Source: Odontesthes bonariensis (taxonomy: Eukaryota > Chordata > Actinopteri > Atheriniformes > Atherinopsidae). From it: a DNA stretch of 64,000 bases. Positions 1 through 64,000 of the stretch are shown here, one piece after another. Positions within the stretch are counted from its first letter, which is position 1, and each line of letters begins with the position of its first letter. The notes under the pieces are model-generated. The model saw nothing but the letters and a program-made list of their open reading frames with translations. It made no database searches and was not told the DNA's origin. The stretch covers positions 18,448,248-18,512,247 of the forward strand of contig NC_134519.1 of the NCBI RefSeq assembly GCF_027942865.1, read 5' to 3'. The position numbers and the translations under genes were made by a program.

Positions 1-3000
1 TTATCCAAAAGGAAATGGAATTAGCATTGCTATTCCAAATATAAAGTAGAATAAAATTAACTGGTATTGCAAGCAGTACGGTGAACTGTTCTTAGTTAAT
101 TCTGCAAGTTGTACAGGGATAAGAAATATAGATTTTTGTGACTCTGAAAAACAATTAATACATCAGGGAATTGTTCGAAAAAGCTTGAGTAAGAAGCAAT
201 ACTGTCCATGCATTACAATTGTTTTTCACTTTTTTTTTTGTAAACAATACAACTGAAATGGGCCTATACGCAGAAATTTAGTGTGGAGAATACTTGCAAT
301 AGAACATATGTTAACTAATGAAAAAAAATGTGTCACTAAATGAAAGCAAAAACAAAGTTAAAGGAGTTTTTATACAGTTTTTATAAAGTATTGCAAGGAT
401 GTAAAATTGAAAGGATTTACGCAAGTAAATCTTGTTTGAAATATCCCCAAAATTCTGCTTTGACTACCCTTATCTGGACAACTTTTTTGCATGTAGTAAT
501 AGCCCACCAGGAGCAGCAATAATTCCAACTGCCAACTTAGACAAGATTGACTCAAACTACATTAAAACTCAGGCCTACCACACAAGGGCTCCATTCATAT
601 TGTACTGACTGACTGCCATGTGGCTAAATCTTTATTATCACAAAGCAAATCAATATCCTTCAGCTAAATACACCTTGGTGCTGTTCTCACTGATGTTCAA
701 CAGGCTGTTTAATCCAACACTGGGGTGTTTCCCTCCTGTACTATTCAGCAGCGTGTTGTTCTAACCGGGGTTGTTAAAACCACAGAGCTGTTGTTAAGAA
801 TACATTCCCCCTAGGGCTTGCAGAGATCTTAACGTGAAAGCAGACCAGAGAGCTTTAAGTCTCATTTAATGGAAGGTCAATATTAGCGTTAAGTTTGCGG
901 TGTGTCCTTTTCATTTTTACACCTAGGGTAGTGTAACTACAACCGAGCACTTAATAATTGAAGCTATATTTTTGTGTTTTCCCATAATCTGCCTCCAGCT
1001 GGGCGGTCTGGATCCTGAGTTGTTCAACACAACAACTGGGATTAAAAGATACAATAGACTCTACACAGATCAGTTTATAATGATCTCCAAAGCTAATACT
1101 AAATGTGAACATCCTCCTCCATTTCAGCTTATTCAGCCAATCTGGCTATGCAGCTGTAGTGAAAACAAAAAGTCTTACTCCTTCCCTTTAGATTGTTGTG
1201 AAATATCTCATCAACTAAAGAACAGATGAAAAAGCGTTTATAATACCAGGGGATTGACTGATAATGGTCACCCCCTGGCTATTTCGCATAGAGTCCATGT
1301 TTTTAGTCCAAGTAAAAATATCAATTCCTAAAAGATTTATCAAAACAAATTTTTTGATCAAGGATCTTAAATGATGAATCTTTACAGTTTTGGTGATCCA
1401 CCTAAATACGTGACATGGCCATGAAGTTGACATTTGTGGTTGTGATTTCAATTTTTTGAAAACTGAGACCAGAATTGATTTTTTTCTCTTTTTAGCTAAT
1501 AACCATTTATCCAATAAAATACTGAAACAATCAGCCATCACAATTGTGTTTTGCTAATAGCAATAATTGCAAGATGCTAACATGATAATACACATTAGAT
1601 GATTGGTATCCTGAACATTTGCTGTTGAAAATAATGATACATTTAAAAAAAGAAAATATGTACAGTATATACAAAAATAAACTGATCAATGCCATCACAT
1701 GTAAGAAGAAAAATAAAGCAACGCTATCTCAAGAATATATTAGTAAATCCGTTTGTCTCTCTCAAGACATTAGTCAAATTTGGTTTTGAGAGATGGCTTA
1801 TAGTTTTACAAGCATTTTCAAAATGACTAGCCAGGGTCTTAGAGTGTTTACATACAGTTCAGAGCCGACGCAAAAGAGGCTCTGCTTTTCCCTGTGTTTA
1901 TGCTGCCTGTTTCCTGTGGGGCTGTTTTGGAGTCTGCGAGGGAAGAGACACTGCAGTGAGAGACCAATAAAACATAAACACGGAACAATGAATGATGGAC
2001 GAAAGAGGATTTGCTCCAAAGACACGGTTTTGTGGTATATTGTTGGTGCCATCCAAGGACAGCTCAATATGACACAATGGCAAGGTTGATGAGCTGCATA
2101 GATACATATGGGGGACAATTCATTACCTCAGCATGCTTCCCTCAGACTTTATCTAAATGAGCTCTGCCCTTTCCGGTTGAATTATAGTCATTAAGAATTG
2201 TTGTGAGCTTCCTTATAAGCATATCTTGAAGTGAAAGTGACTTTCATGACACAAGTCTTTGACTCGCTTGGATAATTACACTAACTTCGGTGTTTACATT
2301 GACTAATATGTCCCATGATGTTTGCTAAATGACCAGAGCTAAAGCAGTGACCAGAAGGGGCATTAGCCTGACTTGAGCAGGCTATGACAGGCAGATATCA
2401 GGCAAACCTTTACACACTATCAAAGCACCATCTCTCCCTAGAAAAGGCTTGGTTTTCTTATCACAATAAGGACCTTGCGTCTGCCTTTCACAACTGGACC
2501 GCATCTCCCGGGTGGTCTCAGGGTTTAGCTGCGTGACACTGGTGCCTTGCTGTTCCAAGAAGATGTGGAATACAGTGGGAATGCTTCATTTCAGTCAGAT
2601 AGGAATCACCTCACAACCTTGATGGGACAGATAAGACAAGCTGGCGTAAAACTTGGTTTCATGAACTGAAATACGAGAATTGTTAAATACATGAACCAAA
2701 AAAACTCCCTGTTATTACCAAGATTATGATGAGTTTATAGATAAAAGTATCAAATCCCACATGTTCATTCCATACCCATATCTGAAGTTTGTGGAAGTCT
2801 GTGAGTCCAGCTTCTCAAAGATAAGAAGGGGCAGCACAATGAAGTTGGAGGAGGATATTCAAAAACAGCCCCAAGTGGAGTGCTAAGTGCTGTCTTTCCC
2901 ACTGGGTCTCTATGGCCACTGTCTCATGTCTGACCTGTACCTAGACCTGGACTCCTTTTGGGAGTGGAGGATCGAGAAGGTGTGGTCTCCTCTTGTCTAC

Positions 3001-3228
3001 ATGATTTCCTGCCTTCAACACAAGCTCTAATTGGAAATTTGGGTGGCCTTGTTTATTTACATGGTTGAAATGCGGCGAGGTTGTATTTATATTTTCATGG
3101 CGCGTTCTCAGCAGTACCGCATTACAAAGCTTTTCCCCTGAGATCACTGTGGGAGAGGGAGGGGAGTATGGAATTGTAGAGCAGCCCAGTGGCTCAATAT
3201 GTGTGAGTAGGAGGGTAGAGTGATAGAA
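1..3228. other. Intergenic, no gene recognised
   Basis: No open frame here resembles a known protein, and no splice-bounded coding block was found on either strand. The open frames are short and of low complexity, or overlap each other on opposite strands (for example around 1.8-2.1 kb). In human the gene past IRF4 is EXOC2; I saw no exon of it here, so it presumably lies further left or has moved. Confidence 0.5.
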
Positions 3229-3603
3229 GGCAAGGCAAGGCAATTTTATTTGTAGAGCACAATTCGTACACAAGGCAATTCAAAATGCTTTACAGCTACA
3301 TAAAATCACAAGAAGGCAATAAAATCATTCCAAAAAAACATAAGAAATAATCATTAATTAATTAATTTAAAAGTGAAGAGTGCAGATAAAATACTTTCAG
3401 GTGTCATATGCACAGCTAAATAGAACTGTTTTCAGCCTGGATTTAAACATTGAGGCCTGTCTCACATCTTCTGGAAGACTGTTCCAGATTTTAGGAGCAT
3501 AAAACTGAAACGCAGCCTCACCTTGTTTAGTCCTGACTCTGGGCACCAGCAGGAGACCCTTCACTGAGGTTCCCAGAGCCCGAGTTGGTTCATATGGCTC
3601 TAT
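3229..3603 (-). mobile_element. L2-clade LINE, 5'-truncated 3' end
   Basis: The reverse strand matches the last part of the L2 fragment at 45.99-46.94 kb: the end of the reverse transcriptase ORF (codons around 'KIWNSLPEDV'), a short 3' UTR, and the same pentanucleotide tail, seen here on the plus strand as GGCAA repeats. About 375 bp remain. Similarity stops near the codons for 'EPYEPT', so this is a typical 5'-truncated insertion. The two copies lie in opposite orientations. Confidence 0.8.
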
Positions 3604-4185
3604 AGAGGTTGTGAGGTCTAAATTTCTTCCCTATGGAGAACATTATAATGTATGATGTTCCATGAAAATCTCTTTGCTGCCATGTCATTGTTACTTTAAT
3701 TGGATCTATCAGTAGAATAGATAAAGCAAATTATAAAGAATTAATAGGAACATAGGAGCATAGAAACATTAACATTGTAAACTTGTATAAACAGAAATCA
3801 AATAGGGAATAAAACAATAATCAAGTAAATATTGAATGAATGTAATTTCTTTTAAAAACAAAATAGAAAAAAAGGTCAATGTCAACATTTCTTACTTGTA
3901 CAGGATAGACATAAATTATCATCAAATCATGTTCAGTGACATAATTTTACTTGATAAAGTTTGTGAAATTATAACCCAGTACTGTTAGGCTTTCTAAAAC
4001 ACCACTAAAGCAGCGCAACAATTGTACAGTATACCAGCATGAGACCGTTGTGCTTAACCTTAAAAACTACCCCAAGATGAGATGTGTCAGAGTGGCCACC
4101 GTGTGTTTATCTTGCATACCAGCTGAGTGGCAGAAGGCATAGTTTTCTTGTAAAGCTACGGCTACAAAGTGCTTTGAGTACACAT

Positions 4186-4312
4186 TCACACACACACACA
4201 TAGATATATATTTATAGAGCTGAAGCACAGAAGCATGTACACACACACGCACATATACATATATATGTGTATAGATATATATATATATATATATATATAC
4301 ATACTTATTTAC
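4186..4312. repeat. Compound CA / TA microsatellite
   Basis: Runs of CA followed by ATATAT repeats. The open frames on both strands across it are low-complexity translations of the repeat and not genes. Confidence 0.9.
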
Positions 4313-5718
4313 ATATATAGATCCTTGGTCCCTGCCAGTCATCTGGAGACCACACACCCAGACCACACAGATTCTGAGAACAATCCGACTTACTCTCACG
4401 CAAAAAGGCCAATGAGCTGTCATTCTGACCACTTCTGTTTCTCTGTCAGTGCTGTCTGCATGTGTCTTGATACACAAAAAAAATGCATTTCTTTAGATAG
4501 GAAATTGTCTGTAGGGAATTCTAATATTCCTATTTTAGAAAACTAATGAAGCCAAATCAGTCAAAGAGTTAGTTTTTTTTTTTTTTTTACAGATATGCTG
4601 GTGGGTGTAGGTAGAGGACTGTTTTTCTTAGTTCTGTTAAGACCGTCACATTCCTTGGCCAATATGTATCAAAGGCCTTGCGGTTGCATGATTACTGCTA
4701 TCCGGTCCAACCATGCTAATATGCAGCCATTATGGTTCACAACTCAACTTTCTCCAGCTCCTGAAAGGACAAACCGATGATAGACCACTCCCTGCTGGCC
4801 ATTTATCTTACTACATTTTTGGCTGTGCACAGTTACTTGGCTCTGTTTAAGCTTTAAAATCTTGATCTTCTCTGCTTATTCTTTGTCTCATAAAACAATC
4901 TAGATAATGATGAAATTGCAGTTTTTACTATTTTGTCTGATGATATTTTGGTGCGACATCCTTTATCTCCAAAGCCCCTGGAAGTTGCCAGCCAAACTAA
5001 ATAGACAATGCAGCCCAGGCACCAATACCAGGTAAATGACCATATTGTTCTGCTTATCAACTCTTATCTGTTTAGGCTCATGTCTGAAGTCATCTGATGG
5101 CTGCTTTCCATTACATTGCTGCTCCTTATCCGACAACTGTTATTGCTTTCCTGCCATCGTAACGTATTGGGTCATAATCATTGTTGTCTGAAGACACTAA
5201 CATAAACGGAGACGTTGAAAAACAACCCCAACTGATTCATTTTGCTGATAAAGATTTTATTTTCTAGGAATGGAAGAAATTCTCATGTTTCCTGTAGATC
5301 ACATCCAGATAATTAATTGCATTATAATGACATTCCATAACAATTTCAATCTGACAATGATAAATAAGCAACATTGATAATTGATTTGCGAGCACATACC
5401 TTCCAGGTCAGTTTTTACTGACAGTCCTGTGGTCTGCCATGTTCAAAAGTGATGAGAGGATCATCTGTCAACAGTTTATCAGCATGTTTGTGACCATCAC
5501 GGACTTCCTCCTGAGTACACACGTTTAGCCATGGGCCGGTGGGTGATGACTGGTGGATTCATAAGGTCACTTTGAGGGGTCAGACTTCTCTCTAACCTTA
5601 ACTGCTAGCAACATTCACCAGTTATGGAGGTTCAAATGACTGCCCTTCGGAGTCTGACCCCATACATACCTACTGGGCTCAGTGACTCAGTTCAAAGTCC
5701 ACAAAAAGTTTATTTTAA

Positions 5719-6740
5719 AGGGACACTATGTAATAAATTAAGTCATTTATTAGCTCAAATCAACATATTCATTCATAAGTTAGTCCTCATTGGTGTAAAA
5801 TGATCTCTGTCAAAAATCTCACTTATCCTCCTGAGTGAAAAATAACTTGTCTGTATCTACATAGAGCAAGTAAGCTCTATGGAGGCTGCCATGTCCTTCC
5901 GGTCTATGAAAAACGACGAAGTGCCGAGAGGGACATAAAGCACTTCGAATCGCGATTTCCCCACCAGGCCTACAAGCAGAAATGACGTCATTGTGACGTC
6001 ATTTCCGCCAAATGGCTTATTACAGCCGCTAATGCTAAATAGATTTTATTCCTTGGCACATATGTCTTTGTGTTCATTAGCTTTCTTTTTGTAAGTGCAT
6101 CATCTTCTTCTTTTTATTATTATTCCTATGCTCCCCCTGGATATCTTCTTTTTGGCGTTATGCTCACATTTGTAAACTGTTATTTTGTTGATTTACTAAT
6201 AAAGTTTAAAAAAAAAAAAAAAAATGCTAAATAGATTTTATCTCGTAAATGATCCCACTAATAATGCATTGATTGTTACCAAACTTCTGCCGTAGTACAC
6301 ATAGGCTCTTAACTCACAAAACGAGGCATTAGAAAGTTTGTAAGTTTACCGGGAGTTTATTTACCGCTGCTAATGCTCCTATTGCTAACGCTAACGCTGC
6401 GTCGACGTCACTTCCGGTAACTCCCGGAATATGACTAATTGCATTGCTTGCACACCAAAGGAGATGTTATGTTATCTGACATGTTATCTGTCATCTGTAT
6501 TCATAGTGTTGTTGTATGTGTGTTATGTAATCCTTTGTACTGTGTGTCTTGATTTCTTTTTGTTTGTATGGACCTTGAGTCTGAAGCTATAGCTTCTTGA
6601 ATCTTGACACATTCCGCTTGCCGTAGTTCAAGAAGTTGCAGCGCACATTTGAAAACGTGAGGCGCTAGAGAGCAAATTCATTCAACTTTGCAAAATAAAA
6701 TTGCACCACTAGATGGGGGAAGAAATTACATAGTGTCCCT
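5719..6740. mobile_element. Inverted-repeat DNA element flanked by TTAA (Kolobok- or piggyBac-like MITE)
   Basis: A perfect 16-bp inverted repeat, AGGGACACTATGTAAT at the left end and its complement at the right end, is flanked on both sides by TTAA (5715-5718 and 6741-6744). TTAA target duplications are known for the Kolobok and piggyBac superfamilies. The interior has no transposase-like frame, so it is non-autonomous. About 190 bp of the interior is a later retroposed insertion with its duplicated target. The superfamily is inferred only from the TTAA and the ends. Confidence 0.75.
6050..6222 (+). mobile_element. Poly(A)-tailed retrocopy with 18-bp target duplication
   Basis: A 173-bp insertion ends in AATAAAGTTT followed by about 16 A. 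It is bracketed by perfect direct repeats, ATGCTAAATAGATTTTAT, at about 6032-6049 and 6224-6241. The AATAAA signal and poly(A) tail point to a 5'-truncated copy of the 3' end of an mRNA, inserted by LINE machinery into the TTAA-flanked element. The source gene is not recognised, and the sequence shows no convincing reading frame. Confidence 0.8.
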
Positions 6741-7888
6741 TTAAGTGCTTACTCTGTTTTTTCATTGTTAATTGTGTTGTTTATGATTATGTGTTGTTTT
6801 GTGTGTTTCTTTTTCTGATTATATTTCTGAGAGTGGGCTCTCAATCCTCACGTTCAAGCCACAGTTCCAGGCCACAAAAAGCTACACAAACCAGCAGATG
6901 TCACTAAAGCATTGTTAATTTTTTATCCTGACTGAACCGCTTCATTTTCTTGGTTCATTTAGTCAAAAAAAGATTTCACCAAAAAAATCTCCATTATGTA
7001 CTTTATGTCACTGAAAAGTTGAATAACAGAGGTAGGACATATAGAAAGGCCACAGGGGCAACACTGAAACCATCCAATAATAATATGATACCTGTGTGAA
7101 GACATTGAAGTAGCAGGAGGAAATGGTTAATTTCTTTAAATTGAAATTTTTAAAGAACTTTTCACTTGTATATATAAAAAAAATGTATTTGTTTCTGCAT
7201 ACCATTAAAAATTCAGAAATGAGAAAGTTCCATTAAAAAGCAGAGAGATGTGGGAATAAGGTCAGGTTTCATCACATATTTTTTTTAGATAAAGCATGAT
7301 GTGTTTTGTTTCACTGTGAGTCAGTCAAATCGTATTCAACACCATCACTGGGTAAAGACGGAACTTACAGAATCACTTTCTTTTGGAGAATGTTAAAATG
7401 ATGTTGATAGTTTCTTTTTCTCTATAAAGCCATTTTCAGACATGGTACAGGAGTATCAGTTGAATGAACAGTCCAGGTCAGAGTCTCAGGTTATGGGCAA
7501 GGCAATGTCACTTAGAGTAACGGCTTGTAGAGGCGGAAAAACTGAAGCCTGACTACAAATGATGTGGCTTCCTGCAAAGGGGGAAGCACCATGGCAAATG
7601 AGTGAATGTGTTTTCTTTTCTTTTTTCTGCCTTTCTCTAACCAAATATGATTTTCTCATTCTTCCTCCCTGTGTTTGCAAATGTAGAGAGTTCAAAAATC
7701 AAACAAGCACAGTATATGTGGTAGTTTTGGATATGTTTATTTAAAAATAAATCTCAAAATACCATTTTTATATTAGAAAAATATCCAGATCAACATGTGG
7801 TGCTTGAAATCATTTACAAGGACAAATATGATTTTTTTTTTTAATCTCCTCTGTAGTTTTCTACAGCTGTAAACTGTGACGTGAGATG

Positions 7889-7912
7889 GGTGTGTGTGTG
7901 TGTGTGAGTGTG
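7889..7912. repeat. GT microsatellite
   Basis: A short run of about 10 GT units followed by mixed GTGAGTGT sequence. Confidence 0.85.
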
Positions 7913-9649
7913 TTTGAGTCACTGATGTTGTGGGTGGGGGAGTCACATGCTTTATCCTGAGTCCATAAATGTCAATTCCTGATAACGGTAATACCGCAAC
8001 TGTGTACCTACCCACACACATGCATGCATTTTATCCTCGTTATATTACAAGTTCAAGTATACTTTTGACTTCAAACATCACAAATTAACAGCGGTGACCA
8101 GATAATTATCACGCAAACACACATGACACACAATAATTGTACACTGAACATTAAGCAAACTGATTTTGTGTCAAATTTCTTGACCATGAAGTAATACAAA
8201 ATCTGAGAGTTCACTAATTTGATAATGAGGGTAAAAAGAATTTGTGATTAATGGGAAAAAAAAGAGAAAGCTCATTCCCGCCAGTTATTTTGGTAAGACT
8301 CTGAGAAAGTGATGTGGTTTAAGTGTGAGGGAAGTAAATGCTGAGATTGAAACTCTGGACCACAGAAGAAAAACAACAAAACCTCCATCCCTCCTCCTTC
8401 AGTATTAACTTGTAGGACAACAGCAGCATGAGGAATTCAACTCCAGTAAATTTAGCATTCTGTGTTTCTGCCGTTGTGCATGGTACTTTGTAGAGCTCTC
8501 TGTGTGCGTTTTGCTGGCCACTCAATCCAAAGGTCTCAATCCAAACCTCTACAGTGAGAATCTCATGGGAACTAGACAATTCGCCCATACCTTAACATGC
8601 ACATCGACCATGAAGGTAGTTTTCCTTCCCACTTGTGAGGCCACCAGTTTCAGATCTAGTGGAACAGGTATCATTTCCCTGTAAGTTACGGGATGAGTGA
8701 GATTTTTCCGGTGAATGTGCCTCAGCCCAGTTGGGTCAAGGTTCATCACAGCCAAACATAGCACTAGAACCTCAAACACCGTTCGGATTGTAAGTTGTAT
8801 GCTACTTGTCTGCTTCTTTTTTTTGTGAGGATGCAACACAAGTTATTATCTAGTTGCAAACCATAATCATAAGTTTAAAGTCCACAAGCTTTAGTCAAAA
8901 TGGTTTTCAAATGAGATCATTTCTAAAATGACTTATTATGGATCTGAATAAATTAAACTATATTGTTCTTCACTAGGAAGAGGCAATGATTAAATAAAAG
9001 GCCGCAGTATAAGCATGATATTTAGTTTCAATGAAACAGTGCTCTCTGCACACAGCTCATGATCCACTGGAGTCTTTGGGTAAAGAAAAAAAAACCTGAC
9101 TGAGAACCACAGCTGTTGGCTTTGTTGAGCTAAGCCTCTTCTGCAAGCATGTACATTTCGGCCACAGAACGAGCTACATCAGAAGCGAGAAATCGTGATC
9201 GTGTCTTCACTGCCACTTTACAAGTGCACGAGTCACACTGTCAACTGCTACCTGTGAATGAAGAAGTATTCATCTAAACTGCTTTATCACTTTGACGTAT
9301 CAGTGTTTGTCTTAGGGGCCATTCTTCCTGTGCACCTGTGCTAGTACTTCCTGTCTCAGCTTGCCCTCCGCTCCCCTCATCTCCCCCACCCTCAAACCGC
9401 ATCCTTCACACTGTCACAATAATATTTGTAGATTAAAAGAAAAAGAAAGAACTTTACTCCACAGTCACAGAGACACAGATTATGATGCATAGGTGTGCAA
9501 GTAAAAATCACAGGGTCTTCCCCATATCTACCCCTCCACACTATCATTTACAGTACACAGCTCTGCAGTCAAAAGGTGTTATGAAAGGTCACAGCTTTAC
9601 AGTCACACTCACACCCTCCTGCTTGTGTACGTGTGTTTTTGTGTGCTTG

Positions 9650-12600
9650 TCACTCTTGAATATGCTGGAGAGGTCTCTGGGCAGCATAGTCAGTTGTTGG
9701 AGAGGTGTTCTGTTCCTGGATGTGATCGTAGGCCCGCAGGTAGTGACCAGTGTTCTGCTGGTAATAGTACACCAATTTCCGGGCAAACACTGGTTCCACC
9801 TAAAATGAAAATGTTTTTTCATGTTTCAAACATGTATGTCACAGCAAAGGTAGAGAGCATGGCCCAAACAAAACTGCCAAAAACTGCATACTGACTTCAT
9901 TTTGTGAATTTTCAGGGATAGTATTTTTCACTACATAGGAAAAAGCTACAGAACCAAATATGCAAATATCGCACTTCTGTTTTCCTCTCCATTTTAAGAA
10001 AGCCGTGTAAGACAATAAACATGGCGTATAGCTCTGTGATCTCTCTCTCTGTAGGACACCAATTATAAATGAATTCCATGTAATCTAGATTTAGATTATT
10101 TTAATGGTATACTGACAACACAAATGAATCTTTTAACTAAGACCTGCGAGTTATGCCAGCCTTACCATGAGTGAAGATATTCACTTCCAAAAAGAGAATT
10201 TAGTGCTCATGTATTTATGGAATAAGTAACTGATAAATCAACATGAACATTTATACTAATGTGTATATTTCAGTTACGGATATAAAATCAGTTTAGTCTG
10301 TGACATTCAGCTTTGCCTTAAGCTAATGCTTGCTCTTCGGAAAGGAGATTACTTTGGACTAACCAGTTTTCTGTGTTTTGTGATTCATTCTGTAAGTTTT
10401 CATATGTTTTTATTTAATAAAAAGTCATTCAAATATGTTATGTTTAAGTCAGATTTTAGCCAAATATGACCAATGATTCTAATGCTTATAAAACGATGAC
10501 CAGTGTAAATAAGCAGGAAGTACTGCCATCTTTTTATCCATTCAACATCAGCATGACCACAGACTTTACTGAAGGCTCAGAAATTTCAGCAATGGGCTGC
10601 CAAGACATAAGGATGGCTATAGCTGATTGGTTCCAAGATTGCTTGGAAGATATCAAGATCTAAAATTTCCCAAAAACAATGTTCATAAAACAAATTACAG
10701 TAGTTAGAATTCATTCTAACCATTTTGATAATCACCTTGGAGACTAATTGTTTGTGTATTTAAAAAAACATTGCATCTGTTTACCAGATAAAGTTTTATA
10801 CCTGTGCTGTAATCATTTTCCTTGGACGCTGGGGGTCTGGATACTCGTCCCCGAAGCATAGCACCACCTGGTGTCGTGGTAGATGACGACCATTATGGGC
10901 AAAATCTTGTAGATCTAGAAGGAGATACCATTTCCATTTAAACCTATGATGTATGAGTTTCAGAATGCTCAGGCATGTGACATTGAACAGGCATTGTAAA
11001 TAATGTTCACTACCCCATTTAGCTCCCATGACATTTTCTTCAGTCACAATGTCTTTTCTAGAAATTACTGGTGAGGATGATGGCAATTCAATATGAAACA
11101 GCACAGACAATACAATCTTGTCATGCAGTGTGGTAGACCACAGGAGGTGGGTGGGGACTCCACAAACTCTGGCCCCCTGCTGAGAAGATGAGTGCCTTCT
11201 TTAAACTACTTCAAAAATGAGGGACTTACCCAACTAAAACATGTGAACATTCTTCATCATAATTATCACTGCTATCAGCACAACCATTAGCCTGTCAATA
11301 TGACCATAGTCATTGTCATACTGTCAATGGCTAAAGCAGTAATGTGCATGCTTATTTGTCTCAAGCTCATTTGAAAATTTGTGGACGATAAGAGGCAAGG
11401 CAGTTAGTTAGATTTTTTTTTTTTTTTTTTTTTTTAACTGTAAATGGACCTGAATCCTGGCATGGCAGACTGTGTGCCATCAGACAGTCATGCTATTAGC
11501 TTGATTGGAAAGTTGGACAGGTATTCTCTTAAAAAGGATACAGAATATGCCATTTTTCTTCCACATGACCAGCTTTGTTTGCTTCATCTATTTAATTTCT
11601 CTTTGAATAATTAATCAATTTATTAATTTAAATATTCTAAATAACACTGGTTTACAATCCCTTGTACAAAATAAGTTGAACGCTATCTATGCAATTCATC
11701 CATCCATCCATTCATCCATTTTCTATACCGCTGAATCCGTTGGTCGGGTTGCGGGGGGGCTGGAGCCTATCCCAGCGGTCAATGGGCGAGAGGCAGGGTA
11801 CACCCTGGACAGGCCGCCAGTCCATCACAGGGCCACACAGAGACAAACGAGACAAACAACCATACAAGCTCACACTCACTCCTAAGGACAATTTTAGAGA
11901 CACCAATAACTTAACATACATGTTTTTGGACAATGGGAGGAAGCCGGAGTACCCGGAGAGAACCCACGTATACACGGGGAGAACATGCAAACAAAGGCCC
12001 CAGCTTCTATGCAATTCAGTGTAATAGAAAAATACCACTAAAATCTATGAACAAAAGTGATCATAAGTGGTTGTGACCAAGCACAATTACTTATGAACTT
12101 ACAACAGTACAATTTTAAAGAACTTCTGCTTTATTTCATGGCAGAAGTTTCATTCTCCCATTATTTCATGGAAACTAAAGTTTATTTTAAGATGCCTCAC
12201 TGCAAAGATAAGGATTTCAAACTGACCCCACCCAGTTAGTTACAACTCACGTTAATATAGATCTTTACTGATTTGGGTGTATATTCAAACAATTGTTATT
12301 TCCTTCATGTATAATATTGTGTGTCATTTTACTTAAAATCGACATCACATGTTTTAAATCTCACTGAAGTAAATTTCTGACCTCTGATTTTGGGATGTAT
12401 AAACAAATGAATATGCAGTCCACCACTGTGTGACACATGTCAACACTTGTGTACTGCAGTTGCATATTACTGCTTACCAATAAGGAACTGATGGGTGTCA
12501 AACAGTTTGCGTGGCTGCTCCTTCTCCAGTTTGTTGGGTTTATCCATATACGGAGCCAGAGGTCCTTCCCAGTACACCCGTCCCTGACACAGGCGTTTAG

Positions 12601-15551
12601 CGTACAGCCCATCTGCCATCATCCACAGAAGCACCCCCTTCTCCAGTATGTTAGGAAGCATCTCGGCACCCTGTCTCTGAGACTCAGGGTATGGAGACGG
12701 AAAAAGAATGATTTCTGCGCCACTGTGAAACTTGTCCTCTGGACATGGGGAAGAAGAGGATGGGGAGGACGTGGAGAAGGAGGAGGAGGTGATCCGACAA
12801 CCTTCTGGGTTGGTGACTGTAACTTCCTTCACCAGTGTTTCTCTGTAGTATAAGGATACATGCAGGCTGAAATCTGTAAGAAAGAGACAAGCATTTAAGA
12901 GATATCCACAAAGAAATAGTGATCAGAATCTGAACCACACAGCATGTTCGGGAGGAGGGTCTGAAATACTTTCAGATTAATTACTAATTACGATGTTGAG
13001 TATCTCCCTACTCTCTTCTCATTCTATGCATCTTCTCAACCCTCCTGTTTTATTGTATGATCATGTGATTAATAAAAAAGAAAAAAATTCAAGATTATGA
13101 GCTGTTGTTCTGGGTTTCAGAATAGGGAAGTATGTGTCGTATGAGGTGGTTATAGTTTCTTATCAGTACATGCAAATACAATAGAAATAGCAAACGTTTA
13201 AAAACAACTAGCGTGAGTTCTTGTTATCTTAAGTCTGTGCATATCCATGTTAGTGCACCAGCGACAGTTATTTACCTGTTATGATATTGTTGTGGTCCAT
13301 TGTATACATAGACGGTTGAGACTCTGAAAAGTAGGTGTGGAATGAGAGCTGAAAACCTGCATTGAAAACGACATATACAGATAAATGCATTCATTAAAGT
13401 ACTGGATGTGAAACTGTGGAAATGTGAGTAATCATTATGTTTGTTGATTTTCTTATTTGAATTGATTTATGTTGTTTAACTCAATAGCAAATCTAATGAA
13501 TATCCACCATCTTGTCAAAAGCACCATCTTTTCTACCAAAATCTTATTTGCAAAAGAGGGGATCAAATTAATATAATGGAATATTAAGGAAATAAACAAT
13601 GTACAACTTTGTTTAAACCTCACTTACATTTTGTATATAATGACTTTAAATCTACAGCATGTAGAATGTAGATTCATAAATCATCTTGGAGATAGCTGTT
13701 AAGATTTTACGTTGCCTAAGAACTATAAGATTGCTCTTAAAGCCTCAATAAATAGATAACACCTGGCGCAATTCTAAATGCTTTATCCATGAGGTGAAAA
13801 TGTAGTTCACTCACCATTTTCTGTGTGGGATCCAGGCCAAGCCCTGTTGATTGGTGACGGGAAGTGGCACTGACTGTACTGCAGCTCTGCATGTGGCCCA
13901 TGGTGATGTGTATTAGGAAGAGACTGTTGATCTGCTGGTCCGTGATAATCTCTCCAGTCCCTTCTCTCCTGAGAAACCACAAAGCTGGGTACCTAGGGAG
14001 GAAGCACTGGGATAGTCACTAGACTCAGAGAAAACGTCACTAAACTTATTCTCTTTTTTTCTTCTTTGTATGCTACTTGTGGATTAAGCTTAGTTTATTG
14101 GACGCAACGGCTTCTAAATCTGCTGACCTGGTTGTGCAGTGATGTATATGGAGGGATGTAGCCTATGGCACTGACTTGAGATGGTGTCTCCTCCATGATG
14201 CTCATCTTCATTCCTATTAATGAAAAGGAAAAGACGTCAGTCAGATAATTTGTCCACAGTGTCCACAGGGATTTCCCTGAATATCTAAGAAAGGATTATC
14301 CCTACAAGGAACTGTTAAAGATTTCTCAGGTTTATAACATTGTTTCATTTTGAAAATTAACAATAAACTGACATATATAAAAACATATTGTCAACCTAAT
14401 AAATGTATTTTGTCAAGTTTAAACTATGAATATTTTATGTATTTATTGGGTTGTACTATTTTAATTTGAGGTGGATTTGCAAAGAGAGTGCACCGTGCAA
14501 CTGAGTGCATCTAAATCTTGTCAATTTTGAGTTGTGTTAGTCCAGATAGCAAAAACTACTCTTGTGTGACAAAAACTGTTGTATGATGGCAGAGACTTAG
14601 TTATGCAAGGCTGAGGTCGTCTGGCTGTGTTATATGCACCCTGCGCTTAGTAACCGAAGCCCTCTAAAAAAAGCACTATGGCCTTTTTGGTTCATGCTTT
14701 GGCTTCCTTTGTGCTTCCTGCCTCATCGGAATCAGCAACAATGGTGCATATGTGTGTGAAAAATCACCAATAGTCTTCAAATCGTGTAAGTAAGTTGTGT
14801 GAAATGCTATAATATTTGGTATATGCAGGTGAATCCTTGCAGTTGCATAGGTTTGTGGCAGATTTTGTGATCACTTTCTCTCACCTCATACATGGGTAAC
14901 TAAATGTTATTAATCTAAATCTTAGCAACTCCCTACACCCAGCAATGCTTAATACTCACCCTTTTTGGCTCCCTCTGGGATAATTCTGTAAACTTTGTAT
15001 GGGTCTGAGATGTCCAGTTGGCTTCTTCCCACAATTTCATCAAAGTCATTGCTTTTATTAAGGGCACATCGTAGTCTGGTCTTCCATGTGGGGGGGTCTG
15101 GTTTGTCTACACCCTCCTTATATTTTCCCTTGAACATTGCCCATGCCTGAAATAATAATTTAAACCATCTCTTAACTTCCTCTTTAGTTGCAACAAACCA
15201 ACTAACGGCTTAATAAATTAAAGAGAAAAAAAAAAGCTTTTAAATTAACCTTCAAGATATAAGCAACTCTTTTAGTTTTTCACAATTTGCTATTTTTAGA
15301 TAGATACATGTGCAGTGTTAAACTTGCACTTATCAGAGAAGTGATGGTCTGACCTTGAAGAGTGCAGCATCCTCCTCTCTGTTGTAGTCTTGCTTTCCTG
15401 CATGCTTCCACGGAATCCTAAAGATGGTTTTCTCATCATTTTCCCAAACCAGGCCGGGATACCTCCCGCTGTCAATCTGATCAATCAGCCACTGTCTCAG
15501 TTTGCCATTGCCGCAACCAACTGACAGGCCACTGTCCTCATCCAGGTTCAT
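9650..15551 (-). CDS. irf4: Interferon regulatory factor 4
   Basis: Transcription factor of lymphoid and myeloid cells that binds ISRE and composite ETS-IRF sites in the nucleus. Coding exons on the minus strand: 15354-15551, 14960-15146, 14128-14213, 13815-13992, 13276-13356, 12478-12873, 10802-10914 and 9650-9799, giving 1389 nt and 462 aa (human is 451). The DNA-binding domain, residues about 15-125, keeps the five tryptophans W21, W36, W48, W68 and W87. The IRF-association domain starts near residue 244 and includes 'LFDTHQFL' and 'LCFGDEYPDPQR'. The C-terminus ends in 'IQE', as in mammals. A probable 5' UTR exon ends at 16219 with a GTAAGC donor. All junctions are in frame. A serine-rich stretch encoded near 12.77 kb is longer than in human. 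IRF8 and IRF4 are sister genes; the N-terminus 'MNLDEDSG' and 'CGNGKLRQWLIDQIDSG' favour irf4. Confidence 0.96.
11409..11437. repeat. Poly(T) tract
   Basis: About 28 T in an irf4 intron. It could be a retroposon tail in minus orientation, but no body was recognised beside it. Confidence 0.7.
11699..12005 (-). mobile_element. RTE-type LINE 3' end (Expander/Rex3-like) with 13-bp target duplication
   Basis: A 307-bp copy of a very common fish repeat whose 3' tail is (TGGA)n on the minus strand; the plus strand shows CATCCATCC at its left end. It is flanked by perfect 13-bp direct repeats, TCTATGCAATTCA, at 11686-11698 and 12006-12018. It lies in the irf4 intron between 10914 and 12478. The family name rests on the characteristic non-coding tail and not on protein; a tRNA-less SINE sharing that tail is an alternative. 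Confidence 0.75.
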
Positions 15552-17179
15552 CTCTGCAAAACAAAACGTAGTAAAATAAAGATGCTACCTTTGTATGGAA
15601 AGATTTAGGCTTTTCTATTAGAATATATATTTGATTAAAGCATTAACTTAAACAGCTATAATTGCAATTGTATGTTAAAATATATTACCACATGCCACCT
15701 GTTTTAATACTGAAAGAGTAGCCATGGTTAATTAGTTATTTGAACCCCACATGGACTTCCTTCTGCAGCCATAGCTGCAAATTTAGCAATCCCTTTTTAA
15801 TGCATTCCATCATACCATCCAGCTTTAATACTTTACTTGATACTTTGTGGATACACGTTTAAGTGTCGGGGAAGTGGTTAAGGTGAGATATTGTCTTCAC
15901 CTGTAAATAAATGTGACTGATTTGAGAAGAGTGCATGGATGACAACAAGACTTTGCTGTAAACACAACTATATATTTGATTACGCAGTATGTTCATATGA
16001 TGAAATGTTCGTCACATGTTGCCTAAAAGCAGGTGAAAGAAAAACAAAACATCTACCGACAGAATTACTTGCAGCTTTAAGAATTTTATCCACCAAAAAC
16101 TGATATTAACAGGGTTCAGACTTCCTTACAGAAACTTCTGAGATTACTTGATGCAGTTGTCATAGAATAAATCGATTTAAATGCATTCTTCCGTTTAAAA
16201 TGAGCTTCTGTTGCTTACCTTTGCATATGTTTGATCCAACGTTGCAATCTGTTTAAAGACTGTCGGGGTCCTATTCTTAAACGTTGTCACGTCTTGATTT
16301 TACTGGGAGGAGCCTCTCGGGCTCTGTCAAAGTTTAAGAGGAGATGCGCTACGATCGTGCATTTATTTCTGTGAAACTCGGCGCCCACACAGCACTGCGG
16401 TGGGGAATCCCTCTAGTGACACCCTGAGCAGAGACGGAATGGAAGAATTAACCGTGCCATCACAAAAACATCAATTAACATATCAGTTATTTGTACTAAA
16501 AGCCTAGTGATTCAACCTAATTTCCACTGACAAAACTGCTCACTGGAAAGATCCGTAAAGACTCCAGTATAATTTCAGAAGAAAAAAAAATGATAAGGAA
16601 AGGCTGAATTCACTGATAATGACAAGAAGCAAAATCAGCGGAAGGCACACAATTGAATTACAAAAATACTCTAAATTGTAACTTCAATAGTAATTACTTA
16701 GTAATACTGCCCCCCAGTGGCTGCTGCTGCTTATGCCATGTTACCTATAGTGTGTATTGTGTACTTGTCCACTGGGCTGTAGGTAAAATCGAACTATGTA
16801 CAAATAAAGAATTTTTAACTGTCTTAGAGCCCCTGAACACAGTTAAGCCAATTCCTAATGAACGAAAATGAGCTTGGTGTTTTTGATGCCACCATGCATG
16901 ACCTTCCTGTCACAAGTCGACAAACAGGAAGAGAACCAGGAAACACAGCAGTTAAGTGAGTACACAGTGTGTTTTATCTCCGTCAATATGACAGCCCATC
17001 GACCGACAACCTCACTTGGCACTTGGGTTTGATCCTTTTATTCAGCAATTTGAAATCATAGTAACCACAGTGAAAAAAAAACGTTTATAAGTTTAAAAAA
17101 AAACAACAACACAAAAACAATCTATCAATAAATGCTAAAAATGTATATGCACTATACATAACGACCAACTTTTCCACCA

Positions 17180-17185
17180 TTTATT
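17180..17185 (-). promoter_or_regulatory. Candidate dusp22 poly(A) signal
   Basis: AATAAA on the minus strand about 150 nt past the dusp22 stop codon. A second AATAAA lies at 17037-17042, so either could be used. Confidence 0.45.
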
Positions 17186-17337
17186 GTCCATGACATTTGG
17201 AGGATTATTCAGTGTGTGACAAATGTCCAAACAGAAGCCCAGTTCTGAACACATTAGACCTCTATACAAGTCCAGAATAATTCAGGATTTTATAATCCGT
17301 TGGGCCGAGTTGCAGAAGATCCCATCAAAAGCTCTCA

Positions 17338-20300
17338 TCAAGTACCTCCAGGCAGGTTAGATGCATGTTTCTCTACCTCTTCACTTTTGACCATGGGCAC
17401 CCTGGCAAGCAAGTCACGTATATCAGCCTCATCACTGAAGGGGTTGTCTTTGTATTTCTTCTGAAGCCATTCTCTGAACTTGGGGGGGGGGGGGGGGGGG
17501 ACGACACATGGTAAAGTAAACTATTTCTTATCATACTGTACACAAATTATGCACGGTTCGACTTTACCCTGTAATGCAGTGGTATGTTTAAATTCTCTTA
17601 CGCCCCATTTCACACGACTGACCTGTTGAGCTTGAGTAGTCTCAAACTCCTGCAGCTGCTGCTGGAAGCCCAGGTTGGGGCCAGCGCAGGGCCGGGCCAC
17701 CCTCACGGCAGCCAGCACGTCCTGCCATCCCAGTCCTGTCACCGTCATGATGTAAGCTACCACCAAGGTGACACTTCGGGACACTCCTGCCAAACTATAC
17801 AAAGAGAGGGTAGGACATATGGAGCACTAGAGCCGTCATAGTCTTTCATTCTTTACCATTTACTTTTGAATCTCATATGCAAATTGCTTTGCCGTCTTTA
17901 CAGTGTATACTTTCTGATGGAGAATGACAGCCAGTATCAAGGTCCCACGGCTTTAGAGGCAAGAATAGTTCTTCCGCCGATATCATGTTCTTAATATACA
18001 ATGTGTGAGGAGTTTTGAAGAGGTGGCTTCAGCGCTGACATATGCTTGTTGGCAGTGGAACACGGATGGCACTAAGTTGGACACAGATATGGCTGTCTCA
18101 GTTAACAGCAGTTATATTCTGCACATGTCAACACCAAATCCTGGCTTAAGAAACACGCATGCCGTGTTCAGTCAGTAACTGCTATTAGTAATCAGTATCT
18201 GTATGATATATATTTAAAGGCTATATGTTGCTTTAAAAGTGCAAGTCTCACATTAGTGACACAGAGCAAATCATTGCTTATTTTTGCTCATCCTCCATTT
18301 CAAAAGAATATTAGATAAAGATGCAAATCCAGGAGATTCTTAAGAGTTTTGAGGTTTGATTCCAAAGTTAAGATGCTAAACTCACAATCAGGGTAGGAGT
18401 TGAAAACCTTACCCTGGCTCAAAGACTCCACATTACAGCTACATAAATTTAACATGTACCATAAGTGACATCAGACTGAAAGGTGGGACACATGTGCAGA
18501 AAATCAAATGTAGGAACTGCAATGAAAAATTGTGGAAGTGAGGTATAAATACTGATAAATTCACACAAACACATCACACACTAAATGAGCTTTGGATTTT
18601 GGAAGGATTCTTTGAAGAAGACATATTGAGTACAGTAGAGAAACCCTTCTGCCTGTAGGTCTTATAAATAGCCACATGTATTTCTGAGAAGACCCTTTGT
18701 TCAACCAAATATAACTGCATGCTGTCAACACATTGTGAACTACCACACTACACAGAAAATGTGGCAAGACTTGTTACTGTACTCTGTTTTGGGAAGTTCA
18801 AGAATAGGCCTTCTTTTTTTTATTTAATCTCGTCTGTGCAGCAGCTACACATGGCTTCACTTGTGCACTTGTGTGCTGCAATGTCAATTTTTTTAAGGTC
18901 AAAGTGGATTTATGTAAATGTTTATGTAAATTTATGTTTGCGTCTGTACAATGGAAATCTATCTAGTTCAGTAACTTAAATAGCAAATGTTGTCTCACCA
19001 GTGGACAAGGCAGCCTTCTCCTTTCAGGCGGGACTCGTGCATGAACATTATACTTTGTTTAAAGTGCTGAGTCCTATGGAGCATAAGAAAATGCTTGTTA
19101 TAACAAGTCATACTCACATTGAACTTCAATGATAGCGCAGTAATATCTGCTGTTTTCACTGTTATTTTGTTATTTCATGTATCTGACAGCTGAATTGTTG
19201 TTCACATGTTTAAACACTGTTTGCTGATGAGCATGTTCTTTTTAGACCATTCAGGTGTAATGTTTCCACAACAGATTTGTCAAAACTCTCCCTCCTCGAG
19301 GACAGAACAGGATCAGGGTATGTTTATCTCAGGTTTGAAAGAGTTGGTGGGATATTTCACAACAAATAGTTTCAAACACCAAGCATTCTTTAAAGCAAAT
19401 GGGGGCGGCGAGGCTTACAGCTGCATTAATGTCTGTGGTATCTATAGGGGTTTGTGAGAATGTTTATATTTCTGCATTACTGTGACCAAAAACGGCATAA
19501 CATTTTCACACAAATCTTGAATATAGATAAGGAGAACACAAAATGAGACAAAAACATTTTATTTGGGCATTTCACTGTTCGGGAAAATGATCCATAGTAA
19601 CAAATCTATGAGTGGCAAAAGTTTTTATGCCAAAGTATTTACACTTTATATATAATGTATATATACTCAAAGTTTATATGAGTATGCATTTCCTGTAATT
19701 GTTGATCAGTCCTGCTCATCTGCTTGGAGGAATTTCAGCCCATTCCAACTTCATCTCTGGGATGTTGGTGGGTTTCCTCACTGGATAAGCTTGCTTTAGG
19801 TCCTTCAACAAGGGCTTTCACCTTGACATTCCAAAACATTAACTTTCTTCTTCTCTTAAGGCTTAGGCTCATTGTCTTTTGGCATGGTCCACTTTCTTCC
19901 TTCGGATTTGCTGGTATAAATCAGAATTAGCTGTTTCATCAATAATGGAAATCTCTCCTGGCCCAAATGAAGCCAAATGGGCCTAAACCATGTTTTACAG
20001 ATTGAATATGGTCGTCATGTTGGAATACAGGGTTATACTTTCTCAAACCTGCAAACAATGGGTCCGATTGAGGAGTCCAAAAAAAAAAGATAAATATAAA
20101 AATGACCTCCTATCGTCTTTTCCTAAATTCTTTTTCCTTGACTTCTATGGAAAATGTCACGGGGTTAAGGAAAGATGGTTCTCATATTTATCCATACTGT
20201 ACAACTGGATGAAAATAATCAAGTGTCACTATGACACCGCAAAGAACGTGGGATGGAATTATCTCCTTTCTTTCAATGAGGATGGTCCAGTATATCCTAT

Positions 20301-22537
20301 GCTAAAGCATTGAAGCTCCATTACTTAGGATCTGGAGAATTCAAACAGCACTTCTCTTAGCTGCAGCTCAGACACTTCTGGGACATTTCACTCAGTTAGA
20401 AAGGCTCATAAGCAAAGCAGACCTGAGAAGTCGATCTCACCCAGTGTGTCTGACAGTGGACTGGTCCAAATTCTTAGAGAGGACTTTTTTAAATCCTTTT
20501 CCAGTCTAACAAGCATCAATAACCTTTCTTCTTCTTCTTCATAAATTTCCTTTGTTCATCCATGATACATTTACACAAACCTAATTGGTGAAAATCAAAC
20601 TTAGATAGACTCTTCTTTAAAACAAAACAGGGTGTCCTTTCAAAACTGTTTGTCATACCACTGATTGAAAACACAAATTAAATATGGACACTGACTTGTA
20701 GTACATGTATGACATTGGTGATAATCTTGTCTGAGTATTTTTATTTTTTTTAAATGAGCCTGCTTTTGAGATGTCTACTTTTGGGAATTGTGTGAAAATC
20801 GAATGATGTTTTGGATCCCACATACAAAGTAATACAGACAATTATAAATTAGCAATTGGAACGGATTCATGAACTTTACCACATCACGTGTGTTGGTGAG
20901 AGGGGATATGGGTTGGGGTAGTAGATCAGTGCTGAGATCTGTTCTGCTAAAAGACTGTGTGAAGTGTAGCACTGAGCTTAGAGGACTGTGCACCACTTCT
21001 TTTTTTTTTTTCCCTCACAGAAGAAAAAACAAGTGCAAGTCTACGCCTTGTATTCATGACAAAGTAACAGCCATTCACCAACAGCTGAATGCAGCTGTGT
21101 TGCTGTGGTGTACGTGAAACAATGAGTTCACAGTCAAATGTTGGGCTTGTGAAAGCATATCATTTACACGTTAGCTTAAAGAAGATGAACCTCAGACACC
21201 CACGCATTGCAGCTTCAAATGGATGTGGTTCTCTCTCGCTACGCCTCAGCTTTTCATTGTTGTGCGCTGTGTTGTTGTGCTGCACATTTTGGTACTTACA
21301 GGTTTTGTGTGGGCAGGTCAGCTGCTGTAATGCAGAGATAGGTCATCTCCTAGTGGACAAAGCAAACTGGTTACCTGTCAGCAGTCAGTTGCTCTGATTT
21401 AGCACAAACCAGTGAACAAAAGGTAATGCATTGACACATTCTTGTTTGCACAAAATGTTTGCGTGTGTGTTGCTAATGGCTGAACATAGTCTGGATGTGA
21501 TAGAATTCTAAGCTAAATCATGGTCACTATGGAACTAAGAAACACAGCTGCTTTTGACATTTTAACTTTCAGAGTGAGTTAATAATGAAGTTAACAATCC
21601 ATAAAAAGTCATAATAATGAAGCCAGACTGTACAGTCCACACTGACTGAAGCAAGAACAAAACCACCTACTCTGACACCTCCACAAGCTCACAACTCAGC
21701 ACACTCACTGTATCAACTGTTGTTGACTGGCATTCTTCATGATACTGTAAGAATCACATGAGCAGCTCCTCTGCTTAGTGTTTACTCGCTCGGGAATGGA
21801 AATTGTGAGATCAAGAAGAGGCAGAACTAAGGATAACAACTCCACTCCTTCCCGACTAACCTGACAGACTGCTTTATGAGCTATGACTGCTTTATGGGTC
21901 TGACCATTTCCAGAAAGTAAAATCAGCCTGTTCAGCTGCCTTTGTGTCTTTACTCCGCCTAAAGATTAATGGGAAACTTACAATGCACTCTTTTTCCTTT
22001 TAAACACCTGAGAGCTGGGATGTTCTCACCTGCAGGATAGGAGCTGCACTGTCATGAATGGACAGGATGTGTGTAATGTTGTTTCTGGCTAACTGTTCTC
22101 TATCTCTTGCATCTAGGAAAAACACATAACAAAATCAAACACCCCAGTTATGTGCAACTATGTCAAGTTAAAAAAGTAATGTTTGACATCACCTTTGAAA
22201 TTCCCCAAGTACAAGTCCGGGAGGACCTACAAGGAAAGAGAAAACGGTGTACAGTGTTAGTGAAATGCTTCAATAACAATGGGTGGTTACAAGAACTGAA
22301 ACATTAACAGCTGACTTAAAGTGACAACCTGGAGATATGAAGTGATAATTAGAAATAGTTAATTCATTGTTGACATTGAAATGGGATAATTAATAAATGA
22401 TTAACTTAAGTCTATCAATAATAGGCTACATATACAGAAGAAATGCACAATTCTTAAACCACACTATTCAAATGAGGACAGCTCCGCGCAAGATCAGAAG
22501 GAAATCCGTACCGTACCTTGTTGATGCCATTACCCAT
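17338..22537 (-). CDS. dusp22: Dual specificity phosphatase 22
   Basis: Small atypical dual-specificity phosphatase (JKAP/JSP-1 type) that acts in JNK and lymphocyte receptor signalling. Coding exons on the minus strand: 22517-22537, 22193-22226, 22030-22112, 21300-21349, 18999-19073, 17623-17794 and 17338-17478, totalling 576 nt and 191 aa; all phases agree. The N-terminus MGNG predicts removal of Met and N-myristoylation. The active-site loop is HCLAGVSR, with nucleophile Cys88 split by an exon junction and general acid Asp57 in 'TAADLP', at the same numbers as human. The last coding exon follows a run of 19 C on the coding strand (plus-strand G19 at 17482-17500), which serves as its polypyrimidine tract. 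DUSP15 is the close paralogue, but 'TQHFKQS' and the tail favour dusp22; whether this is teleost copy a or b cannot be told here. Confidence 0.95.
17482..17500. repeat. G19 homopolymer beside a splice acceptor
   Basis: Nineteen consecutive G on the plus strand. On the gene strand this is C19 followed by AAG, the acceptor of the last dusp22 coding exon. Confidence 0.95.
19468..20845 (-). mobile_element. Degraded Tc1/mariner transposon
   Basis: Lies in dusp22 intron 4. Its two ends are related inverted repeats of about 60 bp: the left end reads TTTCACACAAATCTTGAATA and the right end carries the matching TTGTGTGAAAATCGAATGAT. Between them is reverse-strand transposase sequence typical of fish Tc1 elements (on the plus strand, for example, GGAGGAATTTCAGCCCATTC and CCATTCCAAAACATTAACTT). 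The copy has many substitutions and indels and no usable frame, so it is old and dead. The assignment is from remembered similarity to common fish Tc1 copies. Confidence 0.75.
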
Positions 22538-22694
22538 GTCGAAAGATACAGACAGCTCAAACAATGTCACACTCGGTTTCCTTGCTGTTTAAAAAAGCTT
22601 TTCGCAAGTCGAATGCTTCCCAAATCCACGGGAGAGCAAACGCAGCTGCTCGTGTTTGAGCGAACCAAACACAGGTCCCCAAGCTTCTCGTGTT

Positions 22695-22713
22695 GGATCA
22701 TGGGAGTTGTAGT
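22695..22713 (-). promoter_or_regulatory. ZNF143/THAP11-type promoter motif of dusp22
   Basis: The minus strand reads ACTACAACTCCCATGATCC, close to the vertebrate ACTACAATTCCC-type site bound by ZNF143 and THAP11 in many CpG promoters. It lies about 160 bp upstream of the dusp22 start codon on the same strand. Confidence 0.55.
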
Positions 22714-22984
22714 TTATTTGTATGGGTGGGCTCCGTGAACCTACATGCCTGGATACTCACGCAGTTAGAATATCAACCTTTTATATTAAATGGCAACAAG
22801 AAGGCTACTCGACCCTCTTAAGGCTACTTCACTTAAAAACAGGAAAACAGGAAACAGGTGCGACTACCACTCACTGAAACATACCCTAAATAGAAGAACA
22901 ATGTATAGGTCAAAAAGAGTCTTTCAAGGTGAACCCACTCAATCATATTGAGCTCCAGGGGAGGATTACAAACTCCTTGATTTC

Positions 22985-23175
22985 TATTGCACCTGATTAT
23001 CAGTCCCGTTTTATATATTTTGGCATACCTGAACCTTTTCTTTCTCTTTCTCTTCCTTAAGAGTAGCTTCTCGACAGCCACCTTCCAATGAAGACCACTT
23101 CTGGTAAGGTTTTGGTGAACAGTAGATGGATCAACTGAAAGTTTAGGTGCATCTTTGGGGGAAAATGACATAAAC
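22985..23175 (-). mobile_element. Tc1-like transposase remnant
   Basis: The minus strand encodes 'STVHQNLTRSGLHWK' followed by a Lys/Arg-rich segment and 'RYAKIYK'. This matches the end of the helix-turn-helix region of Tc1-like transposases, where '...GLHGRVA..KPLL..' and 'RL.YAK.HK' are usual. Only about 60 codons survive and no inverted repeats were found. It lies between dusp22 and the kinase gene. Confidence 0.6.
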
Positions 23176-23599
23176 AGGCGAATAGATAGCTAGCGAATAG
23201 ATTTAAATCTATTAAATCTGAATTTAAAATAAAACGCACCATTCCAAACGGGCTTGATGAGTTTTAAAGCTTTTTTAAAAAAAAAAATGTATCAAATTTG
23301 TCCTGACCAAGACAGACAGCAGGTCAGACCAGCAGCTTATTTTCATCAATCACCAGTTATTATCATAAGCAGGGACAGCAATGATCAAGTATAATATTTA
23401 TAGCCAAATTCACTTGGTGAGAGCAGCTTTTTTTTTTTTCAAGTAGTTTTTTGAGCTTATTGTGAATACCAGCAGCCATCCACAGTGCAAAGTATAATGA
23501 TACAATACAATAATTGTCATACTATAAAAAAAAAATTCTGAAAGAATGACGCCGATATTGAGCCTTGTACAGGAAGGACTTATTTATGTGTCAACACTA

Positions 23600-24120
23600 A
23601 GACAATTCTGATGAATCAACACTTTTGCTGCCAACAACTGCACAAGGTTGGCCCTAAGGGGAGCTGAACAAGGACGAGTTAAGTTCTCCAAGAGAGTGAC
23701 ACAAAATGGCCTTTTCAGAAGCTCTCATTAACAAGAAGAGAGTTTAAGGTTCTGTGGATGGATGAGAGGTAATTTGACTTGTTTTGATACAAAGACATGG
23801 CTTTCATTTAGTGAAAGACAGGGGAAGCATTCCAACCCAAGAACACCATCCCCGTGGTCAAGCATGACCTAACTCTTTAAGGGTATATTGTTTTTAATCC
23901 ATGTCCCATGCAAAAAGAGGAGCACAAAGGACCATTTGCAGAAAAACTTGGCGTTGGGCAGCAGACCATCAACATAGCATAGAAAAAGAAACTTTATAGT
24001 CACGAAATGATGATCAGAGAAAGAAATCATATTTTGTAGTGGTCCAGAATCCGAATCCAAATCCCTCCCAAGGATATGTTGAGTTTATTAAAGACCGTGA
24101 AGGCGAGGGAGCCTCAAAGT
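23600..24120 (+). mobile_element. Probable Tc1/mariner remnant
   Basis: Scattered plus-strand pieces resemble a Tc1-like catalytic domain: 'VLWMDE' near 23.75 kb, 'NTIPVVKH' near 23.85 kb, and a CCAGAATCCGAATCCAAATC stretch near 24.04 kb that recalls the 'QNPDLNPIE' motif. The reading frame is lost throughout. It may belong with the remnant at 23.0 kb or be a separate old copy. Confidence 0.4.
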
Positions 24121-25208
24121 CCTGGTGAACATCATGGATGATGAGAGCAAATTCTCAATGAAGACATTCAGAAAGCTTCTTAAATATGATAAAGGTAAAC
24201 AAAGGCTTTGACACTGATTACCAAGAAAGACTAAATAAATAAGCACATGGCCTTTTTGATCAAGAAAAAAAAAGAAACTGAGAAAATGTTTGAATTTAAC
24301 ATTAACATCTCTAACACAACACATCATCATGCTTTGTCTCCTAAAAGACCTTTAACGGAGAGGAACCACCTCCTTCCCCAACAACACAAAACTCCTTCGA
24401 CGGCCGACACGGGCATTGAGAAGCCAGTTACGAGCACATGGGCAGCAACTGTGTCTCTATTACAGGGAAAGCATGACACCTGGCAGTTATGTGCAGATTA
24501 ATATCATGATAACAACATCAACAGGAAGTTCTGCTACCCACTGCCCCACATTGAGAGCACGTTTACAATGCAAGCACCAGTTGCTTAAACTTCCTGGTGA
24601 TCTGTTGTTGTTCTGTGTGTGCGACCACCAGACTACAGCTTGAATGGGAGGAAGAGCCTGTTGCTTCATGTTGTTTCAAATGTGTGAATCTGCTATTTTT
24701 ACTAAATTCCTAAACAGTTGCAACTTGAATTAATACACAGTCTTATTGAAAAGAAATATCAGACAATCTGATCCACATTTTCTAAATTACTCTACAAGTA
24801 GTTATAATGGTAGATTGAATGTAATTGGCATGCACATTAACTGAGATCATTCAGTTCACCAGTTTGTTTGTCTAACTGTCAGTAACAGCTCGATTAGTCA
24901 TTAACTGCAACAGAAAACTGGAAAGTTCTCTGAATAACCTGCAGATTACCAGCAATAAATGTGAATAACAGAAAAAGAAAAAAGAAAAAGTAAGCCACTA
25001 AACTGGCGCAACACGAGAAAGGTAAATCCGATACTGCTTTGTTGTGGTTTTAGTGTGCAAAAAGGAGGAATTTATAGTGTAGGCGTTGACAGATAGGCTG
25101 CCCAAAATGTAGGCTTACATGTCATACATTGCCCACACTGCCATAAGCTACGATTCAGGTGGTTTCCCGCTCTACTTTTGTTCAAATGCCTGTTTTTATC
25201 AATGAACT

Positions 25209-25229
25209 CCCCCCCCCCCCCCCCCCCCC
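25209..25229. repeat. C21 homopolymer
   Basis: Twenty-one consecutive C between dusp22 and the kinase gene. Confidence 0.95.
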
Positions 25230-26134
25230 ATTACATGTAATTGGTTTGTCGTTGCTCCTCCAACATTTCGAAGTCTTTATATTTTGTTTAATCATTTTTC
25301 ATGTTCTGAAAAAATGTGTACTATTTTGTTTCTGATAGCAGATGCTGTTTCTAGTCCTTTAGGAAAGCTAGAACAATGCATCAATATCAACGTCAATTCT
25401 CAAACACCTTGTGGAGAATGTTGCCCTCATGTCCAGAGCAATTATTGATTTAACCAATAGGTGGCAGCAATGTCACACGCCGAGATGTCGTCGGAGCTAA
25501 GAAGAGAAATACCCATCTAAAGGGGAAAAATCGACAAAGAGAAAAGTCAGAAGAAAGGACGTTTGAAATCTTATGTATATTTGTTTTTTGTTTTATTTTA
25601 GACGTGGTTTAGGCTTTTTAACCCGCCCAACCCAAACTCAACTACCCGTCCTGGCTCTTTTGTCTGTTATCGACTTGTCGGGCTGTATGCTTTAGCTGTC
25701 GTTTCCATAGACCAGACTGTCTATGGTCGTTTCAGTTTTAAAGTTCGACGTCAAAGAAAACCCGGATATACTCAGAAAAGTGCCTTTACTTGGACTTTAA
25801 AGCACCTTATGGTAACAGTTTGATCTTGATTATATTTCATTTGAGTGTAAATGGGATTTAGCCAAAGCTGTATTTGGGTTATGAGTTTGGCTTTAAAAGT
25901 TAAGTTTGATTTGCTGCCGAAACTCTGCGATATGTGAAGCGTTAGCTTTTCTGTCTGGGTTGTCAACTGTTTTGAGCGTTACGGACGGTAGTTTTAGCCA
26001 TGCCAGTCTTCCACTTTGTTTCCTGGAGATAAGTTTATGTTTGTCAAACGGTGTTTAGATATTTACTACGTTGTTATGCGTCTATAAGAGCTGTCTCCTG
26101 GTTTCGATGTTTTTTGGGGGGATTTCTCGCAGGT

Positions 26135-29100
26135 ATGGCCACCGCGCCTAGGTTCTCACTACATATGAAATCGACTGATCTCATAAAGAGGGAGCCCCTG
26201 GACTACGGAGGATTTGGAGAGGTGTACTTGTGCTACCATGTAACCCTCGGACATGTGGTGTTGAAGACGGTGTATACAGGTCCTCTTCGCAACCAGTAAG
26301 TGCTCCTATTATTTGTTACTGAGTGAACCGTCCTGGGGATTCCCCTTGGTCAAATTGTAACTTGAATCATGTGTTCAGCGCGACACAACAAAAAAAAAAA
26401 GGCAGCCTGTGGTTGGACTTTTTATGAGAGCACACAGGAGGTGCAAAGTAGATCAATCAGTTTTCTACTTTACGTATGTGCAAAGAGAATTGCCTAATAT
26501 CAGATGCTATTCAATTGTGATTGTTCTGTGAAAAATTCTTTCTTCTTTTTAATCACTTCCTCTCAACAGGGGTGTGGATGTAGGTCTGACATCAGACCTG
26601 TCACATTTCAGATCAGATCCATTCTTGTTAACCACATTTGCAGCGTTTCCATCAAAAAGCCCCCATAAGAAGAAACAGTAAATTTTATTGTCGTACATGA
26701 ATGCCTTTAATTGCACATTTCTGGGCAATGCATATTAATGGAAGGGACATTGTTTGAGTTTGAGCTTCCAAGGCTGTGTCTACATTTAAAAATGATCTTT
26801 CATTCATTTATAAGCACTGTGTTTGATTTGCTTCCGTGTTTTGGCCTTTGTCTTCTCTTTTTGTGTCCCCTCATCTCTGCCCTCCTGCCTCTCTGTGACC
26901 CATGCAACAATCACAGCAAGATGTCTTGTAGAATTTTAACTTCTTTTCTCTCACAAACTTCAACATAATACAGAAGCCCAGAGCAGACGTGGTACGTATA
27001 AACTTTTTTCCGATGATCGATTTCTCGAGATAACGATTTAATTTACTGATGGTTTTCGAGATCACAAGATGACTATATTTTCTTGAATGCTCAGGATCAG
27101 TTTGTATTGTTTTCGATAACGATAACGGCATGATTGGTGTGTGTTAAACCTGATTCCATTCTTCAAATGCTTGTCACACCAGCGGGATTTGCTTTGTGCA
27201 TTTTCACAAGCAGAATTGTTACACAAACGCTTCACATTCCATGTTTGATTCATAGGCTATAGGTAAAAATGGGTACACCTTTGCCAGAAATACATATAAA
27301 CACATATTAACAGGGGCGGACTGGGGAGAAATAGTGGCCTCGAAAACCATCGGTAAATTAACTCGTTATCTCGAGATAACGAGATTCGTCAAAAAAAAGT
27401 TTATACGTACCACGTCCGCTCTGGGCTTCCGTAACATAATATGTTCAACCTGACTACAAGCTATTGGAGTGGATGAGGAGGAATTCAACCAAGCATAGAA
27501 TATTAGACCTGCGTGTCCTTTTGTTTTGTCCCCAAACCCACTATAAGGGTGCTAAGATTCACAATGATGCCCTTTTTGTCACTTGCCACTTTGCTTTCCA
27601 GAGAAAGCCAAAGATTGCTGCTGGAGGAGGGGAATATAATGGCAAACCTGAACCATGAGCGTGTGGTGAAGCTGCTGGGTGTGATTATGGAGGATAGAGA
27701 TTGCTCTCTTGTCATGGAACTCCTCCCCAGAGGAAACCTGTTAGTCATGCTGGATACGGTGAGTAGGTGTAAAATCTCTAGCAATGCTGAAAAGGGAGAG
27801 ATTCATTGATATATACGTGACATACATGTCTGCATTCGTTGTCCTCCTTAGTGTTCAGCCTTACATAATTCAGTTTATACACTCAAGAACTAAAGGACTG
27901 GTTCACCAAATTCTGCCTGTTCTTAGGTCGATGTCCCAATGTCCATCAAAGGGAGAATCATCTTAGAGATTTTGGAAGGGATGGTCTACCTCACAGAGAA
28001 GCATGTCGTACACAAGGACATCAAGCCAGAAAACATTTTAGTGGATAAGGATTTTCACATCAAGGTACACAAAACTTTGAAGACTCATGTCACATTGATG
28101 ATTCAGCCGCCATGCATCTACAGCAGTCACAGTATGTATTTTTATGCCTCGGTGGTTTTTAGATTGCAGACCTTGGCCTGGCCACCTGTCAGACATGGAG
28201 CAAACTCACAAAGGAGGAGTCCCGCATGAAGAGTCGTAGAGGGTGGTCAGGTGGGACGAGAGGTGCTGGCACCCTAAGCTACATGGCCCCGGAGCACCTG
28301 GAGAGTATCCACACACCCTCCACTGAGAAGTCTGACGTGTACAGTTTCGCAGTCGTGGTTTGGGTCATTCTCAGCAGGCGAGAACCATATGCAAGTAAGC
28401 TGGGATGAGTAAACACGCAGAAGTTTCTAAAACGAGATAAAAACTTGAACATCCGGAGGATCCACAGGAAAACAGTGAGTCGCTGTTGCCGTTCTGCAGA
28501 CGTTCAAAGTAAGAATTTCTTTGTCCAGACGCCAGAAGTGAGGACCAGATGAGCCAGTGTGTTCGCAACGGTGACCGACCAGCAGAGGACCTCATTCCAA
28601 AGGACACGCCGTCAGAGATAATTCAGCTAATGAAGAGATGCTGGGATCACAGTCCTCAGCAACGACCAACATTTAAAGGTGTGCCAATTTTCTTACGCAT
28701 TTATTAAGCAAGAAAAAAAAGTATTAGTTTTGTTGTTGTTGTTGTTTTTTTTTAAATCAAGCTTAAATTGAGCTTGATTGAGACCTACTTTTACTTCTTG
28801 TCTTTTGGTTCCTTTGTAACTAATCTGTATGACTTAAAACAATGATATTAATGTAATGATTCCGTTGTGACATTGTACCTTTTGCACATTTTAAAGCTTG
28901 AACAGTTTTCAATCTGCATCTACCAAGTGCACAGGGCTTCTATTTATAGTGCTGACATGAAGCGATTTCTCGTATCTTTTATTTATTTAGTCTCCACTCT
29001 CCCTTTTTTGTCTTTCATGCAGAGGCCTACAACTCCTTTCTTCCTTTCTACATGGAAAAAATTGAAAAACAAGTGGAGAACGATTTGTGTGTTCTAAGGG

Positions 29101-32100
29101 TGAATATATTTTATTTAGGATTTGAGCTTGTAGTCTTGTAACATGATAGACAAAGACATTAAGCACTAAATCTTAAGTTCGAATTATAGCTAAATGCAGA
29201 TTTTTAAGATTTTATTATTTTATATCTCATATATATATATGTGTGTGTGTGTATTTAATTATTTTTAATGTTTTTTCAACAGAAAGAATACGAAGGACCA
29301 GGCGAACTTGTTAAGAAGATGAAAATGTTGTCAATGACCCCAGAATGTTGTTCTACAATGGATCATGGTCAGTAGTTATGATAACATGGACACAGTGTTT
29401 ACTAGTGATGCTCCGATCAGCATTTTTTGGACCGATCACCGATCACCAAAATCATGATCTGCCCGATTGCCGATCACTGCCGATCACGGAAGGAATCTGA
29501 CATTTCCATGCTTTTCATCTAGCAGAGAGTGCACCATTTATAGAAATTAAACCACCAGAGGTAGCTGGGGACATGTAGAACATGAATCTGGTGAAGTTTG
29601 CAGAAAACAATTGTTTTTTTTATTTTCTATTAATATTTTAATCTGCCCATATACACCATTCATTGGGTATGATTTCAACATCATATTATTAAACAATGAT
29701 GCAGTGAAATGACTTGAAAATCACCACAGAGGTAGCTGGGGACATGTAGAACAAGAATCTGGTGGAGTCGGCAGAGAACATTTTGATTTGGTTCTCAATG
29801 AAGTTTTCAAATCTGACTATGCAGAAATTAGTTTGATTCTGAATATGCTTCAATAATTTTGTTCTATCATTTTGTTTTAATCATTAAAAAGAATGTAGTA
29901 AAAAAACAACCAAGTAATGACAGGTGTATGTATTCCAACAAATGAAAAATATAACTTCGATATAGATTTCTGAGTTTACGGGGTGCACTTGAATGCACCA
30001 TAAATCGCTCACACGCTTTACCGTACGACGCGATGTAAACGGGCACTCGATTTTCAAGTGTAGCTAGCGCGACCGTGCCTCTCCGAAGCGCAGATGGCGT
30101 GACCGCAGTAAGTTTCACATCTTTGTGACACACTTTGAAGAAATTCCAGACAAGAGAGGTCATGTTGTTGAGATGCACTGTAGAGGTTTTGCCTGTTCGG
30201 TTCTGTACACACGTCACGTACCACATTAGAAAGTGGTCGCTAGTAATTTACGTCAAAAAAAAAAAAAAAAGCTAGTAATTTACGTCACGTGATCGGTTTT
30301 TTGATCGGCATATTTTTCCGATCGCCGATCAGGCTATTTTGGGCATTATCGGCCGATCATGATCGGCAGCCGATCGATCGGAGCATCACTAGTGTTTACT
30401 GTTCTTAGTCTTAAGAAATCTTGATGATTGTTGAAATGTCTTTATTGCAATAATCTCTCTCAATACTTTAGATTGCCCAGCCCCTTTGGTGAGCTCAGAT
30501 AGAAATGTATCCATGCCAGTAGAAGCCAGCATCGAGGACCTGCATGAGATCCAGTCTGAACCCTCCAGGGAATTGATCCAGGCAGATGCGAGGGGACTTA
30601 GAAGCCCTTCAGAGCTGGAGGAGAAACTCTATCGGGAGCTTCAGTATCACAAACACGGCAGCTATAATTGTGAGGACCAACTTGAGGCTGCCAAATGCAA
30701 TCATAACACCTCAAATCCTTTCCTGCAAAACCATCTCAGTGCCTCAGATTACTCTGTGAGACAACCGACACAAGACAGATCCTCTGTCCATTCCTGGACC
30801 AAAGCTGAGCTGATGCAGCCCACCAGTCAGGAGGAGGATTTGTATCGCCCCACTCTGGAGCCGTGTGAATTCATAAACCCCCTGCTTACTCCATCACATT
30901 TACATACATCTGCCAGCACATCTTCTCTGCCACAGTTTAACCAGCAACATCCGCACTCCCACTTTGATCGCCAGAAGTCCTGGCCAGCTTTCCCAGTCTC
31001 TGATACTGTTGCCCCAGATATTGCTCCAGGGCGTCTTTTGACACCTTCAAAGAGTGGCTCACTACAGGATGCAGGTACATGGAAACGTGTCTCTTTTAAC
31101 TAAGGCTGCGGCTACACGAAAACGTTTTTCACTGTAAACGATACTTTTTCTTATCGTTTCGCTGTCGCGGCCACACGGAGCCGGCGTTCCCACTACCCCA
31201 AAACGATAGTTTTTGAGAACGGGTTCCAGAGTGGGAAAGTTTGAAAACGAGGTCGTTTCGTTTCCATTATTACAGCGAAAACGTTTTTGCGTCAGTCAAA
31301 CGTTGACGCTGTGAGACTTCTCTATTGTCTCACAGCGTGGCGTGACACAGTGGCGTGTGTACTGCATCGTTTCATCGTTTTCATCCGTTTTCGTCTGGAC
31401 CTGAGTCTTTACAGCAGCGTTGCCGTGTGGTTGCAAGAATTTTCGTACCCGTTTTAAAAAAAAAACTCGTTTCGTTTCCGTGTAGCCGTAGCCTAATTCT
31501 AACTCCAGATGTTTGCAACTTTTTGTGTTATCTTTGACTGCTTTACAGTAGAGTGATTATACCACCGTAGTTGTGTTGTGCACATTCCAGGATCCCTTTA
31601 CATCCAGAATGCTAGTGGGATCCAGATCGGAAACAACAACGCAATGAGTATCAGAGGTTGTGAGAGCTCTCTTAGCTCATTATCTATGTCTGCTAATGGC
31701 TGTGCTCCATCCCCCATCCAAGAAAGTATTCTTAAATATGGTAAGTCGTAGCATTTCTTATTTAAAACTAATGTGTCAGTGTGCCTGTGTATTATTTAGG
31801 CGCTCCTGTTTGCAGATGAGGCAAAATGATCCGGACTGTAACTGAGTTTATTGCTGATTAGTTTTCACGGTAACACTTCAAACAATAACATTTCTGAATT
31901 TCTGACATTTCTTGTTTTATCTGACCAAAAGTCTAAAGAAAAAATATATTTAGGTTCATTTTTATTTCCAATGACCTAGACAGGTATCGAATCACTGCAT
32001 TTTAAAGATTGCCTGATAGTGATGGAAGTAGGAATTCTGCTTACATTCAGTGTCACTAACTGGCTCTAACGAATGTGTTTCATTTCCTTATTCGTAAGGC

Positions 32101-32836
32101 TTCTATGTAGCAAACACCCTGTTTGCTGGCTCATGGTCCGCTTTAGTCTGTTTTTGCCTGCTGATTGCTGCTAATTTTGGCATGTCAGCGACCCCTGACG
32201 GTTTGTATTTATTTAGTCTTAGGCACAGTTTATAGTTTAAGGCACATTGGCAGTTGATTCAGTCTGAAAGGTGTACATGTACATGAAACCGTATATATTA
32301 AGTATTTACTGGATTATGTAAATGTAAAAAAAATCACTTTAGCGCTTACTCAGCGCCGACTTCATTTTGACATGCAGTTGAGTAATACATTTGATGTATT
32401 ACTCAACTGCAGCATTTCTGTATGAGCAGTTCATCATCGCAGTACTTTCCTGTTCTGCAACATTTGTGCACGTGAGACAGTTTTTCCCTGTTTTAACAAG
32501 TAATCACTCGTTCTTTGCCGCTCTCCGTTTTGTTCAGACGACCATGCAGTGACAGAGGAGCATCTGGATCTGCTGAGGGACAACATTGGGATCAATTGGA
32601 AATTATGCGCACGCCGCCTGGGTCTAAGTGGTGTGGAAATAGAAACCATAGAGCATGACTACTACCGTGATGGCCTGCCAGAGATGGTGCACCAGATGCT
32701 GGAGCGCTGGAAAATGAAGGAGGGATGTATCGGCTGCACAATTGGGAAGCTTTGTCGAGCTCTGAAGGGAAACATCAAAGTTGATGTCATCCAGAAAATA
32801 TTGGACAAATGCAGTTCTTCTTCCTTCATGACATAG
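26135..32836 (+). CDS. ripk1: Receptor-interacting serine/threonine kinase 1
   Basis: Kinase and scaffold of TNF-receptor and death signalling in the cytosol. Exons: 26135-26295, 27602-27758, 27927-28064, 28163-28394, 28529-28678, 29023-29099, 29283-29367, 30472-31074, 31591-31740 and 32538-32836; 2052 nt, 683 aa (human 671), all in phase. Kinase domain, residues about 15-290: glycine loop GGFGEVYL at 25-32, Lys44, catalytic HKD at 135-137, Asn142, ADLG at 154-157, and MAPE. The HKD and ADLG variants are those of RIPK1. Intermediate region is mostly exon 8. RHIM core IQIG at 545-548. Death domain about 588-675. Start chosen at MATAPRF, just after a possible acceptor (CGCAG/GT); an upstream in-frame ATG at 26051 gives an implausible leader. 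Poly(A) signals AATAAA lie at 33580 and 33990. RIPK3 lacks a death domain, so ripk1 (or its teleost ripk1l form) is favoured. Confidence 0.95.
26971..27432. mobile_element. Inverted-repeat MITE with 9-bp target duplication (Mutator-like?)
   Basis: About 38 bp of near-perfect terminal inverted repeat, containing GAAGCCCAGAGC and GACGTGGTACGTATAAACTT, bounds a 462-bp element. The flanks are perfect direct repeats AACATAATA (26962-26970 and 27433-27441). A second inverted motif, ATCTCGAGATAACG, lies inside both ends. Nine-bp duplications are typical of Mutator-like elements; no transposase is present. It sits in intron 1 of ripk1. Confidence 0.8.
29403..30391 (-). mobile_element. hAT-type non-autonomous element with 8-bp target duplication
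   Basis: The 989-bp element starts TAGTGATGCTCCGATC and ends with the complement. It is flanked by perfect 8-bp repeats GTGTTTAC (29395-29402 and 30392-30399), the duplication size of hAT transposons. The minus strand around 30.23-29.87 kb encodes 119 codons beginning near '[16 protein letters not shown]', which recalls the BED-finger region of hAT transposases, so the coding strand is probably minus. An internal segment (GAGGTAGCTGGGGACATGTA) is duplicated near 29.56 and 29.73 kb. The element begins 35 bp downstream of ripk1 exon 7. Confidence 0.85.
31104..31493. mobile_element. Harbinger-like MITE, TAA target duplication
   Basis: The 390-bp element has ends GGCTGCGGCTACACGAAAAC and a matching right-end complement, flanked by TAA on both sides (31101-31103 and 31494-31496). 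A 3-bp TAA/TTA duplication is usual for PIF/Harbinger. It is CpG-rich with repeated CGTTTTCG-like motifs and has no transposase. It lies in ripk1 intron 8, starting about 30 bp past exon 8. Confidence 0.75.
32373..32411. repeat. Perfect 18-bp-arm hairpin
   Basis: TGCAGTTGAGTAATACAT, then a 3-base spacer (TTG), then the exact complement. It lies in ripk1 intron 9, about 125 bp upstream of the death-domain exon. No terminal duplications or relatives elsewhere in the window were seen. Confidence 0.9.
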
Positions 32837-32999
32837 ACTTTTTTTGCAGCTCGGCAAATTTGTCTTTTTCACTTTTAACCCACGGAGACCATGGTTTTCT
32901 CAACTATTTCTGAGGCCCTCATTTTAACCAAAAGTGACAAAAGAACAGAAAAGGACGTTTGAATATTTTGTTGGTGACTTAATGCGATAGCAAAAAGTG

Positions 33000-35900
33000 A
33001 AACATTGGGGGTTGTTGGAACACAGATCAACTCAGATAAGATTTATTTTTTTAAATTCAGGAATAATGTCTTGGCTACTCGTGATAATTATGCCGTTCCT
33101 GCCGGCAGTTTGGGGCGATTCAGCGCTGTCTGAGAATCATTACGTTGGTCCTAATAGTGATTGTTACAAGCTCAAGCTGCGTTTTCAAACTTTTCCCCCA
33201 AAAGCCTGTGAGCAGAGAACGTGTATCTTGGTCAGATTCCTCCGTTCATGTCATTTAAACATTGTTATTCACTTTACAGCAATAACACTGATGATGTTTA
33301 TTCTATCATACGATATAGGGCCAGAGCCCAAATATTTGCTTGTTGAAATTGCACTCAACGCTGGCGTCATGAAAAGGCCTTGGTATGTGTGAATAGTTAC
33401 TTCCGTTATAACAGAATAATGAGCGCATATTCTGAACGGGAGTTCACCACACATGTAATGACTCCAGTCCCAGACCAGGTGAGGTCGGTAGCCTGTAAAG
33501 AAGCCGAGAACATTACTTGAGTTTTGAGAAAAGGTTAAATGTTAACTTTACAGTAGAATAAGAGCCCAGCAGTAATAATAATAAATCCTGAATGTGATGT
33601 GGGCAGTCACGAGAAAACATTTTTTTATTTGGACTTTAATTACGTTCCACCATAAATGACAGTGAAACAGAAGTATGTGTAAAATACCTGTTAGCTGCTC
33701 GTTTGATTGTTCACTCCGGGACTTACTCCAATGACGTCACGTTATCTTCAATCAAATCATCTACTGTTGTTGTACAATATCAAACATTCTGATGTCTTTT
33801 ATTTCTTTGAGTTGTGCTCATGTCTTCGTCTAATCTTTGCAAAATTCTCTGACCTTTTTGCAGCCGTCTTCAAACTTTTGCTACAGCACAATATCTGACT
33901 GGGGTATGGAGTTACACACCTCTTCTCCCTCCTCACATCTGTGAGCTTTATGAACTGTGATCCTCTCGAATGCTGTTTTGAAAATTCACAATAAATCATG
34001 TAAATATGTTTCTAAAACTACTGAGGTATATCTCGCAATTTATTTTCTGCACTAAGCAATTTAAGCCCGATTGTTTGAGGCTTAATATTGTTTCTAGGCC
34101 AACATTTCTCCCTTATTTTCTTGGTTTTCTTCCGCAGTGAGTTGTATTTAATAATGTATTGCATTTTCTTTTTTACTATACATATGTGCCTTTCATCTGC
34201 TCGATTTGTACTGTGTCGTGTCTCCGTGTCACTGAATAAGATATTTCACTGATGCCTACCGCAGATTTAGGAAGGTCAATCATTCGAGGTCTACTGTACT
34301 ACTAAAACCAAGCGATAACATGAACCATGTGTCCTAAATGAGACTCAGAAATCAGGAAGTTCACTCTGAAAAAGCAAGCATTTGTGAATGTGAAGAAGCA
34401 CAGAATCCAGAAGTTCAAACAGGAAGGTTAATGGTCTGTTTCTCTGTTGCTGGATTTCAGAATTTTGAATGGATTACAGAAGTGATCATGATGTTCTTTA
34501 GCATGTCAGACACACATTTTCATTGAGTTCATGTAAGTCTAAACAGAGCAAAATAAACCCCTTCATTCCACGAAGGGTTCATGATAAGAATGAAGAACAC
34601 AAATGCAGGATTCTGTTGTTTTTACGGCTCGTTTTACAAAATCTAACTTTGTACTTTTATTCATCAAAAGAAGGTGGCTTCGCAACACAGGACATAAGAG
34701 ACGAAACATTCACTGTAAAAACTGTTCAACACCCATGTGGTTTTTTTAGACTTTCTTTAACAGGCTGAGAATTGAAACAGTAGCTTCAGACGATGTGAAA
34801 GATGGTTTTGCTTCTGAATTTTTCCCCCAATGTCATTCCGATCATGTCTACAATGGATTTACGTGCAACAATTACAAATTACATGATCATTTTTATGGGC
34901 CAATGGATCATTTTAACTACAGGTGCATTATTTGACTTGTATTGGTTTGCTTCACTTTTTTTTGCCTTCACTCAAATACAGTGAAATAGATCTATATGAT
35001 ATCGTCAGGCAGTCAAGTAAAGAAATATTCCATTTTCATAGTACACAAAATTACTTCCATTAGGTTCACATAGCAGAAAGACTGTACTTAAACATGCTTT
35101 GATGACAGTACTATGCGACGAGTAACTGGTTAATCACCTGTCAAGTGTAAACAATACTTTAACTGGCATAAAAAAAGGAAATGTTAACAGCTTCTCAGTG
35201 GAAATAACTCAGTTATCATACACACAAATTGTTAGGTTGCCGTCATTAAAGTAGGAGGAAGTTGTAACTTGGAAATCATGAAAACATATTACATCCCTTT
35301 CGCAACAAAGCCATAACTGAAAACCATGAAAGTCGAGACTGCCAAAGTATGGAATTCATATCAATAAATGATAAGCACTGCGCTAATATAGAGTAAAGGA
35401 AAGATAAGATAGATAAAAGATATAACTGATCATACTTTATACAGAAAATTTCCTTTTCATCGGTTGAATTTGGGTTTTATTAATACTGGGGAAGAAAGAA
35501 AAGATTTTACGGACTGATTGGGTGAAAACGATGCAAAGACATGAAATGATAATACAGCTTGTGCTGTATGTTTGCCACTCTGTTTACTGTCACATTATCC
35601 AAGCCATAGCAAAGTTGGCCCATACCAAGAAGAAATAATACCAAAGAATAAAAACATTGGAGGAAAAAAGCCTAAAAACGTCACATGGCTGTCGGAATAT
35701 ACATAAGATTTCTTTAAAAAAAAAAAAAACAAGAACAAATTATGACACATTTGAAAGATTATAACTTGCAAATATTTTCACAGGTTTTTATAAATTATAA
35801 GGGCCAAGCCTCCTTTGTTTGCCTTGGAATCATCTCTAAACTGATATGGAGGTTGGTTGTTTCTGCAGTCCTTACTGCGGCTATCAGGGACTTCTTGGGA

Positions 35901-36011
35901 CACTCGCTCTCAGACGTGTGCTTATGTGTATGGGAAACTGGAGTGTCTTGACAATTTGAGGAGACTCCATTGGCAGCTGGATTAGTGATGCCACACATTT
36001 TAGGGTAGTGT
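33000..36011. other. Intergenic between ripk1 and the opsin
   Basis: The two genes converge here. Apart from candidate ripk1 AATAAA signals (33580-33585 and 33990-33995) and a candidate opsin signal near 35.48 kb on the minus strand, I see no gene or clear mobile element. Confidence 0.5.
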
Positions 36012-39000
36012 CTATAAGCATTCAAAACTATCCTTGCACCTCTGACAGCTGGGGTCCTTCAAAGTTACGATAGGTGGTTGAGCAGAGGAGATGGATGAAG
36101 GAAACTGGTTGATCTGTCTATGCGTTTTGCCAAGTTTGACCCTGATGTCTGACTTTGAGCAGCACTTTGCTGAGCCCTTGGGGCAAAGACAACCCTTCAG
36201 ACATGTATGGCATAATGTACCTAGATCTCTGCACATTATCCTGCGGAAGTTCGGTCTCAGCATTAGGTAGATTATTGGGTTGTAGATGGTGGAGGACTTT
36301 GCAAACATGGCTGGCATGGCAAATGCAAGAGGAGGGATGTTTTCAATGTGTCCAAAGGCAGCCCACATGGAAACTACGGCATATGGACTCCACGCCGCAA
36401 AGAAGCCAATGCAGACAGCTACACTTAGCTTGAAAAAGAGGGGAAAAGAGAACACAGAAGAGAATGGTGTGACTTACATATATTCAAAAGTGCATTCTTT
36501 TGAAAAGCTACATTCTCTTGAAAAATGTATTAAAATAGTATTTGGTGTTTTTCATGCTTTTCCTCTCAACTAATCCCTTGAAAAGTCTAAAAGCATAATT
36601 ACATTACCTCTCAACTTCCCCAGCTGATCAGTGTCACCTGAATCACAAGCCTGCGAATGTCTGCGTGAGATATCAACCTTTTAAAACATCGTTACATGCC
36701 TTAGTTTTAACAGAAAAAAGAACGGTTTATCATAGTAGTACATACAACTGCTCTGACAGTAAGACAAGAGCCAGGCAATCTACAACAAATCAAGTTTCTC
36801 TTACTCTGTGTGTGTCAAATGCAATGTCAAGCTCAACCACACTTGCATGGAAGAAAAGAGAAGTCTATAGCTGGTGTCAATAACTGCATCTTCCAAAATT
36901 GCTTTCACTACTAAGGGCTTTGGGGGGGTGAGATGAAGCACAGAAGAGAGGGATAGGAGGGGACTCAAATTTTTGAGCAACGCCCACCATGATGTGCTGT
37001 TATACTTTGAGGCTGTGTAACCTTCTCATGCAGCTTCATATCTTATTATTTATTTCAAAGTTTTACACTGTACTTTGATTATAGGAAACATTGTGCAACA
37101 GTGTGGCTCACTGATGTGTTTTTAGCTGCTTTGGGGCAGTAACGGTTTGTAACACCAAGACAAAGGATAAGCTTTTAGCATTCATTTTGATTTAGTATTT
37201 TCATGAGATTTGATGACAGAGGCGTAATATAATCAGACTAGTTCTTTCACAAAAATCTAAATTGTGAGTGATTGTAAAAACAGATGCTCAAATTGATCAT
37301 AATTGTTCTATTAATCTTCTAATGGAGAGGAGCATACTATGATTTATCAGCAACGGTAGCTGTTACTTTGCAACCACCACAGTATAGCCAGAGTCACTTC
37401 CTTCTAATAATAACCTACATGACAAGGGGTGAACTATTTAGGTCAGGTCGCTGCATATTTCTTCAAACAAATGCAGCTTTAGGGACCTATCCAGAAGATT
37501 CAACGATAAGGCAATGCTTTTAAACCCCAACTAATTACTGTGCCTTCTAGACCATACTTGTTTTCCCCTCTAACTAATTATAACTTTATGCTTTTATTTG
37601 ATTTGAACCCTTGTCACAGATCAGCGGGGGAAGGATTTCACCATAGCACGACCAATTGCAGCACATATAAAAAAGAATAGCCAAAGCTCACGTCAATTCA
37701 CTGTGCTTTCATGACAATTTGTAGATCTTTGTCTTACCTTAACAATAATTGTGTGAATGCTGCTCATGTGTGTCTGCCTTGATGCGTGCTGCTCCATAGT
37801 CTTCCGGGATGCTTGCACAGTGACCAGAATGCTTGTGTAGGATGCAACAATAACGCAGCATGGAAGGATGTAGCAGAAGATGAACAGCGCAACGGTGTAA
37901 GAGCGTGCTGTGGTGTACTCATTAGATTTGCGCCAGTCAATACAGCAGGCGGTGCCATAAGGCTCTGGTCCGTACTCTCCCCAGTGGACCAATGGGGAGC
38001 AGGCGAACAACAGGGCATAGACCCAAGCACAGGCAATAAGCAGACGGCTGTGAAAACAGTTAAACCTGTTTCCTGCGAAAAAACAGATTGAGTTAATATT
38101 TTCTTATTCATGAAATTGAGTGATTCTGAGATAGTTAATGAGTTAAATATCCCCAAAATTTAATTTTGACAATACTGTAAATGATGAAAATAATTAGGCT
38201 AGGAGCTAACCCTGGTTCTCTGAGTAGCATGATTGAGAAGTAACCATGTGAAGATACCTTGGTGACTTCTCAGAGGCTCTTCTTTGTTCATATATACACT
38301 GGCTTGCTCATTCATAATGTCATTTGAAATAAAAAAGTGTTAGCCTTTCCCAACAAATAAGCAAATGTTGAGCTTACTATTCAAGAGATATTCAGAAATT
38401 CTGAAAGTTATTCATCTTAAGCATTTATCATGTTGTACCTATTTCATCAGCTGAAAATACATGGAATTAGTTACATGAAGGTTAGAAAAAGGGTTTGAGA
38501 GAGAAGTGCTCATGTTCATACTGTCTCTCACCTGGTCAACATCAGCTGGATGCCTTTATGATTTACAAGAACTCGTTGTGGTTATTATCTCTTTGATAAG
38601 CTACTGCATAAGTAAGACAAACAGTACATGAGGGTAATTGGAGAAAGCAAGTCAAGAAGACCTAGACTGAAGAATGTTGAGTCAAAGAAATCTCTCAGCT
38701 GTCTGAATTATCAAGTTCAGTTCCCTAAGGGGAGTGTTAGTCTCTTGAAGGCAGTCATTCCAAATATGCCAGCTTGTGTGACTGATGGAAAAACACAAAG
38801 GCCTCATTGTTCATCCGGGCCAGAAAATGATGAAGCTGTTGCTGCATCAGTGTACTTTAGACCCGGTTCTCTGTTCTGTTCTTGAACATATACTATAGTG
38901 CAAGGATTAAGAGCTCTCACTGAAGTTTCTGAGGCTGAGGTCCTCACTGACTTGTAACTGACTTCAGGTAAAAGCGTTTGTCAAAATTAAAAAATTTTGT

Positions 39001-42000
39001 AGCTCTCAATTTTGTATTGAAGGGGGTCGCCACCAGTGGTTTCGTGCACAGCATGCAGCATACTTAAATACACCTTCAAACTGTGGTAAAAGTGTTTCTT
39101 GAACAAGTCTCTTACAAGAGTGCACACTCTCCCTCCAGGACACTAAGGGTTAGGGTAGGTTAGGGGCAAGGTGTTAATCATCCTTGCGCACACTGAGTTG
39201 TTTTCTCTGCTGTGACGTGGGTGAGAATAGGACTCTTTCATGAAGGAAAGCTGTTTGCAGGCTGACTGATGTTTTCTTCTGTGGCTTGAGCATGTTTCAG
39301 ACAGAAGTTTAATTTGATAGACCTTTCTGGTTTCTGTTTGTACATGTTCTGAGACCTATTGGGCAATCACAATTGGGGTTTGTGTGCGGAGAAAAAGATC
39401 CCAAATATACAGGCTCAAAACGAATCTCGATACCATTAGGCTAAAGCCTGATTCTTACTCGGCGCAAACGCGCAACTGTTCTGGCTCGAGAACCATTAAT
39501 GACGTCATCGAAAGCGCCAGCCCCTTCACAGTTCCTTCAGCTCATAAGCGCAGTTTGCGCCGAGTATGCGTCACATTTGCAGTTCTCTCCAGACCAGCGG
39601 GCGTCACTGTTGAGGAAACAAGCTGAAAAGCATACGAAGAAAGCATACACAATGCCACCTGTGGTGTCACGTCAGCAGAGGCTGGCACATCTGATGCGGA
39701 ATGAATTTACTCTGGGTGTAGAACTGTATATGTATCTCAGAGCTAAGCGGCTGCGGCAAAAACAGAAGAGAAGGTGGAATGTTCGTCCTTTGCAACAAGA
39801 CGAACTTTGTCAAACGTTGTCCCAGTGTAACTTCATAGACGTGTCGTACAGATGTTTGTAGAGGCGCACCCTCTCGGTCACCGCGTCTCTGCAGTGTTCA
39901 TTTTTTCTTTTTCTTGGTCAGCTGTTTCTGGTTGAGCGCGCGCGAAGTCAGAAAAAAAGTTGTGTGCGCGCCCTTGCGCCGCGCGAGGATTTTCTAGCTT
40001 GCGACGGGGGGCGTGGCGGAATTTTGGGTCACGTGACCGTTTGCGCCATTTGAGCTAGTAAGAGCGAGGTTGCGCCGAGTAAGAATCAGCCTTAAGTGCT
40101 ATTCAGAACAGGGCCCTAGAAAAGGGACTTTTTCTCCATCTAAAACAAGTCAAACGGAGAAAAAAAAATTGTAACAGTTTGAGCAAACAGTACATGCTCG
40201 GAATTTTACATCAGTTTTTCATCAGATACTTGTTACTCTTTTTTTCGCCCAAAGGGGCATTCATATTGATAAGCTGGATCCATAGGTGATCAGTGGCAGA
40301 ATACATTGGGCAGCTACTGTGTATGCAATGACAGAGCAACAACGATGTTCTTTGCATGAGAAAATAGCAACAAATCAAGCAACTAGTGCAAAAGTGTCAC
40401 ACTACCAATAGCATTCTCTAAAATAAAATTTTGGGGATTTGAGTTGTTTTCACTGGTTAAAATCTGCCCCTCTCGATTTTATCTCTCCAAGTGCTGTCTA
40501 CTGCAAGTAAGACACTAACTATCAATAAGTACTTCACACACCCCTACTTAAAAATACAAAAATACCCATTCAAACCATAGCCAACTGGTTCCAAGGTTTG
40601 ACACGAGGAAGCAATTAAGGCCTGTGGCTAAAGGCATATAACTTTGTGCATATTCATGTCTAAAAATGTGTGCACACAAACGTAAAAATGAGCATTCTCA
40701 TTCTTTTTATAAAATTTACAAAATTTTGATCATTTTCTTGTTATGAAAATCTACTGTGACATTTTGCACACATGCCTAAAGGCTGAGTTATACTTCTTTT
40801 AACTGCCCTTGCGCTTTCTTCTTGCGCGTATGTTAATGGCTCGAGACGTTTATACTTCATTTAGCTTTGCTGGCGCTTGCGTGTGCTGCATGGCGATTCA
40901 CTGCCAGGAGAGTAGGTGGAGTAGCGGGTTTTTTCAATGACAAGCCTACTATGATGAAAGGAAATTCACCGCCAGGACCTCTTCGAGTGATTCATGCTTC
41001 TTCTTCTTGTAAATAGCCGGTATTTTGTCAGATTTTCAACACCTTGGGGGTCTAAACGACTACTTTCTCGCCTGAAAATGTTTCAAATGTTGCTAAAGTT
41101 ATATATTTACAGAGTTTATAGCTTAAGCGAAATCAGCTTTTCAGGCTGGCTGATTTCGGCTCGGGCAGGAGTGAAGTGCACTGTGTGTAAACGCTCTGCA
41201 TACTGTCTGATCGATGAGTATGCCGTTTTCAAGTAGTAGGCTTGCGTCTTTTCTTGCGTGAAGTTTAGAAAATTGAGGTGACACACGCAAGCTCGCAATG
41301 GGGGGCTTGCAACCGCGCAAGGGCTTGCGTTTCTTCTTGCGTCTTGCTTTGCGTCTTGCGTTACCGACTATAAACCAGGCTTAAGTCTGATTTCATCTCC
41401 CATCTTCAACCCTGAGTGGATATAGATACAACACATGTTTTATAATTGCCAGTTTACGTGTAAAAACAAGCATATGATTGACTGATTGATTGATTTATCG
41501 ATCAGTAGCAGGTGGCTCCTGGTCACTTTTGTTTGTGTACATTTAGAAACAAGTGGTACACTGTCCTTTTTAGCAGGATGAGAGGTAAAGTGGCAGTTGT
41601 AACCATTTTGCTGGAGGGCTTTTAGACCTCAAGGTAATTATAAGAATTGATAATTGTGAAGCTACAAAAGCTCAGGTAGGGCATGAAACATTAGGCATCT
41701 GCAGGCCTCATTAGCTCCCAGTAATAGGCAGAAGAGGTGACTGATGACTTGTGTTATATCAGGTTAACATAGAGTGAAGTACAGTTCATAGTGAAATGAT
41801 TGCTTCTGTAAATATACAGAGATAGGAAATGCAAAGACCATTTCTTTATGTAGATTCAAATTTCAAAATAAGTGTTCATTCGGAGGCAATTTTTTTTTTA
41901 GTCTAAATTGAGAACGCACTTTCTTGAGGCTGAATAGGAAGTACACTGCATTAACCAACATCACAAGTAATTGTTATTGAGTGTGACCCCTTCAAATGTC

Positions 42001-44003
42001 AGTGTTCAAAGCAAGGCTAATGTGCAATGTTCCACAGAGGGATTATTCTTTCCTTTCCATAGATATATCAATAACCAGCCTCTTAGAGATGCGATGGTTC
42101 GTCCCATGTCATGTCACTGAGGAAACAATGCCATTTTGAAGACTTACCATAGAGTGGATAACATACTTTCACAAAGCACACCATGCTTAGTAGGGTTAGA
42201 GTAGTCAGACTGCAGAGGCCAAACAACATGCCACAAAATGCGTATATGGAGCACACTGTTTTCCCATACAGCCACCTGCATGGAAGGGCAAGGGGATGTG
42301 AGAAAGAGGATAGTGCAGAGCAGAGACAGAGGAAAGATCAATGAGGGAGAAGGTGAGGAGGGGAAAGAGGAGAGTAGCTTGAACATGACACTCCATATCT
42401 GTGAACTCACAGGCAATCAACCAACCATATGATTAAATGAACTGTGAAATATGAAAGGGAGTCTGATTTACAAACCGTATCTATAAAAACAGTGCAATGA
42501 CACAGCTGAAAGTATCCCATTTGTTCTCTTGTTTTTATGCTACAGAAGGGAGTTAAATCCGGTACCTGTGATAGAAACTTGAAGTTATCGCCATGGGGTA
42601 GAGGGACAGAGTGAGACCCAGGTCACTAACAGCAAGGTTGATGATGAAGAACTCAGCAGGCTTCAGGAGGTGCTTTTTCTTGTAGGACACATACAGCAGT
42701 GTACTGTTGCCAAACAGTGAACATACTCCTGGAAAAACAATAAGACACTTTAACATTTGCCTGGATAGACAGTTGGCCCGTTTCACTCCAAAACCTAAGA
42801 GAGTTCTGCCTCAGATAAAATTCAAAGAGCTTTGGGGGTACAGGTAGGTAAATTCCTGTGATGGACTGGTGACTTGTACCAGTCCCTCAATAAGACCCTT
42901 CCTTTAACCCATTAACAGCTGGGAAAGGCTCCACCCTGTTTGTTTTAGCAGTTGACTGGTGCAGAAAATGACATTGCCATCTCACACATCAGAAGGCTCT
43001 GTGAAGGCATCTAACATCAATAAAAGATCCAGTTTGAGTTTGTGATGCTTCAGAAAAAAAATCATCTTAAAACAAAAAAGCAGTCGCATGAAGCAAATCT
43101 AATGATTCCACTTAAGCAATTAAGGAGAATCACAATCTAACATTTTTATAGGAATTTTGCCCCCATTTGATTTTAGTCTTGTTTAGGTGATTTAGAACTA
43201 AAGTTGTCAAGTACTGATTACTTTTTTAGACTATAAACCGGCATGCAGTATAGGCATATTTTCAGTCCCTTGAGTAAAACAAGAACACGTATCACAAGTT
43301 CACATACATAACTTTTCATAGTTGTAGATATCTGATAGGGTTGCGGTCCTGCAGGCGCAACAGTAGGTGGTGTTAAACATCAATATACAGCGAATTCATA
43401 TTCATCCAACACTGTACATATGCAGCCTTTGACTGTGTAGATTCCTTAGAAATGCCAACATCAGAGGATGGGATTAAAGTTAAGGATTTTTTTCCCTTTT
43501 TTTTTGAATGTGTGGCACAGAATTGTTATATCAGAGGCCCCCTATGATGTTCCAGACACAGATAATACACAAAGAGCTGCCTCGCTGGGACTGCAGTAAC
43601 TCACTGCACAATGGAGGAAGAATTGCACGCACATACAGGTGTGGAACGGCTACATGTATATAGTTCAATAAATGCAGATGGATTTTAAGGTAGGGTATTA
43701 TATTTAGAGGGAAGTGAAAACCACTTAGTGACAAAAGTAAACTTGCCAGGTCTCACAGTGTGTTATCTTCCCTCATGCTGTGCTTAATTGCTGCTTAAGA
43801 AGACCTCGCAGAAAACCAATTTACAGCATTATTAACTCGGTTGTTGGTCTGTTCCAAGAATATTATTTGAAAGAAAAGGACATAATAATTTTGAAATCTT
43901 GCAGAATAAACTCACCAAAAACAGAGTAGACCACAGCCACAGTTATATCCACCGGCACAGGTATGTTGGAAATGAATGCCATATCCTCAGCCAACAGCCC
44001 CAT
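36012..44003 (-). CDS. Neuropsin-like non-visual opsin (Opn5/6/7/8/9 group)
   Basis: Seven-transmembrane retinal-binding photoreceptor. Coding exons on the minus strand: 43916-44003, 42566-42728, 42148-42275, 37738-38072 and 36012-36428; 1131 nt, 376 aa, all in phase. Retinal-attachment lysine is Lys282 in 'FAKSSTIYNPIIY', followed by NPxxY (288-292). The disulfide cysteines are Cys92 and Cys169, and Glu163 in 'GPEPYGTAC' sits at the Glu181 counterion position. 'LKPAEFFIINLAVSDLG' and 'AAWSPYAVVSMWAAFG' are typical of the Opn5 group. The tail is cysteine-rich ('CHTCLKGCLCPKG'), suggesting palmitoylation. The usual DRY at the end of helix 3 is VCF (116-118). The first exon starts exactly at an ATG after a CAG acceptor and leaves only about 18 residues before helix 1, so part of the N-terminus may lie in an unseen upstream exon. 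Which of Opn6-9 it is needs a tree. Confidence 0.9.
39445..40092 (+). mobile_element. Harbinger-like element with transposase remnant
   Basis: The inverted ends contain GATTCTTACTCGGCGCAA, and TAA flanks both sides (39442-39444 and 40093-40095). Inside, plus-strand codons near 39.50-39.86 kb include 'KRRWNVRPL', the motif that opens the nuclease domain of PIF/Harbinger transposases (usual form RRWWVRPL). The rest of the enzyme is missing, so this 648-bp copy is a deletion derivative. It lies in intron 3 of the opsin. Confidence 0.75.
40780..41381. mobile_element. Harbinger-like MITE, TAA target duplication
   Basis: The 602-bp element has imperfect inverted ends (AGGCTGAGTTATACTTC at the left; right-end complement AGCCTGGTTTATAGTCG), flanked by TAA at 40777-40779 and 41382-41384. 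Short repeats of CTTGCG crowd both ends. No transposase was recognised. It lies in opsin intron 3, about 700 bp from the other Harbinger-like element. Confidence 0.65.
42853..42968 (+). mobile_element. Degraded RTE-type LINE 3' fragment
   Basis: CTGTGATGGACTGGTGACTT and AGCTGGGAAAGGCTCCACCC match, with mutations, the same non-coding tail as the copy at 11.70-12.01 kb, in the opposite orientation. No target duplication is visible. It lies in opsin intron 1. Confidence 0.6.
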
Positions 44004-44009
44004 CTGAAA

Positions 44010-45980
44010 ACAGATTGTTTAGTTTAGTTAGGAGAGTCACTGGAGCTCACTAGTGAGAAAAGAAAAAAAAAAAGATGTCTAAAATACAGGCTTGGAGGTT
44101 TTTTTTTGTACATGTATGTTTTTGGTTATAATTTGTGTATATCTAAACGTGAAATTTCAGAAAACATTAGTGTTCTATGTAAGTTATCAGCTGAGGAAAT
44201 TTTATTGGGATCCATTAAAATTGCAATTTATATGTAAAGCTATTTTCTCATGAAAGAAAAAGAAAAAAAACAAACAAAAGAAAGAAAAGAAAATCAAAAG
44301 GCAAAATGAAAACAAGAATTTTAAACCCGGCTGCATCAGTTGCTCAGATTTATTTTCTGGAAATTGATGCAAATTATTAGATCATTTGACATGTCATACT
44401 TCACCTGTATGGCATCTAATGATTTAGATTTTTATCATATCTGCCTATTTAATGTTGTCATAAGAGCAATGTAAACAACAATTCTAGGTGATATTAGGCG
44501 ACTCCTACTTTTTACCTGTGTATTTATAGTTTGAAAATTTCAAACTTTAACATCTCTTTGCATTTTAATAAATAAGACAATATGTGAAGTAACTCACAAA
44601 GCTTTAGGTTGTGATTAACTTTGAAATGAACAAATCAAAATGTTACATTTCAATGTAATGAGCATGTGGTTTTCATAGATTAACTTATATTGCCAGATTC
44701 ATTTTTTTTCTTACATTTGCAATGTAACAGTATTACAAAGGGTCACTCGTGGTGATTATACAACAAAAATGAATTGTCTCCACTCAGCTTTATGTACATT
44801 TTATGCCAGTTTCAGCTGATTGTTCAGCTGTCATTGTTGCTGTCAAAATGTAATGTTTTGGTTCTCTCTCACAGCTTTACTAATGTAATTTTCAGTCACA
44901 GCAGACACACAGGTTCAGTTAAAAGCTCTTAAATAAATCACTGGCTCCACTGGTGGAATGTAATAAGGTATATTTATACATTTACAGTTCCTTTTGTTTT
45001 AGGATAAATCTGAATACAATTGAATACGCTACAATTTAGAGGGAAGAATTCCTCTGCATTTGTCAGAGAGCTCCTCTGTCTTTACTCATAAACATTTTTA
45101 ACATATTTAGAGAGAGCTTCAAAAACATGATGATCTATCTGTTTGTAGGTGATGCTGCTGAGCATAAAATGTTGAATGGAAATTAATTTGTAACTGTTTT
45201 TTTGTAACCGGTATTGTATTCATAATAGAACACAGGAAACTTGTTAAATATTGAAAGTGAGACATTTAATAATTTAACCCAAACTATTGGCTTGTCTTGA
45301 ATGTGATACTAGCATCATGTCCAAAACAGGCCAAAATAGTTGGGAGATGGGCAACAAAATGCTGGAAATGTAAGTGAATGGAAGAACATGTTGGAACTAA
45401 TTAGATTAACTAGCAGCAGCTCAGTAACATGACTGGGTATAAAAAGAGCAAGTTATTGAGGCAGTCAGGGGTTCAGACACCTGAAAAATATGTTTACAAA
45501 AGAAGCAATTTCAGAATACCTTTTCTCAATGTAAATGTACCGCCTTTAAAGTCTTTAAACATTCAAACATCTACAGTTCATATCATCGAATTATTGAAAG
45601 ATTTTAGGAATCTGGAAACATCTTTGTGGATAAGACATGGCTGAAAATCTATATTGGAAACCCATGATCGTTGGGCTCTTGGACAGCACTGCGAAAACAA
45701 TTTGCTTTGCCTACCACAAATGCAGGCTAATCTTTGTTAATCATGGATACCGCATCTGCCCAACTTAAGAGTTTAGCTTGTTATGATCAATTTCGGTAAA
45801 TTTCCGCAGGCAAAAGGCATCTTTATGTCTGCACTGCATCTTTCAGCGTTAATTCATGGATTACTGGCCTTATGATATAATCAATAGCAGGTGCTACAAA
45901 ATTATCACCTGATCATTTGGCTGGCCGCTTAATCGGCCTATCACTGCTGACTAGTGGGATATAAATACATTTAAGAAAGT
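44010..45980. other. Upstream of the opsin, no gene seen
   Basis: AT-rich sequence with an A-rich stretch near 44.24-44.30 kb. No coding exon or recognisable element was found. A missing 5' opsin exon could be hidden here, but I cannot point to one. Confidence 0.4.
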
Positions 45981-45984
45981 AAAA

Positions 45985-46940
45985 GATCTCAGTGCTTCTT
46001 GATCGAACAGATCAGTGTGTGGATGCAAGACAATTTTCTCCAGCTAAACTCAGACAAAACTGAAATCATTGTCTGTGGCCCACAGAAACAAAGAGAAAGT
46101 GTTATCAGTCACCTTGAGACTCTCTCTCTAAAACCTAATTATCAAGTTAGAAATCTCAGGGTAATATTGGACTCAGACCTGAACTTTAACAGCCACATTA
46201 AATCAGTAACATCAGTAGCTTTTTACCATCTAAAAAACATTGCCAGAATCAAAGGAATAGTGTCTAAACCAGACTTAGAAAAACTGATCCATGCGTTTGT
46301 CTCCAGCAGGTTAGACTACTGTAACGGCCTGCTCACTGGGCTCTCTAAACGCGCTGTAAGACAGCTGCAGTACATCCAGAATGCTGCTGCTCGAGTCCTG
46401 ACTAAAACCAGGAAATACGACCATATTAGTCCAGTGCTCAGGTCTCTGCACTGGCTTCCTGTAGCTCAGAGAATAGACTTTAAAACAGCTCTGCTTGTGT
46501 ACAAGTGTCTTCATGGTCAAGCGCCAAAGTACATCTCTGACATGTTAGAGCCATATGAACCAACTGGGGCTCTGAGAACCTCACGGAGGGGTCTCCTGCT
46601 GGTGCCCAGAGTCAGGACTAAACAAGGTGAGGCTGCGTTTCAGTTTTATGCCCCTAAAATCTGGAACAGCCTTCCAGAAGATGTGAGACAGGCCTCAATG
46701 TTTAAATCCAGGCTGAAAACAGTTCTATTTAGCTGTGCATATGACACCTGAAAGCATTTTATCTGCACTCTTCACTTTTAAATTAATTAATTAATGATTC
46801 TTTTTAACGTTTTTTTTATTTTTTATTTCTTTTTAATGATTTTATTGCCTTCTTGTGATTTTCTGTAGCTGTAAAGCACTTTGAATTACCTTGTGTACAA
46901 ATTGTGCTCTATAAATAAAATTGCCTTGCCTTGCCTTGCC
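45985..46940 (+). mobile_element. L2-clade LINE, 5'-truncated, long open frame
   Basis: Plus strand 45999-46751 is open for 250 codons and encodes the C-terminal part of an L2-type reverse transcriptase: 'QLNSDKTEIIV', 'SSRLDYCNGLL', 'YIQNAAARVLT' and 'LHWLPVAQRIDFK'. A short 3' UTR and a tail of four TTGCC units follow. The catalytic motifs upstream are absent, so this is a truncated copy. The intact frame and clean tail suggest a fairly recent insertion. No target duplication was recognised. Confidence 0.85.
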
Positions 46941-47641
46941 TTTTAGGTGTGGGTGCAACTTGTAAAGAAAGATAAACCCGCCTCACGTCTTTGTATCGAT
47001 CTTGTTTGTACCATAACATGTAAGTCAAAGTAGAGGATTATGGCATGAACATGCATGTAAGTTACCAGTGTCTGCTGCATTCAGTTTACACATTCCGCCA
47101 CAGCAACCAAATTCACTGACGCTGTTTATTGACTGACGTGTAAATCAATACACCTGTCAGTCAATAAACATTAGGTAACAGGGAAAGACACATAAAACAC
47201 ATACAGTATGCTACTACTGAGATCGGCCACAAGCAGAATGCTCTGCTCTGTTCCACAAATAGACTGTAAAGAGAAGTTGGAGCCACAGTTTTTTTTACAT
47301 TTTAAGCTGCTGTTGTGAAGCCTCGTATGCAACTTTTGGCTAATGCCTTGTTGGTCTTTGAGGAGCCAGAAGTGACCACATTTGAAAAGCAGAGGTGGAG
47401 AGTGATAAAGTGACTCGATGAAAATATGTATCTTTGAGGAAGGATACATATTTGATTATGGAATTATTTTCAGGTGGACCACCAGCACACTGATCAGAAT
47501 GAATGAATCTGTCAAATAACAGCAAAGTGACTTGTTAGAAAAAATGTTCAGATCTAATATTTCAAGCAAGGAGTTGATGCCTTTTGAGCTATGTAAATTC
47601 AGTAAATATATACTTATATATACATATATATATCATATATA

Positions 47642-47782
47642 CAAAGGAAAATGCGCACACACAACTTTTGTTTTCTGAGTAAGTTGGCAATTAGGGTTAT
47701 AATATATGTAATATAATAATAATATATAATATATATATAACTTACTCAGAAAACAAAAGTTGTGTGTGCACATTTGCCTTTG
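47642..47782. repeat. Long hairpin with 44-bp arms
   Basis: Arms 47642-47685 and 47739-47782 are inverted copies with about three mismatches; the core GTTTTCTGAGTAAGTT and its complement are exact. The loop is 53 bp of AT-rich sequence. It may be a tiny MITE, but no target duplication is clear. Confidence 0.85.
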
Positions 47783-47954
47783 ACTTAATTAAATCTAATC
47801 TCACATTATTGAATCTATTCATAAGATTAAGATATTGTACATGTAGAGGGAATACACAAAATTTCTCCTCCGGTTTTAACCTGTCAAACACACACATGCA
47901 CAGGGTCGCACACTCATAGAGCCAGATACTATACACTGGAGCAGTGGTCAGCCA

Positions 47955-48095
47955 ATCAGCTCAGGCGAGGAATGGAGGTGGACCGACTCCCTTACAGCTG
48001 TCAGTTTCAATCTTTTGAATGGCTAGAGTGGGAATCCTACGGCCAACTTTGAGGTTATTGGACGACCCACTCTAACCACTGAGCCACGTCCACCC
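47955..48095 (-). mobile_element. tRNA-derived SINE remnant
   Basis: The minus strand begins GGGTGGACGTGGCTCAGTGG and continues TTAGAG, a clear A box, then a diverged B box (GTAGGATTCCC). This is the tRNA-like head of a fish SINE. The body is weakly defined. It starts only about 8 bp past the 3' end of the tRNA-Asn gene, in the same orientation. Confidence 0.55.
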
Positions 48096-48103
48096 AAAAT
48101 GAT

Positions 48104-48120
48104 CGTCCCTGGGTGGGCTC

Positions 48121-48160
<40 letters not shown>

Positions 48161-48177
48161 AATTGCGCCACAGAGAC
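48104..48177 (-). tRNA. tRNA-Asn (anticodon GTT)
   Basis: The minus strand starts GTCTCTGTGGCGCAATTGG and folds as a full cloverleaf. The acceptor pairs GTCTCTG with CAGGGAC (one G-T wobble), the anticodon stem TTCGG/CCGAA flanks a loop with GTT (plus-strand AAC at 48141-48143), and the T arm is GGTGGTTCGAGCCCACC. It closely resembles vertebrate nuclear tRNA-Asn. A TTTT terminator follows at 48096-48099. It looks functional. No intron is present. Confidence 0.95.
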
Positions 48178-48184
48178 TACTACA

Positions 48185-49270
48185 ACAACACGAAACCGGT
48201 TTTCATGATTTGCATGTAACGTTCTTTTTAACTGTACGAACTCAAACGTGTAAAGAAAACAAATATATGCTTCAAAACTTAGACACATTCCAGTATTTTG
48301 TTTATCCGCCTTAGTTTATCCTTCATGGTCAACAGGCATGAAATCATTTTGTATTCAGTGACTTTGAAAACAATGACTGTTGACACTTTGATTTATATGT
48401 GGCAAATGTACAAGGATTTAATCAAAAAAATTACAGTGCTCTGCAAATGATGAGACTGCATCATATTCATACTAAAATATGGGCTCATTTCACTCTAAAA
48501 ACATGTAATCGTTACAGAATTTATCATGCACATACTTGTGCATCAGTATCAGTTCTAGCCTTTACTTGCTGTAGCTGAACATGGGATTTAAACTAAATCA
48601 GCAGTTACATTAAACTCACTTTTCTTTTTAATAAGCAACATACTTGTGATGGGTCTGTCTACCTCATTTCCACTTTTTACTGCTGTATGTAGTGCTTTGG
48701 TGTGTATATATAAATATATATATGATTATTTCTCTCTTTCTTTCTTACTTTCTTCTTTCTCTCTTCCCACTTGCAACAGTTTTGTTTGTTTAGAACTCTG
48801 TTCAGGCAGAAATTAAACAGGAGTTTCTAGCTAAAACCATTTCAGCCACTTCCTCCATCTCTTCCTCACAGTTTTCTTGATCCAGCTGCATGAAATAATT
48901 TGTGGAACATTAACAGTGTGAGACAATGAGCACTCCTCTCCTCGCAAGAGTCTAAACTTTTTATCTGTACTCTCAACATGTGTCGTCCTTATTTAGACAC
49001 ATATTGTGATGGTATTTGATTCAATTTGTGATGTTAATACAATGATAGATGATGTAGATATTCAGCATTCCCAATGATCCCGATAAAACTTTAAACATGA
49101 GACGAAAATAACACCTACTAGCAAAATAGAAATACCCTCACATAGAAATTAAACCCATCTATAGAGCAACTGGTAAAGAGCGTATACAAGTGTGTATTAC
49201 GTTTGACAAATGTCGCTCCATGCCTGGCGCAAAACGTGTACATGCGCGCAATTACGGACGCTCCAAGAAT
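48185..49270. other. Intergenic, nothing recognised
   Basis: AT-rich sequence with a short TATATA tract near 48.72 kb and a CT-rich run beside it. No gene or element with clear ends. Confidence 0.4.
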
Positions 49271-49277
49271 TCAAGTA

Positions 49278-49386
49278 CCCCTGACTGCAGACCGCAGATC
49301 GGGGCGGAGATCAACGTTGAGGGGGCGGGGCTCAACGTTGAGGGGGCGGAGCTCAATGACTCCTTTGCGGGTGCCATCTGGTGGCG
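49278..49386 (+). repeat. Left arm of the outer inverted repeat
   Basis: Starts CCCCTGACTGCAGACCGCAG and contains two direct copies of CAACGTTGAGGGGGCGG, then ends in ATCTGGTGGCG. The complement recurs almost exactly at 51331-51455. Beyond the start, weaker similarity to the sequence past the right arm may continue (AATTGCG and CATGT shared). Confidence 0.85.
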
Positions 49387-49454
49387 GAGACCATGCAGCA
49401 CATTCACAAACAGCAAGCAGCACCGAGATGCCTAAAATAAGGAATCAATTATAA

Positions 49455-49552
49455 CTGTATATAAAACAATTATAATAATATATATTAGATATATAATTAT
49501 ATATATGAAACAATTATATATATATTAGATAGATAATTATATATATATAAGC
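49455..49552. repeat. AT-rich microsatellite
   Basis: TATATATA and TATTAGATA repeats inside the outer inverted-repeat unit. Confidence 0.8.
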
Positions 49553-49867
49553 ACACAGTTTGACCAATCAACTATCTGCAGACTGAGATCAGCTGATTAT
49601 CTGAGTCAAGACTGTCGTACTGTTGCCTGTTTGGGACGAAAACCTGCAGCTGGTGATGGAAATTGAATCATTTTGAACCATTGTCTCATAAAGTGGTTCC
49701 CTACCCGAAGCTTCATTCAATTCCCTTGGGTTACATATACTGGTAGGGGTGGGCGATATGGGCAAAAAAAAATATCTCGATATTTTTTAGGATTTTCACG
49801 ATAAAGATATTTTGACGATATTTAAAAAAAAATTCAAACTTGCGTTAAGATCACAATAAAATGAACA

Positions 49868-50520
49868 TAAGCATGCAAGTCTAAGAACACACGGCCGGTA
49901 CAGTGAAACTGCGAATGGCTCATTAAATCAGTTATGGTTCCTTTGATCGCTCTACCGTTACTTGGATAACTGTGGCAATTCTAGAGCTAATACATGCAAA
50001 CGAGCGCTGACCTTCGGGGATGCGTGCATTTATCAGACCCAAAACCCATGCGGGGTGCCTCTCGGGGTGCCCCGGCTGCTTTGGTGACTGATAACCTCGA
50101 GCCGTTTCTCAGGCTTCTTCTCCCTCCGGAGAGGGAGCCTGAGAAACGGCTACCACATCCAAGGAAGGCAGCAGGCGCGCAAATTACCCACTCCCGACTC
50201 GGGGAGGTAGTGACGAAAAATAACAATACAGGACACTTTAAATCCTTTAACAGGGATCAATTGAAGGGCAAGTCTGGTGCCAGCAGCCGCGGTAATTCCA
50301 GCTCCAATAGCGCATCTTAAAGTTGCTGCAGTTAAAAAGCTCGTAGTTGGATCTCGGGATCGAGCTGACGGTCCGCCGCGAGGCGAGCTGCCGTCTGTCC
50401 CAGCCCCTGCCTCTCGCTGTCCTAGCCCCTGCCTCTCGGCGCCCCCTCGATGCTCTTAGCTGAGTGTCCCGCGGTCCGAAGCGTTTACTTTGAAAAAATT
50501 AGAGCGTTCAAAGCAGGGCG
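49868..50520 (+). pseudogene. 18S rRNA gene fragment, rearranged
   Basis: Begins near GCATGCAAGTCTAAG and runs through ACACGGCCGGTACAGTGAAA, the universal GTGCCAGCAGCCGCGGTAAT and AAAGCTCGTAGTTGGATCTC to about TTTGAAAAAATTAGAGCG. This corresponds to roughly the 5' third of 18S. Wording such as CTCTACCGTTACTTGGATAA fits teleost 18S. Internal sequence is missing: about 130 nt between the CTCGAGCCG and CGGAGAGGGAG regions is replaced by an inverted copy of nearby sequence, and a further block before CACTTTAAATCC is lost. A CAGCCCCTGCCTCTCG unit is also duplicated. It cannot be a working rRNA gene. Confidence 0.93.
50101..50150. repeat. Palindrome inside the 18S fragment
   Basis: GCCGTTTCTCAGGCT (50101-50115) is the exact complement of 50136-50150, with further partial pairing toward the centre. 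Normal 18S has only the right arm, so the left arm is an added inverted copy at the deletion point. Confidence 0.85.
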
Positions 50521-51330
50521 TGGTAAGGGCAGAGGACCACTGGCGCCGCACTTTATTGATTTTTGGCGATTGAGGAAAAAAAAAAAAAAAAAAAAAAACT
50601 TTTATTTTTTTTTTTTTTGCCTATATCTCGATATTGCAAAATTACTCATCGTCAAAACAACATTCACGATAATTTCGCAAACGATACATATCGCCCACCC
50701 CTATCTGGCAGTAGCGATTGTTGCACCAAATAAAGCAAATATGATACATCTCTTCTGTATATAATAACACAATAATTTAAAAACAATGGGAAAAGTTTTG
50801 GTTTGTCATTCATATTTTCTTTGGGAGTGTTTGGTGTAATAAAGAGGGTGCTTGTGTTACTTCACGTGTTTTTATTCAAGAAAAGTAGTTTTTGCACAGT
50901 AGAAGGGCTCAAATGGTTTCTTTTTTTTTTTAGACAATTTCTCCAGCGAGTTTGAAGCATGCTTCGAAGCTTCGGTGTTATTTATTTAAAAAAAAAAAAC
51001 GAGTGTAGGGGCATAGTGCTATAACTTGTTTTTTGACAGTTCTCGTTTATTTTTGAAAACCGGAAGTCACCACATGCTGTTGAAAGTTAGCGCTGAGTTT
51101 CTCAGTCGTCTCCGTGGTGTAAGATAATAACTAAGCTAATAACAAAGAACACAGTGTATCGTCACAGAGAGCATAGCATATTTTAAAATGAAAAAAATGT
51201 TACTTTCTTCCTTGTCTGTCACAAATATTGCAAAATAGCACATTAAAAAACGAATCTACTTCTTCTCTTCCACACAGTCTTCTTCTGCGGTTCAATGTGT
51301 TGTTCTATGTTGAGCATCAACGTTGAGCAC

Positions 51331-51455
51331 CGCCACCAGATGGCACCCGCAAAGGAGTCATTGAGCTCCGCCCCCTCAACGTTGAGCTCCGCCCCCTCAA
51401 CGTTCCGCCCCCTCAACGTTGATCTCCGCCCCGATCTGCGGTCTGCAGTCAGGGG
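51331..51455 (-). repeat. Right arm of the outer inverted repeat
   Basis: Complement of 49278-49386, from CGCCACCAGATGGCACCCGC to CTGCAGTCAGGGG. It carries one more CAACGTT unit than the left arm. The hAT element at 51458 has inserted at its outer end. Confidence 0.85.
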
Positions 51456-51457
51456 CT

Positions 51458-52214
51458 TAGTGATGGGATTTTCGGCTCTTTTTCGAGATTCGGCTCTAAT
51501 GGCTCTTCTTACTGTGGAGAGCCGGCTCTTTCGGCTCCCAAACGGCTCCCCATATATATATTTTTTACATAATTAATTAATAGCTTAAACCTAATTTTAT
51601 AACATTTTGTTTCATTATTGACATTGTTAAGCACTTATGATGAGTAAAAATGTGGCATAACAATGCTTTATAAATAAAAGTTTGATTATAACCAATTAAA
51701 TTATCACAAAATAGCACCACTTCCACAAAAATAACTTAAAATAAATTAAACAGTTATAAATACAAACAAGCTTGACACAGGACAGCAGAGGAAAGGAAAA
51801 AAGTGGACAAACTTTTTTTCAGTGTTTCCGTCACCTTATTAATTGAAAGCTGCTTGTGATTGGTCAGATGTGTGGAGCACACGCTTGACATGAGGGCAGT
51901 GGAGACATTAAGGCACCGACTGAGGAAAAAAACTCCGTCTAGCACTGGCAGAAGCAGAGCAAAACGCGCAAGGAGGGGGAGAGGGAGGGAGAGGGAGAGG
52001 GAGAGGGGAGAGACACGATGTGGGGGAAAAACTGTCGGCTCTGTGGCACTTGCAGAGCACAAGTGCAACGACAGGGAGGCGGAGAGATACTGAAAGAAAA
52101 AAAACGGCTCCCAAATAGGATCCCAAAACGGCTCCCATTGTGTAGCCGGTTCCTGTCGTTCACTTGAAAGAGCCGGCTCTTAGAGCCGGATCGTTCGCGA
52201 CCGACACATCACTA
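51458..52214. mobile_element. hAT-type non-autonomous element with 8-bp target duplication
   Basis: The 757-bp element starts TAGTGATG and ends CATCACTA, flanked by perfect 8-bp repeats CAGGGGCT (51450-51457 and 52215-52222). Both subterminal regions are packed with CGGCTCTTT and CGGCTCCC motifs, typical of transposase-binding repeats. No transposase frame was recognised. A GAGAGG-rich purine tract lies near 51.97-52.01 kb. Its start matches that of the hAT element at 29.40 kb, but the interiors differ. Confidence 0.85.
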
Positions 52215-52229
52215 CAGGGGCTGCTCTAA

Positions 52230-53580
52230 GAATTGCGAACATGTGCTGAAAGTCCAGCCGTTGTTGTGAGTTCTATCCATATGGCTTTTAAAGATGGGAT
52301 AGCCCAAAACACAATGTCGGCAAGAATCTCACCGATTGCAGTCTTTATTACGAGCCAAATTATTTCAAATTGAACGATAACAGGGAAGAAATGACTGGAA
52401 TTTTAAATAATTAAGTGTTTATAGAGCACTCTTCTGATCAGGTTCTAGTCTTTGTATCAGTGTGTCAATCAGACGTTTGCATACTCCCAGATAACCTTTA
52501 TCAAGGTTGTCTTCTGAATTCTGATCCGGGAGCAAACTGACACCATGTGAATGCACAAGTCATACAATTTAAATTGAAGATAGCCTTAGTAGATTTTCTT
52601 ATTCCTGTCTCTATAGATATGAACGTTGTGCCACATATTTTAATATAAAATCAGTGAACAAGACCACTTTGTTATTTTATATAATTAATAAATGAAACTG
52701 CCTTACCTTTGGAAAAATAAAAGTTTTCAAAAATCTTTGTAAACAGTGACGTCCAGTAATGTTTGAGCCAAACTCCCAGTGTGTCTTCAAAATTGTATTT
52801 TACCTTTCCAACAAAGAGTTCTTCTGGCGCCAAATAGTGTCTAGGGTGTTCACTCCTCCCTGCAGAGGAGGGAAGAGCGCATCGAACTGAAGCTACTGTA
52901 CGTCTGTGAAGAGGGTTTCACTATAAGGAGGTGGGAAGCCAGTTGCCCCAAACTGCAAGCTGCTCTTGTCAATTAATGACGTCAGTAACGGCTGAATTGA
53001 TTAAACGCACGTCGACGTAGTCGCGCTCTTCTCTGCAGGGGGGCAGTGAAGCCGACGGGGTGTCACTCCATTAAGAGCTACTCCATCTCCAAAACATACA
53101 TTTTCAAGAAAAAAGAAAGAAAGAAAAACATTGTTTATTTTATTACTTATAAACAGCCAGTATATCCACTGTGTACAATGTGTGAAAAGTCAGCAAAAGA
53201 GACCGAATGAGAATATGAAAACCAGCATCATCTGACAACTGTTCAGCTTTTTATCAGAATTTTATTGTGTGTCTAACAATGAGCAGCACACAAAATAGGA
53301 CACCTTGCCTTAGGTATTTACATCAGTATACCAGTTTATCTTCTTGCCACACAGGAAGCCTATTTGTCCCAGGAAACATGCTGCTTAGATTTTAGCTGAG
53401 TTCCCAGATTGCTGATCAAATCAACTTCCAACTTACCCAACTACTGACACAAAGTGCATGGAAGAAACACATTCCCAGGTGCATATGCATGCAGGGGCTC
53501 CTGCCGTCACATGCCTTTCCTGATAAATATCCACACATATTCTGTTCAGTATTTACTCATCTCAGATTAATAGCGTCTCA
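52230..53580. promoter_or_regulatory. Gene-free stretch with a possible minus-strand promoter
   Basis: Around 52.82-53.07 kb the sequence is unusually CpG-rich for this window, contains TGACGTCA (a CRE) near 52.98 kb, and on the minus strand could give an untranslated exon ending TTGGAAAG/GTAAAA near 52.81 kb. It could be a distal 5' exon of the opsin, whose first known exon starts at an acceptor, or a separate transcript. This is only a suggestion. Confidence 0.25.
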
Positions 53581-53583
53581 CAC

Positions 53584-53775
53584 TTAGACTTTGTGTGTTG
53601 TCTTGGTGGTGTGCTGCGGTTCACTGCATTTTACATGGAAACCACGGGTAAAGAATTGATCTTCATCTTCAAGGCTGTCAATAAATTTGATCATATCAAG
53701 TGCAGATTTAATAACTTGCCATTGATGTAGTCCCCCAATTTTTTTGAACAAGTCAGGAACAAAGTTGGATGACAT
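53584..53775 (-). CDS. Small unknown open frame
   Basis: A 63-codon frame on the minus strand, starting MSSNFVPDLFKKIGG and containing 'IDSLEDEDQFF'. Its composition is not low-complexity and looks more protein-like than the surrounding frames, but I recognise no family, and no splice partner was found. It could be a fragment of an old coding exon or element, or chance. Confidence 0.2.
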   Translation of the reverse strand: MSSNFVPDLFKKIGGLHQWQVIKSALDMIKFIDSLEDEDQFFTRGFHVKCSEPQHTTKTTHKV

Positions 53776-53799
53776 TGTTATTGATAAACTCTCAAATCA

Positions 53800-55530
53800 A
53801 AGCTGAAAGTCAGCATTTTAACTCCATTGTCTATATTTCCTTTCACATGGAACGTCCATGAGGGCAAAGCCTATACACAGCAAAGATGTAAGACTCTCTA
53901 AGATTCCTCTGCAATAAAGCATCACATCCTGTATTCATCTTTGGAAACCTTACTACCTTAACTGGAAGTCCTGAGTGATGTGCTTCCTTGTGGAATAACT
54001 GTTAGTTTCATCCCTGTATCCCCTCAAATGTATTAGTTATCCACTTAAGCAATTATGTGCCGCTTTTAATTAGACCCTCAATATTGCACATCCCCCACAT
54101 ATGAGCATGACTTTAGTCAATCATACAGGGTCAAAGAAACATACAGGGGCACTTGAAAATAATTTGAATGTGTCTAAAAAACGGAGAAAGGGAAACAGCC
54201 CAGTTTGTCACACCTTGAAAGCAGGGATGAATTATCTTCAAAAGAATGTAAAAATGCTGCCTCGTGAGCCTTTTGCTCTCCCTCTTCCTAACATGCGTGA
54301 ATTCACACCCACTCATACACACACTCATGTAAACCAGTGCACTGATAGAGGCTGGAACTGATTGAGGCAAAGCTTGAGATGAAAGCTCTATTCAAGGTGT
54401 AATGGTGCTGTCAAAGAATTAATTGTCAAGGCCACAGAGAGTAGTAAGAAATTAATGTACTTGATTAGATAAAACACAGCATGGACATCAAAGTGGTCTG
54501 GTGGGAGTACAGAATAAGCCTTTAACAGAAACTTTACCATTTGAGGAATAACTACAGTCGTACATAGTCGTGACCACAGAGGAGTGACAAGACTTTTTCT
54601 GAAACTGTTTTCATTTTAAACAGTAGTTTTGCACTTACAATAAATGTTTAGTAGGGTTACACGAATGAAATATTGCCATTGCATATGGCATAAAATGAGA
54701 CAGACAGTGAATTAGATGTTTGTTTGATTTCACTCTGTATGACTTTTCTAAGGCTATCAAATTTGAAAAGTCCATATAGTTTTCAAAATAAAAAAATCTT
54801 TGTTTGATCTGTCGATTTTGTATAATTTTGACTTAAAATGATTAAGTAATGAGCAAATCATTACATTCTATTTGATCTATTATGTTACACAGTGTCAAGC
54901 ATGATATTTAGTATCAAGAAGCCCCTTGTAATTCTCTAACACATGACATCAGCAGGTGGCTTTAAGCCAGCATGAACCAGATTGTATCAAAGTCTTCCTA
55001 AAAAAAAGGAATTTGGACATTCAAACTATTCCATTATAATTGGTGTAACACTGACTGCTAATTAAGTTCATATGGTTGATATTATGTTGATAATATCAGT
55101 TTTCAACAGAAGCTTATTGAACAAATTGCCTCAAAGAGCACTAAAATCCAACAGTTTATGGGTAAGTAAATTTGTTTTTGAAAATGTTGGTTTTGTCCTG
55201 CCTTTATATGTCTGCATCACTGAGTTTTAATCGATGCGACTTTCAGTCAAGCTTCACAGAATTAAGAACTAGGATCACAGAGAATGTGAAAGGGGAGGTT
55301 CCCTAAGATGTTTCACATCATGTCATCACAGCCTTACACCAACATGCGTAATAGCAAAGTTGGTCCACAGTGCGAAACATAGCTGTTTCACAATATAGGC
55401 TCAACACTGTAAAATTACCACACTTTGCAGGATACAAAACCATTTTATGTCTACATCTGCCTTTAGAAATTATAACATGCTTACGCTTTGCATCACGTCA
55501 AACTGTTGTGCACTGCAGCAAGAGAGTTCC
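53800..55530. other. Intergenic, nothing recognised
   Basis: AT-rich sequence with no gene, clear repeat ends or target duplications. Confidence 0.4.
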
Positions 55531-55534
55531 CAGT

Positions 55535-55725
55535 TTGAATCCCAGCTGGGCCTTTCTGTGTGGAGTTTACCTGTTGTCCCGGTGCATTCGCATACTCTGG
55601 CTTCCTCCACCATCCAAAAACATTCATGTTAGGTTGACTAGTGACTCTACTTTGTCCATATGAGTGAGTGTGCATGGTTGTTTGTCCTGTTTGTCTCTGT
55701 GACCCTGTGTAATGAAGGGAATGTT
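55535..55725 (+). mobile_element. Degraded RTE-type LINE 3' fragment
   Basis: GGCCTTTCTGTGTGGAGTTT, CTGGCTTCCTCCACCATCCA and AAAAACATTCATGTTAGGTT match the same fish repeat as at 11.7 kb, here in plus orientation and more diverged. Confidence 0.65.
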
Positions 55726-56215
55726 CATTACTGACTTTGGGTCACATGAGTAATGTGTAAATAACGAGGCACAAACAAATTGTCATGTTTTATTGAATAT
55801 GTATATTGACAACATGTGGGTGTGCAGGTCCTGTGTTGCCCTCAGCAGGGAAGGAGGGGGGACCAGGCCTGTAAAAGGGAAACATCCAGTTTGTTAGTAG
55901 CCTGAAGGCTCTGATAAGTATACATTTAGCTGACGGATGTGAAACTGTGAATATGCTGTCTTGTAATTGAAATGTGTGTAAGTCACTCACCTATGTCTCC
56001 TCTCCAGGGTGCTGGGGCAAAAGAGTCCCTCTTCTTCTTCTTCTTCTTCTTCTGTTTAATGGCGGGTCATATCTTTTCGACATATACCGCCACCTACTGA
56101 ACTACTTCACAGGAGTGTGTAATAAGGACATAGCCTATGACATTTCATTTCAAATCAACAAAGTAAACTAAAACAAAACCAAATAAACAGAAATAAAATT
56201 AAAAATAAAACATTA

Positions 56216-59200
56216 TTAAATTCTTTTCAATAAACCTGTATCATTTAGATACATAAGTAAATATCTGATTCTTATTTCTTTCATTTCTTGTTCCTGCAAT
56301 ACATTGTTAATTTCATTTTCTGCCTCAAGGTTTTTCCATATCTGTCTGGATTGATCAAACTTTTTACATTTAAATAAAACATGTGCGACATCTTCTAACA
56401 CTTGACATTCTGAGCACATGCCATTACTTTTCCCTATCAAATGTAAACTAGCGTTAAGGCCTGTATGACCCAATCTCAGTCTGGTAAATGCGACTTCTTC
56501 CTGTCTGTTAAGACCCAATGATGTAATTCTTTTCCCTCCTATACTTCTCTGGTTCTGATGGTAGTGTCTGGCATTACTCTCTGCTTCCCATTCATCTTGC
56601 CATCTTTTCATAATTTCTGCTTGGATAAATGCTTTAATATCACCTTTGCCCATTGGAACTTGAATCGTAACTTGCTCTGATTCCATTGCCTTTTTAGCTA
56701 GTTTGTCAGCCATTTCGTTTCCCATAATGCCATAATGGCCTGGAATCCAACAAAACTGAATTATTAATCCTAGGTTAGAAATATTTAATAACAGGTGCTT
56801 CACTTCTAATATCAGATCCTCACGTGTTGTGTTTCCTGTTATGAAACTTTGTAGTGCTGCCATAGAGTCAGTACAGATAATTGTTCTACGAGGCTTGATA
56901 TCTTCCACCCATCGTAGGGCTGTTATTATTGCAGTCATTTCTATAGAGTATATTGATAGGAAGTCACTCACTCTGTATTTGTATCTCTTATCAAATTCTG
57001 GGATGTAAATACCAATACCACACCGACCATTGAGGTCTTTAGATCCATCTGTAAATATTTTCATATATCCATAATAATTATTCAAATAGTTTAAGCAAGC
57101 ATTAGTAAAACTTTGTTTGATACTATGTTCTCTTTTTTCTGCCAATAAATCAATGTTTACTATTGAATCAGGGAGCACCCACGGAGGAATACAACTTAAA
57201 GCTAATGCTGGTCCACATTTTATCTCTTTTAGACCATAATTATTAACTAATTTATCAATATTCCAACCAAACCCATTGGACTTTTTTAGAATATTCCCAA
57301 CAATCATTAAATACAGAGAGAGATGGGTTGTTAGAACTTCCCTTCAGCCTGACCCAGTAGGTTAATGACAATTTATCATATCTGAACTTAATAGGAGGTT
57401 CCTTGGCTTCTACTAATAAAGCACTTGTAGGAGTTGTTGAATAGGCACCTAGGGCAATCCTTAGAGCCCTAAATTGCATTCTTTCAATTTTCTTAAGGGA
57501 AGACTTACATGCTGAGCTATATATTATACAACCATACTCAATATTTGATCTGATCAGTGCTATATATATGTCAATCAAAGATTGCCTGTCAGTTCCCCAG
57601 TTATGTCCAGTGACCATCCTCATAAGATTAATTACCTTTTTACATTTGGTTTCAATATATTCGATATGATATTTCCATGTGAGTTTGGAGTCCAACCACA
57701 TTCCCAGATACTTAAATTTTTCCCTTCTCTCAAGTTGCTGATTATATAGCATAAGTTTGTGGGTTTCATGAACTTTCTTCCTGGTAAAATACACAACCTG
57801 TGATTTTTGTACAGAAAATTTAAAACCCCAATCCACTCCCCATTGCTCAAGTATATTAATATACTTTTGCATCTTGCCATTAACATATGTGATGTTGCGC
57901 CCTCTTCTCCAGATGACAGCATCATCTGCATATAATAAACCTTCATTATTTTCTCCCAGTTTCTCGTATATGTCATTAATCATTATATTGAACAAGATCG
58001 GACTAATAACACTTCCTTGAGGAATACCATTTTCTACAATAAATTCATCGGATAGTGTATCACCTACTTTGATCCATATGGACCGTTGAGAAAGGAAGTT
58101 AAGTATATAGTTGTACATTTTCCCATGAATTCCTAATTTTTCTAGCTTGATCAAAAGACCTTCTCTCCACATAGTATCATAAGCTTTCTCAATATCCAGA
58201 AACACTGCAACCATCACTTCTTTCATTACTAATGACTTTTCAATTTCATTGCATACTTTTACCAAAGCATCAGTTGTTGACTTGCACTTCCTAAATCCTG
58301 TTTGATATCCTTTAAGAGGGTTGGTGTATTCTAAGAAATAATTTAGACGTGTTACTAAAAGTTTTTCATTAGTTTGCCAAGATGTGAAGTGAGTGCAATA
58401 GGTCTATAATTTCCTGGGTCACTTGAGTCTTTCCCTGGTTTAGGGAATGGAAGGATTCTCGCCCATTTCCATATATATGGTAATTTCCCTTCATTCCATA
58501 CTTTGTTAAAAAGATTAAGTATTTTTTCTAAAATATTGTTCGGTAATTTCCTGAACATAACATAACATAAGTTATCATTACCTGGAGCAGAGTATGCAGT
58601 ATTATTTAATGCCCTTTTAAGTTCTGTCATATTAAACTCTGAATCCATAAAAGACATATTTGATTCTTTGGTGTATAAGATATTCCGGTTTACTTTCATT
58701 ACTTCTTTCCGTTTTTTATATCGTTCCTCAAGATGGTTACCCTTGTGTATATCTGCAAAACCTTTAGCCAGCATATTGGCTTTTATCAATATCTGAAATG
58801 GCTTGAATCCCATCTTTGATTAAAACAGGGATATGAGGAGGTTTATATTTTCCTATCATCTTCTTTATCATCATCCAAACTTCATTCAAAGTTGTTTCTC
58901 TACCTATTGAAGAACAAAATTGTCTCCATGATTCCTACTTAGTCTCTTTAATTATTTTCCGAGCTACAGCCTTCTTCCCTTGATAACTAATAAGATTGTC
59001 CATCGTAAGTGTTCTACGTAGTATTTTAAAGGCTCTATTCCTATCCTTGATGGCTTTAGAGCACTTATCGTTCCACCATGGAACATTAATTTGTTTCTTT
59101 TGATTTTGATTAATAGGAATACTTTGACTAGCAGCAGAAAATATAAACGCACTGACATTTCCATTCATTTCATCAACTGTTTGTTCATTATTAATGGATA

Positions 59201-59828
59201 GATTTCCACTTCCTTCACATATTTCTACATATTTCTCCCAGTCTGCTTTTTTAAAAACCCATCTTTGAGGAACATAGCCTTGTTCAATCTTAATCTCAAC
59301 ATCAACTTGGCATATAATTGGGAAGTGGTCACTACCCATGCTTGTATTTGTATCTATTTCCTACTCACATCTACTAGCAATTTTCCTATTTACTAAGGTA
59401 AGATCAATACAGGACATTTCATTTTTATAAATATTAATTCTAGTGCCATGGCCATTATTTAAACATACTAACATTCTGTCATTCATCATGTCTTCTACTG
59501 CTTCACCATTCAAATCTGCCTGTTTACTGCCCCATAAACTATTGTGAGCATTGAAGTCCCCACACCAAATCGCTCTGCTGTTTTTCTTGACAATACTTTT
59601 CAGTAATTCACTAGTTAATGGTTTACATGGGTTGTAATAGTTAATGATTGTAAAATTCCCTCTAACTTCATTAAATATTTCAGTAATCACACATTCATGA
59701 TCTTTGGACTTAGTATATCTATACGGAACTCCTAATTTAATAAATGTCATACACCCCCCACCTCTATCTTTTTCTCTATCATATCTGATGCTATTGTATC
59801 CTTTCAGTACTAGTATTTTGCCCAGCAT
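56216..59828 (-). pseudogene. LINE ORF2: endonuclease - reverse transcriptase - RNase H
   Basis: Minus-strand blocks in order. Endonuclease, about 59.83-58.94 kb: 'WCGDFNAHNSLWGS' and, past an in-frame TAG near 59.36 kb, 'GSDHFPI'. Reverse transcriptase, about 58.8-57.3 kb: 'WARILPFPKPGKD', 'GNYRPIALTSHLGK', 'FLDIEKAYDTMW', 'GIPQGSVISPILFNIM' and catalytic YADD near 57.93 kb. RNase H, about 57.3-56.5 kb: 'IFTDGSKD', 'CTDSMAALQSF' and 'WIPGHYGIMGNEMADKLAKK'. A Cys/His motif follows ('CSECQVLEDVAHVLFKC'). A second TAG lies near 58.93 kb, and frame changes lie near 58.8, 58.36 and 57.28 kb. Codons elsewhere remain well preserved. Confidence 0.9.
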
Positions 59829-62541
59829 ATTTACTATTCATCATCTCTTGTATCTTGTTTGTTTGTGAACTGAATCCTAAAAAGTCATTGGCAGTTTCTA
59901 CAATTAATTTGACCTTATCAATTCCCTGTGGGAGATCTGTTATTTTAATAATCACTGTGCAAATAAAGGCAAGAAAGTCACTTTTCTTAACCAATATCAT
60001 TTCTTCTGACATTTTCTTTTTGAAATGGCAGCATTCTGACTGATGAGCATCAGGCTTATTGGCCTGCTGGATTCTCTCATTATAACTCCTGGGATTCACT
60101 CTGGGGTTTGCTCCTACCTATTTTTAACCTCTCTCTTTCCCTCAGCTCCGTCCCCACCTGCTTTAAAACCAGCACCATCATTCCCATCCCCAAGCAGCAG
60201 AAGGTGACCAGCCTAAATGACTGGCGCCCCATAGCCCTCACCCCCATTATCAGCAAGTGCTTTGAGAGCCTGGTCAAAGGACTCATATGCCCCATGCTTC
60301 CCCCCACCCTCGATCCCTTGCAGTTCGCTTACAGAGCCAACAGGAGCACAGAAGATGCCATCGCCCACGTCCTCCACACGGCCCTCTCCCACCTAGAGGG
60401 CAGGGGCACCTATGTGAGGATGCTGTTTGTGGACTACAGCTCCGCATTTAATACCATAATTCCCTCCAGGCTAGATGGCAAGCTCCGGGACCTGGGCCTG
60501 AACACACCACTGTGCGACTGGATCCTGGACTTCCTGACAGACCGCCCCCAGTCGGTGAGAGTGGCTGGTCGGACCTCCTCCAGTCTGAGTCTCAGCATTG
60601 GGGCACCACAGGGCTGTGTCCTCAGCCCTCCCCTGTACTCCCTGTACACCTACGACTGCGTAGCAACACAGATATCGAACCATGTTGTGAAGTTCGCTGA
60701 CGACACGGCAGTGGTGGGTCTGATTTCTGGCGGCGATGAGTCGGCCTACAGGGAGGAGGTGGCAATCTTGGAGCAGTGGTGTATGGCCAATCACCTCTCT
60801 CTGAATGTCAGCAAGACCAAAGAGATCGTGGTGGACTACAGGAAAAAGAAGGAGGAGCTACAACCAGTCACCATCAACGGCTCAGAGGTGGAGAGGGTGG
60901 ACACCTTCAAATATCTTGGTGTAAACATTGAGAAGGACCTGACTTGGGACTGCCATGTGACCGCAGTTGTCAGAAAGGCCCAACAGCGCCTGTATGGACT
61001 CAGGCGCCTGAAGCAATTCGGCCTTAGACCCAACACCATCAGGGACTTCTACAGAGGCACAGTAGAGAGCCTCTTGACAGGCAGCTTCACATCCTGGTAC
61101 GGCAGCTGTACGGACAGAAACCGCAAGGCGTTGAGGAGGGTTGTTCGCACTGCCAAGAACATCACCGGGTGTGAGCTGCCCAGTCTGGAGGACCTCTACG
61201 CCCAGCGCTGCCTGAACAAATCCCTGAGGATTATTAAAGACCCCACCCACCCCCATAAAAACATTTTTTCCCCGCTAAAATCCAAAAGGGTGAAGGGATA
61301 CAAGATCCTACCAACGCGTACCAGCAGACTGAGGAACAGTTTTTTCCCACAGGCTGTCAGACTTTTAAACAACAGTGAAAACTGATATGCTTGCCTATGT
61401 TTATTTATTTATTGTTTTAAGTGTTTTAGGTTTTAGGTTGTTTTTATCATGTTTTATTTTGTTTTTAGTATATCGGAGCTTCCAAGCGCAAAGTTTTTCA
61501 CATGTATGTACCCACAGTGCAGCTAAGTGACGAATAAAGTGAATCTGTTCTGTTTACTGGGTTGTTAGCACTTAACCTCCCAGTCTTTTGTTCAATTATA
61601 TCGTGAGGAACTTCAAGGTTATTTTTCTTCACAATATCAATTTTCTTTGCAGCCTCTGCATAAGAAACTTTATGGGAGATTTTACACTTCTGGACTTCTC
61701 TGGCCTCTTTGTGTTTCTCACAACCTCCATAAGCTGCACTATGGTTGCCTCCACAATTACAGCATTTCAATACAGCATCTTGTTCGCATTTACCATATTC
61801 ATGCTCTTCTCCACACTTAGCACATCTAGGTTTTCCTCGGCATTGATTAGCAACATGACCCAATCGTTGACACTTAAAGCATCTTAATGGAGGGGGAGTA
61901 TACTCTCGCACTGTATAAGACATATAGCCCATTTGAACTCTGGTTGGTATCTCTTTATTGAAGCATAACAACATAGACATACTTTCTATTTTCTCTTTGC
62001 CTTTTGTCAGGCGTTTAGCTTCAACAACACCGTACTCTTTTAAACTTTCCATAATCTCCTCTATTGTTACCGAAATTGGAATTCCATATATTACCCCTCT
62101 GCTCTTAGATGTTGCACCAGGAATATGTGATGTTATCTTAAGTGAATTGAGTGTAGTTTTCTTGAGAATGTTATTTTGCTGCTCCTTAGAGTTTGCAAAG
62201 ATCAATATCCTTCCATTTCCCATGAACCGCGCATGATTAATCTTGCCCATTTCCTTCTCAATTGCTTTCGTTATATGAATTGGGTGTACATCGGGTCCTC
62301 CTTTTTGATCAAAAACTACAATCACTTTCCAAACTTCATCCTGGGCTCTCAATGGGTTGCTCAGTTCAGCTTTGTTCTTCTTCGCCATTATCGTTGATTC
62401 TATGGAATCCCCTTCACTGTCTGATCGTTGCCTTGCTTGCTTTTTGTTATTTATAACATCCTCCCAAAACATATTCCCATCATCAAGCATGTTATCTAAA
62501 CTTAGAGATGGAAACTGTCCACCAGATGTCTCAGCCATTGT
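59791..62541 (-). pseudogene. LINE ORF1: gag-like nucleic-acid-binding protein, interrupted
   Basis: Starts MAETSGGQFPSLSLDN at 62538 on the minus strand. The middle resembles an RNA-binding fold ('WKVIVVFDQKGG', 'SRGVIYGIPISVTIEEIM'). Three zinc knuckles follow in 61.92-61.70 kb: CFKCQRLGHVANQC, CAKCGEEHEYGKC and CCNCGGNHSAAYGGC. The frame is open until the Rex1-like insertion near 61.56 kb and resumes on the far side near 60.10 kb with '[16 protein letters not shown]', ending about 59.79 kb just before ORF2. Apart from that insertion, ORF1 looks undamaged. Confidence 0.85.
60105..61558 (+). mobile_element. Rex1-like LINE, 5'-truncated, nested insertion
   Basis: Plus strand 60108-61385 is open for 425 codons and encodes a reverse transcriptase from motif 0 to the C-terminus: '[16 protein letters not shown]', '[16 protein letters not shown]', '[18 protein letters not shown]', catalytic FADD and '[14 protein letters not shown]'. 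The endonuclease is missing, so it is 5'-truncated. The 'YSSAFNTI' stretch matches the Rex1/Babar group. A 3' UTR with AATAAAG ends near 61.55 kb. It sits inside ORF1 of the minus-strand LINE, so it is the younger of the two. Any target duplication is short and uncertain. The long open frame suggests a recent arrival. Confidence 0.88.
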
Positions 62542-62849
62542 CCAAATTACATTCACTGTGAATAGTTTACCGTCCTTCTGTTGTTTTGCTTCACAAACGA
62601 TATTCCCGCTGTTCGAAACTGCCTCTGCTTCCAGGTGAGCTAATCACTCCGTTGTCTCCAAAAGAGTCCCTGCAGCAGTCTGCAGCATTTGTACGATCCA
62701 GGTCATACCATGTGCTGATTGGTGTAAGGGGGAGTGCACCAGAATCAATGATAGGAAGTATAATTGATTGATTTAGTACTATGGTTTCAATATACTAGGA
62801 AGTATAATTGATTGTTTTTTATAATAGAGGGAAATGTATTTTAAGGTTT

Positions 62850-64000
62850 TTGTGTGTTGTTTTATGGGGATGTATAATGGGAGGAGCAGGAATCCCCTAG
62901 GGGTTTCGGTGGTAGAGCCTGAGTAAAATATAAGGCTGCCAGTTGTACCACACTCGAGAGAGCTTCCCGATTGTTAGTAATGCTGCTAGGACCACAGTGC
63001 TCCTGGTCCGGAGTATGTGTCGATGTCCAAGTCTGTCTGATATAAATGTTGGTGAATAAAACACTCGGTTGGTTCAGCACGACCTCTGCCTCAAGCCTCC
63101 TACCTTGCATATTCAGTCGCTACATGCCCATCCTCACAAGTGGTGTCAGAAGTGGGATCCACGCTGCTGCAAGTGTTGTGAAGACGTTTGGAACCCGCAC
63201 TGTGTTGGAAGATGGTTATGAAGCTGGGGCCCGTACCGCAGTGAGGAGTTGAGAATGAAGAGAGGAGGAAAAAAGAATGACCAACAGGAGGAGCCTGATG
63301 ATGGCACAAAGGGAGCAGTGGACCAGGGCGCCATGGCAGCCAGCAACCAAGGGGAAAAGCTGGATGAGCTGGCAGACCTGGTCAAATCTTTCATCGACTC
63401 TCAAGTAGCCAGAGACCAGCAGAGAGACAAAGATTTCTCTCGACAAGAACAAAGATGGAAGAGCATGCATCATCAATTTCAGCAGATACAGGTACAAGTG
63501 AATGAAAGGAGAAGCGATATCAGACGGGAGCAGACATTGTCAGAGTGGGGAGAGGAGCAAGATCAAGGTCATGAAGTTGATGACCCAGACGAGGGGACGA
63601 GTCGGACGGACTTCAGATCTCGGGCCGAACCCCCAGTCCGTAGAGAGCCAAAGCTGCTTCCACTGTCTCCAGAGGATGATATTGAACATTTTTTGACGAC
63701 TTTTGAAAAACTGGCCCAAGTCTGCCGTTGGCCAAAAGAGGAGTGGGCTGTTCGTCTTGTCCCTCTGTTGACAGGTAAGGCACGTAGTGCTTATGTGCTC
63801 ATGGACTTTGCAGACACTGAAAACTATGACATCGTGAAGGCAGCAATTCTGACCAAATATGAAATCACAGCAGAGACTTACCGCAGAAGATTTCGGTCTT
63901 TGGAAATTTTTCAAGGAGAGACTCCAAAAGAGCTATATGTTCGCCTGAAAGACTTGTTCTCCAAGTGGGTTAAACCTGAAAAGTCCACAGTGAAAGAGAT
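62850..64000 (+). mobile_element. Ty3/gypsy-type LTR retrotransposon, 5' end only
   Basis: Parts visible: a 5' LTR of roughly 290 bp (about 62850-63139, with a TATA-like AAATATAAG near 62.92 kb and AATAAAAC near 63.06 kb), a probable primer-binding site starting TGGTGTCAGAAGTGGG at about 63.14 kb, a short leader, and the start of gag. The right LTR and pol lie outside the window. The visible part looks whole, which suggests a fairly young copy. The LTR start is approximate because the partner LTR is not available for comparison. Confidence 0.75.
63255..64000 (+). CDS. gag of the LTR element (partial, runs off the window)
   Basis: Open from the ATG at 63255 to the edge, about 249 codons. The first part is charged and probably coiled-coil ('RDQQRDKDFSRQEQRWK'). 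The later part is a capsid-like retrotransposon gag domain related to SCAN, with 'EWAVRLVPLLTGKARSAY' and 'ETYRRRFRSLEIF'. This domain is known from Ty3/gypsy elements of the Gmr1 type in fish. The frame is unbroken in the visible part. Confidence 0.75.
   Translation, partial: MKRGGKKNDQQEEPDDGTKGAVDQGAMAASNQGEKLDELADLVKSFIDSQVARDQQRDKDFSRQEQRWKSMHHQFQQIQVQVNERRSDIRREQTLSEWGEEQDQGHEVDDPDEGTSRTDFRSRAEPPVRREPKLLPLSPEDDIEHFLTTFEKLAQVCRWPKEEWAVRLVPLLTGKARSAYVLMDFADTENYDIVKAAILTKYEITAETYRRRFRSLEIFQGETPKELYVRLKDLFSKWVKPEKSTVKE

What the first reader, a model, noticed from the sequence alone, without database searches (positions are those of the whole stretch)
49744..50703. 18S rDNA fragment carried inside an inverted-repeat transposable element
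About 650 bp of teleost-like 18S rRNA sequence lies wholly between two inverted ends (TAGGGGTGGGCGATA...). SINEs built from 5S or 28S rRNA are known. A DNA-transposon-like unit that has taken up 18S sequence is not something I know of. If other copies carry the same rearranged fragment, it is a mobile family that spreads rDNA pieces, which could confuse rDNA counts and 18S-based surveys.
Basis: partly seen in the sequence, partly recalled or inferred. Interest (0 to 1): 0.82.

Follow-up and report, generated by a model that had tools for sequence, protein, structure and literature searches.

The report
18S rRNA fragment inside DNA transposon
A short DNA-transposon relic holds a scrambled piece of the 18S ribosomal RNA gene, most likely pasted in during repair of a DNA break; whether more copies exist could not be checked.

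Summary
Window 49744-50703 is a 960-bp unit with perfect 17-nt inverted ends enclosing about 650 nt of eukaryotic 18S rRNA gene (Rfam SSU_rRNA_eukarya, 308.7 bits, E 1.5e-89).

The 18S part (49868/49872-50517) is collinear with 18S nt 45-776 (fungal-type reference numbering). It carries three scars: about 125 nt lost, with a 24-nt inverted copy of the next 18S stretch in their place (a hairpin); a 30-nt deletion; a 22-nt tandem duplication. Such scars suggest template switching during break repair. Best reading: a non-autonomous inverted-repeat transposon that took up 18S DNA as repair filler, like the published Pack-TIRs of animals, of which four (1.4%) were multicopy (PMC8277862).

There is no clean target-site duplication: only CTGG is shared, offset by one base. 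The decisive test, copies elsewhere in the genome, could not be run: the genome search did not complete in 19 of 19 tries. A mobile family spreading rDNA is therefore neither supported nor excluded. Partial 18S copies near TEs are reported in tilapia (PMC3503869), and Pokey carries other rDNA pieces (PMC3849761). Among the listed results of ten paper searches I saw no 18S-carrying inverted-repeat element. Solid but modest.

The parts
49744..49760 (+). left terminal inverted repeat TAGGGGTGGGCGATATG
   Evidence: 17 of 17 complementary to 50687-50703
49744..49867 (+). left transposon end, A+T-rich, not 18S
   Evidence: GC 0.28 over 49744-49869; 18S alignment starts at 49868 or 49872
49868..50517 (+). 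18S rRNA gene fragment, collinear with 18S nt 45-776 (numbering of L008, a fungal-type 18S), with three scars
   Evidence: cmscan SSU_rRNA_eukarya 308.7 bits; pairwise alignment; BLAST blocks
50100..50123 (-). inverted copy of 50128-50151 (18S nt 383-406) lying where 18S nt about 255-379 are missing; forms a hairpin with a 4-nt loop
   Evidence: 22 of 24 complementary; L004 minus-strand BLAST match; folds at -46.9 kcal/mol, z -9.23, 0 of 200 shuffles as good
50128..50151 (+). forward arm of the hairpin, ordinary 18S sequence
50232..50233 (+). junction of a 30-nt deletion (18S nt 488-517)
   Evidence: gap in alignment to L008; 31 Rfam positions shrunk to 1
50395..50438 (+). 22-nt tandem duplication in the variable part of the fragment
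   Evidence: two copies, 95% alike
50518..50703 (+). right transposon end with an A run at about 50576-50598; 50518 to about 50573 is neither 18S nor recognised
   Evidence: GC 0.35; sequence
50687..50703 (+). right terminal inverted repeat

Best explanation
It is the relic of a non-autonomous terminal-inverted-repeat DNA transposon that acquired a piece of the 18S rRNA gene as repair filler, in one or few copies. Inferred steps: (1) a double-strand break or stalled fork arose inside the transposon; (2) repair synthesis copied 18S DNA from an rDNA unit; (3) on the way the growing end folded back and copied about 24 nt in reverse, about 125 nt and 30 nt were skipped, and slippage made a 22-nt tandem duplication; (4) the end rejoined the other half of the transposon. 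Shown: the ends, the cargo, its extent and its three scars. Inferred: the repair event, its order, and the low copy number. The hAT-like look of the ends is recalled, from no call. No function is expected: the cargo lacks more than half of 18S.
For: 18S lies wholly between one pair of perfect inverted ends. The cargo has a fold-back inverted copy, two deletions and a tandem duplication. In yeast, breaks yield very short templated inverted duplications (most about 5-34 bp) by a fold-back route (PMC11724301, abstract and section 15). Capture by template switching is the published account of animal Pack-TIRs, 208 of 370 in hAT elements (PMC8277862). No other copy of the unit in the window. No ORF of 150 aa or more in the unit, as expected of a non-autonomous element.
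Against: No clean target-site duplication: the flanks share only CTGG, offset by one, whereas gap filling should keep the element's duplication and a neighbouring element has a perfect 8-nt one. In PMC8277862 fillers are mostly local (160 of 281 within 15 kb of the parent) and the gap in the element is small (median 4.6% of its length); no second 18S hit lies in this 64-kb window. No cargo-free sister element was seen, so that the ends belong to a transposon family rests on their form alone. Beyond 17 nt the ends are not detectably similar. The scars could also be later mutations.
Confidence: 0.6

Rival explanations
1. A multicopy mobile family: after capture the chimeric unit kept working ends and a transposase acting in trans moved and amplified it, so that copies with the same scarred 18S fragment are dispersed.
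For: The 17-nt ends are perfect although the cargo has accumulated changes (7 of 199 otherwise invariant positions). A frog Pack-hAT-N8_XT was amplified to three chromosomes (PMC8277862). The flanks share CTGG, which could be a decayed duplication: 214 of 20000 random pairs share 4 nt at offset 0 or 1.
Against: One copy in 64 kb; published base rate four cases, 1.4%; no clean target duplication at this copy. Genome-wide copies untested: 19 of 19 searches unanswered.
Confidence: 0.2
2. The 18S fragment entered an existing transposon by another route, such as retroposition of rRNA by a LINE or insertion of extrachromosomal rDNA, and was rearranged later.
For: An A run (about 50576-50598) follows the fragment; LINE remains lie in the window.
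Against: No exact direct repeat of 6 nt or more joins the 18S start (49840-49884) with the region after the fragment and its A run (50515-50639); some 60 nt of other sequence lie between the 18S end and the A run.
Confidence: 0.1
3. Assembly artefact: an rDNA read was joined into a transposon locus.
For: rDNA is often misassembled (general knowledge); no reads were available to check.
Against: The fragment has an inverted copy, deletions and changes at conserved positions that a functional rDNA unit would not show, and both edges lie between one pair of perfect ends.
Confidence: 0.06

Closest known systems
Pack-TIRs of animals (PMC8277862; abstract, passages and sections 8, 12, 14 seen)
   Same: Host DNA between the two ends of one TIR element; capture explained by template switching; cargo within their 100-5000 bp limits
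   Different: Cargo is a repeated rRNA gene, heavily rearranged; no clean TSD. Their filters asked for a unique best parental hit, which would tend to discard rDNA captures (my inference); 'rrna' and 'ribosomal' occur 0 times in the main text
Pokey of Daphnia, piggyBac superfamily (PMC3849761; abstract passage and other passages seen)
   Same: DNA transposon carrying rDNA-derived sequence
   Different: Pokey carries IGS and ITS2 pieces as repeats and targets 28S genes; here a single rearranged 18S piece outside rDNA, different ends, no TTAA at the flanks (TTAA target recalled)
MER6 MITE with a SINE V domain (PMC6887750; abstract only seen)
   Same: Inverted-repeat element with foreign non-coding cargo
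   Different: Mariner-derived, cargo from a V-SINE, known from many genomes
Dispersed partial 18S copies of Nile tilapia (PMC3503869; passages and sections 10 and 13 seen)
   Same: Partial 18S copies outside arrays, TEs in the flanks of many rRNA gene copies
   Different: There TEs flank the copies; here the 18S lies between the two ends of one element

Membership tests
Pack-TIR | internal sequence of 100-5000 bp flanked by both ends of one TIR element | tested here: met
   17-nt perfect inverted ends around about 650 nt of 18S
Pack-TIR | both ends match at least 10 bp of the termini of a consensus element | not testable with these tools
   no repeat library held; own-genome search unanswered 19 of 19 times
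Pack-TIR | parental copy of similar length (80-120%) and at least 90% identity, unique best hit | tested here: inconclusive
   650 nt against an 18S span of 732 nt (nt 45-776) in a fungal-type reference gives about 89%; identity to the species' own 18S not testable; uniqueness would not be expected of rDNA
Pack-TIR | microhomology at breakpoints (190 of 281 cases had it) | not testable with these tools
   needs the species' own 18S and a cargo-free element
hAT superfamily | 8-bp target-site duplication | tested here: not met
   TATACTGG against TCTGGCAG; only CTGG shared, offset by one. Not filed as a hAT
hAT superfamily | hAT transposase, in the element or in a related autonomous copy | not testable with these tools
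   no ORF of 150 aa or more in the unit; related copies not searchable
rRNA-derived SINE | rRNA-derived head starting the unit, tail at the 3' end, target duplications around it, no inverted ends | tested here: not met
   unit has inverted ends; no exact direct repeat of 6 nt or more around the 18S part and its A run. Defining features recalled
Pokey (piggyBac) | TTAA target duplication and IGS/ITS2 repeats | tested here: not met
   flanks CATATACTGG and TCTGGCAGTA; cargo is 18S. TTAA recalled; IGS/ITS2 from PMC3849761

The most novel reading that the evidence does not exclude
The unit is one copy of a transposon family that carries a fixed, hairpin-bearing 18S fragment and has spread it through the genome, giving dispersed 18S decoys and, if transcribed, a hairpin RNA with a 24-nt arm matching 18S.
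Probability: 0.2. Interest if true: 0.72.

Novelty: new member of a known kind. Interest (0 to 1): 0.36.

Why it matters
That transposable elements may move rDNA is a standing suggestion in fish and beetle studies (PMC3503869, sections 10 and 13; PMC3209441, passages), resting there on TEs found near rRNA genes. A unit with 18S strictly between one element's ends and with readable scars shows one concrete route. If multicopy, it could inflate 18S counts and yield odd 18S reads. The filters of the Pack-TIR survey (unique best parental hit) would tend to miss rDNA captures, so such cases may be under-counted (inference).

Tried and rejected
Copies elsewhere. The genome search on the own genome was unanswered in 19 of 19 tries. 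The 17-nt end in viral contigs gave one hit (L001, 4,350 bases held of a 45,036-base contig) with a single match and no inverted partner in the stretch held; I take it as chance. A 51-nt 18S pattern had no match in genome contigs or viral contigs. A 25-nt 18S pattern had none in viral contigs and 9 in genome contigs: 8 of 9 gave SSU_rRNA_eukarya hits and L009 an end-truncated SSU_rRNA_microsporidia hit. I read them as eukaryotic contamination and used them as 18S references. Plasmids: 2 records with partial similarity, covering 42% and 10% of the query. Phages: none. Metagenome contigs and E. coli genomes were not searched.

microRNA reading. The 50100-50151 hairpin gives Rfam miRNA hits below their gathering scores (best mir-8364, 32.7 bits against 67), with several unrelated miRNA models alongside; taken as generic hairpin hits and rejected.

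Retrocopy. No exact direct repeat of 6 nt or more around the 18S part and its A run.

Target duplication. A scan with shifted ends gave CTGG exactly, or 7 nt with a mismatch. The scan tried many offsets and lengths, so the 214 of 20000 chance figure for one fixed test understates chance. Not accepted as a TSD.

Divergence. Over the whole alignment 25 of 268 positions invariant in nine references differ, many of them in poorly aligned or lineage-variable stretches. I then chose four well-aligned blocks by hand, after seeing that count: 7 of 199 (1 of 31, 0 of 62, 5 of 85, 1 of 21). Dropped before both counts: the inverted copy and the variable stretch 50359-50478. Leave-one-out controls on the references range from 0 of 268 (L002, L006, L008, which are probably close kin) to 36 of 304 (L007), so the count alone does not prove a pseudogene; the deletions do. 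Some of the 7 may be normal for the species.

Papers. Ten searches. Several returned capped lists (15-20 shown of 23 to 2,713), of which I saw titles and abstract starts; 8 papers were opened, none read whole. The first 14 nt of the inverted end occur in 0 held papers. Absence of a report is thus limited to these lists. PMC7599744 was opened by term search and its hits were in the reference list only.

Full report
What is there. Window 49744-50703 is bounded by TAGGGGTGGGCGATATG and its exact reverse complement (17 of 17). With up to three mismatches the 15-nt core has two matches in 64 kb, these two, both exact; 7 of 100 shuffles had two or more matches at that tolerance. Past 17 nt the ends are not detectably alike (21 of 200 shuffles as good). 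Between them cmscan finds eukaryotic SSU rRNA (308.7 bits, E 1.5e-89). The reported span 49837-50723 is stretched by the model. Alignment to a complete fungal-type 18S (L008, taken as contamination in a bacterial assembly) limits the 18S part to 49868/49872-50517, 18S nt 45-776, and 6 of 9 reference contigs give the same three collinear blocks.

Scars in the cargo. (a) 18S nt about 255-379 are missing, and in their place stands 50100-50123, an inverted copy of 50128-50151 (18S nt 383-406), 22 of 24 complementary and seen directly as a minus-strand match to L004. As RNA the hairpin folds at -46.9 kcal/mol, z -9.23, 0 of 200 shuffles as good. (b) 18S nt 488-517 (30 nt) are missing at 50232/50233 (31 Rfam positions shrink to 1). 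(c) A 22-nt tandem duplication at 50395-50438, 95% alike. The cargo is G+C-richer (0.54) than the element's ends (0.28 and 0.35) and the flanks (0.39 and 0.38).

Age. The cargo differs from nine 18S references at 7 of 199 positions invariant among them, in four hand-chosen blocks, and at 25 of 268 over the whole alignment, a figure inflated by poor alignment and lineage differences. The inverted copy differs from its source at 2 of 24 sites, the tandem copies at 1 of 22. The numbers are too small for a date but allow the scars to be about as old as the capture (inference).

Setting. The unit lies inside a longer inverted-repeat structure (arms 49278-49387 and 51330-51455). Overlapping its right edge, 51458-52214 is a further element with TAGTGATG ends and a perfect 8-nt target duplication CAGGGGCT. 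With that element skipped, the long structure is flanked by GCTCCAAGAATT and GCTCTAAGAATT, 11 of 12; 13 of 1000 random pairs align as well. The locus is thus a nest of DNA transposons. The 18S unit itself has no clean target duplication: CATATACTGG and TCTGGCAGTA share CTGG offset by one; 214 of 20000 random pairs share 4 nt at offset 0 or 1, and more offsets than these were scanned. A decayed duplication is possible, not shown.

Mechanism. Foreign DNA within one element's ends, with a fold-back inversion, deletions and a tandem duplication, points to break repair with template switching. In yeast, very short inverted templated insertions (most about 5-34 bp) arise at breaks by fold-back (PMC11724301, abstract and section 15). 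In animals, 370 Pack-TIRs were found in 100 genomes, 208 in hAT elements; single-copy ones are attributed to gap filling, and four (1.4%) were multicopy (PMC8277862: abstract, passages, sections 8, 12, 14). The unit fits that class in anatomy. Against: fillers there are mostly local (160 of 281 within 15 kb), gaps are small, and gap filling should keep the target duplication; here no other 18S hit lies in the window and the duplication is not clean.

Comparison. rDNA inside a DNA transposon has a precedent in Pokey (IGS and ITS2 pieces; PMC3849761, passages). [quoted passage not shown]). A seabass BAC scaffold held short 18S fragments (the poly(A) tail and 40-80 bp, in that paper's words; PMC4110674, section 22). 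Among the listed results of ten paper searches I saw no 18S inside a TIR element.

What could not be done. The own-genome search was unanswered 19 of 19 times, so copy number, cargo-free sisters and empty sites are unknown. No animal 18S was reached, so 'teleost' and breakpoint microhomology are not claimed as results. That the ends look hAT-like is recalled; the 8-bp duplication test was not met, and the unit is not filed as a hAT.

Verdict. The feature is real and well delimited. The most likely explanation is a Pack-TIR-like capture, probably low-copy (0.6). An rDNA-spreading mobile family stays open at about one in five.

Noticed in passing
window 51458-52214: A 757-bp element with TAGTGATG...CATCACTA ends and a perfect 8-nt target duplication CAGGGGCT (51450-51457 and 52215-52222), hAT-like in form, inserted at the right edge of the long inverted-repeat structure.
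   Followed up: partly
window 49278-51455: A longer inverted-repeat structure around the 18S unit, arms 49278-49387 and 51330-51455 with 21-nt G+C-rich subrepeats, flanked by an 11-of-12 direct repeat when the neighbouring element is skipped.
   Followed up: partly
window 56216-62556: Minus-strand LINE remains: zinc knuckle (61498-62556), endonuclease (59361-59828), reverse transcriptase (57255-58265), RNase H (56216-57307); a plus-strand reverse transcriptase ORF (60108-61385) lies between the first two, perhaps a second LINE inserted there.
   Followed up: no
window 48104-48177: A tRNA-Asn (GTT) on the minus strand, 68.4 bits, about 1.6 kb left of the 18S unit; gene or relic not decided.
   Followed up: no
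NZ_CP050525.1 (L011) and NZ_CP082873.1 (L012): Two public bacterial plasmid records without annotated features contain eukaryotic-type 18S sequence, apparently contamination.
   Followed up: partly
L002-L010: Nine contigs of bacterial genome assemblies carry eukaryotic-type SSU rRNA (8 SSU_rRNA_eukarya, 1 SSU_rRNA_microsporidia hit), apparently contamination or bin mixing.
   Followed up: partly
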